NCBI GenBank assembly: GCA_022822855.1
Contig: JAJDYG010000005.1
Span: forward strand, 1-64,000
Origin: Dehalococcoidia bacterium
GTDB taxonomy: Bacteria; Chloroflexota; Dehalococcoidia; Bin125
Length of the DNA stretch: 64,000 bases
Reading direction: 5' to 3'
Shown here in pieces: positions 1 through 64,000 of this stretch (its first letter is position 1; each line of letters begins with the position of its first letter). Below the pieces are notes generated by a model. The model did no database searches and was not told where the DNA came from. It worked only from the letters and a program-made list of their open reading frames with translations. A program made the translations under genes and the position numbers.

Positions 1-257
1 ATCGACGGGGTCAGAACAGCCCACGCCAATCACAACACCGCAACGGATCGTCGCCCCGTGCTTGACACGGGGCCCAGAGCAACCAGGTTCGTGCGCGAAA
101 TGACCCTGGCCTCACCTCGATCCTCGCGCGTGAGTCCGCCCGCCCCACCATTGAGCTGAGCCAAGGATGAAGGCGTTGCTGCTCGCAAGCGCCGAGGTCT
201 GGGCCCCGTGTCAAGCACGGGGCGACGCGGAATGAGGCTAGTGTGAACACGCCCTAG
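1..257. mobile_element. MITE-like element, copy 1 (left end outside window)
   Basis: The segment ends at 254-257 with CTAG preceded by AGTGTGAACACGCC, the same terminus seen at 3029 and 34595. Inside are two inverted PAL-A palindromes (CCCCGTGCTTGACACGGGG) and the block around 150-180 shared with the copies at 2.7 and 19.6 kb. There is no transposase ORF, so it would be a non-autonomous element. No gene is seen between here and 463. Confidence 0.75.
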
Positions 258-462
258 GCCTCCTCCGTTGGTCGAGGGGGTACGGCGTCCCATCGGCATA
301 GGCTGACACGTTCGCAGTCGCTGCCCGACCGCTCCCGCAGAGTGGGAGCTTTCCGAAGTCCGGTAGTCGTCGATGATCGGGTTGGGGCGTGCGCTAGCTT
401 ACGCATCGCCGGATTCGGAGCGCCCGTTGCCCTACGGCGCGGTCCGGCGAGGTGCGCGCTGC

Positions 463-1722
463 ATGCTCTACTTCCAGGCCGTGCTCGGGATCATCCTGAT
501 CGTTGGGCTGGCCTGGGCGTTGAGCGAGAATCGGCGGGCGTTTCCGTACCGAACGGCCGCGGCGGGTCTGCTCGTCCAGTTTGCTTTGGCTGCCCTGCTG
601 ATCAAGCTGCCCGGTTCGCAGATCGTGTTCGAGTGGATCGGCGACGGCGTCGATGCGCTGGTGCGGTCGACGGAGGCCGGCACGACCCTTGTCTTTGGTT
701 ATCTCGGCGGCGGACCGCTGCCGTTCGAGGAGTCCTACCCCGGAGCCGCCTTCGTCTTCGCCTTCCGATCATTGCCGCTGGTGATCTTCATCGGCGCGCT
801 GTCGGCAATGCTGTACCACTACCGAGTGTTGCCGCTGGTCGTTCGAGGATTCGCCTTCGTCTTGAGCAAGACCCTGAACATCGGCGGTGCGGCAAGCTTC
901 TCGACCGCCGCCAACGTCTTCATCGGCATGGTCGAGGCGCCGCTGCTGGTCCGGCCTTACCTGCAGACCATGAGCCGCTCGGACCTGTTCATCGTCATGA
1001 CCGGCGGCATGGCAACGATCGCCGGCACCGTCTATGTACTGTTCTCGGTGATCCTCGACGGGATCATCCCCGATCCAGCTGGACACCTGTTGACGGCTTC
1101 AATCATCAGCGCCCCGGCGGCGGTGGTGATCGCGCTGATTCTGATCCCTCGAGGGGACGACGCGGCCGACGTAGCCGACGAGACGAGGGTTGAGTTTGCC
1201 CAGCTCTATGACAACGGCATCGACGCCCTGACACGCGGCGCGATCGATGGGCTGCGTCTGTTGGCCTACATCATCGGGATGCTGATCGTCTTCGTCGCGC
1301 TGGTCGAACTGGCCAACATCATTCTCGGCGCGTTCCCGGACGTTGATGGCGCGGCGCTGACCTTGCAGCGAATCTTCGGCTGGGTGCTGGCGCCGGTCGT
1401 CTGGGTGCTCGGCATTCCCTGGTCCGACGCCGTGGACGCCGGACAACTGCTGGGCACCAAGGTGGTACTGAACGAGCTGGTGGCCTACATCGACATGGCC
1501 AACCTGCCGGAAGGCGCCTTGACTGAGAAGAGCGCCCTGATCATGACCTACGCGATCTGCGGATTCGCCAACTTCGGCAGCGTCGGGATCATGCTGGGCG
1601 GACTGGCGGCAATCGTTCCCGAGCGGCGCGGCGAACTGGCTCAACTGGGGCTCAAATCGATCATGGCCGGGACTATGGCGACCTGCATGACCGGCGCGAT
1701 CGCGGGTCTGCTCTTCTGGTAG
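463..1722 (+). CDS. nupC: Concentrative nucleoside transporter (CNT/NupC family)
   Basis: Integral membrane protein of 419 residues, a normal CNT length. The family imports nucleosides with a cation gradient. The N-terminal helix starts right after Met1 (LYFQAVLGIILIVGLAW). The gate segment follows (FVFAFRSLPLVIFIGALSAM), then the SFSTAANVFIGMVEAPLL region and the C-terminal ICGFANFGSVGIMLGG, all CNT hallmarks. An in-frame ATG lies 90 bases upstream at 373, but its extra 30 residues are not membrane-like, so 463 is preferred. The gene stands alone between the first MITE copy and an unknown gene. Substrate preference cannot be read from the sequence. Confidence 0.88.
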   Translation: MLYFQAVLGIILIVGLAWALSENRRAFPYRTAAAGLLVQFALAALLIKLPGSQIVFEWIGDGVDALVRSTEAGTTLVFGYLGGGPLPFEESYPGAAFVFAFRSLPLVIFIGALSAMLYHYRVLPLVVRGFAFVLSKTLNIGGAASFSTAANVFIGMVEAPLLVRPYLQTMSRSDLFIVMTGGMATIAGTVYVLFSVILDGIIPDPAGHLLTASIISAPAAVVIALILIPRGDDAADVADETRVEFAQLYDNGIDALTRGAIDGLRLLAYIIGMLIVFVALVELANIILGAFPDVDGAALTLQRIFGWVLAPVVWVLGIPWSDAVDAGQLLGTKVVLNELVAYIDMANLPEGALTEKSALIMTYAICGFANFGSVGIMLGGLAAIVPERRGELAQLGLKSIMAGTMATCMTGAIAGLLFW

Positions 1723-1771
1723 CAGGCTGGGGACTGCTGAAGATTGCGGGGGCTGCGATACGCTGCCAGCC

Positions 1772-2701
1772 ATGGATCCACAGCAGCAACTGACCCTGCT
1801 CGCGGCCGCGATGACTCGCGACGCGTTGGTCGCGAATGGCGCGAGGGATGTCTCCTTCGACCCACCCTCGGCGAGCTCATTGACGACCGGATTCCGCGCC
1901 AACGACGCTGAGGGATCCATCGCTGCCTGTCCGTTGTTCGACCTGCCGGCTTTGCAGGCGGACGGCGCCACGGTGGCTCGGAAGGTGGAGCTGGAAGAGC
2001 GCCTGCACGCCTACGGCGCGCGGGATGTGGTGCTCTGGATTCCACCTGGGGCCTCGCCGCCAGACGACGCCGACCACGCTGCGGGATTGATCGCCGACGC
2101 CGCACGCGAGCTGGAAGCGGGTCAGAAGGGCGAGGTGGCGTTCAAGGTCGATGTCGCCGTTCGCAAGACCGGCGGCGACGGTTCGTACATGAGCGTGCTG
2201 GGCGGTCTGTCGCAGCAGTGGGCCAGGTTCACCAACCAGGTGATGGGCGAGTACCAGCTCGACTCGTCCAACATCCATCGGCTTCCCGAGGACGAGCGGA
2301 AGATCACGCAGATGATCGACTTCCTGGTGCTGGTTGCCAACGGAATCCGCAAGGACGGCGTCGCGACCACTGTCCAGGGCGAGGACACGTGGCGACTTCA
2401 ACGGCTTGAGGGCGTCGAAGAGCCGATCGTGATCTGCGCCCCGCCAACCTCGGCGATCGACGGGCGCACGGTTCGCAGGTTGATGCGTCGTTCGCTGCGC
2501 GAGGCGGAAGAGGTGATTGGCGAAGCGGACGGCTTCCGGATCGCCTCGATGATCACCCTGGCCAACAGCCTCGACCGAGAGCTCGTGACCACGGCATTGC
2601 GAGGCATCGACCCACTCCTCCTCGCGGGCTGGGATTACATGCCGCTCCTCGTCGACGGCCAGACCAAGACGCTGCTCGAACCGTCGCCGCCGTTGGTCTG
2701 A
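1772..2701 (+). CDS. Conserved hypothetical protein, 309 aa
   Basis: Soluble protein with no signal peptide or membrane segment, and I recognise no family. It starts 49 bases after the transporter gene with a clean ATG. The N-terminal half is rich in Ala and Asp. The C-terminal half has regular helical spacing and alternating Arg/Glu (RRLMRRSLREAEEVIGEAD). Codon use matches the neighbours, and the ORF is long and ends just before the second MITE copy, so it is probably a real gene. Confidence 0.6.
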   Translation: MDPQQQLTLLAAAMTRDALVANGARDVSFDPPSASSLTTGFRANDAEGSIAACPLFDLPALQADGATVARKVELEERLHAYGARDVVLWIPPGASPPDDADHAAGLIADAARELEAGQKGEVAFKVDVAVRKTGGDGSYMSVLGGLSQQWARFTNQVMGEYQLDSSNIHRLPEDERKITQMIDFLVLVANGIRKDGVATTVQGEDTWRLQRLEGVEEPIVICAPPTSAIDGRTVRRLMRRSLREAEEVIGEADGFRIASMITLANSLDRELVTTALRGIDPLLLAGWDYMPLLVDGQTKTLLEPSPPLV

Positions 2702-2724
2702 ACGACGGGACAGAGCTGCCGTGC

Positions 2725-3029
2725 CTAGGGCCTTGCTGACACTAGCCTCATTCCACGTTGCCCCGTGCTTGACACGGGGCCCAGACCTCGACACTTGAGA
2801 GCAGCAACGCCTTCATCCTTGGCTCCACTGTGGAGCGGGCGGACTCACTTTCGAGCATTGAGGTGAGGCCAACGTGATTGCGCGCATGAACTTGGGAGCT
2901 CTGGGCCCCGTGTCAAGCACGGGGCGACGACCGCTTGCGGCCTTGCGATTGGCATGGGCCGTTCTGACCATCGTCGACTTGCGCCAACAGGGATCATCCC
3001 GCTGAGACAGAAGTGTGAACACGCCCTAG
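2725..3029. mobile_element. MITE-like element, copy 2
   Basis: A 305-bp element runs from CTAG at 2725-2728 to CTAG at 3026-3029. The right end reads AGTGTGAACACGCCCTAG. The left end is a degenerate inverted version of it. Two PAL-A palindromes lie inside in inverted orientation. The right-hand CTAG supplies the TAG stop codon of the next minus-strand gene. Confidence 0.8.
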
Positions 3030-5143
3030 GCGCGCTCGATGATCGTGACCTGGCCGCTGGAGCCGTCGACCCGGAGGAGGTCGCCGGAGCGGATCTGCTG
3101 GGTGGCCTTCTGCACGTTGACGACCGCCGGGATGCCGAACTCGCGGGCGACGATCGCTCCGTGGCTCAGGACCCCACCGATCTCCGTCACCACGGCGGCG
3201 GCGAGTGGGAAGATCGGCGTCCAGCCGGGATCGGTGAAGCGTGCGACGAGGATCTGTCCGGGAGTTAGCTCCCGGCCGGTGACCGCCGAGTGAGCGACAT
3301 GCGCCCGACCCTCGGCCTCGCCGTTCGAGGCGGCGATGCCTCGCAGCGTGACCGGCAGGTTGGCCTCCGGTTCATCCTGCCTCGATGGAGACTCGGCCGC
3401 CGCATCGGCGATCGCCGCCTCCGCTGGTTCGGCGGCGGCGCTGCCGATCGGATCACCGAAACGGTCACGCAACGGTGGAGGCTGCGATTGCTTCCACTCC
3501 TCGAACTGCAGCCGGCGCCGGCGGATCCGGCTGCGCATTCGCGCGGCGATCACGGGGTCGCCTGAGCGCCGGGTCAGGGTCGCGAGTTCTTCGAAGAGCA
3601 GATAGTAGACATCGTCGGGATCGTCGATCACGCCGCGCTCGATCCAGCGGGCCGCCAGTTCCTTCCACAGTCGCCGCTGCTGCAGCGAGAGCTCGAGCAG
3701 CGTGAACTTGGGATTCTCGCGAAGGGGCTGCAAGCGCCGGGCCTGTGTGATCTGGGCCTTGAACAGTTGCCAGCGCAGACTGCCCAGCGGATGGCCGGAG
3801 AGTCGCTCGCGAATCTCTTCTTCCGCCTGAAGCCGCGCAGACTTCTGCCGTTCGAGCATCTCGTCGGGATTGTTGCGTTCGGGATGCAGGACGTAGTCGC
3901 GGAAGGTGTCGAGGATGAGCTCCGGCTGCTCGACCCAGCGCGGCTCGGCCGCTTCAAGTTCGCCGGCGGCGCGGTGACCGTACTCGGCGATGAAATCGTC
4001 CAGATCGTCGCGCAGCCAGGTGATCTCGTCAGGCAGGCGGTCGCTGTGAACGGCTGGCCAGAGGCTTTGCGCGTCCTCGGCGCGGACGAACTCCGTTGCC
4101 TGTGAATCCTGCGCCGCCCGTTGGGCGATGCGCCGCAGGGCGATGTTGCCCTCCTGCGTGCGGACTCCGGGCAGGCCCTGCAGCACGGAGAGGACCAGGT
4201 TGCGCATGTTCGAGCCGAGCCAGCGGTCGGTGGCCCAGAGCAGGCCCTGGGCAGCGCTGAACACCGATGCCTGGGCGCGCATCAGAAAAATCGTTTGACG
4301 CTCGCTCTCGGCGCTGGATTGAGTCAACTCGCGGAAGATGTCGCGGTCGCTGAGTTCGGTGGTGTCGAGCGACCTGAGCCGGTCGCGTTCGTCCTCGCAC
4401 GACTGGCGCTCAGCCAGCCAGAGTTTCGGCAACTGGTCCTGATCGCGGAGCCAGCGAAACATGAACGGCAGACTGCCCAGCATGATGCGCCAGTTGATCC
4501 GGGTTGAGCGCTCGCCGTTGCCGCCCGGCCTGACGATCTCTGCGGCCTCCGGACCTCCGACGGCTTCAAGGAAGTGGGCTCCGGTCAGGCCGAGGCGGGT
4601 CTGGAAAATCTCCATGATCAGGCCGATGTTGAAGTAGGCGTAGCCGTCGTAGAGCGCGACGAAACGCCTGCCTTCGGTCCAGTTGCCCCAGGGGGCGTGG
4701 AAGCCCCGGTCGAGCGCGTCGGCAATCACCGACCAGCTCAGCGGGGTCATGACGTTGGGGATGACTTCGCCGGCGTTGGCCCGCGACCAGCGGTCCAGCT
4801 CTCCCTGGATGTGCGGCATCCCGCGGCCGGGGCCGCCGCCCCAGGGCAGCGGCTCGTCGATCAGCCGGGCGTCGCTGGCGTCGATGTTGCCCGATCCGTA
4901 GGCGCGCCAGCGCACGACGGCGGGCCCGCCGAGCGTGCGCTCGGCGTCCAGCAACTCATCGCGAACGGCGCCCAGCGTTTCCGCGTCGCCGTACTCGGAA
5001 ATGCTGATCGGACCACGGCGGGGCAGCGAGACGGAGCGAGGCGCGGCGCCCTCGAAATCGATGCGCAACGCGCTCAGCTCGTGGCCGAGCGGGTCTTCGG
5101 ACCAGGCCAGGCCGCCAATGTGCCCCGTCAGCGTCGAGTTCAT
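3026..5143 (-). CDS. PEP-utilising (swivelling phosphohistidine) domain protein, no ATP-grasp domain
   Basis: Protein of 705 residues. The last ~100 residues form a PEP-utilisers mobile domain with the signature GGVLSHGAIVAREFGIPAVV, whose His is the phosphocarrier residue in PEP synthase, PPDK and rifampin phosphotransferases. The first ~580 residues resemble the substrate-binding part of PEP synthase/rifampin phosphotransferase-like proteins. The N-terminal ATP-grasp domain is absent, so a separate ATP-binding partner or a non-canonical reaction is needed. Its TAG stop is formed by the CTAG end of the adjoining MITE, so the original C terminus may have been altered slightly. The catalysed reaction is unknown. 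Confidence 0.72.
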   Translation of the reverse strand: MNSTLTGHIGGLAWSEDPLGHELSALRIDFEGAAPRSVSLPRRGPISISEYGDAETLGAVRDELLDAERTLGGPAVVRWRAYGSGNIDASDARLIDEPLPWGGGPGRGMPHIQGELDRWSRANAGEVIPNVMTPLSWSVIADALDRGFHAPWGNWTEGRRFVALYDGYAYFNIGLIMEIFQTRLGLTGAHFLEAVGGPEAAEIVRPGGNGERSTRINWRIMLGSLPFMFRWLRDQDQLPKLWLAERQSCEDERDRLRSLDTTELSDRDIFRELTQSSAESERQTIFLMRAQASVFSAAQGLLWATDRWLGSNMRNLVLSVLQGLPGVRTQEGNIALRRIAQRAAQDSQATEFVRAEDAQSLWPAVHSDRLPDEITWLRDDLDDFIAEYGHRAAGELEAAEPRWVEQPELILDTFRDYVLHPERNNPDEMLERQKSARLQAEEEIRERLSGHPLGSLRWQLFKAQITQARRLQPLRENPKFTLLELSLQQRRLWKELAARWIERGVIDDPDDVYYLLFEELATLTRRSGDPVIAARMRSRIRRRRLQFEEWKQSQPPPLRDRFGDPIGSAAAEPAEAAIADAAAESPSRQDEPEANLPVTLRGIAASNGEAEGRAHVAHSAVTGRELTPGQILVARFTDPGWTPIFPLAAAVVTEIGGVLSHGAIVAREFGIPAVVNVQKATQQIRSGDLLRVDGSSGQVTIIERA

Positions 5144-5522
5144 TCATCCAGCATACGCAGCATTGCTCTCGGCGGAGAGCCTCCATTCCAACTCATTGGC
5201 GTCGCCGACGAGGCGGACTTTCAGGTTTCGGGAAGAATTTTTTTCCGGGGCGGTTCGAGCCCGATCTCCAGTAAAACACTGAGGATCGGGGCGAATTCCT
5301 TTTCAGGTCCTTTCAGGTTTTTTCAGCTTTCTCCAGCGGTCTGCAGATGTCCTCGGATCCCGCTGGACGATCCTGTTCGATGCGATCGACCCAATCATAT
5401 GAGAACACAGGTTCCCCTGGGGCGGGCAGTCGGTGGTCAGGTATACAGAGCAGGTGAGAGCGGGCTCAGTCTGAGCGAGCATGTCCCGGTTCTAAACGGG
5501 AAGAAGGAGTGGGCGACGCGAG
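5144..5522. other. Divergent intergenic region, no gene seen
   Basis: About 380 bases between two divergent genes. It holds short T-rich direct repeats (TTTCAGG and variants, 5305-5330), a hairpin GCTCA-GTC-TGAGC near 5465, and a second, TCCCG..CGGGA, near 5485. AAGGAG lies about 13 bases before the ATG at 5523. Promoters for both flanking genes must lie here, but I cannot place them. No riboswitch class or tRNA was recognised. Confidence 0.4.
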
Positions 5523-6491
5523 ATGAGCGCCGAACCGCGGACGGGAAAGTTGCCTACCGAGCTGTTGTTCTCGGTGCTTGGCGGACTGGATTCGGCGAGG
5601 GTGATCCAGGGGCCAGGTGTCGGTTGCGACGCCGCGATCATCGCCTGGGGGAGTGACGCCCTCGTGGCGACCAGTGACCCGATCACCTTCGTCGACGCGC
5701 AGGCCGGCAAGCTCGCCGTGACCGTCAACGCCAACGACGTCCTCTCGGTCGGTGCAGAGCCCCAGTGGCTGCTGGCCACCGTTCTCGCGCCTTCGGGCAG
5801 CCCTGATACCGAGGTCGCATCCCTGCTCCGCGACCTGCGAGACGCCTGCCGGGAGGCCGGCATCGAGCTGGTCGGCGGCCACACGGAACTGACCGACGCC
5901 GTCACGCGCACGGTCGTTTCCTGCACGCTGATTGGATCGGCCCCGCTGGACGAGGTGATCCTCTCCTCAGGCGCGCTCGACGGCGATGTCATCATCCAGG
6001 CCGGAGCGGCGGCGGTGGAAGGGACGGCCATTCTCGGCCATCCCGAGCTGCTCGAGTCACCGGGGATCAGCATCGCCGACGCCGCCCGCGCGCTGCGGAG
6101 CATCGAGGGCGTCCACGCGATGCACGACGTGACCGAGGGCGGCATCGCGACCGCAGCGCTCGAACTGGCCGAGGCGGCCGGACTGGCTCCGCAGTTGACC
6201 GGTGATGACGTGATCTGGTTGCCGGAGACCCTGGCTGTCTGCGAGGAGCGCGGGCTGGACCCGTTGGGGCTGCTCGGGTCGGGCACGCTGCTCGCGGCCG
6301 TGCAGCCTGACGCGGTCGACCGGGCGCTCTCGGAGTTGTCCAACGCCGGTGTGCAAGCCTCAGTGATCGGTCGGGTGAGGGCCGGCTCACGCGCTACACT
6401 CAGATTCGGCGGCCAGATGGGGCCGCTTCCGCGCTTCGAGCGCGACGAAGCGTTGCGGGCGTTCGACGATGCCCGGCGCTCAACACAGTGA
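5523..6491 (+). CDS. AIR synthase-related protein (HypE/PurM-like ATPase)
   Basis: 322 residues with the two-domain AIR-synthase fold shared by PurM, ThiL, SelD and HypE. The N-terminal domain has GVGCDAAIIAWG and an NANDVLSVGAEP segment. The C-terminal domain has GVHAMHDVTEGGIATAALE, the usual MHDVTRGG-type glycine motif. HypE dehydrates a carbamoyl-thioester to make hydrogenase cyanide ligands, but no other hyp or hydrogenase genes are nearby and the C-terminal PRIC motif of true HypE is absent. It overlaps the next gene by 23 bases, suggesting coupling to the AAA/VWA pair. Only the broad family assignment is secure. Confidence 0.75.
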   Translation: MSAEPRTGKLPTELLFSVLGGLDSARVIQGPGVGCDAAIIAWGSDALVATSDPITFVDAQAGKLAVTVNANDVLSVGAEPQWLLATVLAPSGSPDTEVASLLRDLRDACREAGIELVGGHTELTDAVTRTVVSCTLIGSAPLDEVILSSGALDGDVIIQAGAAAVEGTAILGHPELLESPGISIADAARALRSIEGVHAMHDVTEGGIATAALELAEAAGLAPQLTGDDVIWLPETLAVCEERGLDPLGLLGSGTLLAAVQPDAVDRALSELSNAGVQASVIGRVRAGSRATLRFGGQMGPLPRFERDEALRAFDDARRSTQ

Positions 6492-7953
6492 CGTGGCGCC
6501 GATCGCGTTCGAGCGAGCCGGTCGGCAGCGGACAGGAGTCGATGTGAGCGCACACGTGAGCGGGAAAGCGGCAACCGTCGGGCAACTCAAGGAATCCGGC
6601 TACCAACCCAGAACCGTCAGGGAAGAGATTCGCGGCAACCTGATCAAGCGTCTCGAAGCTGGCGGCCCGCTTTTCCCGGAAATTCACGGCTACGAAGACA
6701 CGGTCGTGCCGGCGCTGGAGAACGCGCTCCTGGCCGAGCAGGACGTGATTTTCCTGGGCGAACGCGGACAGGCCAAGAGCCGCATGATTCGAGCGTTGAC
6801 CGGCCTGCTCGATGATGAAATCCCGGTCCTTGAAGGCATCGAGATCTACGAGGAACCGCTTGAGCCGATCTCGCTTGAGGGACGCCAGCGGGCCGAGGAA
6901 CTCGGCGACGACGCGCCGATCCGCTGGGTCCCGCGAGTCGACCGCTACGGCGAGAAGCTGGCCACGCCTGACATCACGATCGCCGACCTGATCGGCGAGG
7001 TCGACCCGATCAAGGTGGCCGAGGGCCGCTACCTGTCGGACGAGCTGACCATCCACTTCGGCCTGATCCCGCGCACCAACCGAGGCATCTTCTGCATCAA
7101 CGAGCTGCCCGACCTGGCCGAACGCATCCAGGTCGGCCTGCTGAACATCATGGAAGAGCGCGATGTCCAGATCCGCGGCTTCCGCGTGCGCCTGCCGCTG
7201 GATGTGTTGATCGTCGCTTCGGCCAACCCGGAGGACTACACCAACCGCGGCCGGATCATCACCCCGCTCAAGGACCGCTACGGCGCGCAGATCCGCACGC
7301 ATTACCCGTCCGAGCTTGAGACCGAGCTGGAAATCGTCTCGCAGGAAGCAGCCGTGATGGCTGCGCCGGGACGCAACATCAACACGCCCGACTACATGGC
7401 CGAGATCGTCGCCGAGATCGTCCGTCTCGCGCGCCGCAGCCCCGACGTCTCACAGCGCTCGGGCGTCTCGGTCCGCGCGTCGATCGCCGGCTACGAAACG
7501 CTCACGGCCAACGCGATGCGCCGCGCCATCCTCGCGGGCGAAGACCAGGTCGCCCCGCGCATCTGCGACCTCTGGCATCTCGCGCCTGCGCTGCAGGGCA
7601 AGATGGAGCTGGAGACGGTCGACGAAGGCGCAGACGAGAAGGTGATTGAGAAGCTGATCGCCGGTGCGATCGCGGTCGTCTTCGGACGTTACTTCGAGCT
7701 CGGCGCACTCGAGCCGGTGATCACGCAGTTCAAGTCCGGACTCGCGGTCGAGGTTGGCGAAGCGCTCAAGGCCGGCGACTATGCGGCCATCGTCGGGCGC
7801 GTCGAAGGTCTCGACGAAGCGCTGCAGCCGCTCAACGTCGGCGAGGACGCGGCCTCGCTCGCCGCAGCGGTCGAGTTTCTGTTCGAGGGTCTGCACCTGA
7901 ACAAGCGCCTCAACAAGGACGTCGTCGGAGGCAACGTCTTCTACCGCGCCTAG
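6469..7953 (+). CDS. MoxR/Mg-chelatase-type AAA+ ATPase
   Basis: 494 residues. The Walker A motif is the GERGQAKS variant, like the GPPGIAKS form of RavA/MoxR ATPases. A Walker B/sensor region reads FCINELPDLAERIQVGLLNI followed by EERDVQIRG, and a sensor-1 region reads VLIVASANPEDYTNRG. This matches the ChlI/MoxR clade, which remodels metal-dependent or VWA-bound protein complexes. The gene overlaps the preceding AIR-synthase-like gene and is followed by a VWA protein, the standard MoxR-VWA partner arrangement. A later start is possible because the first ~25 residues are not conserved in character. Confidence 0.85.
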   Translation: MPGAQHSDVAPIAFERAGRQRTGVDVSAHVSGKAATVGQLKESGYQPRTVREEIRGNLIKRLEAGGPLFPEIHGYEDTVVPALENALLAEQDVIFLGERGQAKSRMIRALTGLLDDEIPVLEGIEIYEEPLEPISLEGRQRAEELGDDAPIRWVPRVDRYGEKLATPDITIADLIGEVDPIKVAEGRYLSDELTIHFGLIPRTNRGIFCINELPDLAERIQVGLLNIMEERDVQIRGFRVRLPLDVLIVASANPEDYTNRGRIITPLKDRYGAQIRTHYPSELETELEIVSQEAAVMAAPGRNINTPDYMAEIVAEIVRLARRSPDVSQRSGVSVRASIAGYETLTANAMRRAILAGEDQVAPRICDLWHLAPALQGKMELETVDEGADEKVIEKLIAGAIAVVFGRYFELGALEPVITQFKSGLAVEVGEALKAGDYAAIVGRVEGLDEALQPLNVGEDAASLAAAVEFLFEGLHLNKRLNKDVVGGNVFYRA

Positions 7954-8003
7954 ACTGCGCGGGAGAACTCCCCACGCTGTGGGGTGAGTGCCCCTTCCTC
8001 GTC

Positions 8004-8047
8004 ATTTCTCCCCCCGCTGGGGGGAGATGCCGCAGGCAGAGGGGGGT
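8004..8047. repeat. PAL-B palindromic element between AAA and VWA genes
   Basis: The CTCCCCCC/GGGGGGAG inverted repeat followed by the tail GATGCCGCAGGCAGAGGGGG. The same unit plus tail recurs at 9.6, 16.6, 29.0, 41.8, 48.4, 53.9 and 62.9 kb. It lies just upstream of the VWA start codon, and an ORF running through it artificially lengthens the VWA reading frame. Confidence 0.8.
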
Positions 8048-8089
8048 CCCCGACCGCAGGGATTCCCAGACAGTCCGAAGGAAGTGCCC

Positions 8090-10402
8090 ATGCCCACCCG
8101 ATTCCGATACTCGCAGTGGGACGGCACGCAGGACATTCCCGCCCTCGACGCCGACGACGTCCTGCAATCGCTCTCCGACGACCTGCTCTCCTTCGGCGAC
8201 CTGCAGCAGGCGCTGCGCAACATGATGCAACGCGGGATCCGCACACCCGACGGCGACCGCACCGACGGCATGCGCGATCTGCTGCAACGCCTGCGCCAGC
8301 AGCGACGACAGCAGCTCGAGCGCTTCGACCTCTCCTCGGTCTTCGACGACATCCAGCGCCAGCTCGACGAGATCCTCGACCTGGAGCGCGACACGCTGGA
8401 CGATCGGCTGGACGAAGTCGGCCCGCGACCGGAACCTCAGCAGCCGACTGATCAGCAGGATCAATTTGCTCCCCCCGACGGGGGGAGCTCCCGCGAAGCG
8501 GGTGAGGGGGGCGACGCCGAGGCAGGCCAGCAGAGCGGCCAGCAACAGGCCTCGCCGCTAACCGAAGACGAGATGGAGCGGCTCAAGGAAGCCCTGCGCC
8601 AGCGACTCGAACGCAAACAGGACCAGATCGAGCAACTGCCCGAGGACGCGGCCGGTCAGGTCAAGGAGCTGCAGGAGTACGAGTTCGAGGACGACGAGGC
8701 GCGGCAGAAGTACGAGGAACTGCTCGAACAACTCAAGCAGTCGATGATGAATCGCTTTTTCCAGGACATGAGCCAGATGATGTCCGACATGTCTCCAGAA
8801 GACATGGACCAGATGCGCGAGATGATGCAAGACCTGAACGAGATGCTGGAACGTCAGCGTCGCGGCGAGGATCCGCGCTTCGATGAGTTCATGGACAAAT
8901 GGGGAGACATGTTCGGCGACGACCCTCCCCAGTCGCTCGAAGAACTGGTCGAGCAGATGCAGCAGCAGGCGGCGCAGATGCAGAACCTGATGTCGTCGCT
9001 GCCGGCCGAGATGCGCCAGCAGCTCGGCGACATGATGCAGCAGCTCATGGGCGAGATGGGTATGGAGCAGGAACTGGCCCAGCTCGCGCAGAACCTGGAA
9101 GCGCTGTACCCGATGCGCGACCTGCTCAATCAGTACCCGTTCCGCGGGCAGGAGGAGATCGATCTGCAAGCGGCGATGTCGCTGATGGGCGACATGCAGC
9201 AGCTCGACGAGCTCGAGCGCGCGCTGGAGCGTGTCCAGTACGGCGGCAACATCGACGACATCGATCCCGACCTGCTGGAAGAGCTGATGGGTGAGGAAGC
9301 GCGCGAGATCCTTGAGCAGCTCAAGCAGTTACTCGAACTGTTGGAGGAGGCCGGCTACCTGGAGAAGAAGGGCAACGCCTGGGAGCTGACGCCGCGCGGC
9401 AACCGGCGGATCGGCGAGAAAGCGCTGGCCGAGATCTACGCCAACCTCAAGCGCCAGAACTTCGGCAAGCACAACGTGCCTGAGACCGGCCGCTACGGAG
9501 ATCGAGCGGACGACACCAAGGCCTACGAGTTCGGCGACCCCTTCCACCTGAACCTCAAAGAGACGATCTCCAACGCGATCCTGCGCACGTCAACAGAATC
9601 CTCTCTCTCCCCCCTGGGGGGAGATGCCGCGGCTCGTTCAACTCTCCCCTCTCTGGGGCGAGATGCCGGGACTCGTTCAACTCTCCCCCCTCTGGGGGGA
9701 GATGCCGGGACTCGTTCAACTCTCCCCCCTCTGGGGGGAGATGCCGAAGGCAGAGGGGGGCGCTTCCCGATCCAACTCTCGCCCGACGACTTCGAGGTCT
9801 ACCGCTCCGAGACCCTGACCCAAACCGCAACCGTCGTGATGCTCGACCTCTCCTGGTCAATGGCGCTGCGCGGCTCATTCCAGGCGGCCAAGAAGGTCGC
9901 CATGGCGCTGAACAACCTGATTCGCATGCAGTACCCGCGAGACTCGCTCTACCTGATCGGGTTCAGCGCCTACGCCCGCGAGCTCAAGGCCGACCAGCTC
10001 CCCTATGTCCGCTGGGACGAGACGGTGCTCGGCACCAACATGCACCACGCCTTGCTGATCGCGCAGCAGCTACTGGCCAGGCACAAGGTCGGCACGCGTC
10101 AGATCATCATGATCACCGATGGCGAGCCCACCGCCCACCTCGAGCAGGGACGCTCCTACTTCGCCTACCCGCCCTCGCCGATCACGATTCGCGAGACGCT
10201 CAAAGAGGTCCGTCACTGCACGAAGAAGGACATTGTGATCAATGTCTTCATGCTCGACCGCAGCTACTACCTGAAGGAGTTCGTCGACCGCGTCGCGCGG
10301 ATCAACGGCGGACGAGTCTTCTACAGCCAACCCGACGAGCTCGGCGAGTACGTCCTGCACGACTTCGTCACCCACCGGCGAAAGACGCTGAGCCGCTCGT
10401 AG
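8090..10402 (+). CDS. VWA-domain protein, partner of the MoxR-type ATPase
   Basis: 770 residues from an ATG preceded by GGAAG. The frame is open upstream only because a PAL-B repeat happens to be open. Residues ~1-480 are highly charged, Gln/Met/Glu-rich and helical. Residues ~585-760 form a von Willebrand A domain with the MIDAS motif DLSWSM (DxSxS), LGTNMHHALL and MITDGEP. Such proteins pair with MoxR/ChlI ATPases in metal-centre or complex maturation. Residues ~505-557 are encoded by four in-frame copies of a 39-bp PAL-B unit (TLPPLGGDAGTRS-like), and a further PAL-B at 8467-8512 encodes residues ~126-141. These inserts sit between domains and keep the frame. Confidence 0.85.
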   Translation: MPTRFRYSQWDGTQDIPALDADDVLQSLSDDLLSFGDLQQALRNMMQRGIRTPDGDRTDGMRDLLQRLRQQRRQQLERFDLSSVFDDIQRQLDEILDLERDTLDDRLDEVGPRPEPQQPTDQQDQFAPPDGGSSREAGEGGDAEAGQQSGQQQASPLTEDEMERLKEALRQRLERKQDQIEQLPEDAAGQVKELQEYEFEDDEARQKYEELLEQLKQSMMNRFFQDMSQMMSDMSPEDMDQMREMMQDLNEMLERQRRGEDPRFDEFMDKWGDMFGDDPPQSLEELVEQMQQQAAQMQNLMSSLPAEMRQQLGDMMQQLMGEMGMEQELAQLAQNLEALYPMRDLLNQYPFRGQEEIDLQAAMSLMGDMQQLDELERALERVQYGGNIDDIDPDLLEELMGEEAREILEQLKQLLELLEEAGYLEKKGNAWELTPRGNRRIGEKALAEIYANLKRQNFGKHNVPETGRYGDRADDTKAYEFGDPFHLNLKETISNAILRTSTESSLSPLGGDAAARSTLPSLGRDAGTRSTLPPLGGDAGTRSTLPPLGGDAEGRGGRFPIQLSPDDFEVYRSETLTQTATVVMLDLSWSMALRGSFQAAKKVAMALNNLIRMQYPRDSLYLIGFSAYARELKADQLPYVRWDETVLGTNMHHALLIAQQLLARHKVGTRQIIMITDGEPTAHLEQGRSYFAYPPSPITIRETLKEVRHCTKKDIVINVFMLDRSYYLKEFVDRVARINGGRVFYSQPDELGEYVLHDFVTHRRKTLSRS
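9603..9760. repeat. Four tandem 39-bp PAL-B units inside the VWA gene
   Basis: Units begin at about 9603, 9642, 9681 and 9720. Each carries the CTCTCCCCCCTCTGGGGGGA palindrome and a spacer ending CTCGTTCAA. The period of 39 bases is 13 codons, so the reading frame is kept. The last unit carries the full PAL-B tail (CAGAGGGGGG), showing that internal units arose by duplication. Confidence 0.9.
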
Positions 10403-10422
10403 GCCACAGGTAGGCTCGAGCC

Positions 10423-10833
10423 CTACTCCGCCGACAGCCCCAGGACCAGGTCGCGCAAGGTGACCAGACCAAGCGGCGCGCCCTCGTCGTCGATCACCAG
10501 CGCGCGTGAGACGCTAAACCGCACCAGCAGGCGAACCGTATAGCGCGCGAGCATCCCTGAGCGCACCGTGAGCGCCGGCTTCGACATGATCTCGTAGATG
10601 TTGACCCGTTCAGGTGCGCGATCGTGCGTGATCACCTCCCGCGCCAGGTCGCTCACTGTGATCAACCCCAGCTCGTCGTCGTCGTACCGCCGATTCACCA
10701 CCAGCGAACTGATCTGAAGCCGCTTCATCAGCGCCATCGCCTCGGCCGCGGTCGCCAGCCCGTCGATCGTGTGCAGTTCGGTCCCCATCACGTCGGACAC
10801 GCGGAGCGGCGGGTGATCACTCTGAGTGGTCAT
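10423..10833 (-). CDS. CBS-domain pair protein
   Basis: 136 residues consisting of two CBS motifs in a Bateman module: VSDVMGTELHTIDGLATA near the N terminus and IMSKPALTVRSGMLARYTV in the middle, each followed by the LG(L)VT.DL strand. Such modules bind adenosine nucleotides and regulate partner proteins. Its ATG overlaps the stop of the PII-like gene (ATGA), making it the last gene of a four-gene coupled operon with two DUF1538 membrane proteins. It probably senses energy status for that membrane system, which is an inference from context. Confidence 0.88.
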   Translation of the reverse strand: MTTQSDHPPLRVSDVMGTELHTIDGLATAAEAMALMKRLQISSLVVNRRYDDDELGLITVSDLAREVITHDRAPERVNIYEIMSKPALTVRSGMLARYTVRLLVRFSVSRALVIDDEGAPLGLVTLRDLVLGLSAE

Positions 10834-11180
10834 TGAGCTTCCTTCAACTCTTCCATCAACACGGGCAACTGCGTCGAGAGCCCAACCGCATCTTCGATGT
10901 TGATCTGAAAGGCGACGCCGTCTCCGTGCTCTTGATCCATACCGCCGGCTTCCGCGATCCGCTCAAGGATGTCCCGCGCCCGCGATTCCGCCACCAGGAA
11001 CAGCACCATGTTTCGCTGCGCCGTCAGGTCCAGCCCGAGGAAGGTCTTCTCAGGTCGCAGTCCCTCGCCGCGCACGCCGTTGATGATCGTGTCGCCCGTC
11101 GCGCCGCCCGCCCGGGCCGCATCGATTACGTCGGTGGTCTTGTCGTCGCTCACCAACGCGACGACCAGCGCCATCTTCAT
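10830..11180 (-). CDS. PII-like signalling protein in DUF1538 operon
   Basis: 116 residues beginning MKMALVVALVSDDKTTDVI and containing the PII-style GATGDTIINGVRGEG turn and a C-terminal strand FQINIEDAVGL. PII proteins are trimeric sensors of nucleotides and 2-oxoglutarate that bind membrane transporters or enzymes. The uridylylated Tyr of GlnB is not evident. The start at 11180 overlaps the stop of the upstream DUF1538 gene by 4 bases. The longer ORF starting at 11228 would run far into that gene and is rejected. Its role as regulator of the DUF1538 proteins is inferred from the coupling. Confidence 0.8.
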   Translation of the reverse strand: MKMALVVALVSDDKTTDVIDAARAGGATGDTIINGVRGEGLRPEKTFLGLDLTAQRNMVLFLVAESRARDILERIAEAGGMDQEHGDGVAFQINIEDAVGLSTQLPVLMEELKEAQ

Positions 11181-11959
11181 TGCTCCACCTCCTGCTGCTC
11201 CTTCCGCCTGCGCCAGCGTTCCACCCAATCCGCGCTGATTGCATAGCCTAATACTGAGATGATCGGGAAGACACTGGCGAAGGCGATCAGTCCAAAGCCG
11301 TCAATCAATGGGCTGCGGCCCGGCACGTTGGCCGCCAGGCCCAGCCCCAGGGCCGCCACTACGGGCACGGTCACGGTCGAGGTCGTCACCCCGCCGCTGT
11401 CGTAGGCCAGCGGCACGATCGTGCGGCTGGCCAGGTAGGTCTGCACGATCACGATGATGTAGGCGCCCACGATGTACCAGGGCAGCGGCGTGCCGGTCAC
11501 GATCCGGAAGCAACCCAGCGCCACGCCCACGGCGACCCCGATCGCCACGGCGATGCGCAGACCCCAGGCCTTGACCGCGCCGCCCGAGACCTCCTCGGCC
11601 TTCAGACCCACCGCGATCAGCGAGGGCTCGGCCACCGTCGTGGCAAAGCCAACGGCGCCGGCGAAGACGTACACCAGCCAGTAGTCCTCCCAGCGCACCC
11701 CGCCGACCCATGATCGTGCCTCCTCGGTGAGCTGCCTCGCCATCGTCTCCCCGATCGGGAACAGCGCCTGGTCGAGGCCGATCAGGAACAGTGCCAGACC
11801 CAGCAGCACCATCACCGAGCCGGTTACGATCCCGGCAATGTTCGGCGGCTTGCGGCGCAACACGACGAGCTGGAAGACGACGAGGATGATCACGATCGGC
11901 GACACGTCGCGCAGCGTGTACATCAGGGTTTCGCCGAACAGCTCGAGTGCTTCCAGCAT
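11177..11959 (-). CDS. DUF1538 membrane protein (second of pair)
   Basis: About 260 residues with roughly seven hydrophobic segments. It contains the paired-glycine motifs typical of DUF1538: GFATTVAEPSLIAVG in the middle and [20 protein letters not shown] in the C-terminal half. The family is an uncharacterised inner-membrane transporter-like group often beside PII genes. The ATG overlaps the upstream DUF1538 stop as TGATG, and a GTG one codon earlier is an alternative. It ends in a basic, charged cytoplasmic tail (WRRRKEQQ) that could contact the PII-like protein. Confidence 0.85.
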   Translation of the reverse strand: MLEALELFGETLMYTLRDVSPIVIILVVFQLVVLRRKPPNIAGIVTGSVMVLLGLALFLIGLDQALFPIGETMARQLTEEARSWVGGVRWEDYWLVYVFAGAVGFATTVAEPSLIAVGLKAEEVSGGAVKAWGLRIAVAIGVAVGVALGCFRIVTGTPLPWYIVGAYIIVIVQTYLASRTIVPLAYDSGGVTTSTVTVPVVAALGLGLAANVPGRSPLIDGFGLIAFASVFPIISVLGYAISADWVERWRRRKEQQEVEQ

Positions 11960-12738
11960 CACGACACCATCCCGTAGCCCAGCACGCAGATCATCGGCGT
12001 GAGACTGGCGAATGCGATCAACCCGAAGCCGTCGAGCATCGGATTGCGCCCGCGGATCGCCGAGGCCAGGCCCACGCCCAGCGCCGTGATCAGAGGCACC
12101 GTGATCGTGCTCGTCGTAACTCCGCCGGAGTCGTAGGCCACGCCGACAATCTCTTCGGGCGCGAACACGGTCATGATCATGACCACGATGTAGCCGCCGA
12201 TGATGAAGCGGTGGATCGGCCAGCCCTTGAGGATGCGCAGCACGCCCAGCACGATCGCGAGCCCGACCGCGACCGCGACCACCATGCGCAACTCCAGCGC
12301 ATAGCGATCCTGGGCGGCCTCGCTGTAGCCGATGAACCTCGCCTCCGCCGCCACCTCAGCGGCCTCGGACGCCACAGCGATCAGCGCCGGCTCCGCGACC
12401 GTCGTGCCGAAGCCGAGCGAGAAGGCGAGGGCCAGCAGCCAGAACGTGCTCCCCTTCTGCGCCATGCCCTGGGCCAAGGCCTCGCCGAGCGGGAACAGAC
12501 CGCTCTCCAGGCCCTGGATGAACAGCGCCAGTCCGGCGACGACGCAGACCAGTCCGACTGCCACGCTGACGACATCGGGAAAGGGCTTTTCCAGCACAAC
12601 CGCCTGGAAGAAGACGATCACGGCGAAGATCGGGAGCAAATCTCGAACCGCGCCCAAGACCCGCCTGGCCATGGCCAGCGCGAAACGCAGCAACTCATAC
12701 TCCTCGCGCGTGGCTGCACGGGGTCGGTGCGCCTGCAC
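11959..12738 (-). CDS. DUF1538 membrane protein (first of pair)
   Basis: A paralogue of the following gene with the same motifs ([15 protein letters not shown] and [20 protein letters not shown]) and the same order of hydrophobic segments. Two DUF1538 halves in tandem suggest a heterodimer built like the fused two-domain versions. It uses a GTG at 12738. The first ~22 residues are polar and an ATG at 12672 is an alternative start. It heads the operon DUF1538-DUF1538-PII-CBS. Confidence 0.83.
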
Positions 12739-12836
12739 AGTGCGACTGCACTGTACGCAGCGGCTCGGAACAGGGCAAGCGCCAATCAGGCCCGCGAGCG
12801 ACCGCTCCAGGACGCCGATGGCCGCTGTTCAGCTTG

Positions 12837-13382
12837 TCAGCTTGCGATCCGAGCTGCTCCGCTCGATAGGCGCCACTCGGTCCAACGCCTCGCAAACATC
12901 TTCAACCCGGCTCGATAGGCAAACCCCTGGATCAGCACATTGCCAAAGAACACCCCGGCGAAGTACCCGCCCAGCACGAGGAAGATGATCGCAAACACCT
13001 TCGTCCACCCGGGCAGGAACAGGATCATCAGGATCGACAGGCCGGTCGCCAGCAGAATCCCCGTCCAGGCGGCGAGGTGAACATAGAGACCCTCGCGCTT
13101 GCGCTTGGCGTGGTAGATCTGGGCCAGGTCGCGGTCGATCTTGTCCACCGCCGGTGTGAGATCAGTCGTCTCGCCGCAGACACCGCAAGAGTCTTCCTGT
13201 CCCAGCGGCGCTGAGCAATAGCCGCAAAACCGTCCGATGTTGGGCGCATTGCCCGCCCGAATCTCGGCGATCATCTCGTCCAACTCGGCCGAGAACGGCA
13301 CATCGCGTGTGGGCACGAAATCGCCGTCGCGATACGTCGGCTCGGGGACGGTCGGAGCAGTCTGGGTTGACATCGCGCTCAT
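12837..13382 (-). CDS. Zinc-ribbon membrane protein
   Basis: 181 residues. A double CxxC zinc ribbon (FCGYCSAPLGQEDSCGVCG) lies around residues 50-68. Two hydrophobic segments follow (HLAAWTGILLATGLSILMIL, then FAIIFLVLGGYFAGVFFG), then a basic tail. The start overlaps the stop of the upstream VOC gene (ATGA), so the two are co-expressed. No specific family is recognised; it is a zinc-ribbon protein anchored by two TM helices. The ORF extends far upstream on the same strand, but that part is the shadow of the VOC gene. Confidence 0.7.
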   Translation of the reverse strand: MSAMSTQTAPTVPEPTYRDGDFVPTRDVPFSAELDEMIAEIRAGNAPNIGRFCGYCSAPLGQEDSCGVCGETTDLTPAVDKIDRDLAQIYHAKRKREGLYVHLAAWTGILLATGLSILMILFLPGWTKVFAIIFLVLGGYFAGVFFGNVLIQGFAYRAGLKMFARRWTEWRLSSGAARIAS

Positions 13383-13834
13383 TGCGGCCAGTCGGCCGGC
13401 CTGCGTCCCGGCAGCCAGGAGTAGATCTGGACCAGGACGCCGCCCGTGTCGCGCGGGTGGATGAAGAACTGGCTCCACTCGAAGTCTCTGTACGGCTCGC
13501 TCAGCGGCTCGATCCCCATTTCCTCTCGAACGTACTCGCAGGCCGCGTCGGCGTCCTCCACCTCGACCGTGATGTGGTGCATCCCCGGTCCGCGCTCGTC
13601 GATGAACTTCTGCACGAACGAGGACTCGTCGAACGGCCCAATGACCTCGAGACCCACCTGCCGTTTGGGAAAGTGGAATTGGGAGACCCGGAACCCGCCC
13701 TCGTTGGACACGGTCCAGTGATCGAGTTCGAGCCCGAACAGCTTGCCCCAGAATTGCGACGCCGCCTTGGGATCCTCCGCCGCAATTGCGAGGTGATCCA
13801 GCCGCACCCAACCGAGACCCTTCGGCTCCGCCAT
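13379..13834 (-). CDS. VOC-family protein (glyoxalase/methylmalonyl-CoA epimerase-like)
   Basis: 151 residues with two βαβββ VOC repeats: LDHLAIAAEDPKAASQFW at the N terminus and GMHHITVEVEDADAACEYV in the second half. The organisation and the HPRDTGGVLVQI ending resemble methylmalonyl-CoA epimerase, where the last metal ligand is a Glu in GGVLVE. Here that residue is Gln, so metal binding or activity may differ. It is translationally coupled to the zinc-ribbon membrane gene. Substrate unknown. Confidence 0.78.
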   Translation of the reverse strand: MAEPKGLGWVRLDHLAIAAEDPKAASQFWGKLFGLELDHWTVSNEGGFRVSQFHFPKRQVGLEVIGPFDESSFVQKFIDERGPGMHHITVEVEDADAACEYVREEMGIEPLSEPYRDFEWSQFFIHPRDTGGVLVQIYSWLPGRRPADWPQ

Positions 13835-13968
13835 GCTGTCCCCGTTTCAATCGCATCAATCTTATCCCACGAGCGAGCCGCCCTACCGCCTGAGTCAGGC
13901 CTGTACGGCCCGCTGCCATCGGCTCATATGTCAGCCCGCCAAGGCCGGATTGCGCGTATGTTGCACAG

Positions 13969-14952
13969 ATGCAGATTCAGTCCGGCGACATTGTCTTTGT
14001 GCTCAACCCCAACTCGGGCAACGCGCTGCATCCTCGCCAGCTCACCGCGATGTGCCGCGCGGCGAGCGAACAGGCTGGTCATCAGGCGTGCGTCGTCGCA
14101 ACCCGGAATCCAGGCGAGGCGGCGGACGCCGCTCGCGCCGCGCACGACGCCGGGGCTGCCGCGATCTTCGGTTGCGGCGGCGACGGTACGCTTTCCGCCA
14201 TCCTCCAGGGCCTGCCGAGCGGTTCACCGACGGCGCTCGGCGCCGTGCCGTTGGGAACCGCCAACGTCTGGGCCTATGAGACGCATCTGCCGCAGACGCC
14301 GCTGGCCGCCGTGACCGCTCAACTCGCCGCTCTCGACGGCCTGCGCGGCGAGTCGATGTGGATCGACACCGGCCGGGTCTGGTCGACGAGCGAGGACGGC
14401 TCGGCCGCATCGCAGCGATTCCTGCTCATGGCCAGTTGGGGGCTCGACGCGGCCGCGGTCAACGGGATCGTCGGCAGCGCCAGGCGCACCCGGTTGAAGC
14501 GCATGCTCGGCGAGCCCGCCTACTTTCTCTCCGCCGTGCGCGAGGCGATCGGACGCCAGGCCTGGCCGGTCGCGGTGAGCATCGACGGGGCAGCGCCGTT
14601 CGTCGTTGACGCCGCGATGCTGACGGTCGGCAACACGCGGATGCTGGGCACCTGGCTTGAAGTCAATGCCAGAGCCACGGTGGTCGACGGCGAACTCGAC
14701 ATGCTGCTGGTCGAGGGCGCTCCCTGGCGTGCGCTCGCGCTCTCGCCCTTCGCCCGCTACGGCTGGTTGCCCCACGGCCCCGGGGTCACCAGTCTGCGCT
14801 TCCAACACCTGGAGCTTGCGCCGATGCGAGAAGCCCCGCCGATCCAGATCGACGGCGATCCCGGGCCGGCTACCGCCTACGCGATTGACGTGGAACCCGG
14901 AGCCTTGCGGGTGCTCTGCCCCAACCCGACGGCAGCCGTTCTGGGCGGCTAG
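13969..14952 (+). CDS. Diacylglycerol/sphingosine kinase-family protein (YegS/LCB5-like)
   Basis: 327 residues. The DAGK catalytic N domain has FVLNPNSGN (phosphate-binding), the nucleotide motif GCGGDGTLSAI and AVPLGTANVWA. The C-terminal β-sandwich has DGELDMLLVEG and ends with a PIQIDGDPG strand. The family phosphorylates lipid hydroxyls (diacylglycerol, long-chain bases or phosphatidylglycerol) at the membrane. Length and domain order are normal. It is transcribed divergently from the VOC gene. Confidence 0.87.
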   Translation: MQIQSGDIVFVLNPNSGNALHPRQLTAMCRAASEQAGHQACVVATRNPGEAADAARAAHDAGAAAIFGCGGDGTLSAILQGLPSGSPTALGAVPLGTANVWAYETHLPQTPLAAVTAQLAALDGLRGESMWIDTGRVWSTSEDGSAASQRFLLMASWGLDAAAVNGIVGSARRTRLKRMLGEPAYFLSAVREAIGRQAWPVAVSIDGAAPFVVDAAMLTVGNTRMLGTWLEVNARATVVDGELDMLLVEGAPWRALALSPFARYGWLPHGPGVTSLRFQHLELAPMREAPPIQIDGDPGPATAYAIDVEPGALRVLCPNPTAAVLGG

Positions 14953-14964
14953 CGCCCCAGTCCC

Positions 14965-15255
14965 CTACAGCACCTTGTCGATGATCGTAATCGCCGCGAT
15001 TGCGAGGCCCCACAAGGCCAAAGACCAGCGCATCTGGCGAACTTCCGACTCGGCGATCAACTTTGCCAGTCGGTCCTCTGTAGCCTTGAGTGCCTCATTC
15101 GTGGCGTGCCCCTGCGTTGCTTCATTCACCATCGTTGTGACCACATTGGCGGTCTCTTCGGCGGCGTCCTCGTCGAATTTGCCCCGAATCAACGCCTTCA
15201 CGAGCGTCATCCGATCGACGGTCCGGCCTTCGGGAAGCACGATCTGAGCCAACAT
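14965..15255 (-). CDS. Small coiled-coil protein with C-terminal TM helix
   Basis: 96 residues. A helical region with NEALKATEDRLAKLIAESEV is followed by a C-terminal hydrophobic helix (WSLALWGLAIAAITIIDKVL). The architecture resembles DUF1640/CCDC90-type and XhlA-like membrane proteins. It converges with the lipid kinase gene. Related layouts occur at 17.9, 18.2, 34.6 and 45.4 kb in this window. Function unknown; membrane anchoring or a holin accessory role is conceivable. Confidence 0.6.
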   Translation of the reverse strand: MLAQIVLPEGRTVDRMTLVKALIRGKFDEDAAEETANVVTTMVNEATQGHATNEALKATEDRLAKLIAESEVRQMRWSLALWGLAIAAITIIDKVL

Positions 15256-15331
15256 CCGCTCCTTCTGTTACGAGTGTACAGACAGGATCCCAAGGCCGGA
15301 AAGCTGCGAGAACCTTGCGAAGCGACCGGCG

Positions 15332-16570
15332 CTAGTTCTGCGAGACCGCGCGGACCGCTACGATGCCGCCCTCAAGCGGATCGGTGATCTGGCCGACCAG
15401 GCCCGGGTGCGCGGCCGGTCGATCGAAGTTGATCGACGCCAGGTTCTCCATGTACGCGTCGTACTGGCGTTGGCGCAGCGTCTTCAGCTTGTCGACGCCT
15501 GCCTGCAGGTTCTCGACTCCGCCGGCCAACAGGACGATCAGGGCTTCGCGCTCGGTCGTCGAGAGCCGCATTTCCTGCACCAACGCGGCCTCGGCGCGCA
15601 GGAACTGGATGGCCAGACGCTTGTCCGCCTCGGGCTTGTAGCGCTTGTACCACTCGAGGTGCGAGAGGCCGTAGTCGAGGTGCCGTCGAGAGTCCTTGGC
15701 GATCAGCGCGAAAATGTCACGCTCGACATCCGTCTGCGCCCATTCCGAAGCCGACTCGAACAGCGTGACCTCGTAGCTCTTGTAGACCACATCGAGCGCG
15801 ATGATCATGTCGGTGAAGGTCAGACCCTGGTACCAGCCGCGATAGATCTGGCCAAGCGGCGACTGTCCCAGCCCGCCGCCGTTGATCAGTGCTCGCTTGC
15901 GCAGCACTTCCACCTTGCGGCCCGCGTCGTAGGCCTGGGTGGCGAGGAAGAGCTTGACCTCGTGGAAGCCGTAGGAGATCTCCTCGAGCCAGCGCCCGAT
16001 GATCTTCTGCTCAACCAGGCCGTTGTTTGAGTAGATCGTGCAAATCTGGCCGACGGAGCGCTCCAGCTCCTCCGGCAGCTCGTCGAGACCGTTCTCCCAG
16101 TCGAGCTCGGTCGCCGGGATCCAGCGGTCCTTGATCGCGTCCTCATAGAGGTCGACCGCGTTTTCGGCCCAGACCTCGGCCTTGTCGAAGATCGAATAGC
16201 CGGCCGCCATGATCTGCCCGGTCGACTGCGTGCCGCGAGGCGCGTCGTTGGGCAGGTCCCACTGGTCCGGAACCACACCGTAACTGCCGATATTGATGTC
16301 GCGCAGCCGCAGACCGTCGGGCCCGGGCGTGGCCTTGAGGCCGGTCTCGGCCGGGGTCTTGAAGATGTTGAAGGGCGCTTTGCTGAACGGGTTGTCGGGA
16401 TTGTTCTCGAGGAAGTCGAGCCAACCGCTGACCTTGGCTTCGCTCAGTTCGCCTCGGGCCAGGTTCTCGACCTGCTGGTCGCTCGCGGCCGAGCCTTCGA
16501 TCCGCTCGATCAGCTCTTCCGACCAGCCCGCCTTCTTGGCGCGCACCTTGGTCATCGTCGACAGTTCCAT
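15332..16570 (-). CDS. Ferritin-like/R2-like protein with degenerate diiron site
   Basis: 412 residues, clearly homologous to the upstream gene (shared VRKRxLINGGG and KAxVWxExAVxLYExAxxxxW patterns). By-eye alignment shows the first Glu kept (VWAENAVDLYE). The DEARH motif of the paralogue is DAGRK here, the third ligand segment VGEGF is VYKSY, and DESRH is DSRRH. Three of four Glu ligands and one His are thus lost, so no diiron centre is expected. It has an extra N-terminal ~90 residues. It is likely the non-catalytic partner of the intact paralogue, 121 bases downstream in the same orientation. Confidence 0.75.
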   Translation of the reverse strand: MELSTMTKVRAKKAGWSEELIERIEGSAASDQQVENLARGELSEAKVSGWLDFLENNPDNPFSKAPFNIFKTPAETGLKATPGPDGLRLRDINIGSYGVVPDQWDLPNDAPRGTQSTGQIMAAGYSIFDKAEVWAENAVDLYEDAIKDRWIPATELDWENGLDELPEELERSVGQICTIYSNNGLVEQKIIGRWLEEISYGFHEVKLFLATQAYDAGRKVEVLRKRALINGGGLGQSPLGQIYRGWYQGLTFTDMIIALDVVYKSYEVTLFESASEWAQTDVERDIFALIAKDSRRHLDYGLSHLEWYKRYKPEADKRLAIQFLRAEAALVQEMRLSTTEREALIVLLAGGVENLQAGVDKLKTLRQRQYDAYMENLASINFDRPAAHPGLVGQITDPLEGGIVAVRAVSQN

Positions 16571-16620
16571 CGTGGTCTCCTGTTGATCTCAGTGTGATCT
16601 TGCTGTGATCTCGCTAAACA

Positions 16621-16671
16621 ACTCTCCCCCCGGCGAGGCGGGGGGAGATGTCACGGAATGACAGAGGGGGC
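16621..16671. repeat. PAL-B element between the two ferritin-like genes
   Basis: CTCTCCCCCC..GGGGGGAGATG with the tail GTCACGGAATGACAGAGGGG, a variant tail containing its own short inverted repeat. It could act as a transcription-attenuating hairpin between the two genes. Confidence 0.75.
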
Positions 16672-16690
16672 GCTTGCCGCCGATCTCTGC

Positions 16691-17740
16691 CTAGTTGTCC
16701 TCGCCAAGCAGGGACAACACCTCAGGCGCGAAGCGGTCGTGCCGGTCCAGGCCGATCACTTCCAGTCGGTGGGCGTACTCGATGAACTGCTTGCGGCGCA
16801 TCAGCATGACCATGTTGTAACCCTCGTCGAGGTGCTCGATGCCGCCTCCGGAGAGGATGGCCAGCGCTTCGCCCGTGAGCGGGTTGGTGGTCAGCGAGGT
16901 CTGCTGCGACTGCGTCAGCAGCGCCTCCTGCATGTCGAGGATGTGGTGCAGTTCTTCCTTGCGCCAGGGCTCGGTCTCGACGGTGTACTTCAGGTGGGTG
17001 ACGCCGAACGCCAGGTGGCGCGACTCGTCCTGAGCGGAGAGCCGGAACATCCGCTTCTCGGCCTCGTTCTGCGAGATCAGCTCGCCCATCCGGAAGAGCG
17101 TCTGCACGAAGCCCTCGCCGACGAGGTGGAGCAGCGCCGTCATCTCGGTGAAGTCATCCGAACCGAGCAACTGCACCGCGCCGAGGCCCGCGCCGGACAT
17201 CCCGCCGCCGTTGATCAGGGTGCGCTTGCGGAACACGTCGAGGTGACGCGCTTCGTCCATGAGCTGCGTGCCGAGGAAGAGCTGCGACTCGAAGAACTCG
17301 GGGTGAATCTGCTCGAGGAATCGGCCGGGCACGTCGCCGGCGATGAACTCGACCTGGGTCAGGAAGGTGCAGAGCGTGCACATTGCGTGCTCAAGGTCGG
17401 GAGGCAGCTCTTCAATCGTGTCCCAGGGAATGTCCCGCGCCGAGGACCACTGGCGCTGCAGCGCCTCTTCGTAGAGCAGCATCGCCGACTCGGTCCAGAC
17501 GTCCGCCTTGTTCAGGTGCTGGACGCTGTTCGAGGGCGAGCGCGGGTCGGCAACGGCGCCGCGAGGCGCCCACTGGCGCTGCCGCGCTTCGTCGCGGTCG
17601 TCGACCCCGTACGTCATCTGGTTGATGGTCTCGAGAGTCAGACCCTTGCGGCCCGTCTCGATCTCCATCCCCTGGTCCGTATCAACGTTCAGCCAGTCGA
17701 GGTTGATTCCGGGGACATCGTGCTGAATCGTGGCCATCAA
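16691..17740 (-). CDS. Ferritin-like diiron oxidoreductase (R2-like)
   Basis: 349 residues with a four-helix-bundle diiron signature: Glu in VWTESAMLLYEEAL, DEARH in LMDEARHLDVF, Glu in LVGEGFVQTLF, and DESRH in SAQDESRHLAFGV. These E/DExRH pairs resemble ribonucleotide reductase R2 and related oxidases. There is no neighbouring large RNR subunit, so it is probably an oxygenase/oxidase of unknown substrate rather than NrdB. Met2 at 17737 is an equally good start. It is the first gene of a pair with the degenerate paralogue. Confidence 0.8.
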   Translation of the reverse strand: MMATIQHDVPGINLDWLNVDTDQGMEIETGRKGLTLETINQMTYGVDDRDEARQRQWAPRGAVADPRSPSNSVQHLNKADVWTESAMLLYEEALQRQWSSARDIPWDTIEELPPDLEHAMCTLCTFLTQVEFIAGDVPGRFLEQIHPEFFESQLFLGTQLMDEARHLDVFRKRTLINGGGMSGAGLGAVQLLGSDDFTEMTALLHLVGEGFVQTLFRMGELISQNEAEKRMFRLSAQDESRHLAFGVTHLKYTVETEPWRKEELHHILDMQEALLTQSQQTSLTTNPLTGEALAILSGGGIEHLDEGYNMVMLMRRKQFIEYAHRLEVIGLDRHDRFAPEVLSLLGEDN

Positions 17741-17857
17741 TACACTCCAGAGATTGGCGGGGAGGTCCGCGTAGGCGTTTGGGGCATAGTACAGGGTCAG
17801 CAGGACTCATGCAGCCACTGTTCGCACGGATACAATTCGTATAGGTACAATGTGCCC

Positions 17858-18163
17858 ATGGCCCCGCTCCCCGTCACCCTTCGCCGACGATTACGCAGTT
17901 CCGGATTCTCGGAGGAGCAGACCGACGCCCTCGACGAAGCGAGTGAAGCGACAGCCGAGGCAGCCCGAGAAGGCTTGGCCAAGGAAGCGAATGTCCGCGA
18001 TGAGTACCACGCACTGCGCTCGGACATACAGCAACTGCGCTCGGAGATGCAACAACTGCGCTCGGACATGAGCGCTCTCGCGTGGCCCTTGTTCGCGGCT
18101 GTCATCACAGCCATCCTCGCGGCCACCGCTGCGATCATGACCGCCATCGCCGTCTGGGGCTAG
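17858..18163 (+). CDS. Small coiled-coil protein with C-terminal TM helix
   Basis: 101 residues from ATG at 17858. Three near-identical heptad-like repeats (LRSDIQQLRSEMQQLRSDMS) form a coiled coil, followed by a C-terminal TM helix (AVITAILAATAAIMTAIAVW). This layout is DUF1640/CCDC90-like. The upstream region has TACAATTCGTATAGGTACAAT-like sequence, AT-richer than the rest, probably the promoter. It is followed after 6 bases by a second coil-TM gene and then recF. Confidence 0.65.
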   Translation: MAPLPVTLRRRLRSSGFSEEQTDALDEASEATAEAAREGLAKEANVRDEYHALRSDIQQLRSEMQQLRSDMSALAWPLFAAVITAILAATAAIMTAIAVWG

Positions 18164-18169
18164 ACCGCT

Positions 18170-18406
18170 ATGCCATACAACAGTCTTCAGGCCTTCGATG
18201 TGCTGGTCGCCAGCGGCATGCCGGAGAGCCAGGCACGCGCAATCGCGCACGCACAAGAGCAATGGCGAGCCAACCTGGTATCCAGAGCCGACCTCGCCCA
18301 GTTCGAGAGCCGGCTCAAGAGGCTGATCTGGCGCGGGATGCTGATTCAATCAACCGTCGGTATCACGATCGCAGCGACTGCCGTCGTTATCGCCAAGGCG
18401 ATCTGA
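18170..18406 (+). CDS. Small coiled-coil protein with C-terminal TM helix
   Basis: 78 residues. The N-terminal part (VLVASGMPESQARAIAHAQE) resembles the DUF1640-type 'GFTEEQAEAI' segment. A short coil SRADLAQFESRLKRLIWR and a C-terminal TM helix follow. It is probably co-transcribed with the preceding gene, 6 bases upstream, and ends 24 bases before recF. Function unknown. Confidence 0.6.
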   Translation: MPYNSLQAFDVLVASGMPESQARAIAHAQEQWRANLVSRADLAQFESRLKRLIWRGMLIQSTVGITIAATAVVIAKAI

Positions 18407-18430
18407 CCTCCCACTCCTACACTCCGACGT

Positions 18431-19576
18431 GTGCACCTGACCCGACTGCAACTCTCCAACTTCCGATCCTGGGCCGAGCTTGAGCTTGAACTCGATCCCG
18501 GTATCACCCTGATCAGCGGCCACAACGCCGCCGGCAAGTCCAACCTGGTTGAAGCGATCTACATGCTCGCCTCCCTGCGCTCGACCCGCGCCCAGACCGA
18601 GGGCGAGCTGATCCGCTGGGATGCCGATCAGCCGCAGGTCATGCGCGTCGCCGGGACAGCCCTCGCCAACGACGAGGCTGTCCAGGTAGAAGTCGCCCTC
18701 GCGGCGCGATCCGGGAGCGCGCCATCCGGCGCTGGCGCCGCTCGCCGCCGATCCGGCGCGCCGCTGACCTCCAAGCGGATTCGCGTCAACGGCGTCGCGC
18801 GGCGCGCCTCCGACGCCCTCGGCGCGATCCGCGCAGTGCAGTTCACCACGCTCGATCTCGACCTGCTGACCGGCTCCGCCTCGGTTCGCCGACGCTACCT
18901 CGACGTCGCGGTCGGCCAGTTGCAGCGCGCCCACGCCGCCAACCTGAGTCGATATCAGCGCGCCCTGACCCAGCGCAACGCGCTGCTCAAGCGGATCGCC
19001 GACGGTCGCGCCGCAGCGTCGGAACTGGAGCAGTGGGACGAGTTGCTCGAGTCTTCGGCCGCCCCGATCTGGCAAGCGCGTTCGGAGGCCGCGCAGTCGC
19101 TCTCCAAGCTGGCCGCCGCCCGACACCTCGACCTGCGCGCTCCCGATGACCCGGCCGAGGTCCTGGGTCTGACCTACACGCCGGCCGATTCCGAGACCCT
19201 GCGTGAATCGCGGGCGCGCGACCTGGCCCGCGGCTCGACCTCCGTCGGGCCCCATCGAGATGAGCTGCTGATCGATCTCGACGGTCGTCCCGCCGCCAAC
19301 TTCGCCTCGCGCGCGCAGCAGCGAGTGGCCGCCCTGAGTATGCGCCTGGCCGAGGCGGACTATCTCGCCGAGCAGTCAAGCGACTCGCCCATCCTCCTGC
19401 TCGACGACGTCTTCAGCGAACTCGATCCGCCGAGACGGTCGAGAACGGCCGATGCGGTCTCAGCGGTGGAACAGGTCATCCTGACCACCGCCGATCCGCA
19501 CGTCATACCGTTCTCCCCGCCCGATCTGGCGGCCTCGTTCGAGATCGTCGAGGGCGAGTTGCGCCCGCACTCCTAG
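18431..19576 (+). CDS. recF: DNA replication/repair protein RecF
   Basis: 381 residues from a GTG start. The ABC-type ATPase motifs are in order: Walker A SGHNAAGKSNLVEA at ~30-43, the RecF-specific middle region (RRRYLDVAVGQ), the signature-like FASRAQQRVAALSMRLAEA, and Walker B ILLLDDVFSELD. RecF loads RecA at gaps with RecO and RecR. The signature has AQQR where most RecF proteins have GQQR. dnaA, dnaN and gyrB, frequent recF neighbours, are absent. The TAG stop lies within the CTAG end of a MITE. Confidence 0.9.
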   Translation: MHLTRLQLSNFRSWAELELELDPGITLISGHNAAGKSNLVEAIYMLASLRSTRAQTEGELIRWDADQPQVMRVAGTALANDEAVQVEVALAARSGSAPSGAGAARRRSGAPLTSKRIRVNGVARRASDALGAIRAVQFTTLDLDLLTGSASVRRRYLDVAVGQLQRAHAANLSRYQRALTQRNALLKRIADGRAAASELEQWDELLESSAAPIWQARSEAAQSLSKLAAARHLDLRAPDDPAEVLGLTYTPADSETLRESRARDLARGSTSVGPHRDELLIDLDGRPAANFASRAQQRVAALSMRLAEADYLAEQSSDSPILLLDDVFSELDPPRRSRTADAVSAVEQVILTTADPHVIPFSPPDLAASFEIVEGELRPHS

Positions 19577-19899
19577 AGCGTGTTCACACTTCTGTCTCAG
19601 CGGGATGATCCATGTTGGCGCAAGTCGACCCTCGTCAAACCTGCCCGCACCAGTCGCAATGCCGCAGGCGATCGTCGCCCCGTGCTTGACACGGGGCCCA
19701 GAGCACCCAGGTCCGTGCGCGAAATGACCTTGGCCTCACCTCGATGCTCGCCCGTGAGTCCGCCCGCTCAACCATTGAGCCAAGGATGAAGGCATTGCCG
19801 CTCGCCAGCCTCCAGATCTGGGCCCAGTGTCCCAGAATCAAGTGCGGAGCAGGCAAGCACGGGGTGACGAGGAATGAGGCTAGTGTGAACATCCCCTAA
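19573..19899. mobile_element. MITE-like element, copy 3
   Basis: The left end CTAGAGCGTGTTCACACT begins at 19573 and overlaps the recF stop. The right end at 19899 reads AGTGTGAACATCCCCTAA, slightly decayed. The order of internal blocks is inverted relative to the 2.7-kb copy: the GGATGATCC..TTGGCGCAAGTCGAC block is at the left. The right-hand PAL-A is disrupted. No gene lies inside. Confidence 0.82.
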
Positions 19900-19905
19900 C
19901 GTCTC

Positions 19906-20076
19906 TCACCATTTCGGCAGCGGAGTGCGCTGGCCGCGCTTGCAGCGCCGGCACTTCCAGACGATCGTGACGTGGTCGGAATGCTCCTCCACTCGGCAGG
20001 CGAGCGCGCCGCGCTCGCGGTGCTTGCGGCTGGGACAGTCCTGGTTGTTGCAGCGGATTTCATGTTCGAGCGCCAT
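19906..20076 (-). CDS. 56-aa zinc-ribbon protein beside portal gene (Com-like)
   Basis: ATG at 20076 with a perfect AGGAGG six bases upstream. The protein begins MALEHEIRCNNQDC and ends with VWKCRRCKRGQRTPLPKW, giving CxxxxC and CxxC pairs that would form one zinc ribbon. The layout resembles the small Com zinc-finger regulators of Mu-like phages, but the match is by eye only. It lies 58 bases downstream of the portal-like gene on the same strand, so it may belong to that phage island. Confidence 0.65.
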   Translation of the reverse strand: MALEHEIRCNNQDCPSRKHRERGALACRVEEHSDHVTIVWKCRRCKRGQRTPLPKW

Positions 20077-20134
20077 CGGCGCCTCCTGTCTATTGATGCT
20101 GGTTTCGCTGGCTGACTAGGCGAGAGCCGGCGGG

Positions 20135-22177
20135 TTAGGGATTCACGGTGCGATCGTCGTCCGGCGAGGTCAACCGGCCAAGCGGCGCGAGCTGACCGTG
20201 CAGCCTGCTCGAGGCCGGCACGCGCGGCACGCCGCTCTCTCCGTGTTCGTCGACCTGCTGGCCGCTCGCCACGGCGAGGTCTCGCTCGAACCGGGCCTGC
20301 TCCATTCGCCACTGCCGATGCCGCGATAGCACCTGCTCGGCGTGCTCTTCGCCGATGTACTGCTCGAGGTAGGCTCGCTGGTCCAGCGGATCGAGCGGAT
20401 CGTTGAGACGCGCCCGGCCGTGCTCCTGGACCGCGATTCGCTGCGCCGAGGAGTACGGGTCGATCCAGACGTCGATGTCCAGCGACGGAATCACCGAGGG
20501 CTCGACGCAGACCGTTTCGCGCCGCCGCAGACCTCCGTTCTTGCCCTTGGCGAAGACCCAGATCGGCGCGCCGAACCCGCCCTCCGAGAGCGGCTTCGAC
20601 ATCACCAGCGCCATGTTGCGAAGCATGGCGCGGACGGCCCTGATCTGTGCTCGCTTGAGTTGTTGCACCTGCAGGTTGCGCGACCCGAGCAGCAGGTTCA
20701 GCGTGTGCGGCTGCGTGTTCGGACCGATCTCGCCGCGCTCCACCGTGCCCGAGTCAGGCGCCGCGGCGACCAGTTCGTCGTGCGACATGCGCATGAACTC
20801 GACGAACGCCGGATCAACGCGAGACTCGACCTGCTGGAGCGTAGCTCCTTCCGGCAGCTCCCCCAGCGCCCCTTCGCTCGTCACCTCGACCCTCCGGCCG
20901 TCCTCATCGGTCTGCCACATTCCGTCGGCGAGTCGGATCCCGTACCGCGGATTCACGGTCCGTTCGGCCAGGTGCCGCCCCATCGAGCGCTCGTAGTCGT
21001 AGGCCGGCTTGGCTCGGTAGATGCCCTCCATCGTCGGTTCCCAGCGGCGCAGCATGTCGGGGTGATCGTTGGTGTCCGCCGCCGCGATCGCAAACGGCGG
21101 CATCTCGTAGGGATGCGAATGGGACTTGATCAGCGTCCACTCATGGCGCGGGTCGGTGCGGTCGTCACGCACCAGACCCGAAGCAACGCGGTTGAGGGCG
21201 GCGAGCTCGTAGTACTCCGTCCTCGTCCAGACCGACGCCACCCGAACGCTCTCACCCCAGCCCGCGCCCGGCGCATCCTGCGCGGTCGGAGCGTCGGCCG
21301 CCCCCCAGACCGTCAGCGACGACCCGCCGTCGAACGTGTTCACGCCCAGGTCCAGTTCATCCTGCGCCCGAAGCCGCTCGCGATACTCGTACAGGCTGAC
21401 CTCGCGCAGGACCACCGCCAGTCCGAGCCCGTTGCCCGACCCAAGATCCTCGACGAACGCGAACTGGTCGGGACGGATCACCTCAACGTCCCAGGGAAAA
21501 CCGGCCAGGGCCTGACGCTGTCGATCACGATCCCGGCGGCTGGCCTCCGTCTCGATCCAGGGCAGCGACGGCCCGTCCTCCGAGCGCGCCCGCCGAAACC
21601 GCCGCCGCTCCTCGGGGTCCTCCGGCCGCGACCCGCGTTGCTCCCGCGCCGGCAGCGCCGGCAACCGGTCGGCTGCCCGCTGCCAGTGCAGCACGCCGAA
21701 ACAGAGACAGACCTGCCCGTAGCCCAGATCGGCCTGCAGCGACAGGTGGGAACGCTCTTCAACCTGCCGCAGTCCCTCCTCCAGCACATGCTCGAGGTTG
21801 TCCGCCGCTGTTCGCGACGACGGTGAATCGTCGGGCGGTTCGACGTGCACGCGAAACGGATGCTCGGTCAGACGCTGACGGAGCTGAGACCATGTCCGGC
21901 GCGGCAGATCCGTCTGCCACGGCTTCGTCCCGACGTGAGGCTCCGGGAACTTCGGGTTCGCGTCGCTGCTGTTGTGCAGATGCGTCTCGCGGAATCGAAC
22001 CTGTTCGTGCAGATCCGAGAATCGGCTCAGCACGCTGCGCGGGCGACCCGTCGAAGAGTGCCCGCCGCCAGGCTGTCCAAGCAGATGATTGAGGTCCGCC
22101 TCCGACAGCGTCGTGGCGGAGATTGCTGGCGCCGTTTCCTCGGAAGGAAGCGGAGCTTCATGGGCAAGTACCGGCAT
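20135..22177 (-). CDS. Phage portal-like protein
   Basis: 680 residues, preceded by AAGGAG seven bases before ATG. The C-terminal half has long helices with QQLKRAQIRAVRAMLRNMAL, then an IDVWIDPYSSAQRIAVQEH segment and a helical LDQRAYLEQYIGEEHAEQVL region. The N-terminal part has an α/β clip-like region with DVEVIRPDQFAFVEDLGSG. Length and order suit a large tailed-phage or P22-like portal ring subunit, through which DNA is packaged. No terminase is adjacent; the nearest is 10 kb away on the other strand. The assignment is by overall character, not a diagnostic motif. Confidence 0.5.
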   Translation of the reverse strand: MPVLAHEAPLPSEETAPAISATTLSEADLNHLLGQPGGGHSSTGRPRSVLSRFSDLHEQVRFRETHLHNSSDANPKFPEPHVGTKPWQTDLPRRTWSQLRQRLTEHPFRVHVEPPDDSPSSRTAADNLEHVLEEGLRQVEERSHLSLQADLGYGQVCLCFGVLHWQRAADRLPALPAREQRGSRPEDPEERRRFRRARSEDGPSLPWIETEASRRDRDRQRQALAGFPWDVEVIRPDQFAFVEDLGSGNGLGLAVVLREVSLYEYRERLRAQDELDLGVNTFDGGSSLTVWGAADAPTAQDAPGAGWGESVRVASVWTRTEYYELAALNRVASGLVRDDRTDPRHEWTLIKSHSHPYEMPPFAIAAADTNDHPDMLRRWEPTMEGIYRAKPAYDYERSMGRHLAERTVNPRYGIRLADGMWQTDEDGRRVEVTSEGALGELPEGATLQQVESRVDPAFVEFMRMSHDELVAAAPDSGTVERGEIGPNTQPHTLNLLLGSRNLQVQQLKRAQIRAVRAMLRNMALVMSKPLSEGGFGAPIWVFAKGKNGGLRRRETVCVEPSVIPSLDIDVWIDPYSSAQRIAVQEHGRARLNDPLDPLDQRAYLEQYIGEEHAEQVLSRHRQWRMEQARFERDLAVASGQQVDEHGESGVPRVPASSRLHGQLAPLGRLTSPDDDRTVNP

Positions 22178-22268
22178 CGATCAACTCCTTCAAACACAGA
22201 ATGTGAGTACTGGTCGTTTGATATCGATTATGAGAAAGTGCGTTCGCAAAAGTCAAGTGGACCGGGAG

Positions 22269-22301
22269 TTATCCACCGAACTTGCCATCCACTGTGGATA
22301 A
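22269..22301. promoter_or_regulatory. Inverted pair of DnaA-box-like sequences
   Basis: TTATCCACC at 22269-22277 and TGTGGATAA at 22293-22301, the latter a perfect match to the DnaA box TTATCCACA on the minus strand. They lie in a 160-base AT-richer gap between the portal-like and AAA ATPase genes. Two boxes alone do not make an origin. They could be a DnaA-controlled promoter. Confidence 0.4.
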
Positions 22302-22338
22302 CGTGGATGACAAAACCCCAGCTCCGAACCTGACCCTG

Positions 22339-23523
22339 CTAACCGAGTCGGCGACGAACAAACCGATCAAACATCGGGACCGTGAAGTCGATCACTCCAT
22401 AGCTGGGCGAGTAACACAGGCCGCGCTTGATCAGCGAGTCGCGCATGGGGCTCACTTGCCCGGTTTGTTTGCCCATTGAGCGGGCGATATCACCAGACTG
22501 GTAGGGTCCAGGTCCCGATGCCGCCATAGCAAGCAGGTATTCGCGCTCCGCTGGTGTGGTGCGGTCGAAGCGCACTGCAAAGAAGCCGGCGTCGAGCTCT
22601 TCGGTCGCTATCGGGATCGCGACTTCAACGTCTTCAGCTTCGATGATCCCTGGTCCCTCTGCGATATCCCACGCCTGGTTGCCGAACTCTTGCAGGAAGT
22701 AGGGATAGCCCTCCGACTGATCAACCACCAATCGCAATGCGTCGTCCGTCCACACCACGCCCTCGCGCCTGGCGGGCGACGCCAGGGCCTCCAGTGCATC
22801 CTCCCAACCCAACCGGTCGATCACCGTGAACTTGAACAGCCGCTCGGCGTACGACTTGGCTTCACCGGCCAGCGCGGGCAACGACGGGAGCCCGGCGCCG
22901 GCGAGCACGAGCGGGAGTTGCTCCTGGCTGATCCGGTGCAGTCCAACGATGAGCGCGGCGAGCTGGTCTTTCGATAGGTATTGCATCTCGTCGATCGTGA
23001 ACAGCACGCCGACTTCGGCTGCCTGGGCCAGCTCGCCGACTTCGACCAGCAGATCGGCAAGGTCCACTTCCAGCGCTCCCGAGTCGGCCCATCCGGCTAT
23101 CGGGTCTACGGTCGGGTCCACAGCGATGTCGAGTGCGCCGGCATCGGGAATGTGCCAGCGAATCTGGAAGGACTTGAGTATGCCCAGCGCGCGACCCGCA
23201 CGCTCAGCGAGTCTTCGTCTACGAGAGAGCCGCAAGATCGCGTTGCGGGCGAGCGTCGCCATGGCCCGCGGCAGATTGATTTCGTCGGTGGCCTCCAGAT
23301 GCTGGTGGACCCATGATTGATTTCGGCCGATTTGACCGAACTGGTTCAGCAGAACGGTTTTGCCCACGCCGCGCAACCCGGTGAGGATGAAGCTCCGCGC
23401 TGGCCTGCCTAATGCCAGCCGTTGCAGCGCGATCTCGAATTCGCGTAGCTGCACATCCCGGCCGACCAGCGCCGGCGGCTGCGCCCCGGCCCCGGGACTG
23501 TAGGGATTGCTGATCGGGTCCAT
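22339..23523 (-). CDS. AAA-family ATPase with C-terminal winged helix
   Basis: 394 residues. The N-terminal VGRDVQLREFEIAL box precedes Walker A (LTGLRGVGKTVLLNQF). Walker B/sensor is LFTIDEMQYLSKDQL, and LVLAGAGLPSLPALAG is the sensor-1 strand. Residues ~320-394 look like a winged helix (GDIARSMGKQTGQVSPMRD). This matches AAA_16/ORC-like ATPases found alone in many bacteria, sometimes as plasmid or defence genes. It is preceded by a striking nested inverted repeat that may be its operator. Its role is unknown. Confidence 0.8.
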   Translation of the reverse strand: MDPISNPYSPGAGAQPPALVGRDVQLREFEIALQRLALGRPARSFILTGLRGVGKTVLLNQFGQIGRNQSWVHQHLEATDEINLPRAMATLARNAILRLSRRRRLAERAGRALGILKSFQIRWHIPDAGALDIAVDPTVDPIAGWADSGALEVDLADLLVEVGELAQAAEVGVLFTIDEMQYLSKDQLAALIVGLHRISQEQLPLVLAGAGLPSLPALAGEAKSYAERLFKFTVIDRLGWEDALEALASPARREGVVWTDDALRLVVDQSEGYPYFLQEFGNQAWDIAEGPGIIEAEDVEVAIPIATEELDAGFFAVRFDRTTPAEREYLLAMAASGPGPYQSGDIARSMGKQTGQVSPMRDSLIKRGLCYSPSYGVIDFTVPMFDRFVRRRLG

Positions 23524-23531
23524 GCCGCAAA

Positions 23532-23588
23532 TATAGCAACTTGTGGGACTTATAACGAATTCCGCTATAAGTCCCTAAACTTGCTATA
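23532..23588. promoter_or_regulatory. Nested inverted repeats upstream of AAA ATPase gene
   Basis: Outer arms TATAGCAA (23532-23539) and TTGCTATA (23581-23588). Inner arms GGGACTTATA (23545-23554) and TATAAGTCCC (23566-23575), perfect over 10 bases. The block is AT-rich in a GC-rich genome and begins 8 bases upstream of the ATPase start codon. This suits an operator or promoter for autoregulation. It lies between the ATPase gene and the end of the selenoprotein operon. Confidence 0.6.
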
Positions 23589-23627
23589 CCTCCACTGGTA
23601 CCCGGCCGATCTCGCCAGAGCCAGCCC

Positions 23628-24317
23628 CTAGCCCTCGGCCAGTTCCTTGACCAGCTCGATCAGCGCGTCGGCGTTCGTCGGGCCGCGTTCTCCGTTGACG
23701 ACCACCGTCGGTGTGCTGGCGAATCCGCGCGAGACCGCGTCCGTGTGCTGACCGTAGATCCGGTCGAGATGCGCCCGATCGTCGATGCACTGGCCGAACT
23801 CATCCGTGTCCAGCCCGAACTCTGCCGCCACGGCAATCGCACCGTCGCGCGTGTAAGCGTCGCGGCTCGGGCCCTCGAAGTAGTAGTCGTGGAACTCCCA
23901 CCAGTGGTCCTGGTCGCCGGCGCACTCCGTCGCCAGCGAGGCCATCTCCGACGACAGCCCGTGATTGATGATGTGGTGGTACTCGAACCGGGCCAGCCCG
24001 GTGGCGATCAACTCTTCCTCGATGCGCGGCCCAACCTGGGTCTCGAAATGGCGGCAGCCGCCTCAAAGGAAATCGGAGTACTCCTGGATCACCACCGGCG
24101 CATCGGGGCTGCCCAGGGACGCTCGGTCGCGGATCACCTGCACCCGCGCCTCTTCTTGAGCCGGCTCCGTCTGCTCCACCTGTTCAACTTGCTGCGCCTC
24201 CGCTGACTGTTGAGCCGCGGCCGATTGCTCGCCGTCGTCTCCACCGCCGCAGGCAGCGATCAGCACCGCCGAGACGACGAGCCCCAGCGCTCCGATCCAT
24301 ATCCCAGCTCTCTTCAT
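23628..24317 (-). CDS. Selenocysteine-containing DsbA-like lipoprotein, copy 4 (UGA read-through)
   Basis: 229 residues when TGA at 24063-24065 is read as Sec85. The N terminus is a lipoprotein signal (LIAAC, Cys23), then an acidic Gln/Glu linker. The thioredoxin-fold strand VVIQEYSDFL leads into U-G-G-C, then RHFETQVGPR. A second Cys pair (TECAGDQ, GQCIDD) and the cis-Pro loop TPTVVVNG complete a DsbA_4/Thioredoxin_4 domain. Homologues have Cys at the Sec position. The likely role is thiol-disulfide exchange outside the membrane. It is last in the array, two bases after the preceding stop, with AGGAAGG before ATG. Confidence 0.85.
24026..24044 (-). promoter_or_regulatory. SECIS-like hairpin of selenoprotein copy 4
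   Basis: In the mRNA GAGACCCA-GGU-UGGGCCGC starts 18 nt after the UGA. The inner CCCA/UGGG pairs and two outer pairs hold, with two mismatches. The GGU apex is at the same distance from the UGA as in the other three copies, but this is the weakest stem. Confidence 0.6.
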
Positions 24318-24319
24318 GA

Positions 24320-25342
24320 TCAGCCTTCCTCTTCCAACTCTGCCGCGAGCGCCAGCACCTGGCCGATCAGCGCGTCCGCGACGATCGCCCCGCCCTGATC
24401 ATTGATCCTGACCGTCGGCGTGCGATTGAAACCGTTCGCAACCGCCTGGCGATGCTGTCCCTCGACCAGTTCGAGGTACTTCTCACTGTCCAGGCATTGC
24501 CTGAACTCCTCGGTATCGAGCGACAGCGACGCGGCAAACGCGATCGCGCCCTCGCGCGAGAAGTCCCACTGGCTCATGTAGTGGTCGTGGAAGTCCCACC
24601 ACGCGCCCTGGTCGCCGCCGCACTCCGTCGACAGCGCCGCCAGCATTGACGGCGGACCATGATTGATGATGTGCGAGTACTCGAACCGCGCCACTCCGGT
24701 GCGAATCAGTTCATCGATCACGCGCGGCTCAACCTGAGCCGCGAATCTCCGGCAATTCGGTCAAAGGAAATCCGAGTACTCGGTGATCACGATCGGAGCG
24801 TCGGGATCGCCCACCGTGTTCCGATTGGCAAACAACCCCGCCCGATGTCCCGACTCGATGATCATCCCGACCATCGCCTCCTCTTCGACATCCTCCACCT
24901 GGTCCTGACCCGATTCTTGCTCAGCCTCCGTTTCCTCGGCCCCGTCCTGAGCGGCGACCTGCTCAGTATCCCCCGCCTCCCCGTCCCCGCCCTGAGCGGG
25001 GCCCCGCTCCTCACCCTCGGGTTCCCCGTCCCCGCCCTGTGCGGGGACCCGTTCCCCGTCGCCCCGATCCTGTTCGCCTGGTCGAGCATCCCCAGACTGC
25101 GTGGCCTCAGGCTGCGACGCCTGCGCCTCGTCGGCAGCCGCGACTGATTGCTCCTGCTCCACCGACTCACTCTGACCCGCCGCATACGCGGTCGCCGACT
25201 GCTCCTCCTGCTGCTCCTGGACTTGAGCCGCCGCCGATTGCCGAGGTTCCTCAGAGTCCGACGAGCACGCCGCCAGCAGCAGGACCGCCGACACTGCCGC
25301 GCCCGCCAGCACGACTCCTGCTCGTCTCATTTGCGCCAACAT
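24320..25342 (-). CDS. Selenocysteine-containing DsbA-like lipoprotein, copy 3 (UGA read-through)
   Basis: 340 residues with TGA at 24761-24763 read as Sec194. Signal peptide and lipobox LLAAC (Cys26). The linker is ~130 residues, acidic and repeat-rich (GDGEPEGEERGPAQGGDGEA). The catalytic strand IVITEYSDFL is followed by U-P-N-C and RRFAAQVEPR. Downstream TECGGDQ, RQCLDS and TPTVRINDQ match the other copies. The start overlaps the previous stop as TGATG with AGGAGG seven bases before. This is the longest linker of the four, which would hold the redox domain furthest from the membrane. Confidence 0.88.
24724..24742 (-). promoter_or_regulatory. SECIS hairpin of selenoprotein copy 3
   Basis: In the mRNA GCGGCUCA-GGU-UGAGCCGC, an 8-bp perfect stem (9 bp with the flanking C-G), begins 18 nt after the UGA. 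The GGU apex lies ~26-28 nt from the UGA, within the range known for bacterial SECIS elements bound by SelB. It is encoded inside the AAQVEPR segment. Confidence 0.85.
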
Positions 25343-26133
25343 CAGCTTCCCTCCTGGTTCTCCGCCGCTTCGGCCGCCGCGTGTACCTGCTCGATCAGAC
25401 CGTTCAGCGATCGCGCCCCCGGCTGACCGTTGATCCGGAACGTCGGCGTGCCTCGGACGCCCTCCGAGATCGCCTGCTGCTGCATCTGCAGGATCCGCTC
25501 GGCGTGTTCCTCGTTGTCGACGCACTGCGTGAACCGCGCGACGTCCAACCCTTCCTCTCGAGCCAGCTCGATCGCGCCGCCGCGAGTGAAACTGCGAGCC
25601 TGCGCTTCGAGCAGATAGGCGTCATGGAACTCCCACCAGGCGCCCTGATCGCCCGCGCATTCGGTCGCCATCGCGGCAAACCGCGAGGCCGTTCCGAAGA
25701 TGATGAAGTGCCGGTACTCGTACCGCGCGACGCCGGTCTTGATCAGTTCCTCCATGAGCTGCGGCTCAACCTGAGCCGCGAATCCACGGCAGCTTGGTCA
25801 CTGGAAGTCCGAGTACTCCACGATCAGCACCGGCGCCTCCGGATCGCCGACCGAGTTGCGCAGGAAGGCCAATCCCTCCCGGTGCCCGAAGTCGATCACG
25901 CCCGTCGCTTCCACGCCGTCCCCGACTCCATCGGGGGCCTGCCCTGCCTGTTCCCCGACTTGTTCGGGGACCCGCTCGGTCCCCTCCTGCATGATCGACG
26001 CCTCGCGCTCGACCCGCTCGCTCCGCACCGTGCCTGTCGAGTCCGGCTCATCCTCGACCCCGCCTGAGCCGCAGGCCGATAGCAGCACGCCCAGCGTCAA
26101 CCCACACGCGAGTAACCCCAGTGCGAATCTCAT
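25342..26133 (-). CDS. Selenocysteine-containing DsbA-like lipoprotein, copy 2 (UGA read-through)
   Basis: 263 residues with TGA at 25798-25800 read as Sec112. Lipobox LLSAC (Cys21), then a short linker containing a PAL-C-encoded ERVPEQVGEQ. The strand VLIVEYSDFQ precedes U-P-S-C and RGFAAQVEPQ. TECAGDQ, TQCVDN and the cis-Pro loop TPTFRING follow. The next gene starts on its stop codon (TGATG). In Cys-type homologues the active site is usually CPYC-like after an FSDFQ-type strand, which fits the Sec placement exactly. Confidence 0.88.
25761..25779 (-). promoter_or_regulatory. SECIS hairpin of selenoprotein copy 2
   Basis: In the mRNA GCGGCUCA-GGU-UGAGCCGC, identical to the copy-3 core, 18 nt after the UGA. 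It has a perfect 8-bp stem with a GGU apex. Confidence 0.85.
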
Positions 26134-26142
26134 GCCCCGAGC

Positions 26143-26982
26143 CTACTCTCCGATCGCTCGCCCAACCGCCTCTTCAATCGCCTCAAACGTCGCATCGATC
26201 CGTTCGCCGTTGACGAACACCGTCGGCGTGCCCGGCACGCCCCGCGATTGCCCTTCGTTGCGCGAGGCGATGACCAGGGGCAGGGTCTCCCCTTCGGTCA
26301 GGCATTGTTCGAACGCGCCGTACTCGAGACCCTCGAACTCGACCTGGCGCCGGATTCCCGCCTCCGTGAAGAGCGTCGCGTCGCCGGCCATGAACCGGTC
26401 GTGCAGCGGCCAGAAGGCGCCCTGTTCCGCGGCGCAGGCCACCGCGACGGCTGCGTACAGCGCCGGGTCGCCCAGATGCGCGAAGTAGCGGAACTCGTAG
26501 CGGGCAATGCCGGTCGCGACGAACTCACTGACGATGCGCGGCTCAACCTGGGCCGCAAACCACTGGCAGCCGCCTCAAGTGAAATCGCCGAAGTGCTCAA
26601 TCAGCACCGGAGCATCCGGCTCCCCCAGCACATTCCCCTCCGAGCGAACCCCTTTGTGCTCGCCAACAATCTCCGCCGGAAGCTCAACGACCGCCTGTTC
26701 CTCGTCGTCCCCGACTTGATCGGGGACCTGCTCCGCCTGTTTCCCGACTTGATCGGGGACCTGCTCCGCCTGTTCCCCGACTTGTTCGGGGACCCGCTCG
26801 GCCTGTTCCCCGACTTGTTCGGGGACCCGCTCGGCCTCCCCCTGATCCTGCTGCTCAGAAACCGTCGCCTCCCGCTCAGCCCGCTCCGAAGTCGCCGTCC
26901 CCGTCCCCTGAGGCTCCGCCCCCGACCCACAAGCAACCAGGAACAGCCCCACAGCCGCCAAGACGATCAGCAGACGTTGCAT
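26143..26982 (-). CDS. Selenocysteine-containing DsbA-like lipoprotein, copy 1 (UGA read-through)
   Basis: 279 residues with TGA at 26575-26577 read as Sec136; first gene of the operon. Lipobox FLVAC (Cys18). The linker contains four 11-residue repeats (AERVPEQVGEQ/AEQVPDQVGKQ) encoded by tandem PAL-C units. The strand VLIEHFGDFT leads to U-G-G-C and QWFAAQVEPR. The later part diverges most (ACAAEQG, EQCLTE, TPTVFVNG). It ends 9 bases before copy 2. All four genes form one co-directional unit of about 3.4 kb. Confidence 0.86.
26538..26556 (-). promoter_or_regulatory. SECIS-like hairpin of selenoprotein copy 1
   Basis: In the mRNA GCGGCCCA-GGU-UGAGCCGC, 18 nt after the UGA, with seven of eight stem pairs (one C·A mismatch) and the same GGU apex as the other copies. 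Confidence 0.78.
26707..26838. repeat. Four tandem 33-bp PAL-C units in the linker of selenoprotein copy 1
   Basis: Each unit holds the palindrome TCCCCGACTTGATCGGGGA, or the TTGTTCGG variant, with spacer CCTGCTCCGCCTG or CCGCTCGGCCTG. The period of 33 bases is 11 codons, so the frame is kept. A single unit also lies in copy 2 (25955-25975), and PAL-C occurs at 30.18, 30.53, 38.85, 39.61 and 39.73 kb. Confidence 0.88.
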
Positions 26983-27025
26983 AACGCCAGCCTACCGCGC
27001 AACCCCCGATTCCAACCCTCCGATT

Positions 27026-27197
27026 CCGATGCCCCGTGCTTGACACGGGGCCCAGAGCACCCAACTTCGCGAGCGAGACGACGTCAGTCTCACCTCAACC
27101 TTCGCCAGCAGATCCCCCCACCGTCCCAGCTGAGGATCACCACAGAGCTCCGCACCACCCTCGAGGTCTGGGCCCCGTGTCAAGCACGGGGCATCGG
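27026..27197. repeat. Direct repeat with PAL-A ends, right copy after selenoprotein operon
   Basis: About 170 bases bounded by two inverted PAL-A palindromes. It contains CACCTCAACCTTCGCCAGCA and ACCGTCCCAGCTGA, both repeated at 27541-27741 on the other side of the GIY-YIG gene in the same orientation. Confidence 0.85.
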
Positions 27198-27226
27198 AGG
27201 GGGAGGGCGGGGTATCGGACTCCCCT

Positions 27227-27526
27227 TCACGCCAGGTCGTGATACAGATCCCGCCAGCCCGGATTGAGCTTCTCGACCAGATCGAGTTTGTACCTTCGAC
27301 TCCAGCGCTTAATCAGACTCTCTCGGCGCTGGGCATCGTCAAGCGAGTCGTGGAACTCGTACCAGACCAATCGCCGAATGTGATGCTTCCTCGTGAAGGC
27401 CGACCCACGCCCCTCGCGATGCTCCTCAATCCGACGAGGCAGATTAGCCGTGTGCCCCACATAGAACGTCCCATTCCGCCAGTTCACCATCACATACACC
27501 GCCGGCTGAATCTCGCCTCGCGCCAT
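27227..27526 (-). CDS. Small GIY-YIG endonuclease-domain protein
   Basis: 99 residues. The GIY-YIG core is VYVMVNWRNGTFYVGHTANL, then the Arg in PRRIEEH, and the FTRKHHIRRLVWYE strand with its Glu. The C terminus ...VEKLNPGWRDLYHDLA is typical of UPF0213-type small nucleases. The start at 27526 is chosen because upstream codons come from the flanking PAL-A repeat. Direct repeats of ~170 bp flank it on both sides, which suggests that gene and repeats move or spread together. Confidence 0.85.
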   Translation of the reverse strand: MARGEIQPAVYVMVNWRNGTFYVGHTANLPRRIEEHREGRGSAFTRKHHIRRLVWYEFHDSLDDAQRRESLIKRWSRRYKLDLVEKLNPGWRDLYHDLA

Positions 27527-27540
27527 GTACCAACCCTCTG

Positions 27541-27741
27541 ATTCCGATGCCCCGTGCTTGCCTGCCCCTGGCTTGACCAGGGGACACGGGGCCCAGAGCA
27601 ACCAACTTCGCGCGCGAGACAACGTCCATCTCACCTCAACCTTCGCCAGCAGATCCCCCACCGTCCCAGCTGAGAATCACCGCAGAGCTCCGCACCACCC
27701 CCGAGGTCTGGGCCCCGTGTCAAGCACGGGGCATCGGAACG
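27541..27741. repeat. Direct repeat with PAL-A ends, copy upstream of GIY-YIG gene
   Basis: A near-identical partner of 27026-27197. Its first palindrome is enlarged by a nested second palindrome (GCCCCTGGCTTGACCAGGGG) inserted in the PAL-A loop, also seen at 40.4 and 49.9 kb. Confidence 0.85.
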
Positions 27742-27752
27742 GGAGGACTGGG

Positions 27753-28169
27753 CTACAGGCGAACCTGTGGCCGATCGGGTGATTCGAGTCGCGGATTGAG
27801 CTTCAGGCTCGTGCGCCCCGCGAGGAGGTCCAGCGTCCTCGTGACAATCTGACCAACCACTGCGTCAGCCCCATGCGGAACCACGACGCAATCGGTCACC
27901 ATCGAGCTTTCTCCGATCCGGATGTTCAGCGGTCCCGCCACCGGCAATGGTTCGCTGTCACCCTCCGCGTGTCTCGCGGAGACACTGCCGACTTCCGACA
28001 ACCCCAACTCGGCCACGATGTCCGCAGGCAGGGCTAACATCATCGCGCTGGCGTCGGCGACGGCTTGAATCCGCACCCGGCGAACCTCAGAATTCTCCGA
28101 AATCCCGCGTTGAAGCAGAACGAGATCGTTCGCGTTTTCCAACTCGATTTGCACTGCCTCACCCACCAC
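27753..28169 (-). CDS. Retropepsin-like (clan AA) aspartic protease-fold protein, catalytic motif altered
   Basis: 138 residues. The expected start of the retropepsin core, V-D-T-G-A, appears as VADASAMMLALP. The flap/ψ-loop region and the final DAVVGQIVTRTLDLL helix with KLNPRL match small bacterial aspartyl-protease-like proteins. DTG changed to DAS keeps Asp but loses the Thr-Gly, so proteolytic activity is doubtful. It is transcribed divergently from the NYN gene. Confidence 0.6.
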   Translation of the reverse strand: MVGEAVQIELENANDLVLLQRGISENSEVRRVRIQAVADASAMMLALPADIVAELGLSEVGSVSARHAEGDSEPLPVAGPLNIRIGESSMVTDCVVVPHGADAVVGQIVTRTLDLLAGRTSLKLNPRLESPDRPQVRL

Positions 28170-28301
28170 TCGCTCCTTCCGCTAGAAGACTGACCTCAGC
28201 ATGCCGAAACGGCCATCCCTCCGACGCCCGCGTTTGACATGCAACTATGAGCGAGATTACCATCACCAGTACACCCCCTGTTCGCTTCGGCGGCAGGGCG
28301 C

Positions 28302-28332
28302 GAGGCTGCCGAAAGGCAGCCTCAGCTTTTTT
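28302..28332 (+). terminator. Rho-independent terminator in the leader of the NYN gene
   Basis: GAGGCTGCC-GAAA-GGCAGCCTC followed by AGCTTTTTT: a 9-bp perfect stem, a GAAA tetraloop and a T-run on the plus strand. No plus-strand gene ends here. It lies 14 bases before the GTG start of the NYN gene, so it may act as an attenuator. Confidence 0.75.
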
Positions 28333-28345
28333 CAGAGTTCATCCC

Positions 28346-28975
28346 GTGCGCGCGAACCTCTATGTCGATGGCTTCAATCTCTACTACCGCGCGTTGCGCG
28401 ATACCCCTGATCGGTGGCTGGACCTCGGACGCCTGGCCCACCTCTTGCTGCGCCGCCATCAAATCAATCGGATTCGCTATTTCACCGCTCAGGTGATCAG
28501 CCGTCCCGATGACCCGACCCAGGCTCAACGCCAACAGGCCTACCTTCGCGCACTGGAGACCGTCCCGGACTTGAGCATCCATTACGGCCATTTCCTGTCC
28601 AACGCCAAGTCGCGACCCTTGGCCACACCCCCGCCGTCCGGATCTCGATTCGTCAAGGTTCTGAGTACCGAGGAGAAGGGGTCCGACGTCAACCTCGCTT
28701 CCTACCTCTTGCTGGACGGCTTCGAGGGAGACTACGAACTGGCGGTCGTAATCTCGAACGATTCCGACCTTGAGTTGCCTATCAAGATGGTGCGCGATCG
28801 CCTGAACTTGACGGTCGGCGTCTATGATCCGAGCGGCCGCCACAGCTTTCGATTGGCCCAAGCAACCTCCCCATCGTGGTACCGCCCTCTGCGCCAAGGC
28901 CCTCTGGGCGCCAGCCACTTCCCCAGCACGCTGTCCGACGGACAGGGCGTGATCGTCAAGCCGTCCAGTTGGTAG
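28346..28975 (+). CDS. NYN-domain (LabA/DUF88-like) ribonuclease
   Basis: 209 residues from GTG at 28346. The PIN-like NYN acidic motifs are YVDGFNLYY at the N terminus, EKGSDVNLASYLL in the middle and AVVISNDSDLELPI. These give the D...D...D..D metal site of the fold, which cleaves RNA. An ATG 99 bases upstream (28247) is in frame, but the extra residues are encoded by a terminator hairpin, so GTG is preferred. Its last codons run close to the convergent DUF885 gene. Confidence 0.8.
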   Translation: MRANLYVDGFNLYYRALRDTPDRWLDLGRLAHLLLRRHQINRIRYFTAQVISRPDDPTQAQRQQAYLRALETVPDLSIHYGHFLSNAKSRPLATPPPSGSRFVKVLSTEEKGSDVNLASYLLLDGFEGDYELAVVISNDSDLELPIKMVRDRLNLTVGVYDPSGRHSFRLAQATSPSWYRPLRQGPLGASHFPSTLSDGQGVIVKPSSW

Positions 28976-28980
28976 TCGAG

Positions 28981-30747
28981 TCACGAGGCGCTCACCCCCC
29001 CTCTGCCTTCGGCGTCTCCCCCCTCAAGGGGGGAGAGAGCTGTTGGCCGGGACATCTCGTCCCGCAGCTGCTGCAGACCCATCGGTCCCAGCTCCAACGC
29101 GGCCCGATGGAACGCCTTCAGATTGAACGCGTCGCCGAGTGACTGTCTGGCCGATTCGCGCGCGGCCAGCCACTCCCGCTCGCCGACCTTGTAGGAGATC
29201 GCCTGACCCGGCCAGCCGAGGTACCGATCTACCTCGCTGGCCAGCATCTTCTCGGGGAAGAAGGAGCGCTCGATCAGGAAGGGCAGGGCCAGCTCCGGCG
29301 TCCAGGTCTCGCCGCCGTGGTATTCCTCGCGCTCCGGGATCGGCAACTCCAGGTGCATGCCGATATCGATCACTACCCGCACCGCCCGAAGCGCCTGGCT
29401 GCTCAGCAGACCCATGTAGTAGGCCGGATCCTCCAGGTAGCCCAGCTCCGCCATCAGGCGCTCGGCGTACAGCGCCCAGCCCTCGACATAACCCGACGTC
29501 CCGGCCAGCAGCCGCTGATAGCGCGTCAGCTCCTCGCCCAGGTAGCGCGTCGTCCCGATCTGCAGGTGATGCCCCGGCACGCCCTCGTGATAGCAGACCG
29601 AGAGCTCGCGCCAGAGCGGGAAGCGCGTCTCGCCGCCGGTCGGATACCAGGTCCGGCCGGGACGCGAGAAGTCCTCCGACGGCCCCGTGTAGTACATCGC
29701 CAGCGCCCCGCCCGGCGGCGCGATCATCGCCTCGATCTCCTGCACCGGCTCGGCGATGTCGAAGTGCGTGCCCAGCAGCGCCTGCATCGTCTCGTCCTGC
29801 GTCTGCTGCATCCATTCGCGGAAGGCGTCCTCACCCTCGATTGCGCGGGCGTCGTCCGACTCCAGGATCGCAATCGCCTCGGCCGCCGTCGCGCCCGGCG
29901 AGATCCGGTTCGCCGTCTCCGCCATCTCCGACTGGATCCGCCAGACCTCTTCCCAGCCCCACTGATACGTCTCGTCCAGGTCCAGCTCGATCCCGTTGAA
30001 CCCCCGCGACGCCGCCTGGTAACGCTCCCGACCGACCGGATCCTTTGGATTCGCCCGCGGCAGATACTCCGTCTCCAACCAGTCCCCCATCGCCGCATAG
30101 CCCTCCGCAGCAGCTCGCGCATTCGCACCGCCGTCGATCCCTAGGTCATCGCACAAGGCTTGGAAGAAGCCAGTCCCCGATTTATTCGGGGACCCGCTCG
30201 GCCCCTGCCCCGACCACACCCGACACTGCTCAATCCCGCCCCGCACCTGGCGCTGCGCCACCACGATCCCCGCGTCCATCCCCGCCGCCAGCGACGATCG
30301 GTAGCGCTCCAGCGCCTCCGGCACCGCGCCCATCCGCTCGACGATGTTGGCGTGATCCTCCTCCGTCTCCCGAGGCATCAGGTCGAACACCTGCCGAGTG
30401 TTCTGCAGCGGCGACGCCAGGATGTTCAGCGAGCGCAGATGCTCCTGCTGAGCCTCCAGCTCTGCCTCATACTCAAACCGCTCCAGCATCACATCGCGGG
30501 CCACCCGGTCGCGCTCCGGCCTGCCCCCGACTTGATCGGGGGTCTCGATGTTCAGTTGCCGAAGCGCGGCCTCGGCCTGCCGACGTATCGCCGACCGCTC
30601 GGCATGTCCATCCGGCGAGTAGTCCGTCAACTCGGTCTCGCGCCCCGGAATCCCCAGCCCCGTCGCCATATTCGGACTCGCCGCCGCCAGGGCATCCACG
30701 TACCAGTCCGAGATCGCCGAAACAGTCGAGAGGTCAGGAGTAGTCAT
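28981..30747 (-). CDS. DUF885-family metallopeptidase-like protein
   Basis: 588 residues. The HExxxGHH-type metal motif appears as CYHEGVPGHHLQ, then GTSGYVEGWALYAERLM and the EVDRYLGWPGQAISYKVGE signature near the C terminus, all typical of DUF885 (M3/M32-like zinc peptidase fold). Three palindromic repeats are translated: PAL-C at residues ~70 (TPDQVGG) and ~185 (GSPNKSG), and PAL-B forming the last ~17 residues and the stop. MTTPDL at 30747 is preferred over the upstream ATG at 30777. Confidence 0.85.
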   Translation of the reverse strand: MTTPDLSTVSAISDWYVDALAAASPNMATGLGIPGRETELTDYSPDGHAERSAIRRQAEAALRQLNIETPDQVGGRPERDRVARDVMLERFEYEAELEAQQEHLRSLNILASPLQNTRQVFDLMPRETEEDHANIVERMGAVPEALERYRSSLAAGMDAGIVVAQRQVRGGIEQCRVWSGQGPSGSPNKSGTGFFQALCDDLGIDGGANARAAAEGYAAMGDWLETEYLPRANPKDPVGRERYQAASRGFNGIELDLDETYQWGWEEVWRIQSEMAETANRISPGATAAEAIAILESDDARAIEGEDAFREWMQQTQDETMQALLGTHFDIAEPVQEIEAMIAPPGGALAMYYTGPSEDFSRPGRTWYPTGGETRFPLWRELSVCYHEGVPGHHLQIGTTRYLGEELTRYQRLLAGTSGYVEGWALYAERLMAELGYLEDPAYYMGLLSSQALRAVRVVIDIGMHLELPIPEREEYHGGETWTPELALPFLIERSFFPEKMLASEVDRYLGWPGQAISYKVGEREWLAARESARQSLGDAFNLKAFHRAALELGPMGLQQLRDEMSRPTALSPLEGGDAEGRGGVSAS

Positions 30748-30895
30748 GGTTGTTGCTCCAATCCACCCCATTATCAACCCTCCGCGCTCGAAGTCCGAAG
30801 CGAGGCAGACTGTCTCCTGTAAGCGACATTGGTCGCTCTGCCCCCCGCGTCAAGCGCGGGGGATCGGTGTGCGGGGGCGGGTCCTCCGATTCGAT

Positions 30896-31475
30896 GCCCC
30901 GTGCTTGACACGGGGCCCAGACCTCGAGCTTCGCGCGCGGCTGCGCCGTGGTCCTCACCTGAGTTGGTGTCCGCGGGATCGGCTGCTTGGAGCTGAGGCG
31001 AGAGGGATAGCGCCTCGTGCGAGACGTTGGTCGCTCTGGCCCCCGCGTCGGGGCGCGGGGGATCGGTTTGCGGGGATTGGGCACTCCGATCCGACGCCCC
31101 GTGCTTGACACGGGGCCCAGACCTCGAACTTGGCGCGCAGCTCCGTCGTGATCCTCACCTGAGCCGGTGTACGCGGGATCGGCTGATTGGAGCTGAGGCG
31201 AGAGGGATAGCGCCTTGTGCGAGACGTTGGTCGCTCTGGCCCCCGCGTCGGGGCGCGGGGGATCGGTATGCGGGGATATGCACCCCCACTCGATGCCCCG
31301 TGCTTGACACGGGGCCCAGTCCTCGAGCTTCGCGCGCGGCTGCGCCGTGGTCCTCACCTGAGTTGGTGTACGCGGGATCGGCTGCTTGGAGCTGAGGCGA
31401 GAGGTACGGCGGCTCGTGCGAGACGTTGGGCGCTCTGGCCCCCGCGTCAAGCGCGGGGGATCGGTGTGCGAGATT
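30896..31475. repeat. Three tandem ~199-bp repeats, left array
   Basis: Units start at 30896, 31096 and 31295. Each begins with PAL-A, continues CCTCGAGCTTCGCGCGCGGC and CCTCACCTGAGTTGGTGT, and ends with a PAL-D-like CCCCCGCG..CGCGGGGG palindrome. ORFs crossing the units (LTRGPERPTSR-type) are artefacts of the repeat. No gene is seen from 30748 to 31487. Confidence 0.92.
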
Positions 31476-31487
31476 GGCTGGACACGC

Positions 31488-31847
31488 CTACGCCAGACCG
31501 CCAAGCTTCTCCACCAACCGCTCGACGTCGCCCAGGAACTCCCCGACTTCTTCGGCCTCCAGCATGTCCTCGTAGTAGTTCCCGTGCAGCGACTCTGCGT
31601 GCGAGAACAGGCTCCGTAGCTCCACATCGTCGGTCTCGCGCACGAGCGCTCGGATCGTCTGCCACAGATGTCGATGCTTCTCGTGATCCATGCCCCGCGC
31701 TTCTGCCGCTGCCTTGACCAACACGGCCGCCGCGCCCCAACCCTTCTCCGAGGCCTGTGACAGGTCGCCCTCCGCCAGCAGCTCTCGGGCATGGCGCAGG
31801 TACTTCGCGCTCAGTTCCTGGTAGCGCCCAACCTGTTCAGTTGTCAT
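31488..31847 (-). CDS. PaREP1-like (HEPN-type) helical protein
   Basis: 119 residues, all helical. The N-terminal LAEGDLSQASEKGWGAAAVL matches the PaREP1 pattern ('EGDxxQASEKxxKAA'). This continues with a basic HEKHRHLW and a C-terminal FSHAESLHGNYYED, where HEPN-type proteins carry their functional residues. PaREP1 is a domain of uncertain function common in archaea and thermophiles. It is flanked on both sides by three copies of the 199-bp repeat. Possible roles are nucleotide or RNA binding or a toxin-antitoxin component. Confidence 0.68.
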   Translation of the reverse strand: MTTEQVGRYQELSAKYLRHARELLAEGDLSQASEKGWGAAAVLVKAAAEARGMDHEKHRHLWQTIRALVRETDDVELRSLFSHAESLHGNYYEDMLEAEEVGEFLGDVERLVEKLGGLA

Positions 31848-31905
31848 GCAACCAGTCTATCCAAGCCCGCGCCTGACCCCGGCGCCTGCGCCTTCTCCTT
31901 CCGAT

Positions 31906-32474
31906 GCCCCGTGCTTGACACGGGGCCCAGACCTCGAGCTTCGCGCGCGGCTGCGCCGTGGTCCTCACCTGAGTTGGTGTACGCGGGATCGGCTGATTGG
32001 AGCTGAGGCGAGAGGTACGGCGGCTCGTGCGAGACGTTGGTCGCTCTGGCCCCCGCGTCGGGGCGCGGGGGATCGGTTTGTGGGGGCGGGCACTCCGATT
32101 CGATGCCCCGTGCTTGACACGGGGCCCAGACCTCGAGCTTCGCGCGCGGCTGCGCCGTGGTCCTCACCTGAGTTGGTGTACGCGGGATCGGCTGTCGGCG
32201 GCTGAGGCGAGAGGTACGGCGGCTCGTGCGAGACGTTGGGCGCTCTGGCCCCCGCGTCAAGCGCGGGGGATCGGTGTGCGGGGATATGCACTCCGATCCG
32301 ATGCCCCGTGCTTGACACGGGGCCCAGACCTGGAGTTTCGCGCGCGGCTCGGCGGGGATCCTCACCTGAGTTAGCGTTCGCGGGATCGCCTGCTTGGTGC
32401 TGAGGCGAGAGGGACGGCGGCTTGTGCGTGGTGCTGGGAGCTCTGGCCCCCGCGTCAAGCGCGGGGGATCGATC
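31906..32474. repeat. Three tandem ~199-bp repeats, right array
   Basis: Units start at 31906, 32105 and 32303 with the same content and orientation as the left array. The last unit is the most diverged (GGGGATCCTCACCTGAGTTA). Together the two arrays bracket the PaREP1-like gene. Confidence 0.92.
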
Positions 32475-32531
32475 GGTTTTTTTCTCTCCCCAACCCGCTC
32501 ACAGCCCCTGTCACCTCCAACACACCACCCC

Positions 32532-32559
32532 TTGATACGCACTCACGTTTGGATATGAT
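32532..32559 (+). promoter_or_regulatory. σ70-type promoter for the terminase operon
   Basis: TTGATA at 32532-32537, a 16-base spacer, and TATGAT at 32554-32559, in a locally AT-rich stretch 31 bases upstream of the first gene. GAGGAAGAAGG precedes the ATG at 32591. Confidence 0.6.
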
Positions 32560-32590
32560 GGTCTGACTGAAGTGGAAGTGAGGAAGAAGG

Positions 32591-32905
32591 ATGAGGACAC
32601 CGATGGGATACCGGGAAGCGATGTGCGATCTGTCGGACATTGCCAAGGAAGGGCCTGCATACGTGCGGGTCAAGGCTCTGGTCACGATTGTGCGGGAAAC
32701 GTCGCCGAACAACGCGCGTCATGCAGATGTGATGCGTGAATTGGGGCTGGCCGACGAGATGGCGGGCCCATCTGAGAGCGGTTCCGGCTGTCCAACTTGC
32801 GGTGGTGAGACTGCAGCGGAAGAGTCGCTGCGGTTGCTACGTGAGCAATCGGAGACGAGGCAAGAGGAAGAGGATGGTGAAGACGATGGGGAGGACCCTC
32901 ACTGA
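32591..32905 (+). CDS. Small terminase-like/phage-associated protein
   Basis: 104 residues. The helical N-terminal half is MCDLSDIAKEGPAYVRVKAL, then a CPTCG pair and a very acidic tail (EEEDGEDDGEDPH). It overlaps the large terminase start by 32 bases, the usual position of terS. A paralogue lies at 57.9 kb (AAESNPGYVRLRALKGLVRE against AKEGPAYVRVKALVTIVRE). There is no recognisable DNA-binding motif, so terS is inferred from position. Confidence 0.5.
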   Translation: MRTPMGYREAMCDLSDIAKEGPAYVRVKALVTIVRETSPNNARHADVMRELGLADEMAGPSESGSGCPTCGGETAAEESLRLLREQSETRQEEEDGEDDGEDPH

Positions 32906-34280
32906 CCGCGAGAAGCCCTGGTTCCTGCGGCTCCATCGGGGGCGCAGGTTGGAGTTGACCGAGCGGCAGCGTGAGCTGTTTCTGAAGATTGGTCGCGGGC
33001 CGAATCCCGGGCTCATCGTGGCCGGCTACGGCGGGGCGATGGGTGGTGGGAAGACTCGGGCGATCGTCGAGCTGGCGATTGATGCGGCTTTGATGCACGC
33101 GGGCAACAACGTGCTCGTCGCGCGGCAGCACTACACCGATCTTTCGAGCACGACGATGAAGGAGTTCTTCCGCGTCTGCCCCGAGGAGTACATCCGTCAG
33201 CGGCAGACGGCGCCGACGCCGCTGGTTGTGCTGGGCGACAAGCGCAAGCCGTCCTCGAGCTGGTCGACGATCAACTTCCGGCACCTGACCGAGTGGACCG
33301 GGCTGGGCTCGCAGGAGTACGGCTCAGTCCTGATCGATGAGGCCGGCGAGGTCGCCGAGGAGGCGGCGCGGATGCTGCTCACGCGGCTCCGCCATCCGGC
33401 TCAGACCCAGCGCTGGTTCGTCGCCGCCTCCAACCCCTGGCCGGGCTGGTTCGAGCGCTGGTTCGCCCGGCGCGAGCTGGACGAGGCCGCCTTCGCCGAG
33501 GCCGACGGCCGCGTCGTCTACATCCCCGCCAGGATCCCCGACAATCCGCACCTGCCCGAGCACTACGCCGCCCAGCAGCGAGCGCTGCAGCCCGGCGAAT
33601 GGGTGCAGCGATTCATCGAGGGCAGCTTCGAGGCCTTCGCGGGCCAGGTGTACGAGCACTTCGACCCGAAGCTGCATCGCTGGGACGCGCCGCTGCCGCC
33701 GTTCGACCGCTACATCGGCGGTCTGGATTTCGGCGGTCAATCGCACCAGGACCACTTCACCGCCGGCGTCGTCGCCGGAGTGACCGATCGCCGCGCGCCC
33801 TGCGGACCGAACGTCCTGATCCGTCTGGGCGAGTTCGAGGACCGCGGCCCGGGCGTGACCGGGCGGCTCGAAGTGTGGCAACACCGCTGGCGGAGCAAGC
33901 TCGGCCGAATCCAGTGGTGCGCCGACCGCTCGCAATCGGCCTGGATCGACCACCAGCGACGCCTGGGCAACCGGGTCGTGCCCAGCAAGGGCGGCCCGGA
34001 CTCGGTCAACTGGGGCATCAGCCTCGTCCAGCAGCGACTCAGCGCCGACCCGCCCACGTCCTACTACACGCCAACCATGCAGAGCTTCCCAACCCGGATG
34101 CGCGAGTACCAGTGGGCGAACTCGAAGACCGATCAGAGTCCCAAGCCGCGCAAGCGCAACGACGACCTGATCGACGCCGACCGCTACATGCACGAGCTGA
34201 CCGTCAAGCCCCCGCGCAGGCGCGTCATGATCGTCACCCCGCCCGTCGGCCGCCCCGCCCGCTGGAGCGTTGAGGAATGA
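32874..34280 (+). CDS. Phage terminase large subunit
   Basis: 468 residues. The packaging ATPase has Walker A GYGGAMGGGKTRAI and Walker B SVLIDEAGEVAEEA, with a coupling motif ASNPWPG. The C-terminal RNase H-like nuclease has GLDFGG, CADRSQSAWID and DDLIDADRYMHE acidic residues. The ATG at 32874 is preceded by GAGGAAGAGG and lies inside the preceding gene. An ATG at 32886 is an alternative. It is complete, so packaging function is plausible, but portal and capsid genes are 10 kb away on each side. Confidence 0.88.
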   Translation: MVKTMGRTLTDREKPWFLRLHRGRRLELTERQRELFLKIGRGPNPGLIVAGYGGAMGGGKTRAIVELAIDAALMHAGNNVLVARQHYTDLSSTTMKEFFRVCPEEYIRQRQTAPTPLVVLGDKRKPSSSWSTINFRHLTEWTGLGSQEYGSVLIDEAGEVAEEAARMLLTRLRHPAQTQRWFVAASNPWPGWFERWFARRELDEAAFAEADGRVVYIPARIPDNPHLPEHYAAQQRALQPGEWVQRFIEGSFEAFAGQVYEHFDPKLHRWDAPLPPFDRYIGGLDFGGQSHQDHFTAGVVAGVTDRRAPCGPNVLIRLGEFEDRGPGVTGRLEVWQHRWRSKLGRIQWCADRSQSAWIDHQRRLGNRVVPSKGGPDSVNWGISLVQQRLSADPPTSYYTPTMQSFPTRMREYQWANSKTDQSPKPRKRNDDLIDADRYMHELTVKPPRRRVMIVTPPVGRPARWSVEE

Positions 34281-34291
34281 CCGGAGTCGGG

Positions 34292-34595
34292 CTAGAGCGT
34301 GTTCACACAAGTCCCATTCCACGTTGCCCCGTGCTTGACACGGGGCCCAGACCTCGACCTTCGGGCGGAGTAACGACGCGTGCCTCGGCTCAGACCCGGA
34401 GAGACCAGACCCGCGCACATGCCTCGAGCGGAGGCCAACGTCATGTCGCGCAGGAACCTGGGCGCACTGGGCCCCGTGTCAAGCACGGGGCGACGATCGC
34501 TTGTGGCATTGCGATGGGCGCGGGCCCTTCTGATCGGCGTCAACTTTCGCCAACATGGATCATCCTGCTGAAGCAGGAGTGTGAACACGCCCTAG
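34292..34595. mobile_element. MITE-like element, copy 4
   Basis: A 304-bp element from CTAGAGCGTGTTCACAC to GTGTGAACACGCCCTAG, with inverted termini on both sides. It contains two inverted PAL-A palindromes and the GGATCATCCTGCTGA block, in the same orientation as the 2.7-kb copy. The right CTAG forms the TAG stop of the small minus-strand gene. Confidence 0.88.
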
Positions 34596-34792
34596 TCCAA
34601 AACGACGATGAGCACGCCGAACAGGAACTGGTTGCGCTGCTCGGCCATCAGGCGGGCGATGCGCTCCTCGAACGCCTGTCGGCCGAGGTAGTACTCATCG
34701 ACGGCGCTGACCACCTCATCGGCCTGCTCGGAGTTGGCGCCGAACGACCGGAACGCGCTGCGAATACGGAGGATGGGACTCATCGAGGCCAT
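34592..34792 (-). CDS. Small coil-TM protein cut short by a MITE
   Basis: 66 residues. Helical, with YYLGRQAFEERIARLMAEQR, then the start of a hydrophobic helix (FLFGVLIVVLD) that ends abruptly at a TAG supplied by the MITE terminus. The layout suggests a coiled coil plus C-terminal TM protein whose last residues were lost when the element inserted. Confidence 0.5.
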   Translation of the reverse strand: MASMSPILRIRSAFRSFGANSEQADEVVSAVDEYYLGRQAFEERIARLMAEQRNQFLFGVLIVVLD

Positions 34793-34795
34793 GGC

Positions 34796-35221
34796 TCATC
34801 TTCGCCTGAGGGGGCATGGTATCCACGCCCAGATTGACTCGACGGCGAGGTCGGGGATGCGGTCGAAGTGTCGGCGGTTGTTGGTCAGCAGGGTGAGGTC
34901 GTGTCGGACGGCGGTGGCCGCGATGAGAAGGTCCATGTCTCCGATCGGCTCGCCTCTCCTGCGAAGGCGGTATCGCTCGAAGCCGAAGATGCGGGCGATC
35001 GGTGGGTCGACGCCCAACAGGTCGAGCCGCTCTACGAAGCTAGTCAGCTCTCGTTCGCTCCGATCCGGATCGTATGCGCCGATGGTTCCGTCGTAGAGCT
35101 CCGCCAGAGAGATGATGCTGATGGCGATGCCAGATTGTTCCAGGGAGTCGATGCGGCTGACGAATCGTTCGTTGTTGTGGAGGTATTCAATCGCCCAGTC
35201 GGAGTCCAGTAGATATCGCAT
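34796..35221 (-). CDS. PIN-domain toxin (VapC-like)
   Basis: 141 residues beginning MRYLLDSDWAIEYL, the first PIN acidic motif. ISLAELYDG carries the conserved Glu, GDMDLLIAATAV the third acidic group, and TNNRRHFDRI the last. PIN toxins cleave RNA, often initiator tRNA or rRNA. It lies 4 bases downstream of a DUF104-like antitoxin gene on the same strand. The start at 35221 is preferred because the longer ORF runs into the antitoxin. Confidence 0.85.
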   Translation of the reverse strand: MRYLLDSDWAIEYLHNNERFVSRIDSLEQSGIAISIISLAELYDGTIGAYDPDRSERELTSFVERLDLLGVDPPIARIFGFERYRLRRRGEPIGDMDLLIAATAVRHDLTLLTNNRRHFDRIPDLAVESIWAWIPCPLRRR

Positions 35222-35225
35222 TGCG

Positions 35226-35474
35226 TCAGAGGGCTGGCGGTTCTCGCGAGCCGTCGATGCGGGCCTGGTAGATGTCTCGAATGAGCTGCTTGTAGTCGTC
35301 GAATTGACCGGCCCACGCGCCAGCCGACTTGGACAAGCCACCCGGGTCTGTTGCCGGACGCACGGTCTGCCCGGTGATCGTCAGCATGACTTCCTCGTCC
35401 TCAATGAGGTCGAGGTCGTCGAGCGGTTCGAGGACTCCATTGCGGAATCGGGCTCGGACGTGCTTGAGGGTCAT
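35226..35474 (-). CDS. DUF104/AF2212-like antitoxin
   Basis: 82 residues. The N-terminal RARFRNGVLEPLDDLDLIED matches the 'YxnGVfkPLexvdLxEGe' β-barrel motif of AF2212-like antitoxins. The C-terminal part is helical (WAGQFDDYKQLIRDIYQARI) and would wrap the PIN toxin. It directly precedes the toxin gene. Confidence 0.8.
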   Translation of the reverse strand: MTLKHVRARFRNGVLEPLDDLDLIEDEEVMLTITGQTVRPATDPGGLSKSAGAWAGQFDDYKQLIRDIYQARIDGSREPPAL

Positions 35475-35532
35475 GATCGCCTCCGATGCTCAGCATATCG
35501 GGGACAAGGTTGGCTGGCCTTAGACTCGCGCC

Positions 35533-36750
35533 ATGTCTGTGCGACCTGGGCCTCTGGACGGTGTGACGGTGCTCGACCTGACCGAGCACATTGCCGGGCC
35601 GTACTGCACCAAGCTGTTCGCCGACTTCGGCGCGGACGTGATCAAGGTCGAGCCTCCCGGAGGCGACCCCTCGCGGTCGGTCGGGCCCTGGTACCAGGGC
35701 GTCAGCGGGCCGGAGCGCTCGGGGACGTACTTCTACTTCAACACGAACAAGCGCTCGCTGGTCCTGGACCTGGAGCAGGGCGAGGCGAGCGCGGTGATGG
35801 AGCGGCTGATCGCTCGGGCCGACATCGTGATCGAGTCTCAGCCGCCGGGTCGGTTGGACTCGCTGGGGTTCGGCTGGGAGGGGATCTCGGCGCGGCGCGG
35901 CGACCTGCCGATGGTCTCGATCTCGCCGTTCGGTCACGATTCGCCGTACCGCGACTATCGGGTTTCGGACCTGGTGCTGTACGGGTTCGCCGGCGAGATG
36001 TACTCGATTGGCGTGCAGGATCGTGAGCCCGTCAAGATGTACGGCACGGCCTCGCTGGTCGAGTGCGGATCGGCGGCGGCGACGGCGGCGATGGGCGCGC
36101 TGACCTCGGCCGAGTTGCAGGGCATCGCGCAGCACGTCGACTTCGCGATGGCCGACGCGCAGTTCAACGGCGTCGATCGCCGCCACGCGGCGACCATGGG
36201 TTGGGAGTTCGCCGGCCGCAAGTCGCTGCGCGCGCCCGGTCCGGCGGCGGGCATGCTCTCGGGCGTCTACCCCTGCGCCGACGGCTACGTCGAGTTCTCG
36301 GGCGCAGCGATCCGGATCCCGAGGCTGGACGACATGCTCGGCAGTCCCGAGTGGCTGCAGGAAGAGAAGTGGTGGCGTCCCGGCGCCAGCGTCAATCCGG
36401 AGCTCGTCGAGGAGTTCAATGCGCAGTTCCTGCCCTGGGCGCTGGAGCGGACCAAGCGGGAAATCTGGGCCGAGGCGCGCGAGGCCAAGGTGCTCTGCGG
36501 ACCGCTGTTCTCGGTCGATGAGTTGTTCGAGGACACGCACTTCAGCGATCGAGGCTTCTGGGCCACGGCGAGTCACGAGGAGCTGGGCGAGGTCAATCTC
36601 CCCGGCCGCCCCTTCATGATGCCGGCCTCTCCCTGGTCGCTCCGCCGCCCGCCTCCGAGGCTGGGGGAGCATACGGACGAGGTGCTGTCGGAGTGCGGCT
36701 TCGGGTCGGGGGAGATTGAGTCGTTGCGGTCCGTAGGCGCGGTCGGTTAG
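35533..36750 (+). CDS. CaiB/BaiF-family (class III) CoA transferase, atypical active site
   Basis: 405 residues with the family start GVTVLDLTEHIAGPYCTKLF, the ADFGADVIKVEPPGGD motif, FYFNTNKRSLVLDLEQ and C-terminal RLGEHTDEVLSECG. Class III enzymes move CoA between acids through an Asp-bound intermediate. By eye the position of that Asp (D-x-x-x-G) reads LVECG here, so the catalytic Asp seems absent. It could be the non-catalytic half of a heteromer with the CoA transferase at 37.5 kb. Substrate unknown. Confidence 0.85.
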   Translation: MSVRPGPLDGVTVLDLTEHIAGPYCTKLFADFGADVIKVEPPGGDPSRSVGPWYQGVSGPERSGTYFYFNTNKRSLVLDLEQGEASAVMERLIARADIVIESQPPGRLDSLGFGWEGISARRGDLPMVSISPFGHDSPYRDYRVSDLVLYGFAGEMYSIGVQDREPVKMYGTASLVECGSAAATAAMGALTSAELQGIAQHVDFAMADAQFNGVDRRHAATMGWEFAGRKSLRAPGPAAGMLSGVYPCADGYVEFSGAAIRIPRLDDMLGSPEWLQEEKWWRPGASVNPELVEEFNAQFLPWALERTKREIWAEAREAKVLCGPLFSVDELFEDTHFSDRGFWATASHEELGEVNLPGRPFMMPASPWSLRRPPPRLGEHTDEVLSECGFGSGEIESLRSVGAVG

Positions 36751-37031
36751 CCGCCGGCGGCTTCGGAGGTGGCGCCCCTGAGCTGGAGCTCGTCCAGTAG
36801 TCGACGGGCAGCCTGTTCAAAGTCGTCCAACGGGCGCAGGTCCATGAGGTGTTCGTGTCCCAGTAAGGCGAGCCGACCTGCGCGACCCGAGAGATCAGGG
36901 TCGAGTCGAGCATCATCGCTGGTCGTGAACTCGACTTCCCACGTGAGATACTCCGACATCGACGTCTGACCATTGAAGTAGGACGAGAGCACCTTGGCGA
37001 GTTCTCGTTGGAGTTCCTGTGCGGACGGCAT
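36747..37031 (-). CDS. Hypothetical protein, 94 aa
   Basis: Soluble, mixed α/β. Begins MPSAQELQRELAKVLSSYF and ends RRLLDELQLRGATSEAAGG. It overlaps the end of the convergent CoA transferase by 4 bases. I recognise no family. Confidence 0.45.
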   Translation of the reverse strand: MPSAQELQRELAKVLSSYFNGQTSMSEYLTWEVEFTTSDDARLDPDLSGRAGRLALLGHEHLMDLRPLDDFEQAARRLLDELQLRGATSEAAGG

Positions 37032-37385
37032 CGGAGGTGCTCCTTGGCGGGCAGGCAGCGTGGCCGTGGTCCGAGCGTACAGATTCCAGAGTACGAGCTT
37101 CAAGACAAGTTCGCCGAGCATCGAGTGTTCGAGCGCGTCGCATCAGGCGAGTTGCGAGAGTCCGTCGAGCCGGGGACGAGCGCTCTGGGTCGACGTTGCT
37201 GCTTTGGCGGCTTCTCCTGGTTCACGCGCATTCGGGAGCGTGATGACCAGGAAGTTGGGAGAGTCCACTATCTGGAGTGCGTGTTCGGGCACGTCATCGC
37301 GAGGTACGTCTCCCACCTCATCATCGATGGCGTCCTCTACCACCGGCAGAGGCATCAGCGGCGGCCGGTGGATAGGCCGAGTTGA
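37008..37385 (+). CDS. Uncertain ORF, possibly a gene remnant
   Basis: A 125-codon frame from a TTG, with protein-like stretches (EYELQDKFAEHRVFERV and VHYLECVFGHVIARYVSHLI) but no ribosome binding site and no recognised family. It overlaps the start of the minus-strand gene at 36747-37031. It could be a decayed gene. Nothing else is seen between 37031 and 37503 except a degraded PAL-A near 37420. Confidence 0.25.
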   Translation: MEFLCGRHRRCSLAGRQRGRGPSVQIPEYELQDKFAEHRVFERVASGELRESVEPGTSALGRRCCFGGFSWFTRIRERDDQEVGRVHYLECVFGHVIARYVSHLIIDGVLYHRQRHQRRPVDRPS

Positions 37386-37503
37386 GGATGACGTAGGCGC
37401 TTCGGGCGGAACTCAAGGTCTGGGCCCGTGTCGGAGCACGGGGCATCGGAGGTGGGTCGGCTAGCGGAGGGTGAATCGGAGTGGAGGAGGTAGCATTCCA
37501 GCC

Positions 37504-38829
37504 ATGACGTTGCCGCTTGAGGGTGTTCGGGTGATTGACCTGACCGTGGTGTGGGCGGGGACGTTTGGGACTACGTTGCTGGCCGACCTTGGGGCCGAGG
37601 TGATCAAGGTTGAGAACGTTCATGTGTGGCAGCCGATGACCCGAGGCGGGCAGGCTCGACCGTCTGCGGAGGTGGTCAGGGCGGGGGCTGGTTGGGCGGT
37701 GGGATATCCGAACGCGGAGCCGGGGCCGCGGCCGTGGAACTACTCGCCGACATTCGTGCAGCAGTTCCGCAACAAGCACTCGATGACGGTCGACCTGATG
37801 ACTGAAGAGGGGCATGAGATATTCGCGCAACTGGTGGCGAAGTCGGATGCGTTGGTGGAGAACAACGCGTCGGGGACGCTGGAGAAGCTGGGCGTCGGGC
37901 CCGACTTCCTGCGCGCGGCTCGCGAGGACATCATTGCGCTGCGGATGCCGGCCTACGGATCGGACGGGCCGTACCGGTTTGCTCGGGCGCTCGGGGTACA
38001 CCTGGAGTCGGTGATGGGGCACACACTGCTGCGCGGGTATCCGGACCTGGATCCGTCGTACATCACGTCGATCTTCTCGGGCGACTACGTGGCCGGTGCT
38101 CATGCGGCGTTTGCGATCATGTCGGCGCTGCGGCATCGGCGGCGGACGGGCGAGGGTCAATTCATCGAGCTGGCGCAGGCCGAGTGCGCGGGCGGGATGC
38201 TGGCGCAGGCGTTCATGGACTACTCGCTGAACGGGGTGGTCCAGGAGCGGATTGGGAACCGGTCGGTGAACGGTCACGCGCCATACGGGCTGTATCCGGC
38301 CCGATCTGAAGGCGACGGGTCGGACGGTGGGGATCGCTGGATCTCGATCTCGGTGATGGACGACGACCAGTGGATGGGTCTGCGCGAGGCGATGGGCGAT
38401 CCGGAGTGGGCTCGCGAACCGGAGCTGCGGCGCGAGGCGGGTCGGCTGGATCGGCATGACGAGTTGGATGCGCGGATCTCGGAGTGGACCTCGGGGCAGG
38501 ACGACTATGCGCTGATGCACCTGCTGCAGTCGCACGGGGTGCCGTCGGCGCCGGTGCTGGATTCGTCGCGAATCTACGACGATGCTCACGTGCAGCATCG
38601 GGAGCTGAACGAGTCGCTCGACCTGTTCGACGATGTCGGATCGTTCCGTTACAACCGGCCGTTCATGCGGTTCTCGGAGACGCCGCTGGGGATTCGCAAA
38701 CCGCCGGTCGCGCTGGGCGAGGACAACGACTACGTCTACCGCGAGGTGTTGGGCTACTCGGAGGCGGAGGTTGCGGGTCTGCGCGAGCGCGGGCACATCG
38801 GGATGGACTACGACCCGGAGATACCGTAG
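37504..38829 (+). CDS. CaiB/BaiF-family CoA transferase
   Basis: 441 residues: LEGVRVIDLTVVWAGTFGTT, LLADLGAEVIKVENVHVW, FVQQFRNKHSMTVDLMTEEG and the catalytic region FSGDYVAGAHAAFAIMSAL, which carries the Asp of the D-x-x-x-G motif. ATG at 37504 follows a CAGCC leader. The upstream in-frame start adds only 11 unrelated residues. It is one of four CoA transferase loci in the window. Substrate cannot be inferred. Confidence 0.88.
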   Translation: MTLPLEGVRVIDLTVVWAGTFGTTLLADLGAEVIKVENVHVWQPMTRGGQARPSAEVVRAGAGWAVGYPNAEPGPRPWNYSPTFVQQFRNKHSMTVDLMTEEGHEIFAQLVAKSDALVENNASGTLEKLGVGPDFLRAAREDIIALRMPAYGSDGPYRFARALGVHLESVMGHTLLRGYPDLDPSYITSIFSGDYVAGAHAAFAIMSALRHRRRTGEGQFIELAQAECAGGMLAQAFMDYSLNGVVQERIGNRSVNGHAPYGLYPARSEGDGSDGGDRWISISVMDDDQWMGLREAMGDPEWAREPELRREAGRLDRHDELDARISEWTSGQDDYALMHLLQSHGVPSAPVLDSSRIYDDAHVQHRELNESLDLFDDVGSFRYNRPFMRFSETPLGIRKPPVALGEDNDYVYREVLGYSEAEVAGLRERGHIGMDYDPEIP

Positions 38830-38899
38830 GTGGGGGGAGGCCGAGCGGGTACCCGATCAAGTCGGGGACAGGTAGAATATGGGAATTGAGTGGAGTGAT

Positions 38900-39595
38900 A
38901 TGTCTGGCGATGGTTCTTCGAGTGCGCGGACGTTGGTTCGGTTTCAGTTGCCGGAGCCGCCTGAACGGCATCCGGACGAAGTGACTTCTTACCGGTACGT
39001 CCATCTGACCGGCAATCCGCACTTCCTGGTGCAGCATTTCGGCGAGCCGGAGACGACGATTGTGGGTGCGGAGTGGTATGTGGTCGCCGAGCGCGGCTCT
39101 CGGCCTCGCCGTGTGCCCGATCTGCTGATCGCGTTCGATGTGGATCCTCAGTTGTATGACGAGCAGAACGGGTATGTGATCTCGGACCAGGGCAAGGCGC
39201 CTGACTTCATTCTGGAGGTGGCGTCGCCGAGCACAGCGCGGGTGGACACGGTCGACAAGCGGGAGGACTACGCGGCGTTCGGGGTGCGGGAGTACTGGCG
39301 CTTCGATCACACCGGGGAGTCGCACGGGACGCGGCTGGCGGGGGATCGTCTGGTAGGAGAGCGTTACGAGCCGATTGCGGTGGCGGAGTTTGAGCCGGAC
39401 GTGTTGCAGGGCGAGAGCGAGGCGCTGGGTCTGTGGCTGCGCTGGGATCATGGCCAGTTGGATTGGATTGATCCGGCGACGGGGCGTCACATTCCGACGT
39501 TCGACGAGGAGCGGGCGGGTCGGTTGGCTGCGGAGGCTCGGGTGCGGGAGTTGGAGGCGGAGTTGCGGCGGCTTGAGGGGGAGATCACGGGCTGA
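38900..39595 (+). CDS. Uma2-family (DUF820) endonuclease-like protein
   Basis: 231 residues. The PD-(D/E)xK-like core is seen as RVPDLLIAFDV, then PDFILEVASPSTARVDTVDK with REDYAAFGVREYWRFD, the Uma2 hallmark. A C-terminal coiled coil (LAAEARVRELEAELRRLEGE) follows. ATG at 38900 has GGAG five bases upstream. An ATG at 38879 is the alternative. Uma2 proteins occur in many copies in cyanobacteria and Chloroflexota and are of uncertain function. Confidence 0.85.
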   Translation: MSGDGSSSARTLVRFQLPEPPERHPDEVTSYRYVHLTGNPHFLVQHFGEPETTIVGAEWYVVAERGSRPRRVPDLLIAFDVDPQLYDEQNGYVISDQGKAPDFILEVASPSTARVDTVDKREDYAAFGVREYWRFDHTGESHGTRLAGDRLVGERYEPIAVAEFEPDVLQGESEALGLWLRWDHGQLDWIDPATGRHIPTFDEERAGRLAAEARVRELEAELRRLEGEITG

Positions 39596-39710
39596 GGGAG
39601 CGTGTCCCCGAATGAATCGGGGACTGGGAACTCGGCTGTGCCGGAGTTGACCGGTTGTTGCCGGGTCGCATACGCGGTTCAGACTGCGGGCTTACATGGC
39701 GTTCGTAGGG

Positions 39711-39767
39711 TTCTGGCATCGGGGACGGTCCCCCGATCAAGTCGGGGACAGGTCCTCGATGCCAGAA
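39711..39767 (+). promoter_or_regulatory. Nested hairpin upstream of the GTG-start secreted protein
   Basis: Outer arms TTCTGGCATCG (39711-39721) and CGATGCCAGAA (39757-39767) are perfect over 11 bases. A PAL-C palindrome (CCCCGATCAAGTCGGGG) sits in the loop. The right arm abuts the AAAGGA ribosome binding site of the gene at 39779, so folding could hide it. A further PAL-C (GTCCCCGAATGAATCGGGGA) is at 39604. Confidence 0.5.
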
Positions 39768-39778
39768 AGGACTGACAG

Positions 39779-40333
39779 GTGGAAACGGTTTCGAATCGGT
39801 GGGTTGGATTGGCGTACAAGTGGCTGATGCCGTTGGCTCTGGCGGCGGCGATTGGCGTCGCGGCGGTGACGGTGATCTCGGCAGGATCGGATCGGGGTGG
39901 GCCGGACGCGGTCGGCCAGCGGATGTCGGAGGGCGAGGATCAGGGCGAGGACGGCGATTGCGAAGTCGGCAAGGGTCATGGCAAGCATGGGGCTCGGTTG
40001 GCCGAGTTGGCAGCGCTGGTCGGGACCGATGTGGACGGTCTGAAGTCGGCGCTGGGCGAGGGGGAGACGCTGGCGGAAATCGCGGAGTCGAACGGCGTCG
40101 AAGCTCAGACGGTGATCGATGCGATGGTCGAGAGGGTGAATGGGCGAATCGACGCGGCCGTCGAGGCCGGCAAGTTGACGTCTGACGAGGCCGACGCGAA
40201 AAGGTCGGAAGCGGCGACGAGGATCGAGGACGTGGTCAACAATGGCTTCGACCGGGAGAACCTCCGAGGCTGGGGTAAGGGTCGCTGGCGTGGTCACGGT
40301 GGGGGTGTTGGAGGGATCGTGGATGGTGGCTAA
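39779..40333 (+). CDS. Secreted/anchored protein with DUF2680-like helical repeats
   Basis: 184 residues from a GTG preceded by AAAGGACTGACAG. An N-terminal hydrophobic segment (WLMPLALAAAIGVAAVTVI) could be a signal anchor. An acidic linker is followed by the helical pattern GETLAEIAESNGVEAQTVID and VEAGKLTSDEADAKRSEA, typical of DUF2680-type extracytoplasmic proteins. The C terminus is Gly/Trp/Arg-rich. Function unknown. Confidence 0.65.
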   Translation: METVSNRWVGLAYKWLMPLALAAAIGVAAVTVISAGSDRGGPDAVGQRMSEGEDQGEDGDCEVGKGHGKHGARLAELAALVGTDVDGLKSALGEGETLAEIAESNGVEAQTVIDAMVERVNGRIDAAVEAGKLTSDEADAKRSEAATRIEDVVNNGFDRENLRGWGKGRWRGHGGGVGGIVDGG

Positions 40334-40374
40334 GGGTTGAGCTGAGGGGGACCTCTGGTCTCGTTAGCGACGAT

Positions 40375-40510
40375 GGTTGCTCTGGGCCCCGTGTCCCCTG
40401 GTCAAGCCAGGGGCAGGCAAGCACGGGGCATCGGAGAAGGGGAGGCCCCCTCCCTCGCTTCGCGACACCCCCGCATCTAGTGCGGGGCATGCTCCCTCAA
40501 GGGGGGAGGC
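40375..40510. repeat. PAL-A (with nested insert) and PAL-B cluster
   Basis: The PAL-A palindrome at 40385-40430 carries the GGTCAAGCCAGGGGC insert in its loop, as at 27.5 and 49.9 kb. A PAL-B variant with an extra CCCCGCATCTAGTGCGGGG palindrome follows to 40510. It lies directly before the stop of the fused CoA transferase. Confidence 0.8.
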
Positions 40511-40511
40511 A

Positions 40512-43070
40512 TTAGCCCAGCGTGCCGGCGGCGGCGAGGCGGGTGAGGTCGGCTTCTGTGTAGTTGAGGAGGGTCTTGAGGACTTCCTCGGTGTGCTCGC
40601 TCCAGATTGGGGCTCGGACGGCTGGGAGGCGCTCTCCGTCCCAGATGATCGGCTCCTGCTGAATCTGGAAGGTGCAGCCCTCGGGCGACTCGGCTGGCTT
40701 GTAGTTGTCTCGCATGGCTCGGTCTTGGCCGGCGAAGAAGTCCTCGAGGCGCTCGACGGGGCTGGCGGGGACTCCGGCATTGATCAGCAGGCGGTAGGTG
40801 GTCCAGTCGTCCTGGGTCTGGGTCCATTGGGCGATGGCGGATTCGATGGCGTCCTCGTGGGCCTGGCGGCCGGCGAGGGATTCGAGTTCGATTCGCGAGG
40901 CCAGATCGGCGCGTCCCATGACGCGGCAGAGGTTGCGCCAGTCGTTGTCGTCGCGGCAGGCGATGGCGACCCAGCGGTCGTCGCCGACGACGTCGGGATT
41001 GCCCCCGGCGGAGGGGAAGACGCCGTGGGGCGACATGAAGGGCGAGCGGTTGCCCATGCGGGGGCGCTCGCGGCCTCCGTTGAGGGCTTCGATGAGTTCG
41101 GTGTCGAGCAACTGGACGGCGGTCTCGTACTGGGCGATCTCGAGGTAGCGGCCCTCGCCGGTGCGTTCGCGATGATCCAGCGCGGCCATCACCGAGGTCG
41201 AAAGGTAGTAGGGCACGGTGAAGTCGGTGTGGAGGGTGCCGAGACCGATCGGGGCCTTGCCGGGGAAGCCGGAGCGATGGGCGAGGCCGCACATGGCGAC
41301 GATCCCGTTGCCGTACGAGCGCCACTCGGCGCGGGGGCCTTCGATGCCCATGACGGCGACGTTGCAGACGATGATGTCGGGCTTGATCTGGCGGAGGTCG
41401 TCATAGCCGATGCCCCAGCGGTCGAGGCGGTAGGGGGTGTAGTTGGAGGTGACGAGGTCGGCCTGTTGGGCGAGTTCGCGGACGGCCTCGATGCCTTCCT
41501 CGGTCTTGAGATTGAGCGTGACCGACTTCTTGCCGCCGGCGCAGTCGTTGAAGGTGCCGTTGGTGTTGATCGAGAACCGATCGGGCGGCTGCACGCCCCG
41601 GTAGCGGATTGGGTCGATGCGGGATTCGGATTCGATCTTTAGGACTTCCGCGCCGAGGTCGGAGAGCAGTCGGGTGCCGAGGGATCCGGCGATGGCCCAG
41701 GTGAAGTCGAGGACTCGGACGCCGTGGAGGGGTCGTCTGGGTGGTGGTGGTGATCCGTTGAAGAGGGTTGCAGCGCTCGGCGAGTGGGGACCCCCCCTCT
41801 GTCCCTGCGGGACATCTCCCCCCGCGGAGCGGGGGGAGAAAAGAGAGTCGGCGGATTTTGGGTCTTGATGAGAGGAACTGTCTTTCGTTGATGATGTTGG
41901 GTGCTCTAGGCCCCGCGTCGGGGCGCGGGGCATCGGAGTTGTGGAGAGGACTTCGTCGGTGTGTTCGCCGAGGGTTGGGGCTCGTTTGGCTGTTGGTTGT
42001 TGGCCTCGGGTTCGGATTGGGGAGCGGGGCAGGATGAGGCTGGTGTTGAGCTGGGGATGGTCGACGGATTGATAGTAGCCACGGGCGATCAGGTGCGGGT
42101 CCTGGGCGACTTCCTCGACGGTGTTGATGGGTAGCACGAGGAGTCCGAGTTCCTGGCCCTTGTCGTGCAGCTCATTGACGGTGAGGGCCTGGCAGAGACG
42201 GTCGATCCAGGGGATGATCTCGGGCTGGTGCTGCTCTCGCCAGAATTCGTCGTCCCAGTCGTCGCCGCGCAGCTCGCCTTCCTCGAGGCCGAGCACGTCG
42301 TCGACCCAGTTGACGAATCGGTACCAGTGGGGCGGATGGATCGTGAAGGAGAGCCAGTGGCCGTCCCTGGCGCGGAAGGTGACGCCGGAGCCGATCGGGA
42401 TGTGGCGGCTGGGGGATGTGCCGTGCCAGGTCCACCAGTTGCCGCTTGCCGTCTGCAGCGTGGTGAAGGTGACGGCTTCCTGCATGCCGACGGTGATCCG
42501 GCCGACATCTCCACCTCGGCGGCGCTGCATGATCAGGGCCATCGCGGCCTCGGCCATGGCGATTGATCCCTGCTTGTGCGAGAGATTGCCGGCCGGGTAG
42601 ACGGGCGGGTCCTCGGGATGCCCATTGAGCACAACGTGTCCGCCGGCGGCCATTGCAGTGAGGTCGGTCATCGGCTCGTCGGCGCCGCGGCGGAAGACGG
42701 CGTCGACGATCGGGATCTCGGACGACCATTCGCCGTTGCGGCCGCGTTCGAGCCAGTCGGCCAGCGCGCCCTGGGGCTCCAGCGGAGCGAGCAGGACATC
42801 GAACTGGGGCAGCAGCGACTCGATCCGCGTCCACGTAGCGGGGTCATCGAAATCGACGGAGACGGAGCGCTTGCCGGCGTTGTAGAGCAGATGAGCCCAG
42901 CCGCGCTCGACCCGGGGAGCGTCTCCGCTGATCGCCGGTTCGCGCATGCGCAGGTGGTCGCCGCGGGCGTCCTCGACGCGGACCACGTCGGCGCCGATGT
43001 CGGCGAGCATTCGCGAGCCGAGTGCGAGCGGTTCGTCGGTGAGATCGAGGATGTGGGTGTCGTTGAGCAT
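40512..43070 (-). CDS. Double (fused) CaiB-family CoA transferase with a repeat-derived linker
   Basis: 852 residues forming two class III CoA transferase domains. Domain 1 (~1-365) starts with TDEPLALGSRMLADIGADVV. Domain 2 (~445-852) starts with GVRVLDFTWAIAGSLGTRLL. At the nucleophile position domain 1 reads SHKQG and domain 2 HTDFT, so only domain 2 keeps the Asp. Residues ~366-443 are translated PAL-D (PMPRAPTRGLEHPTS) and PAL-B sequence, replacing the last ~20 residues expected of domain 1. The layout mimics heteromeric enzymes with one active subunit, fused by repeats. Confidence 0.85.
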   Translation of the reverse strand: MLNDTHILDLTDEPLALGSRMLADIGADVVRVEDARGDHLRMREPAISGDAPRVERGWAHLLYNAGKRSVSVDFDDPATWTRIESLLPQFDVLLAPLEPQGALADWLERGRNGEWSSEIPIVDAVFRRGADEPMTDLTAMAAGGHVVLNGHPEDPPVYPAGNLSHKQGSIAMAEAAMALIMQRRRGGDVGRITVGMQEAVTFTTLQTASGNWWTWHGTSPSRHIPIGSGVTFRARDGHWLSFTIHPPHWYRFVNWVDDVLGLEEGELRGDDWDDEFWREQHQPEIIPWIDRLCQALTVNELHDKGQELGLLVLPINTVEEVAQDPHLIARGYYQSVDHPQLNTSLILPRSPIRTRGQQPTAKRAPTLGEHTDEVLSTTPMPRAPTRGLEHPTSSTKDSSSHQDPKSADSLFSPRSAGGDVPQGQRGGPHSPSAATLFNGSPPPPRRPLHGVRVLDFTWAIAGSLGTRLLSDLGAEVLKIESESRIDPIRYRGVQPPDRFSINTNGTFNDCAGGKKSVTLNLKTEEGIEAVRELAQQADLVTSNYTPYRLDRWGIGYDDLRQIKPDIIVCNVAVMGIEGPRAEWRSYGNGIVAMCGLAHRSGFPGKAPIGLGTLHTDFTVPYYLSTSVMAALDHRERTGEGRYLEIAQYETAVQLLDTELIEALNGGRERPRMGNRSPFMSPHGVFPSAGGNPDVVGDDRWVAIACRDDNDWRNLCRVMGRADLASRIELESLAGRQAHEDAIESAIAQWTQTQDDWTTYRLLINAGVPASPVERLEDFFAGQDRAMRDNYKPAESPEGCTFQIQQEPIIWDGERLPAVRAPIWSEHTEEVLKTLLNYTEADLTRLAAAGTLG
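41790..41935. repeat. PAL-B and PAL-D elements inside the fused CoA transferase gene
   Basis: PAL-B at 41790-41845 (CCCCCCCTCTGTCCCTGCGG tail plus CTCCCCCCGCGGAGCGGGGG) and PAL-D at 41908-41935 (CCCCGCGTCGGGGCGCGGGG). Both are read through in frame between the two domains. Confidence 0.85.
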
Positions 43071-43178
43071 TGGGTCAGGATAAGGGGCGGTCTGTCACTC
43101 ACTAAACAACCCTGTTCTTGTGTTCTATCTGCGGCCGGCATACAGTCGAGCATCTAGCGCAACGGACCGCGCGCCTTC

Positions 43179-43210
43179 GAGCGCCGACCGGACTATGTCC
43201 GTCGGCGCTC
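43179..43210 (+). promoter_or_regulatory. Strong hairpin before the capsid gene island
   Basis: GAGCGCCGA(C)CGGAC-TAT-GTCCGTCGGCGCTC folds into a 14-bp stem with one bulge, followed by ATTTCTTTT and then GGAGG and the ATG at 43230. It may be a terminator that insulates the island or an attenuator/leader hairpin. Confidence 0.6.
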
Positions 43211-43229
43211 ATTTCTTTTGGAGGCGCAG

Positions 43230-43661
43230 ATGGAATCTGCAGACCAGAGCACGGTCCCGGTTGGACCCGCAGCGGAACCGGATCCCGGCCCGGATGAGGC
43301 CACGGTGTTGCGCGAGGCGATGCTCGCGGCGATTGGTGATCTATCCGAGGACGAGCGAGATCGTCTCGGATCGACCCAGGAGCCGGAGGACATCGCTCAA
43401 GCCTGGCGCGACCTGATTGCCGAACGGGCGGCCCGCGAACGCGAGGCGACGGTTCGGACCGAGCTGACCCGCGAGTTCGAATCGCGCAGCCGGGCGGCGC
43501 AACCGCGTCCGACGGCCGGACTGCGCGGCGGCGCTCCGGCGGTGACGCCTGAGAGCGTCGCCGAGTGGACCGACTTCATCCACTCGAGCGATGGCGATTC
43601 GCAACTCCAACAGCGGCGGGCCCAGTTCGCGGACTGGCTCGCCAGGCACCCCGAGGCATGA
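43230..43661 (+). CDS. Putative phage scaffolding protein
   Basis: 143 residues, acidic and mostly helical, with a Glu/Arg-rich middle (WRDLIAERAAREREATVRTE) and a C-terminal helix ending FADWLARHPEA. Size, charge and position directly before the capsid gene fit a scaffold protein, which drives procapsid assembly. No sequence motif is diagnostic. GGAGG lies 5 bases before ATG. Confidence 0.55.
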   Translation: MESADQSTVPVGPAAEPDPGPDEATVLREAMLAAIGDLSEDERDRLGSTQEPEDIAQAWRDLIAERAAREREATVRTELTREFESRSRAAQPRPTAGLRGGAPAVTPESVAEWTDFIHSSDGDSQLQQRRAQFADWLARHPEA

Positions 43662-43734
43662 CGTTCATGCACGGGGAACGAGATTCCCGCATCCCACAGC
43701 CGCGGGAATCACGACCTAGAGAAAGGAACGAACA

Positions 43735-44616
43735 ATGGCTGACACTCTGACGGCCAACATCTCGGCCTCGTATGGAGCGATGGTCGAGCGGACGATCGCG
43801 CAGATGCCGCAGTCGGCGCCGATGCTGTCGCTGGCTCGCAAGCTGATTGTGCCGAAGGGCGCGAACAGCGCGCAGATCCCGCGCGTGTCGAGCGTCTCGA
43901 GCGTGCAGACGCCAGAGGAAGGCGACGAACTGAGCACCACGTCCCGGTTCACGCTGGCGAGCAACACGATCTCGCCGACGCTGCGGGCCATCTATGTGCG
44001 GGTGCACATCCGGGCGATCAACTACTCGAAGGAGGACCTGGTCAAGCTGATCTCGGATGAGATGGCGCTTTCCCAGGGCCAGGACATCGATACCGATCTG
44101 ACCGGCGAGTTCGCCAACTGGCACACCGACAACGATGTCGGCGTGAGCGGGGAGAAGCTGACCCTGGGCAAGCTCCGCGAGGCTCGGCGGATCCTGCAAT
44201 CGGTGGTGCGCAAGAAGGGCGGGCCGCCGCGCGGCGACATCGTCACGGTGGTCTCGCCGATCGTGGCGGAGCACCTGCTGGAGGACATCGGCGCGAGCGG
44301 GGTCGGCAACGGCTCGAACTGGATTCCGGCCGGCATCTCCGAGCAGGTGCTTCGCCGCTTCCACATCTCGGAGATTCCGTTGATGGGCACGGCCGTCTTC
44401 GTCGACGGCTACATGGCGGCCGACGGCAGCGGCGACTACATCTGCTCGATGTACGGGACCGAGGCCCTGGTCTGGGCCTGCTCGATGGACTGGCAGATGT
44501 CGATCCACAACGAGGCGGAATGGCCGGGTCTGACGCTGCGGTCGCTGGCCGACTACCAGGCCGGGATCGCGGGTTTCAGTCACCACGGCAGCCAGATCAC
44601 CGCGGACGGAGGCTAG
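43735..44616 (+). CDS. Phage major capsid protein
   Basis: 293 residues. The N-terminal MADTLTANISASYGAMVERT is followed by a β-hairpin E-loop-like region (PRVSSVSSVQTPEEGDELST). The C-terminal half has an A-domain-like VVSPIVAEHLLEDIGASG and the SMDWQMSIHNEAEWPGLTLR strand with a terminal YQAGIAGF. This is typical of HK97-fold capsid proteins of ~30 kDa. AGAAAGGAACG precedes ATG. Confidence 0.72.
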   Translation: MADTLTANISASYGAMVERTIAQMPQSAPMLSLARKLIVPKGANSAQIPRVSSVSSVQTPEEGDELSTTSRFTLASNTISPTLRAIYVRVHIRAINYSKEDLVKLISDEMALSQGQDIDTDLTGEFANWHTDNDVGVSGEKLTLGKLREARRILQSVVRKKGGPPRGDIVTVVSPIVAEHLLEDIGASGVGNGSNWIPAGISEQVLRRFHISEIPLMGTAVFVDGYMAADGSGDYICSMYGTEALVWACSMDWQMSIHNEAEWPGLTLRSLADYQAGIAGFSHHGSQITADGG

Positions 44617-44619
44617 GCG

Positions 44620-44937
44620 ATGCCCCTGGACGACCGCGGACTGTGGTCGCCGGCCGACTTCTCCCGGCTGCGCTCCGAGAGCTTCTCGGCGCCGCGGCTG
44701 GGAGGCGGCCTTCGCGCCCGCCGCGCCCACCTGCGAACGCCCAAACGCGACCGGCATGGGCGTCCGTACCTGGGACGCGACCACGCGCTCCTGGGTCACG
44801 GCTTCCACGATGTCCGTGAGGCGGAGCGGCTGTTGCTCGACGCGGCCGACGAGCATGGGCTGTCGCACGATTCGGTCGCGATTGAGGCCGAACCCTGGCT
44901 CGAGACCGAGATCAACGCTGGTCTCGGTCCGAGCTGA
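44620..44937 (+). CDS. Small phage-island protein, unknown
   Basis: 105 residues starting 3 bases after the capsid stop. Rich in Arg and Leu with RDRHGRPYLGRDHALLGHGF and a C-terminal helix REAERLLLDAADEHGL. It could be a head-completion protein by position only. Confidence 0.5.
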   Translation: MPLDDRGLWSPADFSRLRSESFSAPRLGGGLRARRAHLRTPKRDRHGRPYLGRDHALLGHGFHDVREAERLLLDAADEHGLSHDSVAIEAEPWLETEINAGLGPS

Positions 44938-44998
44938 GCAACCACTGCAAATACCACTGCAAACACCACTGAGACAGAGAAAGAAAGGAAGCCAACGG

Positions 44999-45376
44999 AT
45001 GGCTACCAAGACGACCAGAACCACCAGGACGACCGGAAAGGAGACGGAGGCGTCGGCGGCGCCCCGGATCATGATCCAGCCGGGCGAGCGCGGCGTGCTG
45101 CTGAGTCACATCGAGTACCGCTGGGCCCGCAAGCAGGGTCTGGGCCTGAAGAACTACGACCTGGTCATGCGCCAACCCGAGGAGGCGAAGGACGAGGACA
45201 ACGGCAGCCTCAACGCGGAGGTCTGGGTCCCGGTACCTGCGTCCAAGTACCTGAAGCATCGGGCCAATGGCTGGCGCGAGGCGGAGTCGCTCGAGGAACT
45301 GCCCGCCAATTGGCTGGATGACATCGGCGACCGCGATCCCTTCGAACCGGACAAGCCCGAGGAAGGCGGCGAGTGA
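44999..45376 (+). CDS. Small phage-island protein, unknown
   Basis: 125 residues. A Thr/Lys-rich start (MATKTTRTTRTTGKE), then a compact domain (ERGVLLSHIEYRWARKQGLG) ending in an acidic tail (PFEPDKPEEGGE). GAAAGGAAG precedes ATG. The next gene starts on its stop codon (GTGA). Function unknown. Confidence 0.55.
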   Translation: MATKTTRTTRTTGKETEASAAPRIMIQPGERGVLLSHIEYRWARKQGLGLKNYDLVMRQPEEAKDEDNGSLNAEVWVPVPASKYLKHRANGWREAESLEELPANWLDDIGDRDPFEPDKPEEGGE

Positions 45377-45618
45377 CGATGTCAAGACCAAACTTCTCGG
45401 GCCGACGGCGGCCGTCCGACTCTCCGGAGTCGGACGGTTGTCCGCCGGAGATACACAGCGGCGCGACCGAGGCGCTGTGGCAGTACCTGCGCCGGATCGA
45501 GAGCGGTCTCGACCAGATCGACGCCCGGATCGACCGGCTGTACGTCGCGCTGGGCGGCGGCACGGTGCTGCTCGCGGCGATCGGCCTGATCTCGGCCTTC
45601 GTGATCCGCGGGGGCTGA
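45373..45618 (+). CDS. Small coiled-coil/TM protein (XhlA/holin-like)
   Basis: 81 residues. A short coil (LWQYLRRIESGLDQIDARID) precedes a C-terminal TM helix (VLLAAIGLISAFVI). This is the layout of XhlA-type hemolysin/holin accessory proteins. GTG at 45373 overlaps the previous stop, and ATG at 45379 is possible. It lies two genes before the endolysin. Confidence 0.6.
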   Translation: MTMSRPNFSGRRRPSDSPESDGCPPEIHSGATEALWQYLRRIESGLDQIDARIDRLYVALGGGTVLLAAIGLISAFVIRGG

Positions 45619-45674
45619 CTCCCCACACTCCCCCGCCTGCGCGGGGGAGCAGCAAACACTGAAAGGAACGAAAC

Positions 45675-45923
45675 ATGACCGAACTGAAGACTCCGCCTGA
45701 GACGTCGGAGAACGACGTCAACCAGGGGCCCGACCCGCTCTGGCTGCCGCGCGGCAGCGTCCGCGCGGTGATCGCGCTCGGCGTGATCGGCGTCTGGGCG
45801 CTGCTCGAGACCGGCGCGGTCGGCGTGGAGGCGTCGGACGCCGTGCGCTCGATCGCGGTGGCGATTGCGGCCGGCTACGGACTCCTGCGCGCGCGGGACG
45901 GGAAGATGGGAGGCTCGGAATGA
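45675..45923 (+). CDS. Small two-TM protein (holin-like)
   Basis: 82 residues. A polar N terminus is followed by two hydrophobic segments (AVIALGVIGVWALLETGAVG and IAVAIAAGYGLL) and a short charged tail. It overlaps the endolysin start by 4 bases (ATGA). Size, topology and coupling fit a holin that would release the amidase. Confidence 0.6.
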   Translation: MTELKTPPETSENDVNQGPDPLWLPRGSVRAVIALGVIGVWALLETGAVGVEASDAVRSIAVAIAAGYGLLRARDGKMGGSE

Positions 45924-46630
45924 GCACCGCATCGATACCGTCCGCGCCTGACCTGGCCGGGATCAGCGGTCTGCCCGAGGGGGCGCGCACGATCTGGCGG
46001 CCGGCGCATCGCTCGAACTTCTACAGCGCGTCGTCGCGTCCGTACTCGGGCGCGGCGCGGCGGTTCGTGGCGATCTGTTACCACACGCCGGAGGAGCCGT
46101 GGGACGACAACGAGGTCACGCCGGCCTGGTTCGAGGACCCGCGAGCCAACGCCAGCACCAACTATTACGCCGACTCGGACGGCGATCTCTACCAGATGGT
46201 CCGCGACGAGGACTTCGCCTGGGCGCAGGGGGTCCGGCGCAAGGATCTGATCCTGCCGCGTCCCGCGTGGTGGCGCGACGAGTACGTCAGCTACAACGCC
46301 TGCATGCTCTCGATCGAAATCGAGGGCTATGCCCGAGAGATCGGAGAGACGTTCACGGTCGGCGGCCGGCAGTTTGAGACCGTCGCCGCCTGGTCGGCGT
46401 TCATCTGCCGCAAGTACGGCATTCCGATCGATCGGACGCACCACGTCGGCCACAGCGAGCTGACCCGTCAGAAGTCGGATCCGGGCAAGCACTTTCCCTG
46501 GTCGGCGCTGCTGACACGGGTGCGGGAGTTGTCGTCGGGCGATGTCGAGGGACGGTTGTTGGAGATCGAGCGTCGGTTGTCGGCGTTGGAATCGCACACA
46601 CATGGGCTGCCTGTTCAAGGCGTGAACTGA
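45920..46630 (+). CDS. N-acetylmuramoyl-L-alanine amidase (endolysin)
   Basis: 236 residues, amidase_2/PGRP fold. Zinc ligands are visible as the His in FVAICYHTPEE, the THHVGHSEL His, and the late KSDPGKHFPW motif (D-x-G-x-H). The middle has NYYADSDGDLYQMV and SIEIEG. It cleaves the peptide stem from the glycan. A C-terminal coiled coil (LLEIERRLSALES) replaces a typical wall-binding domain. It is the last gene of the capsid island, with no signal peptide, as expected of a holin-dependent endolysin. Confidence 0.87.
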   Translation: MSTASIPSAPDLAGISGLPEGARTIWRPAHRSNFYSASSRPYSGAARRFVAICYHTPEEPWDDNEVTPAWFEDPRANASTNYYADSDGDLYQMVRDEDFAWAQGVRRKDLILPRPAWWRDEYVSYNACMLSIEIEGYAREIGETFTVGGRQFETVAAWSAFICRKYGIPIDRTHHVGHSELTRQKSDPGKHFPWSALLTRVRELSSGDVEGRLLEIERRLSALESHTHGLPVQGVN

Positions 46631-46634
46631 GAGT

Positions 46635-46900
46635 CCGATGCCCCGCGCTCCGACGCGGGGCCCAGAGCAACCAAGGTCGCTCGGGCGAGGTGGTGCGCCT
46701 CTACTCGAGCAGCCCGAGCGGAACCCGAGCACGATGTCTGAGCTGAGGATGATGTCGGTGCTGCGCTCGGAGATCGAGGTCTGGGCCCCGTGTCAAGCAC
46801 GGGGCATCGGAGGGAGAGGGAGAGGGACCCCCTCAGTCCCCGCATCAAGTGCGGGGCAGGCTGCTTCGCGACAGCTCCCCCTGCGAGGGCGAGATCGAAG
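46635..46900. repeat. PAL-D/PAL-A/PAL-B cluster
   Basis: CCCCGCGCTCCGACGCGGGG at 46640, PAL-A half GGGCCCCGTGTCAAGCACGG at 46783, and a PAL-B variant with CCCCGCATCAAGTGCGGGG to 46885. The block lies between the endolysin and the convergent MFS gene. No gene seen. Confidence 0.75.
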
Positions 46901-46905
46901 TTGAG

Positions 46906-48285
46906 TTAGCTCCGGATCTTCTGGCCGGACATCAGGGCGACGGGGCGGAGCATGGGTGGGGGAGGCATGGCGGGGGCTGACGCTTCTCCGTTGGGGGCGA
47001 GCTGGGCGCCCCTGATGTCGGTCTGGGGTGTGAGGCGGACCTGCGGTATCGGCGTCTCGTGTCTGCGGATGGCGAGCCAGCCGAGGACTCCAATGCCGAC
47101 GATGACGAAGGTGGCGAGAGCGACTCCGACGAGGACTTCGCGCTCACCCAGCATGTCGGCGAGGACACCTGCGGGGCCTCCGCTGACGGAGGAGATGCCC
47201 CAGGACATCATCGTGAACGCCGTGACGCGACCGAGGTAGGCCGACTCGGTGTTCATCACGATCTTGGCCTGGAGCAGCAGGGTCGGACCCTGCAGTCCGG
47301 GGCCGAGCAGCATCATCGAGGCGACCGCGACGCCATAGGTCTGGGCCTGCGACATGACCAGGTAGCCCAGACCCATGACGCCCATCAGGACGAAGATCAG
47401 GGGCCAGGACCAGCGCGACGTGGCCAGTCCGGCGACGCCGATGGCGAGCACCGCGCTGGCGATGCCGTTGACCGTCATCATCAGGCCCATGTCGGTCGAT
47501 TGGCGGTCGAGGTGGTGCTCGAGCAGCGCCGGCGTCAGGACGCGGAACATGAAGCCGATCACGACCGTGGCCATGAACAGCAGGATCATCAGCCGCAGCG
47601 GCGGTCGTTGGGTGACGTAGCGGACGCCGTCGAGCAGATCGGACATCGGACTGCGCCGCTCGCCCTGTTGCGGCTTGCCCTTGTTCGGCATTACTGCCAT
47701 CGAGAGCACGCCGACCGAGACCAGGACACCCATGACGACGTAGGTGCCGCCGCCGCCGGCCGCCGACTCCAGCAGCAGCGCGGCGATCATCGGCGCGACC
47801 GGCATCCCCCAACTGTGCGCGAGCTGATTGAGGGCGACGGCGTTACCGATCAGCCGGGGACCGACGATGTCGGCGGTGAAGGCATTGCGCGCCGGACCCA
47901 TGAAGACAAAGGTCGCGCCGAGGATCAGCGTCAGGATGAACATCAACGGGAGGTTGACGAGGTCGAGCAGCAGCAGAACGCCGGTCAGGGCCAGCATCAC
48001 CGCGCCGGCGCCCTGGCCGAGCACGATCAGGTGCTTGCGGTTGACCCGATCGGCGATCACCCCGCCCCAGGGGGAGCCAATCAGCATCGAGATGCCGGTG
48101 CCCATCGATACGAGTCCGACGGCCGAGTTCGTGCCGCCGAGATCGAAGGAGACGACCGACTGGGCGACGAACATCATCATGTAGGCGAGCGTCGCGAACA
48201 GCGTGCCGGCAAAGAGGATGCGGAACTGTGGGTGTTCGAGGGCGAGGAAGGTGTTCGCCCGCCAGCCCTGAATACTTCGCCTCAT
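46906..48285 (-). CDS. MFS transporter (EntS-like, MFS_3), copy 1
   Basis: 459 residues with about 12 hydrophobic segments. The MFS motif A appears as GGVIADRVNRKHLIVLGQ after TM2, and GPARNAFTADIVGPRLIGNA is the typical MFS_3 segment. It is probably a drug/siderophore-type exporter. The C terminus ends PPPPMLRPVALMSGQK, shared with the paralogue upstream. The two genes are tandem and separated by a PAL-B element. Confidence 0.85.
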   Translation of the reverse strand: MRRSIQGWRANTFLALEHPQFRILFAGTLFATLAYMMMFVAQSVVSFDLGGTNSAVGLVSMGTGISMLIGSPWGGVIADRVNRKHLIVLGQGAGAVMLALTGVLLLLDLVNLPLMFILTLILGATFVFMGPARNAFTADIVGPRLIGNAVALNQLAHSWGMPVAPMIAALLLESAAGGGGTYVVMGVLVSVGVLSMAVMPNKGKPQQGERRSPMSDLLDGVRYVTQRPPLRLMILLFMATVVIGFMFRVLTPALLEHHLDRQSTDMGLMMTVNGIASAVLAIGVAGLATSRWSWPLIFVLMGVMGLGYLVMSQAQTYGVAVASMMLLGPGLQGPTLLLQAKIVMNTESAYLGRVTAFTMMSWGISSVSGGPAGVLADMLGEREVLVGVALATFVIVGIGVLGWLAIRRHETPIPQVRLTPQTDIRGAQLAPNGEASAPAMPPPPMLRPVALMSGQKIRS

Positions 48286-48337
48286 GCGAACAGTCTATGA
48301 GCGGGGCGGGTGGGTCGGTGGGGATGGCAAGCGGTGT

Positions 48338-48392
48338 GCCCCCCCCTCTGTCTCTACGAGACATCTCCCCCCGCTGAGGCGGGGGGAGAGGG
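48338..48392. repeat. PAL-B element between MFS genes
   Basis: CCCCCCTCTGTCTCTACGAG tail followed by CTCCCCCCGCTGAGGCGGGG, in the same configuration as at 41.8 kb. Confidence 0.85.
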
Positions 48393-48398
48393 AACCGG

Positions 48399-49781
48399 TC
48401 AGTTGTTGGGCTTCTGGCCGGACATCAGGGCGACGGGTCGGAGCATTGGCGGCGGGGGCATGAGCGGGCCGGTAGCTCCCGCGCCGTTGGCTGCGGCGGC
48501 GGCCGGGGTCGGTACGGGCGGGAGCAGCGGGTGATCGTCCTTGCGGATGGTGAGCCAGCCGAGGGTACCGAGGACGGCGACGGCGAATCCGGCGATGCCC
48601 ATGATGGCGAAAACCTCGCGCTCGCCGATGGCGTCGGCGAGGACGCCGGCCGGTCCGGCGAAGACCATCTGAACTCCCCAGGCCATCATGGTGAAGGCCA
48701 TGACCCGGCCGTAGTAGGCGGACTCGGTGTTGATCATGATCCGGGCCTGGAGGATCATCACCGGTCCCTGGAGGCCCGGTCCGAGAATCGCCATGCCGAT
48801 CATCGCCTGGGTGAAGTCCTGAGCGGCGGCGAGCACGAGGTAGCCGAGGCCCAGCGATGCGACCAGGAGCAGAGTGATCGGCCAGGCCCACCGCGTCGTG
48901 GCGGCGCCGGCGACGAGGAAGGAGATGATCGCGGCGGCGATGCCGTTGACCAGGAAGAGTTGTCCCATGTCGGTGGTGGGACGATCGAGATGCTGGTCGA
49001 GGAAGGCCGGGGTGAGGATGCGGAAGAGGAAGCCGATCACGACCGTGCTGACGAACATGAGCAGCATCAGCCGCAGCGGCCGGCGCCTCCAGACGTAGCG
49101 TCCGCCGTCGACGATGTCGGCGATCACGCCCTGCCGCTGAGCGGCCGGCTGGTCGGCGCCGGGGCGTCGGCGGTTCGGCATCACTGCGACGGTGAACACG
49201 CCGACCGCGACCAGTGCGCCCATGACCAGATAGGTGCCTCCCGAGCCGGCGGCGGAATCCAGCAGCAAGGACGCGATGAAGGGTGAGAAGGGTTGGCCGA
49301 GCGTGTGCGAGAGCTGGCTCAGCACCATCGCGTTGCCGATTAGATGGGGACCGACGAGATCGGCGGTGAAGGCGTTGCGTGCCGGTCCCATGACGACGAA
49401 GGTGAAGCCCAGCAGCAACATGAGCAGGAACATCAGCGGCAGTGTCATCTGGCCGAGCAGGAGCAGGAGGCCGGTGATGGCCAGCATCGCCGCGCCGCCG
49501 CCCTGTCCGATGACGATCACCCACTTGCGGTTCATCCGATCGGCGATGACGCCGCCGAAGGGGGCGAGCAGCATCGCGATACCGACGCCGGTGCCGATGA
49601 CGCCGACGGCGGTGTTGGTGCCGGACAGGTCGTAGGCGACGACTGACATCGCCAGGAACATCATCATGTAGGCGAAGGTGGCGAAGAGGGTGCCGACGAA
49701 GAGGATGCGGAAGTGGCCGTCCTCCAGGGCGGCAAAGGTGTGGTCTCGCCACGCCGAAAACGCGGAGATACTTCGCGTCAT
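48399..49781 (-). CDS. MFS transporter (EntS-like, MFS_3), copy 2
   Basis: 460 residues, a close paralogue of the next gene, with motif A GGVIADRMNRKWVIVIGQ and GPARNAFTADLVGPHLIGNA. Both share the C-terminal LMPPPPMLRPVALMSGQK, which points to a recent tandem duplication. Substrate unknown. Confidence 0.85.
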   Translation of the reverse strand: MTRSISAFSAWRDHTFAALEDGHFRILFVGTLFATFAYMMMFLAMSVVAYDLSGTNTAVGVIGTGVGIAMLLAPFGGVIADRMNRKWVIVIGQGGGAAMLAITGLLLLLGQMTLPLMFLLMLLLGFTFVVMGPARNAFTADLVGPHLIGNAMVLSQLSHTLGQPFSPFIASLLLDSAAGSGGTYLVMGALVAVGVFTVAVMPNRRRPGADQPAAQRQGVIADIVDGGRYVWRRRPLRLMLLMFVSTVVIGFLFRILTPAFLDQHLDRPTTDMGQLFLVNGIAAAIISFLVAGAATTRWAWPITLLLVASLGLGYLVLAAAQDFTQAMIGMAILGPGLQGPVMILQARIMINTESAYYGRVMAFTMMAWGVQMVFAGPAGVLADAIGEREVFAIMGIAGFAVAVLGTLGWLTIRKDDHPLLPPVPTPAAAAANGAGATGPLMPPPPMLRPVALMSGQKPNN

Positions 49782-49830
49782 GCGAACAGCTTAAGGCTGG
49801 CCCCCTCACCCCGAACCCAGGAAGAGCGGA

Positions 49831-50020
49831 CTAGGGCGTGTTCACACTAGGCTCATTCCACGCCGCCCCGTGCTTGCCTGCCCCTGGCTTGACCAGGGGC
49901 AGGCAAGCACGGGGCATCGGAAGGTGAGAGCTGGGTGTCGGAGGGAGGGCGACCCTGGGAGGTCGCCCCCCTTCACCCGCTACGCGGGAGCTTCCCCCCG
50001 AAGGGGGGAAGCGGGATAAC
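49831..50020. mobile_element. MITE left end (copy 5, truncated) plus PAL-B
   Basis: CTAGGGCGTGTTCACACTAG at 49831 is the intact terminus. The interior stops after a PAL-A carrying a nested GCCCCTGGCTTGACCAGGGG insert at ~49920. No right end is visible. A PAL-B variant (CTTCACCCGCTACGCGGGAG) follows at 49962-50013. No gene is seen in 49782-50061. Confidence 0.7.
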
Positions 50021-50061
50021 GCGGTGGTGGCGTGGAGGGCATGGGTCGATAGGCTGGGTCG

Positions 50062-50649
50062 GTGAAGATTCCTGATCTCAACTGGCAGTCGTGGGTGCTG
50101 ATCGCAATCGTCGGGGCGGTGATCGGCGCTGCGATCTGGGCATTCGGCGTTGACAAGCCGCCGCGCGTGACGCAGGTGGAGATCGCGCTGCGGAATGTCG
50201 ACGAGCAGCGGGCGGAGCTGGGGGTGCGGGAGACCGATCACGAGGGCGCCGTGCGGTTCTATGAGGCGGACGGCGCGGATCTGGACTTCTCGCTGGTGAA
50301 TCGGCCGCGCTCGATCTATACGGAACCCATAGTGCTGTCGAACGACACGGACAACGCGCCGAGCCGGGTGCGGATCACGATTCGCGGTCTATCGGATACG
50401 GAGATCAAGCTGGGGCTGCGGGGTCTGCGGCCGAATCGGACGTGGGACAGCACACGCTTCCCGCGTCCGGAGCCGATCACACTGGATGAGCTGCGCAGCG
50501 AGGACTGGTTCTACCTGTCGCCGCTGCCGCTGCGGATCACGTATCACCAGCCGCTTGTCGATATCGTGCGGCTGTTCGTCTACATCGCCGGAGCGTTCGG
50601 GGTGCTGTTCGCGTTTAGCTGGGTGATCTGGCGTCGGTGGCTCAGCTAG
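50062..50649 (+). CDS. Membrane protein with two TM helices, unknown
   Basis: 195 residues from a GTG. N-terminal TM helix (WVLIAIVGAVIGAAIWAFGV), a ~120-residue extracytoplasmic β-rich domain (RVTQVEIALRNVDEQRAELG) and a C-terminal TM helix (LFVYIAGAFGVLFAFSWVIW). I recognise no family. Its 3' end overlaps the convergent DUF4276 gene by 8 bases. Confidence 0.55.
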   Translation: MKIPDLNWQSWVLIAIVGAVIGAAIWAFGVDKPPRVTQVEIALRNVDEQRAELGVRETDHEGAVRFYEADGADLDFSLVNRPRSIYTEPIVLSNDTDNAPSRVRITIRGLSDTEIKLGLRGLRPNRTWDSTRFPRPEPITLDELRSEDWFYLSPLPLRITYHQPLVDIVRLFVYIAGAFGVLFAFSWVIWRRWLS

Positions 50650-51190
50650 ACAGGAGGCGCTGAAGGCCGGACAAGAACACTTGAAGGCTACGAGAGCGGT
50701 TGGTTTCGAGTTGCAGGAGCGGGCCGAGTCTTTCGGCAAGTTGCCTCTTGCGATGTCCGGTTAACTCCATGATTTGCATAGATGGTTGCTGGAGGCTATC
50801 TGGAGAGCGGAATCTCGCTTGGCTTCTCACTTGACGGAATCTGGGATAGAGTGCCGACAACGTGTCGGGATCGCCGAAGTACCAAGATTCAAGCTCATAG
50901 CAGACGATTCGTATGAGAACTTCATTTCTCCTGTGGTGAGGAATCGCAGAGGCAAGGTCACCTTTTCGATCGATACAGTCAGCCTTGTCTTTGTCGCATA
51001 GGACTACAAAACGAGTGCCAGGAGGCCAAGTCTTACGCAAGTTCGTTGCCACAAGTTGTCTCATGCTGTGATATCCGCCCGCGACGCGATAGACGATCTG
51101 AGTGTTGCTTGGAATGGGTAATCGCTCCCTTGCGCCTTCCAAGAAGGTGCGCATCGAGGGCTCTTCGATCAAGAAGACCAGGAGTGGCAT
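50642..51190 (-). CDS. DUF4276-like protein, partner of the ATPase
   Basis: 182 residues beginning MPLLVFLIEEPSMRTFLEG, then TRFVVLCDKDKADC and ELESWYFGDPDTL, the acidic Toprim-like pattern (E..D.D) of DUF4276 proteins. The ATG lies on the ATPase stop (TGATG), so the two are translationally coupled. OLD/Toprim-type partners of AAA ATPases are effectors in several phage-defence systems (for example PARIS), which is inference here. The pair is AT-richer than its neighbours, suggesting transfer. Confidence 0.72.
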   Translation of the reverse strand: MPLLVFLIEEPSMRTFLEGARERLPIPSNTQIVYRVAGGYHSMRQLVATNLRKTWPPGTRFVVLCDKDKADCIDRKGDLASAIPHHRRNEVLIRIVCYELESWYFGDPDTLSALYPRFRQVRSQARFRSPDSLQQPSMQIMELTGHRKRQLAERLGPLLQLETNRSRSLQVFLSGLQRLLSS

Positions 51191-52416
51191 CAGTCTGGAT
51201 AAGCGCCATCGAACGCCCGAGACTTCCACATCCAGCCAAGTTTGTTGCCGTACTCATATTCTTCTACCAAGTCGGCTTCTTCGCTTGCACGGCGTACGCG
51301 TGCAACTCCATTTTCCTTGACTAACCAAAAGACCTCGTTTGGCCGAACGGCATCCAACAAATCAGTAGAATGGGTAGTGACGATGACTTGCCCACCGCTT
51401 CGCTCCGCGTATCCCCATAGCTCCTCGGCCAGCAGACCTAGCAGCGAATGGTACAACTGGTTCTCTGGTTCTTCGATGCACATCAGCGGATGCGGCTTAG
51501 GATCATGCAGCATCAAAAGGTAAGCCCACATCTTCAATGTGCCGTCAGATACTGACGCTGCGCTGAACGGCGCAGATACCCCGGCATTGGAGAACTGCAA
51601 AGCGACACGGCGATCGATAGTGTACTCAACGCTCACATCTGTGATCTCCGGAATACGCTTGCCCAGAGCATTTACAGCCTGGGCAAATTCTTCGGGGTGC
51701 TCGTCGTGGAGATATTTGGAAACCAGCGGCAAGTTGTCGCCGTGAATGGAGACATGCTCATCACGGCCCGCGGCCGCAGCCTGTCGAGCTTTCGACACTT
51801 GGATATCGGACAAATGGACGTTACTGAGAAACTCGTACAGATCGCTTGCGGCTTGGTAGTACATAAAGTCGTGCTGTGCCCGCGTTCGACGAAATGTCCT
51901 GGCCAAAGCCATAGGAGATCCAAGGAGTAATCGTCCTCGTTTCCACTCGTGATCGCGCACCTCTAACTCGAAATCAAGACTGTTGCCCTCACCATCGCTT
52001 GCAGTTTCTTCTTCAGGATGAGATGGAGCGAAATCGAACAGATTCGGTTGAACAGTGGACGATTGGATTCGCAGAAATTCTTGTTTGATCACCGGAATGC
52101 CGGAATCCAAGCCAAGCTTTAGACCATAAGTGAAGGCAGCCGGCTCTTCGGCACGGCGGCGATCCGTGCTGACGACCATCTCGATCTCGATGTGGCCTGT
52201 CCGGTCGCGGGTGCGTACCTCGTCGAAACCACCACGTCGGTCGATGGCGGCGCGAACATTCTCGCGCAGAGCGTCCTGGATGAAGGCGAAGAGGTCGATG
52301 AGGGTACTCTTGCCAGTTCCGTTGGGGCCAATGAACACTGCGAATGGTGGCAGGTCAGTCAGCGTCAAGTCCGCGAAGACGCCGAAGTTTCGCAGCCGCA
52401 GCTCGGTGATCCTCAT
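51190..52416 (-). CDS. AAA_21/OLD-like ABC-type ATPase
   Basis: 408 residues: N-terminal MRITELRLRNFGVFADLTL, Walker A IGPNGTGKSTLIDLF, the signature-like SVSDGTLKMWAYLLML, Walker B LMCIEEPENQLYHSLL and the switch His in IVTTHSTDLLDAV. This is an SMC/OLD-type ATPase without its own Toprim domain. The co-transcribed DUF4276 gene probably supplies that part. It is the typical two-gene layout of candidate defence modules. Confidence 0.85.
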   Translation of the reverse strand: MRITELRLRNFGVFADLTLTDLPPFAVFIGPNGTGKSTLIDLFAFIQDALRENVRAAIDRRGGFDEVRTRDRTGHIEIEMVVSTDRRRAEEPAAFTYGLKLGLDSGIPVIKQEFLRIQSSTVQPNLFDFAPSHPEEETASDGEGNSLDFELEVRDHEWKRGRLLLGSPMALARTFRRTRAQHDFMYYQAASDLYEFLSNVHLSDIQVSKARQAAAAGRDEHVSIHGDNLPLVSKYLHDEHPEEFAQAVNALGKRIPEITDVSVEYTIDRRVALQFSNAGVSAPFSAASVSDGTLKMWAYLLMLHDPKPHPLMCIEEPENQLYHSLLGLLAEELWGYAERSGGQVIVTTHSTDLLDAVRPNEVFWLVKENGVARVRRASEEADLVEEYEYGNKLGWMWKSRAFDGAYPD

Positions 52417-52426
52417 AGGCTAAAGT

Positions 52427-53248
52427 CTAGTCGGCGCCGCCGACCTGGTAGATGGTTCGGTGGCGGAGGCGGGCGAGGTCCTGGCCGGACTCTGAGCTGA
52501 TGGTGACGTCGAGCAGGCAGTACTCGTGCTGCTTGCGCCGGTAGCCGTCGGTGACGTGGCCGGAGACGATGAGCGTCTGGCCGGCGATGGCCGGGGCGAG
52601 CATCTGGATCTGGCTGCCGGCGTGGATTCCGGCCGGGTACTCGTAGGTGTGCTTGGTCAGGCGAACGCAGCGCCCGGCGATCCAGCCCGGGTGGAGTCGG
52701 GCGTCCTCTCCACGCCAGCGGGGATGGGGGTCGCGGGCGAAGTGGTCGGCGTACTCGGCGGCGTCCTCGATGGACATGGGGACGGCCATGGCGGGCAGGT
52801 CCTCGCCGATGGGCAGGTTCTCGGGGGTCAGGAAGATGGGTGGATCGGCGGGAGGCACGACGACTCGGTTGCGGGCGACGGCGAGGTCGGGGTAGAAGTC
52901 AGCCTGGCCGAGTCCGGCGGTGCCGGCGATGCAGACTTCGCCCTCGGCCTTGGCCATGGTGAACTCGACGTTGGTGTCGGTCGGCGTGACGCGGGTGGTG
53001 ATTTGGTCGCCGGGGTAGACGGGTCGGCGGAGGCGGAAGTCGATCCAGCCGGAATCGAGCCAGTCTTCGCCGAGGGCTTCGATCAGGGCGGGAACGGCCC
53101 AGGAGTAGACGGTGACGCCTCCGACGAGGGCGCCCTGGAAGCCGAACCTCGCTGCGCCCTCGGTGGAGTGGATGATGTTGTCGATCTCGAGGGAGTCTTC
53201 GCCGTCGAGGAAGGCGGTGATCGAGCGTTCGATGGTTGGAGTGGTCAT
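52427..53248 (-). CDS. Hot-dog fold dehydratase (MaoC/FAS1-type), copy 2
   Basis: 273 residues with an N-terminal hot-dog half (IHSTEGAARFGFQGALVGGV and FRLRRPVYPGDQITTRVTP) and a C-terminal half containing ARLHPGWIAGRC and HAGSQIQMLAP. The layout is that of MaoC-like/FAS1-type enoyl- or 3-hydroxyacyl-CoA dehydratases. The canonical GDxNPxH motif is not evident. It lies downstream of a paralogue and a CoA transferase gene. The ATG at 53248 is chosen because the longer ORF reads through the intergenic PAL-B-like repeat. Confidence 0.72.
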   Translation of the reverse strand: MTTPTIERSITAFLDGEDSLEIDNIIHSTEGAARFGFQGALVGGVTVYSWAVPALIEALGEDWLDSGWIDFRLRRPVYPGDQITTRVTPTDTNVEFTMAKAEGEVCIAGTAGLGQADFYPDLAVARNRVVVPPADPPIFLTPENLPIGEDLPAMAVPMSIEDAAEYADHFARDPHPRWRGEDARLHPGWIAGRCVRLTKHTYEYPAGIHAGSQIQMLAPAIAGQTLIVSGHVTDGYRRKQHEYCLLDVTISSESGQDLARLRHRTIYQVGGAD

Positions 53249-53334
53249 CTTGGAGTCCTGGGCTTGCTGGGGATTCACCCTCACCCTAACCCTCTCCCTC
53301 GAGGGAGAGGGGAACAGAATGGGAGGGGCGGTTG

Positions 53335-54306
53335 TCAGCGTGCCCCGACCTGGTAGATGGTCGGTTGGCGCATGCGGACCAGATCTCGGCCGTCCTCGGC
53401 GGTGACCGTCAGATCGATGACGGCATACTCGTGGCCTTTGCGTTCGTAGCCGGAGGCGAGGCGCCCGCTGACGAGCAGGGTCTGATCTGAGTGGACCGGG
53501 GCGAGGTGTTGGATCTGGCTGGAGGCGTGGATCGCGGTGTAGCGCCATGTGTGCGCGAGCAGCGCGTTGGCTCGTTGGGCGATCCAGCCCGGGTGGACTC
53601 GAGCGCTGGCTCCTTGCCAGAGCGGATCTGAATCGTGGGCCTTCTCGTCGGCGTAGCGGCCGGCTTCGGCCGCGCTCAGCGGTATCTCCATTGCCGGCAG
53701 GTCTTTACCGAGCGGCGCGAGGGTTCGGGTGATGAACGGTCGGTCTGCCGGTTGGGGCTGAGGTGTGCGATCGGTTGCGGTCGTGATCTCGGCGTTGAAG
53801 TCGGCGATTCCGAGTCCGGCGGTTCCGCGGACGGCGATCTCGCCGGTGTGCTTGGTCATGGTGAAGGCGACGGGGGACCCCCCTTCAGCCTTCGGCAGCT
53901 TCCCCCCAGAGGGGGGAAGCGGGGAAGAGGAGCTGGCATCTCCCCCCAGAGGCGAAAGCGCGGAAGGGGAGCCGGCATCGTCCTCCAACGGGGGAAGCTG
54001 AGAAGGGGCGCCGGCATCCCCTCCCAGCGGGGGGAGCGGGGCAACCCGCGTGGTGATGACCTCGTCCGGGTAGACGGGTTTGCGCAGTTGGAACTCGACC
54101 CAACCTTCGTTGAGCCAGGCTTCGCCGAGGGCTTCGACCAGTGCTGCGACTGACCAGGAGTAGATGGTTGTGCCGCCGACCAGCGGACCGGTGTAGCCGT
54201 AACGGGCGGCGCCGGCGGTTGAGTGGATGATGTTGTTGATCTCGAGCGAGTCGTCGCCGTCGAGGAAGGCGGTGATGGTTCGTTCGATGGTTGGGAGGGT
54301 GGTCAT
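53335..54306 (-). CDS. Hot-dog fold dehydratase (MaoC/FAS1-type), copy 1, with in-frame repeat insert
   Basis: 323 residues, homologous to copy 2 along its whole length (MTTLPTIERTITAFLDGDDS against MTTPTIERSITAFLDGEDS). Residues ~89-143 are an insert of four PAL-B-encoded units (APSQLPPLEDDAGSPSALSP) exactly where copy 2 has a short loop (RVTPTDTNVEFT). The insert accounts for the extra ~50 residues. The ATG overlaps the CoA transferase stop as TGATG. The enzyme probably tolerates the insert because it falls in a surface loop. Confidence 0.78.
   Translation of the reverse strand: MTTLPTIERTITAFLDGDDSLEINNIIHSTAGAARYGYTGPLVGGTTIYSWSVAALVEALGEAWLNEGWVEFQLRKPVYPDEVITTRVAPLPPLGGDAGAPSQLPPLEDDAGSPSALSPLGGDASSSSPLPPSGGKLPKAEGGSPVAFTMTKHTGEIAVRGTAGLGIADFNAEITTATDRTPQPQPADRPFITRTLAPLGKDLPAMEIPLSAAEAGRYADEKAHDSDPLWQGASARVHPGWIAQRANALLAHTWRYTAIHASSQIQHLAPVHSDQTLLVSGRLASGYERKGHEYAVIDLTVTAEDGRDLVRMRQPTIYQVGAR
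53877..54040. repeat. Tandem 39-bp PAL-B units inside the dehydratase gene
   Basis: Four units with a period of about 39 bases, e.g. CCGGCATCGTCCTCCAACGG and CCGGCATCCCCTCCCAGCGG. The first carries the full PAL-B tail (CCCCCCTTCAGCCTTCGGCA). The period and codon number match the array in the VWA gene at 9.6 kb. Confidence 0.88.
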
Positions 54307-55493
54307 CAGATCACTCCGTCTGCCGAGAGTTGCTGCAGTTCTTCGTCGCTGACACCGAGCATGCCGCCGTAGATTTCATGGTTGTGCTCGCCGAGGGTTG
54401 GGGCACGGTGTTTGACGGCTCCGGGCGTCTTTGAGAGGCGGGGGACGATTCCGGGTTGGGCGAGGTCTCCGTGTTGTTCGGAGGGGACGTGGACGATCTG
54501 GTCGCGGGCGGCGTAGTGTTCATCAGCGACGATGTCGGAGGTGGCGTAGACCTTGGTGGCTGGGACTCCGTGCTTGTCGAGCAGGTGTTGGGCCTCTTCC
54601 AGCGTGAGCGATGCGATCCACTCGCCGACGATCGCGTGGATTGCTTCGTAGTTCTTGCGGCGGTCTCGGTGGATTTCGAAGCGTGGATCGGTGAGCAGGT
54701 CGGAGCGCTGCATGGCGGCGACCAGGCGCTCGAAGGTGCCCTGGGTGGTGGCGTTGATGATCAGGTGATGGCCGTCGGCGGTGGCGAACTGCTCGGCCGG
54801 GACGACGCCGGGCCAGTAGTTGCCTGATCGCTCTCGGTTCTGGCCGGTCATCTGGTACTGCGAGGCGTGGGTGCCGGACTGCTTCCAGATGGCTTCGTAG
54901 AGGGCGACGTCGACATCCTGGCCGACGCCGCCGTTGACGTCGCGGGCGCGCAGGGCCATCATCGTGCCCATTGCGGCGAAGACGCCGGCGCTGTAGTCGG
55001 CGACCATGTAGCCGGGCCGGACGGGCGGGCCGTCGGCCCAGCCGGTCTGATAGGTCATGCCGGCGAAGCCGAGGGCGACGCGGTCGAAGCCCGCTCGCTC
55101 TCGGTAGGGGCCGGTCTGTCCGTAGCCGGAGACGCGAGTCACGACGAGTCCGGGGTTGAGCTCGCGCAGCGAGTCGGGGGCGAGGTCCATCTTCTCGAGG
55201 GTGCCGGGTCGGAAGTTCTCGATCAGCACGTCGGCCTGCCGGCAGAGGCGTCGGAAGAGGTCTTTACCTCGGGGGTCGGCGAGGTTGCAGGTGACGCCGC
55301 GCTGCGAGCGGTTCTCCTGGACGTAGGAGATGGTGCCGTGGTTGGGTTCGCCGGTGTTGGGGCGTTCGACTTTGATCACGTCGGCGCCGAACTCGGCGAG
55401 CATGGTGGCGCAGTGGGGGGCGGCGAGGATTTGTCCGGCGTTGATGACGGTGATGCCGTCGAGGGGTGGTCGGAGTTGGTTGTCGGTAGTCAT
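54306..55493 (-). CDS. CaiB-family CoA transferase in a dehydratase operon
   Basis: 395 residues with all class III motifs: GITVINAGQILAAPHCATML, GADVIKVERPNTGEP, the nucleophile region MVADYSAGVFAAMGTMMAL with its Asp, and the C-terminal TLGEHNHEIYGGMLG. It is the first gene of an operon with two MaoC-type dehydratases. A CoA transferase plus hydratase set recalls the mesaconyl-CoA C1-C4 transferase/mesaconyl-C4-CoA hydratase step of the Chloroflexus 3-hydroxypropionate bicycle, but other short-chain acid pathways are equally possible. Confidence 0.88.
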   Translation of the reverse strand: MTTDNQLRPPLDGITVINAGQILAAPHCATMLAEFGADVIKVERPNTGEPNHGTISYVQENRSQRGVTCNLADPRGKDLFRRLCRQADVLIENFRPGTLEKMDLAPDSLRELNPGLVVTRVSGYGQTGPYRERAGFDRVALGFAGMTYQTGWADGPPVRPGYMVADYSAGVFAAMGTMMALRARDVNGGVGQDVDVALYEAIWKQSGTHASQYQMTGQNRERSGNYWPGVVPAEQFATADGHHLIINATTQGTFERLVAAMQRSDLLTDPRFEIHRDRRKNYEAIHAIVGEWIASLTLEEAQHLLDKHGVPATKVYATSDIVADEHYAARDQIVHVPSEQHGDLAQPGIVPRLSKTPGAVKHRAPTLGEHNHEIYGGMLGVSDEELQQLSADGVI

Positions 55494-55519
55494 GGGAAGG
55501 AGGATACGAGCGGAAGAGC

Positions 55520-55738
55520 CTACGTTCCGCGCTCAAAGAGTGAGCGGGGCAGTCCGGAGTGATCAATGATCTTCATCAGCGTTCGGCGCTTGACAGCGCG
55601 GTGTAGGGGTACTGTCACACCTCGTTGACCCGATGGCTCCCGCTGTTTCATCGTCACATGGCTTCCTCGCTGCCGTTCAAACTCAAAGCCAGGACGCTCA
55701 AGGATTCGGATGATCTGACGGCCGGAAAGGACTCGAAG
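55520..55738 (-). CDS. hicA: HicA-type toxin, start codon apparently CTT
   Basis: 72 residues aligned on the second HicA in the window: RVLSGRQIIRILERPGFEFE, GSHVTMKQ with the catalytic His, VPLHRAVKRRTLMKIIDHSG. HicA degrades mRNA. At the Met position of the paralogue (GTG) this gene has CTT at 55736-55738, although AGGAGG lies ~8 bases upstream. The next ATG/GTG/TTG would cut into the fold or lie far upstream. The toxin may therefore be silent or poorly expressed. Confidence 0.65.
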   Translation of the reverse strand, partial: LRVLSGRQIIRILERPGFEFERQRGSHVTMKQREPSGQRGVTVPLHRAVKRRTLMKIIDHSGLPRSLFERGT

Positions 55739-55739
55739 C

Positions 55740-56045
55740 CTAGCCTCCTGCGGCGCCGAGCAGGTCCGCGTTGATGGGCAGCGGTCTCGACTCAACCTCT
55801 TCGAGGCCTTCCATCAACTCTTCCTCAGTGAACTGAGAATAGGGGAAGTAAGACCCATCGAGTCTTGACCGTATCTCATCCTCGTCGGCACATTCCAAGG
55901 TCAGCTCGACAGCTCCAACCAACATGGCTCGGGCCTCGTCGATGGTGTCTCCCTGGCTCGCGACTCCTAACTCCGGGCACTCGGAGACATAGCCACCATC
56001 AACGTCCGAGAAGATGACTCCGGTCAAGTTCGACAGGTCGTTCAT
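55740..56045 (-). CDS. hicB: HicB-type antitoxin
   Basis: 101 residues. The partial RNase H-like HicB fold is seen in VIFSDVDGGYVSECPELGVA, then SQGDTIDEARAMLVGAVELT. It lacks a clear C-terminal DNA-binding domain. It lies directly upstream of hicA, with AGGAGG for hicA inside its last codons. It neutralises HicA and probably represses the pair. Confidence 0.82.
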   Translation of the reverse strand: MNDLSNLTGVIFSDVDGGYVSECPELGVASQGDTIDEARAMLVGAVELTLECADEDEIRSRLDGSYFPYSQFTEEELMEGLEEVESRPLPINADLLGAAGG

Positions 56046-56164
56046 GGCGGCCTCCTGGGGGTGAGGGTATCAGGATGGTGGTTCGAGGATGGTGTCCGAG
56101 CTGTCGGCGGCGGCCCAGGGTCCTACGATTTGGAGAGCGTCCGCTTTGTGGCTTCTTCTGAGAG

Positions 56165-57844
56165 ATGTGCGCCATGACTTACCAGTACGACCTTGGTTCT
56201 TACAGCAGGCCGATCACGACGAGCTCGTCGGAGGCTCAGGTTTGGTTTGACCGGGGGTTGGCGTGGACGTACGGGTTTAATCATGATGAGGCGGTGTTTT
56301 GCTTTGAGCGGGCGGTTGAGGCGGACCCGGACTGCGCGATGGCGCACTGGGGCGTGGCGTATGCGATTGGGCCGAACTACAACAAGCCGTGGGAGGCGTT
56401 TGGGCGGTCGGAGACGGTTCATGCGCTTGGTCGGGCTTACGACTCGGCGAGGCGCGCGGCGGAGTTGGCGCGTGGGGGCTCTGCGGCTGAGCGGGACCTG
56501 ACGGCGGCTCTGCTGCGGCGGTATCCGTCGCGGGAGCCGATCGAGGACATGATGGTCTGGGTTGACGACTATACGGACGCGATGCGGGAGGTCTACGGGC
56601 GGCACTCGGACGACTCGGACGTGGCGTCGTTGTTTGCCGAGGCGATGATGAACCGGACTCCGTGGTCGCTGTGGGACCTGGCGACGGGGGCGCCGGCGAA
56701 GGGTGCGGACACGGTGGAGGCTCGGGAGGTGCTGGAGGGGGCGATGGCTCATTGCGAGCATTGCGGGGATGAGCCGCACGCCGGGTTGCTGCACATGTAC
56801 ATCCACTTGATGGAGATGTCGCCGTTTCCGCAGGAGGCGCTGGTCGCGGCGGACCGGCTGCGCGGTCTGGTCCCGGATTCGGGGCATCTGCAGCACATGG
56901 GGACGCACATTGATGTGCTGTGCGGGGACTATCTGAGTGTTGTGAACTGGAACGAGCGGGCGATCGAGGCGGACCGGCTGTTCGTGGAGGCTCGGGGTCC
57001 GTTCAACTTCTACACGATGTATCGGTGCCACAACTATCACTTCAAGATCTACGGTGCGATGTTCCTGGGTCAGTACGGTCCGGCGATTGAGACGGCGCGG
57101 GCGATGCAGGAGCAGATTCCGGAGGAGCTGCTGCGGATGGAATCGCCGAACATGGCGGACTGGCTGGAGTCGTTTGTACCGATCGAGCAGCATGTGATGG
57201 TTCGGTTTGGGAAATGGGAGGAGATCCTGGAGCAGCCGTTGCCCGAGGACCGAGAGTTGTATTGCGTGACCACGGCGACGATGCGTTATGCGCGGGCGGT
57301 GGCTCTGGCGACGCTGGGTCGGACGGAGGAGGCGGTGGCTGAGGCGGCGGAGTTTGATCGTGCGTATGAGCTTGTGCCGGAGAGTCGGTATCAGTTCAAC
57401 AATCCGAGTCGGGACATCCTGGCGATTGCGCAGGAGATGATGCGCGGGGAGGCTGCGTATCGGCAGGGGGCGTTTGACGACGCCTTTGCTCACCTGCGGC
57501 GGGCGGTGGAGCTGGATGACCACCTGCACTACGACGAGCCGTGGGGTTGGATGCAGCCGGTTCGTCATGCGCTGGGGGCGCTGCTGCTGGAGCAGGGCCG
57601 GGTTGAGGAGGCGCTGGAGGTGTACCGGGCGGACCTGGGGTATGACTCGTCGGTGAGCCGGCCTCGGCAGCACCTGGACAATGTGTGGAGCCTGGCGGGG
57701 TACGTGGAGTGCCTGGAGCGGAGCGGTCGGGATGAGCTGGCCGGGGTGGCGCGACAGCGGCTTGACCTGGCGCGGGCTCGGGCTGATGTGCCGGTTCAGT
57801 CGTCGTGCTTCTGCCGGCTCGATCTTGAGGAGTGCTGCGATTAG
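56165..57844 (+). CDS. TPR-repeat protein with a Cys-rich C terminus
   Basis: 559 residues built of helical TPR-like repeats (FNHDEAVFCFERAVEADPDC, GAFDDAFAHLRRAVELDDHL, EQGRVEEALEVYRADLGY). A central HMYIHLMEMSPFPQEALVAA segment is followed by several conserved His (QHMGTHIDVL), hinting at a metal site. The C terminus ends CFCRLDLEECCD, four Cys in about a dozen residues. No signal peptide. ATG at 56174 is an alternative start. It probably works in protein-protein contacts. Function unknown. Confidence 0.8.
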   Translation: MCAMTYQYDLGSYSRPITTSSSEAQVWFDRGLAWTYGFNHDEAVFCFERAVEADPDCAMAHWGVAYAIGPNYNKPWEAFGRSETVHALGRAYDSARRAAELARGGSAAERDLTAALLRRYPSREPIEDMMVWVDDYTDAMREVYGRHSDDSDVASLFAEAMMNRTPWSLWDLATGAPAKGADTVEAREVLEGAMAHCEHCGDEPHAGLLHMYIHLMEMSPFPQEALVAADRLRGLVPDSGHLQHMGTHIDVLCGDYLSVVNWNERAIEADRLFVEARGPFNFYTMYRCHNYHFKIYGAMFLGQYGPAIETARAMQEQIPEELLRMESPNMADWLESFVPIEQHVMVRFGKWEEILEQPLPEDRELYCVTTATMRYARAVALATLGRTEEAVAEAAEFDRAYELVPESRYQFNNPSRDILAIAQEMMRGEAAYRQGAFDDAFAHLRRAVELDDHLHYDEPWGWMQPVRHALGALLLEQGRVEEALEVYRADLGYDSSVSRPRQHLDNVWSLAGYVECLERSGRDELAGVARQRLDLARARADVPVQSSCFCRLDLEECCD

Positions 57845-57943
57845 CGGCGTCGGAGGTGGTCACCTGGGGTGACGGGCACGGCGGGGCTGAGGTCGGCTGG
57901 TCGCCAGAAAAAAAGAAAAAACGCGCTGGGTGAATCCCCAGGA

Positions 57944-58282
57944 TTACAAGGGTTCCTCGGGTTCCTCGGGCAGTTCTTGCTCCGCGCTACAGCGGTCCGG
58001 GCCGGCCCCCTCCGCCCCACATAGGTGTGGGACAGCTCCCATAAGGGGGGAGGTTCCAATAGCGCCAGGGCGGTCGTAGAGGTCGCGGAGCTTGTGCCGG
58101 GCGTACTCGTAAGGGTTGGCTTCCTGGAGCAACTGCTGGGCGAGGCGGGCTCGGGCGGTGCCGGGCATGAGTTCCCGGACGAGGCCCTTGAGGGCTCGCA
58201 GGCGGACGTAGCCGGGGTTGGACTCGGCGGCGAGTCGGCTGAGTCGGTCGATGTGGGCTCGGAAGTGGAATGGGTTGGGCAT
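57944..58282 (-). CDS. Paralogue of the small terminase-like protein
   Basis: 112 residues. Its helical core (LAAESNPGYVRLRALKGLVR) matches the gene before the large terminase at 32.6 kb. No terminase or other phage gene is nearby. The C-terminal ~45 residues are translated from a PAL-B-like repeat (57995-58045). It may be an orphan phage remnant. Confidence 0.45.
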   Translation of the reverse strand: MPNPFHFRAHIDRLSRLAAESNPGYVRLRALKGLVRELMPGTARARLAQQLLQEANPYEYARHKLRDLYDRPGAIGTSPLMGAVPHLCGAEGAGPDRCSAEQELPEEPEEPL

Positions 58283-58447
58283 GGTTGGCCTGCTTTCTGT
58301 GATCGTTTGTTCTATGGTAGGTGGAAGTGGGGGGCGTGGGGCGGGAGGGTCCGCTAAGGGGATGACAGAGGGGGGATCATGTGGGGGGACGGCTAGGCTC
58401 GTCACTCATCGCCTGCTGGTCGCTGGCAGCGGGGATTGCGTGCGATC

Positions 58448-58657
58448 CTAGTCGAACAGTGCTCGTGGGAGCCCCGACTGCGTGATGATTGACCTGAGCG
58501 TCTTCGGAGGGATGTCGCGATGCTGCGCCACCGAGACGTATCGGGTGATCCCGTCGACGACTCCTCGATATCTCCGATGACTGCCGCGCTGCCGGACCTG
58601 AACGAATCCCTCGCGCTCAAGGATCCGATTGACCTGACGTGCTGTGAGGACTCGCAC
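58448..58657 (-). CDS. hicA: HicA-type toxin, second module
   Basis: 69 residues from GTG at 58657: RVLTARQVNRILEREGFVQV, the catalytic GSHRRY His, VAQHRDIPPKTLRSIITQSG. Complete HicA mRNA interferase. It starts two bases after the hicB stop. Confidence 0.85.
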   Translation of the reverse strand: MRVLTARQVNRILEREGFVQVRQRGSHRRYRGVVDGITRYVSVAQHRDIPPKTLRSIITQSGLPRALFD

Positions 58658-58659
58658 GG

Positions 58660-58956
58660 TTAGCGCGCCGGCACGAAGGGAAGATCCACATTCACTTCAA
58701 TCTTGGTTGACTCGACCAGTGTCGAGTCTTCCAACGGGTCGTCATCCGGGATGTCGCTTGTGGCCGACATCTGACCGCTGACGCGGAAGTCGTACTCCTC
58801 GGGCGTGATGTCCTCGAGCGTGAGTTCGATGGCCTCGACGAGCATTGCTCTGGCTTCGTCGATCGTGTCGCCACAGCTCGCGACGACCAACTCCGGGCAG
58901 ACGGAGGAGTACCCGTCTGCTTCCTCGTAGATTTCTGCCGTGTAGCGGAGGGTCAT
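58660..58956 (-). CDS. hicB: HicB-type antitoxin, second module
   Basis: 98 residues: YTAEIYEEADGYSSVCPELV and SCGDTIDEARAMLVEAIELT form the HicB fold, close to the first HicB in the window (SECPELGVASQGDTIDEARA). The C-terminal part is acidic and differs between the two, suggesting different partners or operators. It directly precedes its hicA. Confidence 0.85.
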   Translation of the reverse strand: MTLRYTAEIYEEADGYSSVCPELVVASCGDTIDEARAMLVEAIELTLEDITPEEYDFRVSGQMSATSDIPDDDPLEDSTLVESTKIEVNVDLPFVPAR

Positions 58957-58982
58957 GGGGTTGCCTTTAGGGGGTCAGGATA

Positions 58983-59350
58983 TCAGGACGCGCTCTCGGG
59001 GATGACGGCTGCGGTGTCGCCCTGGGCGAGGGCTCGGTATTGATTGAGGACGAGGTGCTTGGTGAGGTAGTGGCCGAACTCTTTGCGCTCGTTCTTTTCG
59101 AGAACGGGGAACTGGTCGAGGATGTAGTCGGCGTCGTCCTCGGAGAGTCCGTAGAGGTGGAAGAAGAGGGCGTCGAGGCGAGCTCGGAGTTGTCGGCGCT
59201 CGGGCGGGTTCCAGATGAAGGGGTCGCCGTCATAGCCGAGGTCGCGGGCGAAGGGAGTGAGGTCGTAGGCGGTGTAGGTGAGGCGGAGGACGTGGTCTCG
59301 GACTAGCGGCTGAAACGGTTGCGCGATGCAGCCAAGTCGATACCTTTGGG
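58983..59350 (-). pseudogene. 3' remnant of an Eco57I-like restriction-modification methylase gene
   Basis: The open frame on the minus strand reads QPLVRDHVLRLTYTAYDLTP, then FARDLGYDGDPFIWNPPERR, LDALFFHLYGLSEDDADYIL and FPVLEKNERKEFGHYLTKHL, ending at TGA 58983-58985. This is the usual C terminus of large N6-adenine RM methylases of the Eco57I type. There is no start codon, and an in-frame stop lies just upstream (~59355), so only the last ~120 codons remain. Confidence 0.65.
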
Positions 59351-59380
59351 GTTCTCTTTAAGAAACCCGAAAGGACGATT

Positions 59381-59926
59381 ATGAGAACCCTCTTACCCTT
59401 GCTCGGCCTGCTGATAGCGATATCACTAGGGCTCCTAATCTTGTCGGCCCCTGTGGAGGCTGACGGCAACTGCGCCAGCCACTACCCCTACAAGGTCACG
59501 GATGGCCACTCTCGCAGTCACGACAGGGACAGGGATGGTGTGGGTTGTGAGGCGAATCCGCTCTGGCCTGGGACATCATCTAGCTCCACGGGATCTAGCT
59601 CGACTGGCTCCACTAGCTCTTTGTCTCGCAGTTACAACCGTGCCAACTGGGGCTACAACTCGAGCGTCGCTCGTGCGGCGCTGGGATGCTCCAGCACCGA
59701 GCATGTGGATCACATCGTCGCGCTCAGGGAAGCCTACGATTCAGGCGGCTCGACCTGGACATCGAGCCAAAAGAGACTGTTCGCCAATGACCAAGGCAAT
59801 ATGTGGTGTTTGGACGCCTCGCTCAATCGTTCGAAGTTGGATTACGACTCGGCTGAGTGGTCTGGTGGCACGTGCGAGCAACGCAAGGAGATCGCCAGGG
59901 TCACTGTCATTGTGAAGGCCCGTTAG
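59381..59926 (+). CDS. Secreted HNH-type nuclease with Excalibur-like motif
   Basis: 181 residues. Signal peptide MRTLLPLLGLLIAISLGLLI ending near VEADG. An Excalibur-type calcium motif (HDRDRDGVGCEANP) and a Ser/Thr/Gly linker follow. The GmrSD/DUF1524-like HNH domain has TEHVDHIVALREAYDSG and LFANDQGNMWCLDASLNRSK (His-Asp...Asn). It would cut extracellular nucleic acid. AAAGGA lies 6 bases before ATG. The frame continues after its TAG for another 108 codons. Confidence 0.78.
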   Translation: MRTLLPLLGLLIAISLGLLILSAPVEADGNCASHYPYKVTDGHSRSHDRDRDGVGCEANPLWPGTSSSSTGSSSTGSTSSLSRSYNRANWGYNSSVARAALGCSSTEHVDHIVALREAYDSGGSTWTSSQKRLFANDQGNMWCLDASLNRSKLDYDSAEWSGGTCEQRKEIARVTVIVKAR

Positions 59927-60253
59927 GCGCTGACCATCGATCCAGCTGAGCAGGTAGCCATCGACATTGCTCAAGCCGCGCGGTGCGCAGCAGTGAGTGG
60001 GGCGGCGAACTCTCAGGCTGCCACGACCCCGACCAATCCTCAAAGATCGCGGGAAGCGCAGGCTGAAGCCGAGTTCGCCCTTGAGGTCAGAGTCGCCGCC
60101 CAGCGCCTTGGTGACGGGCGCATCGAGTTCGCGATCCAGTACCGCCTGCCGGACGGAACCTGGAGCGAACGCATCCTGCCCTCCGCCCGAAAGATGTCCG
60201 CTTCGGGTGCCATGGGAAGGTGGCTCGTGAGTTCGCCGGTCACGATTCCGTGA
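59927..60253 (+). pseudogene. In-frame downstream extension of the nuclease ORF (amber-separated domain)
   Basis: The same frame as the nuclease continues directly after TAG 59924-59926 to TGA at 60253: LTIDPAEQVAIDIAQAARCA, then EFALEVRVAAQRLGDGRIEF and AIQYRLPDGTWSERILP. The last part resembles a β-rich domain common as a C-terminal module of secreted proteins. GTG at 59993 could start a separate 86-aa protein, but no ribosome binding site is seen. It is either the C terminus of the nuclease lost to a nonsense mutation or a distinct gene. Confidence 0.5.
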
Positions 60254-60324
60254 ACCGATGCCCCTAATGGAATGGCCAATGTGAGGTTTCGTCGTCAGGC
60301 TGGATCGATTCGCGGTACCAACAT

Positions 60325-60503
60325 CTAGCCGCCATGCCACGCAGGCTCAGCCTGTGCGGAGATCTCTTCGCCGGTTAGCAGGAATTCGGTCGCACCAGGC
60401 GAGGAGTCGCTAGTGTCGTGGATGAGGCTGGTTCTGATGGGCTGGTTCGAAGACGTCGGCGAGGCTGTCGTCTCGGCGGAGGGCCTAGTCTCGGACTGTG
60501 GCG
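60325..60503 (-). pseudogene. Partial duplicate of the L-2-hydroxyglutarate oxidase 3' end
   Basis: On the minus strand LIHDTSDSSPGATEFLLTGE..WHGG aligns with the C terminus of the oxidase at 61644 (LIHILNAPSPGATASLLIGE..WLGG). The DNA is also similar, e.g. GGCGGAGGGCCT and GAAGTCGTCGGCGAGG/GAAGACGTCGGCGAGG. Only about the last 55-60 codons are present. The rest of 60254-60556 holds no recognisable gene. Confidence 0.75.
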
Positions 60504-60556
60504 CCTCTCGAGCAAGGCGCCACGCGCGACGTAAACTGGGTGGTGAGGGAGGCGTC

Positions 60557-61117
60557 ATGGCCGATAGCGCTGTTCAGTCTGAGCGGGCCGATCCGCGAGC
60601 GCGGCTCGTGGATTTTGACGGCCTCGATTGGGATGAGTTTCCTCCGCTTGACGAGTGGACGGACGATCACTGGCGCGACGCCATCTTCGATAGTCCCGCG
60701 GTTATCCCGCCGGGCGAGCCGCATGCCGACTTCCGCCTGCTGCAGATTGACTTCCGCGAAATCGACCAGGAACGGTTTCCGCCGATCGGTCAGTGGTCGG
60801 ACACGGAGTATGACCGGGCCGTCCGAGAGACGCGCGAGGCTCGAGCCTCGCGTGATGGCGTGCTGCCTAAGCGAACCTTTCGGGACGAGTCAGTTGAGCT
60901 CAGTTCCATTCCGATCGACGAGCGGCTTGCGCTGATCGACTTTCAGCTGCTTTGTCTCGACCAATTCCCGCCGATCGGTGAGTGGCATGAGGAACATTGG
61001 TGGCAAGCGATGATGGCCACGTACCTGGAATGGATGCAGCATCGGATCGAAGACGGCGAGGAAGAACTGATCAGCCTCGATGAGGCGTTCGGGGGCACTC
61101 TGGCTCGTGCTGACTGA
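60557..61117 (+). CDS. Putative antitoxin with three internal repeats
   Basis: 186 residues, acidic. Three copies of a FPPLDEWTDDHW-type motif: FPPLDEWTDDHWRDAIF, FPPIGQWSDTEYDRAV and FPPIGEWHEEHWWQAMM. GGGAGG lies 5 bases before ATG. Its stop overlaps the start of a RelE-like toxin ORF (TGATG), the typical order for an antitoxin. No known antitoxin family recognised. The repeats suggest triplication of a toxin-binding segment. Confidence 0.55.
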   Translation: MADSAVQSERADPRARLVDFDGLDWDEFPPLDEWTDDHWRDAIFDSPAVIPPGEPHADFRLLQIDFREIDQERFPPIGQWSDTEYDRAVRETREARASRDGVLPKRTFRDESVELSSIPIDERLALIDFQLLCLDQFPPIGEWHEEHWWQAMMATYLEWMQHRIEDGEEELISLDEAFGGTLARAD

Positions 61118-61370
61118 TGCCCGAGTACCGGGTTGAACTGCCGCGGAGGTACCAGCGGCGGATCGCTCGCCTTCCCGACCACGTGCAACGCCGCATTCAG
61201 GCTCGGCTGGAAGCCTTGCAGGCGGGCCGAACGCCTCGTTCCTGAAGGCGCTGAAGAATCGGCCTGAGTTGTCAATCCGAGTCGGTGAGTATCGCGTGTT
61301 GGTGATCCGGGATGATGTCCGCCGTGTGTTCACGGTCACCGGCGTGGATCATCGAGGGCGCGTCTACTGA
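61117..61370 (+). pseudogene. RelE/ParE-family toxin, frameshifted
   Basis: The first frame reads MPEYRVELPRRYQRRIARLP and stops at TGA 61243-61245. The RelE sequence resumes in another frame as FLKALKNRPELSIRVGEYRV, LVIRDDVRRVFTVTGVDHRG, RVY and stop at 61368-61370. The whole RelE pattern (core, RVGEYRVLV, V.HR..VY) is present, but one indel near 61230-61240 separates the halves. The toxin is probably inactive. Confidence 0.72.
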
Positions 61371-61469
61371 CTCGGATGCGAGAGGCGGCATATGGCTCTC
61401 GACTCCTTGGAGCAGTGGCTGGGTGCGATCGTTGGCGGAGATGAGTGAGACCTGAGGATGGTGCGGGGT

Positions 61470-61640
61470 TGGGTGCTCTGGGCCCCGCGTCGGGGCGCGG
61501 GGCAACGGAGGGGTCTTTGAGGCGCACATGTCGTTGTCTGGCAACACGGCTGTTCACCTTTGCCAGGGAGGGGCACCTGGGGTGTGCAGGTCGGGGTTTC
61601 GGGAGGGAGCGGGTCCCCGCACGGAGGCGGGGACTGCGGA
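61470..61640. repeat. PAL-D and short palindromes, no gene
   Basis: CCCCGCGTCGGGGCGCGGGG at 61484 with GCTCTGGG before it, and a GTCCCCGCACGGAGGCGGGG palindrome near 61612. Nothing else is seen between the RelE remnant and the oxidase gene. Confidence 0.6.
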
Positions 61641-61643
61641 ATG

Positions 61644-62873
61644 TTACCCGCCGAGCCAGGTGGTGTTGGCGGTGGCGGCGATTTGTTCTCCGATGAGGAG
61701 GGATGCGGTGGCTCCGGGGCTGGGTGCGTTGAGGATGTGGATGAGGCGGTTCTGGTGGGCGATTTCGAAGTCGTCGGCGAGGGAGCCGTCGCGGCGGAGG
61801 GCCTGGGCTCGGACTCCGGCTCCTCCTCGGACGAGCTGATTGGGTTCGAGGTTGGGCATGAGGCGTTGGAGGGCGTTGACGAAGGCGGATTTGTTGGCGC
61901 TGCGCCAGACTTCTCCGAGGCCGGTTTGCCAGTGGTCGCGGGCGAGGCGGAGGAAGCCGGGCCAGGTGAGGGAGTCGGCGGCGTCGCGGATGTCGATGTC
62001 GCGCCAGCGGTAGCCTTCGCGCTTGAGGGCGAGGACGGCGTTGGGTCCGGCCTCGACGGTGCCGTCGAGTCGGCGGGTGAAGTGGACACCGAGGAAGGGG
62101 AAGGCGGGGTCGGGGACGGGATAGATGAGGTTGTTGAGCATGTGGCGGGCGGCGGGAACGAGGTCGTAGTACTCGCCGCGGAAGGGGACGATACGGAGGT
62201 CTCGGGCTTCGGGAGCGCCGGCGCGGCGGGCGATGCGGTCGGCCTGCAGTCCGGCGCAGTTGACGGCGTACTTCGCTCGGACGGTTCCGGTGGTGGTTGT
62301 GAGCCGGACGCCGTCGGGGTCGACTCGGACGGCGCCGACGCGGGACTTGAGGCGTACGGAGCCTCCGGCGGCTTCGAGGAGTTCGCGGTACTTTTCGCAG
62401 ACGCCTCGGTAGTCGGCGATGCCGGTTGAGGGGATGTGGAGGGCGGCGACGCCGGCGGCGTTGGGCTCGAACTCGCGGAGTTCGTCGGGTCCGAGTTCGC
62501 GGATGCCGGGGACGCCGTTGGCGTCGCCTCGGCGGTGGAGTTCTCGCATGCGTTCGAGTTCGGATTCGTGGGTGGCGACGACGACCTTGCCGCAGCGCTC
62601 GGCGCCGATGTCGTGCTCGTCGCAGAAGGCGTACATGCGCTCTGCGCCGGCGACGGCCATGCGCGCCTTGGCGGAGCCGGGTCGGTAGTAGAGGCCGGAG
62701 TGGATGACGCCGGAGTTGTTGCCGCTCTGGTGCCGTCCGACGCCGGATTCCTGCTCGAGGGCGATGACTCGGAGGCCGTCATGTTTCGTGGCGAGGGCCA
62801 TGGCGGTGGAGAGTCCGAGGATGCCGGCTCCGATGACGGCGACGTCGGCCATGTCGGTGGGGTGTTCAGGCAT
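61644..62873 (-). CDS. lhgO: L-2-hydroxyglutarate oxidase-like FAD protein
   Basis: 409 residues. The Rossmann FAD motif is VAVIGAGILGLSTAMALA. It continues with SGNNSGVIHSGLYYRPGSAK, the hallmark of LhgO, then GVHFTRRLDGTVEAGPNAVL and a C-terminal RGGAGVRAQALRRDG. LhgO oxidises L-2-hydroxyglutarate to 2-oxoglutarate, passing electrons to quinone. The length is normal for the family. A truncated duplicate of its 3' end lies 1.1 kb away. A start at MADVAV (7 residues on) is possible. Confidence 0.87.
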   Translation of the reverse strand: MPEHPTDMADVAVIGAGILGLSTAMALATKHDGLRVIALEQESGVGRHQSGNNSGVIHSGLYYRPGSAKARMAVAGAERMYAFCDEHDIGAERCGKVVVATHESELERMRELHRRGDANGVPGIRELGPDELREFEPNAAGVAALHIPSTGIADYRGVCEKYRELLEAAGGSVRLKSRVGAVRVDPDGVRLTTTTGTVRAKYAVNCAGLQADRIARRAGAPEARDLRIVPFRGEYYDLVPAARHMLNNLIYPVPDPAFPFLGVHFTRRLDGTVEAGPNAVLALKREGYRWRDIDIRDAADSLTWPGFLRLARDHWQTGLGEVWRSANKSAFVNALQRLMPNLEPNQLVRGGAGVRAQALRRDGSLADDFEIAHQNRLIHILNAPSPGATASLLIGEQIAATANTTWLGG

Positions 62874-62879
62874 GGGGAG

Positions 62880-62965
62880 CCCCCCTCTGCCTTCGGCATC
62901 TCCCCCCAGAGGGGGGAGAGCAGGGAAAAGGGGCGGCGTCCAACAGCAGAGGGGGGAAGCGCAGA
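62880..62965. repeat. PAL-B element between lhgO and selD
   Basis: CCCCCCTCTGCCTTCGGCAT and CTCCCCCCAGAGGGGGGAG at 62880-62920, followed by a second partial tail (GCAGAGGGGGGAAGC). It lies just after the selD stop on that strand. Confidence 0.85.
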
Positions 62966-62968
62966 GTC

Positions 62969-64000
62969 CTAGACACGGGGTTTCTCGGGCGCTTGCACGC
63001 TCAGGTGGCCGGCGTCGGCAGGTTCGATGACTCGGGCGACGGGGGTGGCGATCACGCCTCGTCGTTGGAGTTCGTGGATGAGGTGTGGGGCTTCGATGAT
63101 TCCGGCGGCGATGAGGAGGCCTCCGGAGGTCTGGGGGTCGAAGAGGAGGGCTTCCTCGAAGGTGGTGAGTTCTCGTTGCGCGTCGACGGTGAGGCGGGCT
63201 CCGTAGTAGTCCCGGTTGCGGGACTGTCCGCCTGAGCCGAATCCGGCGGCGACGGCCTCGGCGAGTCCGCCGAGGGCCGGGGCTGCTCCCAGGTCGATCT
63301 CGATCGCGGCGTTGCTGAGTTCGGCCATCTCGTGCAGGTGTCCGGCGAGGCCGAATCCGGTGACGTCGGCGATGGCGTGGATTCCCTGGGCGAGATCGGG
63401 GTCGGAGGCGGCTTCGGCGGCGTCTCGGTTGAGGGTCATCATCTGTGCTACGGCGGCGTTCCAGTGGTCATCGGAGACCGCGCCCTGCTGGTTGGCTCCG
63501 ATCAGGACTCCGGTGCCGATCTCTTTGGTCAGGATGATGGTGTCGCCGGGCTGCGCGCCTCCGGTGGTGCGGATGAGGTGTCGGGCGACTTCTCCGGTGA
63601 CGGCGAGGCCGTACTTGGGCTCTTCGTCGATGATCGTGTGTCCTCCGGCGATGACTGCGCCTGCTTCGCGGACCTTGTCGGCTCCGCCGCGGAGGACATC
63701 GGCGATGACATCGGGTGGGAGATTCTCGGGGAAGGCCGCGATGTTGAGGGCGAAGAGGACTCGGCCGCCCATGGCATAGACGTCGGACATGGCGTTGGCG
63801 GCGGCGATTGCGCCGAACTGGTGCGGGTCGTCGACGAGCGGGGCGAAGAAGTCGAGGGTCTGGACGAGGGCGCGCTGGTCGTCGATGGCGTAGACGGCGG
63901 CGTCGTCGGGGCGCGCGAGTCCGACGAGCAGCTCGGGGTGCTCGTCGGGCGGGAACTGGGGACCGAGATGGCTCAGCACGTGAGCCAGGCCTTCGGGGCC
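62969..64000 (-). CDS. selD: Selenophosphate synthetase SelD (N terminus outside window)
   Basis: The visible part begins GPEGLAHVLSHLGPQFPPD, runs through RPDDAAVYAIDDQRALVQTL, DFFAPLVDDPHQFG, AAANAMSDVYAMGG, AGGHTIIDEEPKYGLAVTG and IADVTGFGLAGHLHEMAEL, and ends near DPQTSGGLLIA. All are SelD hallmarks. SelD makes selenophosphate from selenide and ATP for Sec-tRNA synthesis. The frame is open to the window edge, and the catalytic Cys/Sec loop, normally ~10-20 residues before this point, lies beyond it. Its presence supports Sec read-through in the 23.6-27.0 kb operon. Confidence 0.92.
   Translation of the reverse strand, partial: GPEGLAHVLSHLGPQFPPDEHPELLVGLARPDDAAVYAIDDQRALVQTLDFFAPLVDDPHQFGAIAAANAMSDVYAMGGRVLFALNIAAFPENLPPDVIADVLRGGADKVREAGAVIAGGHTIIDEEPKYGLAVTGEVARHLIRTTGGAQPGDTIILTKEIGTGVLIGANQQGAVSDDHWNAAVAQMMTLNRDAAEAASDPDLAQGIHAIADVTGFGLAGHLHEMAELSNAAIEIDLGAAPALGGLAEAVAAGFGSGGQSRNRDYYGARLTVDAQRELTTFEEALLFDPQTSGGLLIAAGIIEAPHLIHELQRRGVIATPVARVIEPADAGHLSVQAPEKPRV

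Follow-up and report, generated by a model that had tools for sequence, protein, structure and literature searches.

A candidate operon of four paralogous, DsbA-like selenolipoproteins in Chloroflexota

Layout and conservation of the array

The window, a 64,000-nt stretch of DNA (positions 1 to 64,000 of contig JAJDYG010000005.1), comes from a Chloroflexota bacterium that is a relative of sponge-associated lineages. Positions 23628-26982 of the minus strand hold what we read, with a probability of about 0.85, as an operon of four paralogous selenolipoproteins. The standard code (table 11) splits each gene into two open reading frames; read through the internal TGA, the genes are as follows, together with a selD gene at the window edge:

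26143..26982, minus strand: gene 1 (slot 1), putative lipoprotein with lipobox LVAC, Thioredoxin_4 domain and predicted U-G-G-C active site, stop TAG
25342..26133, minus strand: gene 2 (slot 2), putative lipoprotein with lipobox LSAC and predicted U-P-S-C active site, stop TGA at 25344-25342
24320..25342, minus strand: gene 3 (slot 3), putative lipoprotein with lipobox LAAC and predicted U-P-N-C active site, stop TGA at 24322-24320
23628..24317, minus strand: gene 4 (slot 4), putative lipoprotein with lipobox IAAC and predicted U-G-G-C active site, stop TAG
62969..64000, minus strand: 3' part of selD (selenophosphate synthetase), its own Sec TGA lying past the window edge (C29, about 64013-64015)

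The original prediction had described four adjacent minus-strand genes, each with a lipobox, a linker and a thioredoxin fold interrupted by one TGA, and had taken this TGA as the first residue of CxxC, giving UGGC, UPSC, UPNC and UGGC; coordinates, strand, domains and motifs all agree with what we find. The intergenic gaps are 9, -1 and 2 nt (genes 1-2, 2-3 and 3-4), the stop TGA of gene 2 overlapping the start codon of gene 3 by one base, a spacing that fits translational coupling within an operon. Anchor, linker and active-site architecture are common to all four genes, the N-terminal part of each protein consisting of the lipobox and a low-complexity linker, which is long in gene 3. Genes 2-4 are only 37-43% identical to gene 1. 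Among the 15 loci examined, the array is flanked by a co-oriented DUF885 protein upstream and by unrelated genes downstream, and no conserved redox partner was found beside it.

Pfam Thioredoxin_4 (PF13462) matches the four proteins at 80-101 bits, against a gathering cut-off of 23.2, and the match spans the TGA in every case. The genome contains only these four Thioredoxin_4 matches, all in the array and with one TGA each. No N-terminal DsbC/DsbG dimerisation domain was found, Thioredoxin_4 and DSBA being the only domains matched in the four genes. Their best NCBIfam match is NF041057 (116.4, 143.8, 142.4 and 135.4 bits), and none reaches the curated cut-off of 190 bits for this equivalog; judged by these scores, the proteins are relatives of NF041057 and not members by the cut-off rule. 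The nearest solved folds to an AlphaFold2 model (pLDDT 96.8) are Corynebacterium TsdA/DsbA, BdbD and Wolbachia alpha-DsbA1, which points to a DsbA-type fold with the TPT motif at the predicted cis-Pro loop.

Arrays of 3-4 such genes occur in 14 of the 15 members of the genus, every gene carrying a TGA. In a tree that included all four genes of the window, slots 1, 2 and 4 form clades with support 100/99 and slot 3 with 89/96, and each slot has its own xx dipeptide in UxxC. By this phylogeny, the four orthologous slots are older than the genus.

Predicted decoding of the internal TGA codons

Each internal TGA is followed by a hairpin of the form GCGGCUC-AGGUU-GAGCCGC, which begins 18 nt past the codon in all four genes:

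26575..26577, minus strand: TGA of gene 1, predicted to be read as Sec
26538..26556, minus strand: putative SECIS hairpin of gene 1, GCGGCCC-AGGUU-GAGCCGC, one C.A mismatch, 62.8 bits with hairpin model R1
25798..25800, minus strand: TGA of gene 2, predicted to be read as Sec
25761..25779, minus strand: putative SECIS hairpin of gene 2, GCGGCUC-AGGUU-GAGCCGC, 7 bp perfect, R1 63.9 bits
24761..24763, minus strand: TGA of gene 3, predicted to be read as Sec
24724..24742, minus strand: putative SECIS hairpin of gene 3, GCGGCUC-AGGUU-GAGCCGC, 7 bp perfect, R1 65.4 bits
24063..24065, minus strand: TGA of gene 4, predicted to be read as Sec
24026..24044, minus strand: putative SECIS hairpin of gene 4, GAGACCC-AGGUU-GGGCCGC, weaker lower stem, R1 52.1 bits

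At 165 homologous places, Sec stands opposite the TGA in 90 and Cys in 75, and no other residue does, which was the check proposed with the original prediction, and the fourth position of UxxC/CxxC is Cys without exception. A normal C terminus with further Cys and a TPT motif had also been claimed; behind the TGA, each gene encodes exactly three Cys, at +3, +47 and +89 to +92, and the TPT motif is present in all four.

The hairpin lies just 3' of the TGA, carries a G in its apical loop and is supported by covariation, as is expected of a SECIS element. Paired cells make up 94.7% of the hairpin alignment versus 30-41% in slid controls, double-sided changes (UA -> CG or GC, columns 27/35) occur in 10 cells, and covariation is 0.102 versus 0.045 in shuffles. 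The gene 4 hairpin has a compensatory C-G in place of the U-A of slots 2 and 3. Codon choice within the hairpin is constrained at the RNA level: Ala codon 8 is GCT in 37/41 cases versus 6.7% elsewhere in the same genes, and Val codon 10 is GTT in 37/37 versus 9%. Searched across the genome, model R1 finds the four genes at 52-65 bits and its next best match at 21 bits, a gap that arises partly by construction, the model having been built from these genes. Folded as single sequences, only two of the four hairpins score better than shuffled versions (genes 2 and 3, z about -2); for genes 1 and 4 this is not so. An Rfam search of the window returned no match, these SECIS elements included.

The genome also encodes the means to decode such codons. 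All the components whose presence was to be checked, selA, selB and selC, are there, and selD with them: tRNA-Sec (70.2 bits, anticodon TCA), SelB (345 bits), SelA (519 bits) and SelD (349 bits), selD itself having a TGA.

Could the TGAs be true stops or sequencing errors, leaving only short lipoproteins or genes in decay, with the second reading frames as remnants? The split into two reading frames per gene is what this would produce, but the codon is retained in all 55 Sec genes from independently assembled related genomes, with a sense codon in none, which is far more than chance would give; sequencing error, a possibility raised at the outset, is excluded because of this conservation across independent assemblies. 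Furthermore, the codons behind the TGA are under purifying selection (median dN/dS 0.14-0.29), the hairpin is conserved and the Sec machinery is complete. Stops, pseudogenes and errors are thus ruled out by conservation in 14/15 genus genomes together with dN/dS, and we give them practically no weight. Reassignment of TGA to a standard residue (Trp in code 4 or Gly in code 25) would equally explain an in-frame TGA flanked by conserved sequence on both sides. However, TGA ends genes 2 and 3, in line with the claim that it acts as an ordinary stop elsewhere, and is therefore not simply reassigned; it also ends about half of the orthologues. The other homologues have Cys at the internal position, never Trp or Gly, and the genome holds a Sec-specific tRNA(TCA) and SelB. 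The terminal TGAs rule out reassignment, whose chances we likewise put at close to nil.

Most probably, the four proteins are thiol-disulfide oxidoreductases that work outside the cytoplasm and receive their Sec under SECIS direction. By analogy with established SelB biology, SelB and Sec-tRNA would bind the hairpin, and each internal TGA would thereby be read as Sec; translation would end at the terminal TGAs of genes 2 and 3, which have no hairpin. After export and lipidation, flexible Q/E-rich linkers would hold the proteins on the outside of the membrane. In catalysis, Sec would make the nucleophilic attack, giving a mixed Sec-S-protein intermediate, which the downstream Cys would resolve to a selenenyl-sulfide. 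Less certainly, electrons may cross the membrane via CcdA to reach the Sec proteins.

Redox partners and direction of the reaction

DsbB (PF02600) and VKOR (PF07884) were detected in none of the 15 genus genomes by these two Pfam models, which matched their positive controls. CcdA is found in 15/15, away from the array, so that by genome content every member has a transmembrane electron donor of the CcdA/DsbD type. The label "DsbA-like" of the original prediction holds for the fold, but with no DsbB or VKOR detected a DsbA-type oxidase function is not to be assumed. Because CcdA is universal in the genus and DsbB/VKOR were not detected, we lean slightly towards a reductive role, as substrate-specific reductases/isomerases or thiol peroxidases fed by CcdA; CcdA-fed reductases/isomerases are more probably what these proteins are than DsbA-type oxidases.

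Against this direction, the closest relatives of solved structure are oxidases or resemble them, CcdA lies apart from the array, and exported lipoproteins do carry some Cys pairs. The selenoproteins may be disulfide-forming oxidases (DsbA/BdbD type) with no need for DsbB or VKOR, if peroxide, oxygen or some other oxidant restores the oxidised Sec directly or a membrane partner that has escaped recognition does so. Peroxides oxidise selenols far faster than thiols, and two is the commonest non-zero Cys count in exported lipoproteins. The absence of a known DsbA re-oxidant from all 15 genomes and the ubiquity of the reductant CcdA nevertheless weigh against oxidation, and the bias towards even Cys numbers is not significant (9/14 exported lipoproteins in 1.26 Mb of genome, p = 0.21). 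This bias looked stronger in a smaller first sample. We consider oxidases the less likely option, though one to be taken seriously. As for the number of genes, the array could be a dosage device, near-equivalent copies boosting one activity such as protection from peroxides or electrophiles inside the sponge. The shared anchor, linker and active site are compatible with this, but the low identity to gene 1 and the separate pre-genus clades, each with its own dipeptide, suit specialisation better, and dosage seems improbable. Because the slots have diverged and are individually conserved, they suggest different substrates.

More tentatively, a wider proposal allows for either route: a selenium-based extracytoplasmic redox system of four specialised, membrane-anchored Sec-DsbA paralogues might replace the DsbA-DsbB/VKOR pair in sponge-associated Chloroflexota, with electrons coming from a circularly permuted CcdA or with re-oxidation by peroxide or oxygen.

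Selenoproteins are costly to the cell, requiring a dedicated tRNA, an elongation factor and a selenium supply. That four diverged Sec paralogues have been kept in one operon since before the genus radiated therefore indicates that Sec is strongly selected for in some redox task outside the cytoplasm. With four internal and two terminal TGAs in one operon, the array lends itself to tests of SECIS function, and also to studying how extracytoplasmic disulfides are handled without DsbB or VKOR. A published survey found enrichment of SelA and SelB in sponge symbionts belonging to several phyla (PMC5649159); the array provides concrete target genes for what this machinery serves.

Comparison with known selenoproteins

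Single proteins of this type had already been predicted. The original prediction placed them in metagenomes, which is correct as to the precedent but too narrow, for NCBIfam also holds family NF041057 (Rcas_1661 family thioredoxin-like (seleno)lipoprotein, UxxC; 'DsbG-like' in reviews). Like the array proteins, its members combine a lipobox, a linker and a Thioredoxin_4 domain, and their CxxC motif begins with Sec or Cys. In a 400-genome sample of the phylum, genes of this type occur across Chloroflexota, with and without TGA; outside the genus they are mostly single, and two genomes (G375 and G412) carry Sec genes paired in tandem. The array differs in having 3-4 diverged paralogues per operon and its own SECIS sequence.

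DsbA-like selenoproteins were listed for marine metagenomes by Zhang and Gladyshev (DsbA 1-3, DsbG-like; PMC2398784), and also for complete genomes (PMC1794560). They are likewise oxidoreductases of the UxxC thioredoxin-fold type, predicted to be bacterial selenoproteins; the portions of these papers drawn on here describe single genes on reads or genomes and do not report an array or an anchor. BdbD of Bacillus subtilis, TsdA/DsbA of Corynebacterium diphtheriae and Wolbachia alpha-DsbA1 appear to share the fold and catalytic layout of the modelled protein (TM-score 0.82-0.85, query-normalised) but have Cys where the array proteins would have Sec, and BdbD pairs with a DsbB-type partner, none of which was found in the genus of the array.

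Operons with several selenoprotein genes are known, including SAO (six), Tso (three), frhA-frhD-hdrA-glpC (four) and grdA-grdB (PMC13188914). The array resembles these in gene number per operon; however, they mix families of one pathway, whereas here four paralogues of one family stand together. As originally claimed, no array of four was found described. The apparent novelty lies in the array of paralogues and its conservation, in a genus with no detected DsbB/VKOR and with CcdA in every genome.

Predicted selenocysteine codons in the array and its relatives

The original prediction of four minus-strand genes at 23628-26982 holds in position, strand and architecture: each gene, counted from the 26982 end, encodes a signal peptide, a lipobox (LVAC, LSAC, LAAC and IAAC in genes 1-4), a low-complexity linker and a Thioredoxin_4 domain scoring 80-101 bits (cut-off 23). 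As proposed, an in-frame TGA replaces the first Cys of CxxC, giving UGGC, UPSC, UPNC and UGGC, and it is followed in each gene by a TPT loop and exactly three Cys at fixed spacing (+3, +47, and +89 to +92). Neighbouring genes are separated by 9, -1 and 2 nt. TGA had also been described as an ordinary stop, and genes 2 and 3 do terminate at it; a single operon therefore uses the codon both ways. No Thioredoxin_4 gene beyond these four was found in the genome.

The genome spans 2.87 Mb in 42 contigs, is about 95% complete and encodes SelA, SelB and tRNA-Sec (70 bits, anticodon TCA), for which a search had been advised, together with SelD, whose gene lies at the window end with its own selenocysteine (Sec) codon just outside the edge. 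The expected exchange with Cys is likewise seen, the TGA position being occupied by Sec in 90, Cys in 75 and any other residue in none of 165 distinct homologous places drawn from Chloroflexota and beyond. The TGA position is identical in all 55 Sec genes collected in detail, and 3' of it the median dN/dS is 0.14-0.29.

Among 148 relatives compared, an array of three or four Sec genes occurs in 14 of the 15 genus members, the sole exception being a fragmented MAG (G003). Elsewhere in the family, three such genes lie within 5 kb in a second genus (G017), and a third (G016) has two, each single. Thirteen genus members carry one further, unlinked Sec gene of the same protein family, of the DPF-UPxC type in the three examined (L068, L069 and L070, at about 4800-5800); this copy was not found in the source genome. 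In the tree, Sec genes fall into four orthologous slots with clade support of 100/99 (slots 1, 2 and 4) and 89/96 (slot 3), so the duplications are older than the genus. Sec insertion at the array TGAs is predicted with as much support as comparative genomics allows.

Matching records are Chloroflexota/Dehalococcoidia MAGs, several of which (RHO, SB06 and COS series) are presumably sponge-derived. Another, bin125, was obtained from the sponge Aplysina aerophoba (PMC5649159).

The predicted SECIS hairpin

The predicted fold 3' of the TGAs is GCGGCUC-AGGUU-GAGCCGC, its stem beginning 18 nt past the TGA. Across 54 aligned sequences 94.7% of stem cells are paired, against 30-41% when the alignment is slid, and there are compensatory exchanges (UA to CG or GC at one pair; AU for GC at the stem base). 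Species differ widely at synonymous sites (median dS 0.75-0.98). Within the hairpin the Ala codon is GCT in 37/41 cases (6.7% elsewhere in the same genes) and the Val codon GTT in 37/37 (9% elsewhere), counts that are inflated by shared ancestry; the difference from codons elsewhere in these genes is independent of it. A covariance model of the hairpin scores genes 1-4 at 52-65 bits and everything else in the source genome at 21 bits or less, a gap that arises partly by construction because the model was trained on these genes. In single-sequence folding, genes 2 and 3 have elements that exceed shuffles, whereas those of genes 1 and 4 do not.

Several genus members contain weaker matches (25-28 bits), which may mark a further selenoprotein family whose SECIS is related. 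In other Chloroflexota, the sequence 3' of the TGA in Sec homologues differs markedly (e.g., CTGGCGC-GGG-GCGCCAG), and this difference suggests separate putative hairpins, changed or of independent origin.

Hairpin-related places outside the array
G012:C2:266123-266175, G010:C28:2880-2932, G005:C66:65925-65977, G003:C6:3312-3361, G004:C24:15824-15873: weaker model matches
L095, L105, L107, L117, L137, L146, L150, L152, L164-L174: Sec homologues with differing post-TGA sequence

Redox direction and surroundings

AlphaFold2 models the gene 2 domain with confidence (pLDDT 96.8), and the closest solved folds, Corynebacterium TsdA/DsbA, BdbD and Wolbachia alpha-DsbA1, are all thiol-disulfide oxidoreductases. 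Any role or substrate of the array proteins is an inference from sequence. DsbB or VKOR has no match in any of the 15 genus genomes and a CcdA/DsbD_TM gene is present in all of them, which favours a role in reduction, as reductase, isomerase or thiol peroxidase, with electrons from CcdA, at a probability of roughly 0.55. The main rival, an oxidase working independently of DsbB, appears less probable. Among exported lipoproteins from 1.26 Mb of the genome, 9 of 14 have an even number of Cys (p = 0.21), a parity count that does not separate the two readings. The CcdA/DsbD_TM gene, the sole one found in the genus, appears circularly permuted, its first transmembrane segment (SFISPCVLPLVPIYLGHLAG) being placed last; several other genus genomes show the same order.

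No redox partner gene adjoins the array in the 15 loci examined. In 13 of the 15 there is a co-oriented DUF885 gene upstream; in some species its end directly precedes gene 1, and it may be co-transcribed with the array. A 680-aa protein conserved nearby has no Pfam match.

A palindromic repeat, GGTCCCCGANCAAGTCGGGGA, recurs within the coding linkers of genes 1-3, translated in differing frames from gene to gene, and at other places in the window and genome (39 copies over the 1.26 Mb examined); it is missing from most orthologous arrays. A second palindromic element, CCCCGTGCTTGACACGGGGC, occurs 17 times in the window and 79 times over 1.26 Mb.

Features around the array (window positions unless prefixed)
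28981-30777, minus: DUF885 protein, upstream of the array
20135-22177, minus: 680-aa protein, a conserved neighbour of the array in 13 loci
L186:4624-5484 (G000:C8:40123-40938), minus: CcdA/DsbD_TM gene, model positions 33-214 first
26708-26827, 25952-25972, 25919-25939, 25029-25049, 30174-30194, 30524-30544, 38848-38868, 39728-39748: GGTCCCCGANCAAGTCGGGGA copies
27020-27200, 27560-27740, among many intergenic places: CCCCGTGCTTGACACGGGGC

Relation to known selenoproteins

The nearest family on record, and the best match of genes 1-4 in the NCBIfam library, is NF041057, the Rcas_1661 family thioredoxin-like (seleno)lipoprotein, which reviews call a 'DsbG-like' selenoprotein (PMC13188914, PMC9312934). 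As their scores fall below the family cut-off, the four are relatives of NF041057, not members. Among the matches listed for 400 genomes of the phylum, that family is mostly a single gene; tandem Sec pairs occur in at least two genomes (G375, G412), and at least two others (G482, G277) have Cys-type triple-domain frames. The pairs at L172 and G412:C300 belong to a different Chloroflexota family. The triple-domain frames come from another Chloroflexota family, with domains of the same protein family as the array, and are perhaps its fused counterpart.

Single open frames (about 660 aa) with three Cys-type domains
G482:C1:3511757-3513667
G277:C161:16985-18901

In keeping with the novelty originally claimed, no description of a selenolipoprotein paralogue array was found in the openly accessible papers searched. 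The related NF041057 family was already known, and what appears new here is the array of selenolipoprotein paralogues: known multi-selenoprotein operons join different families, whereas this one is built from paralogues of a single family.
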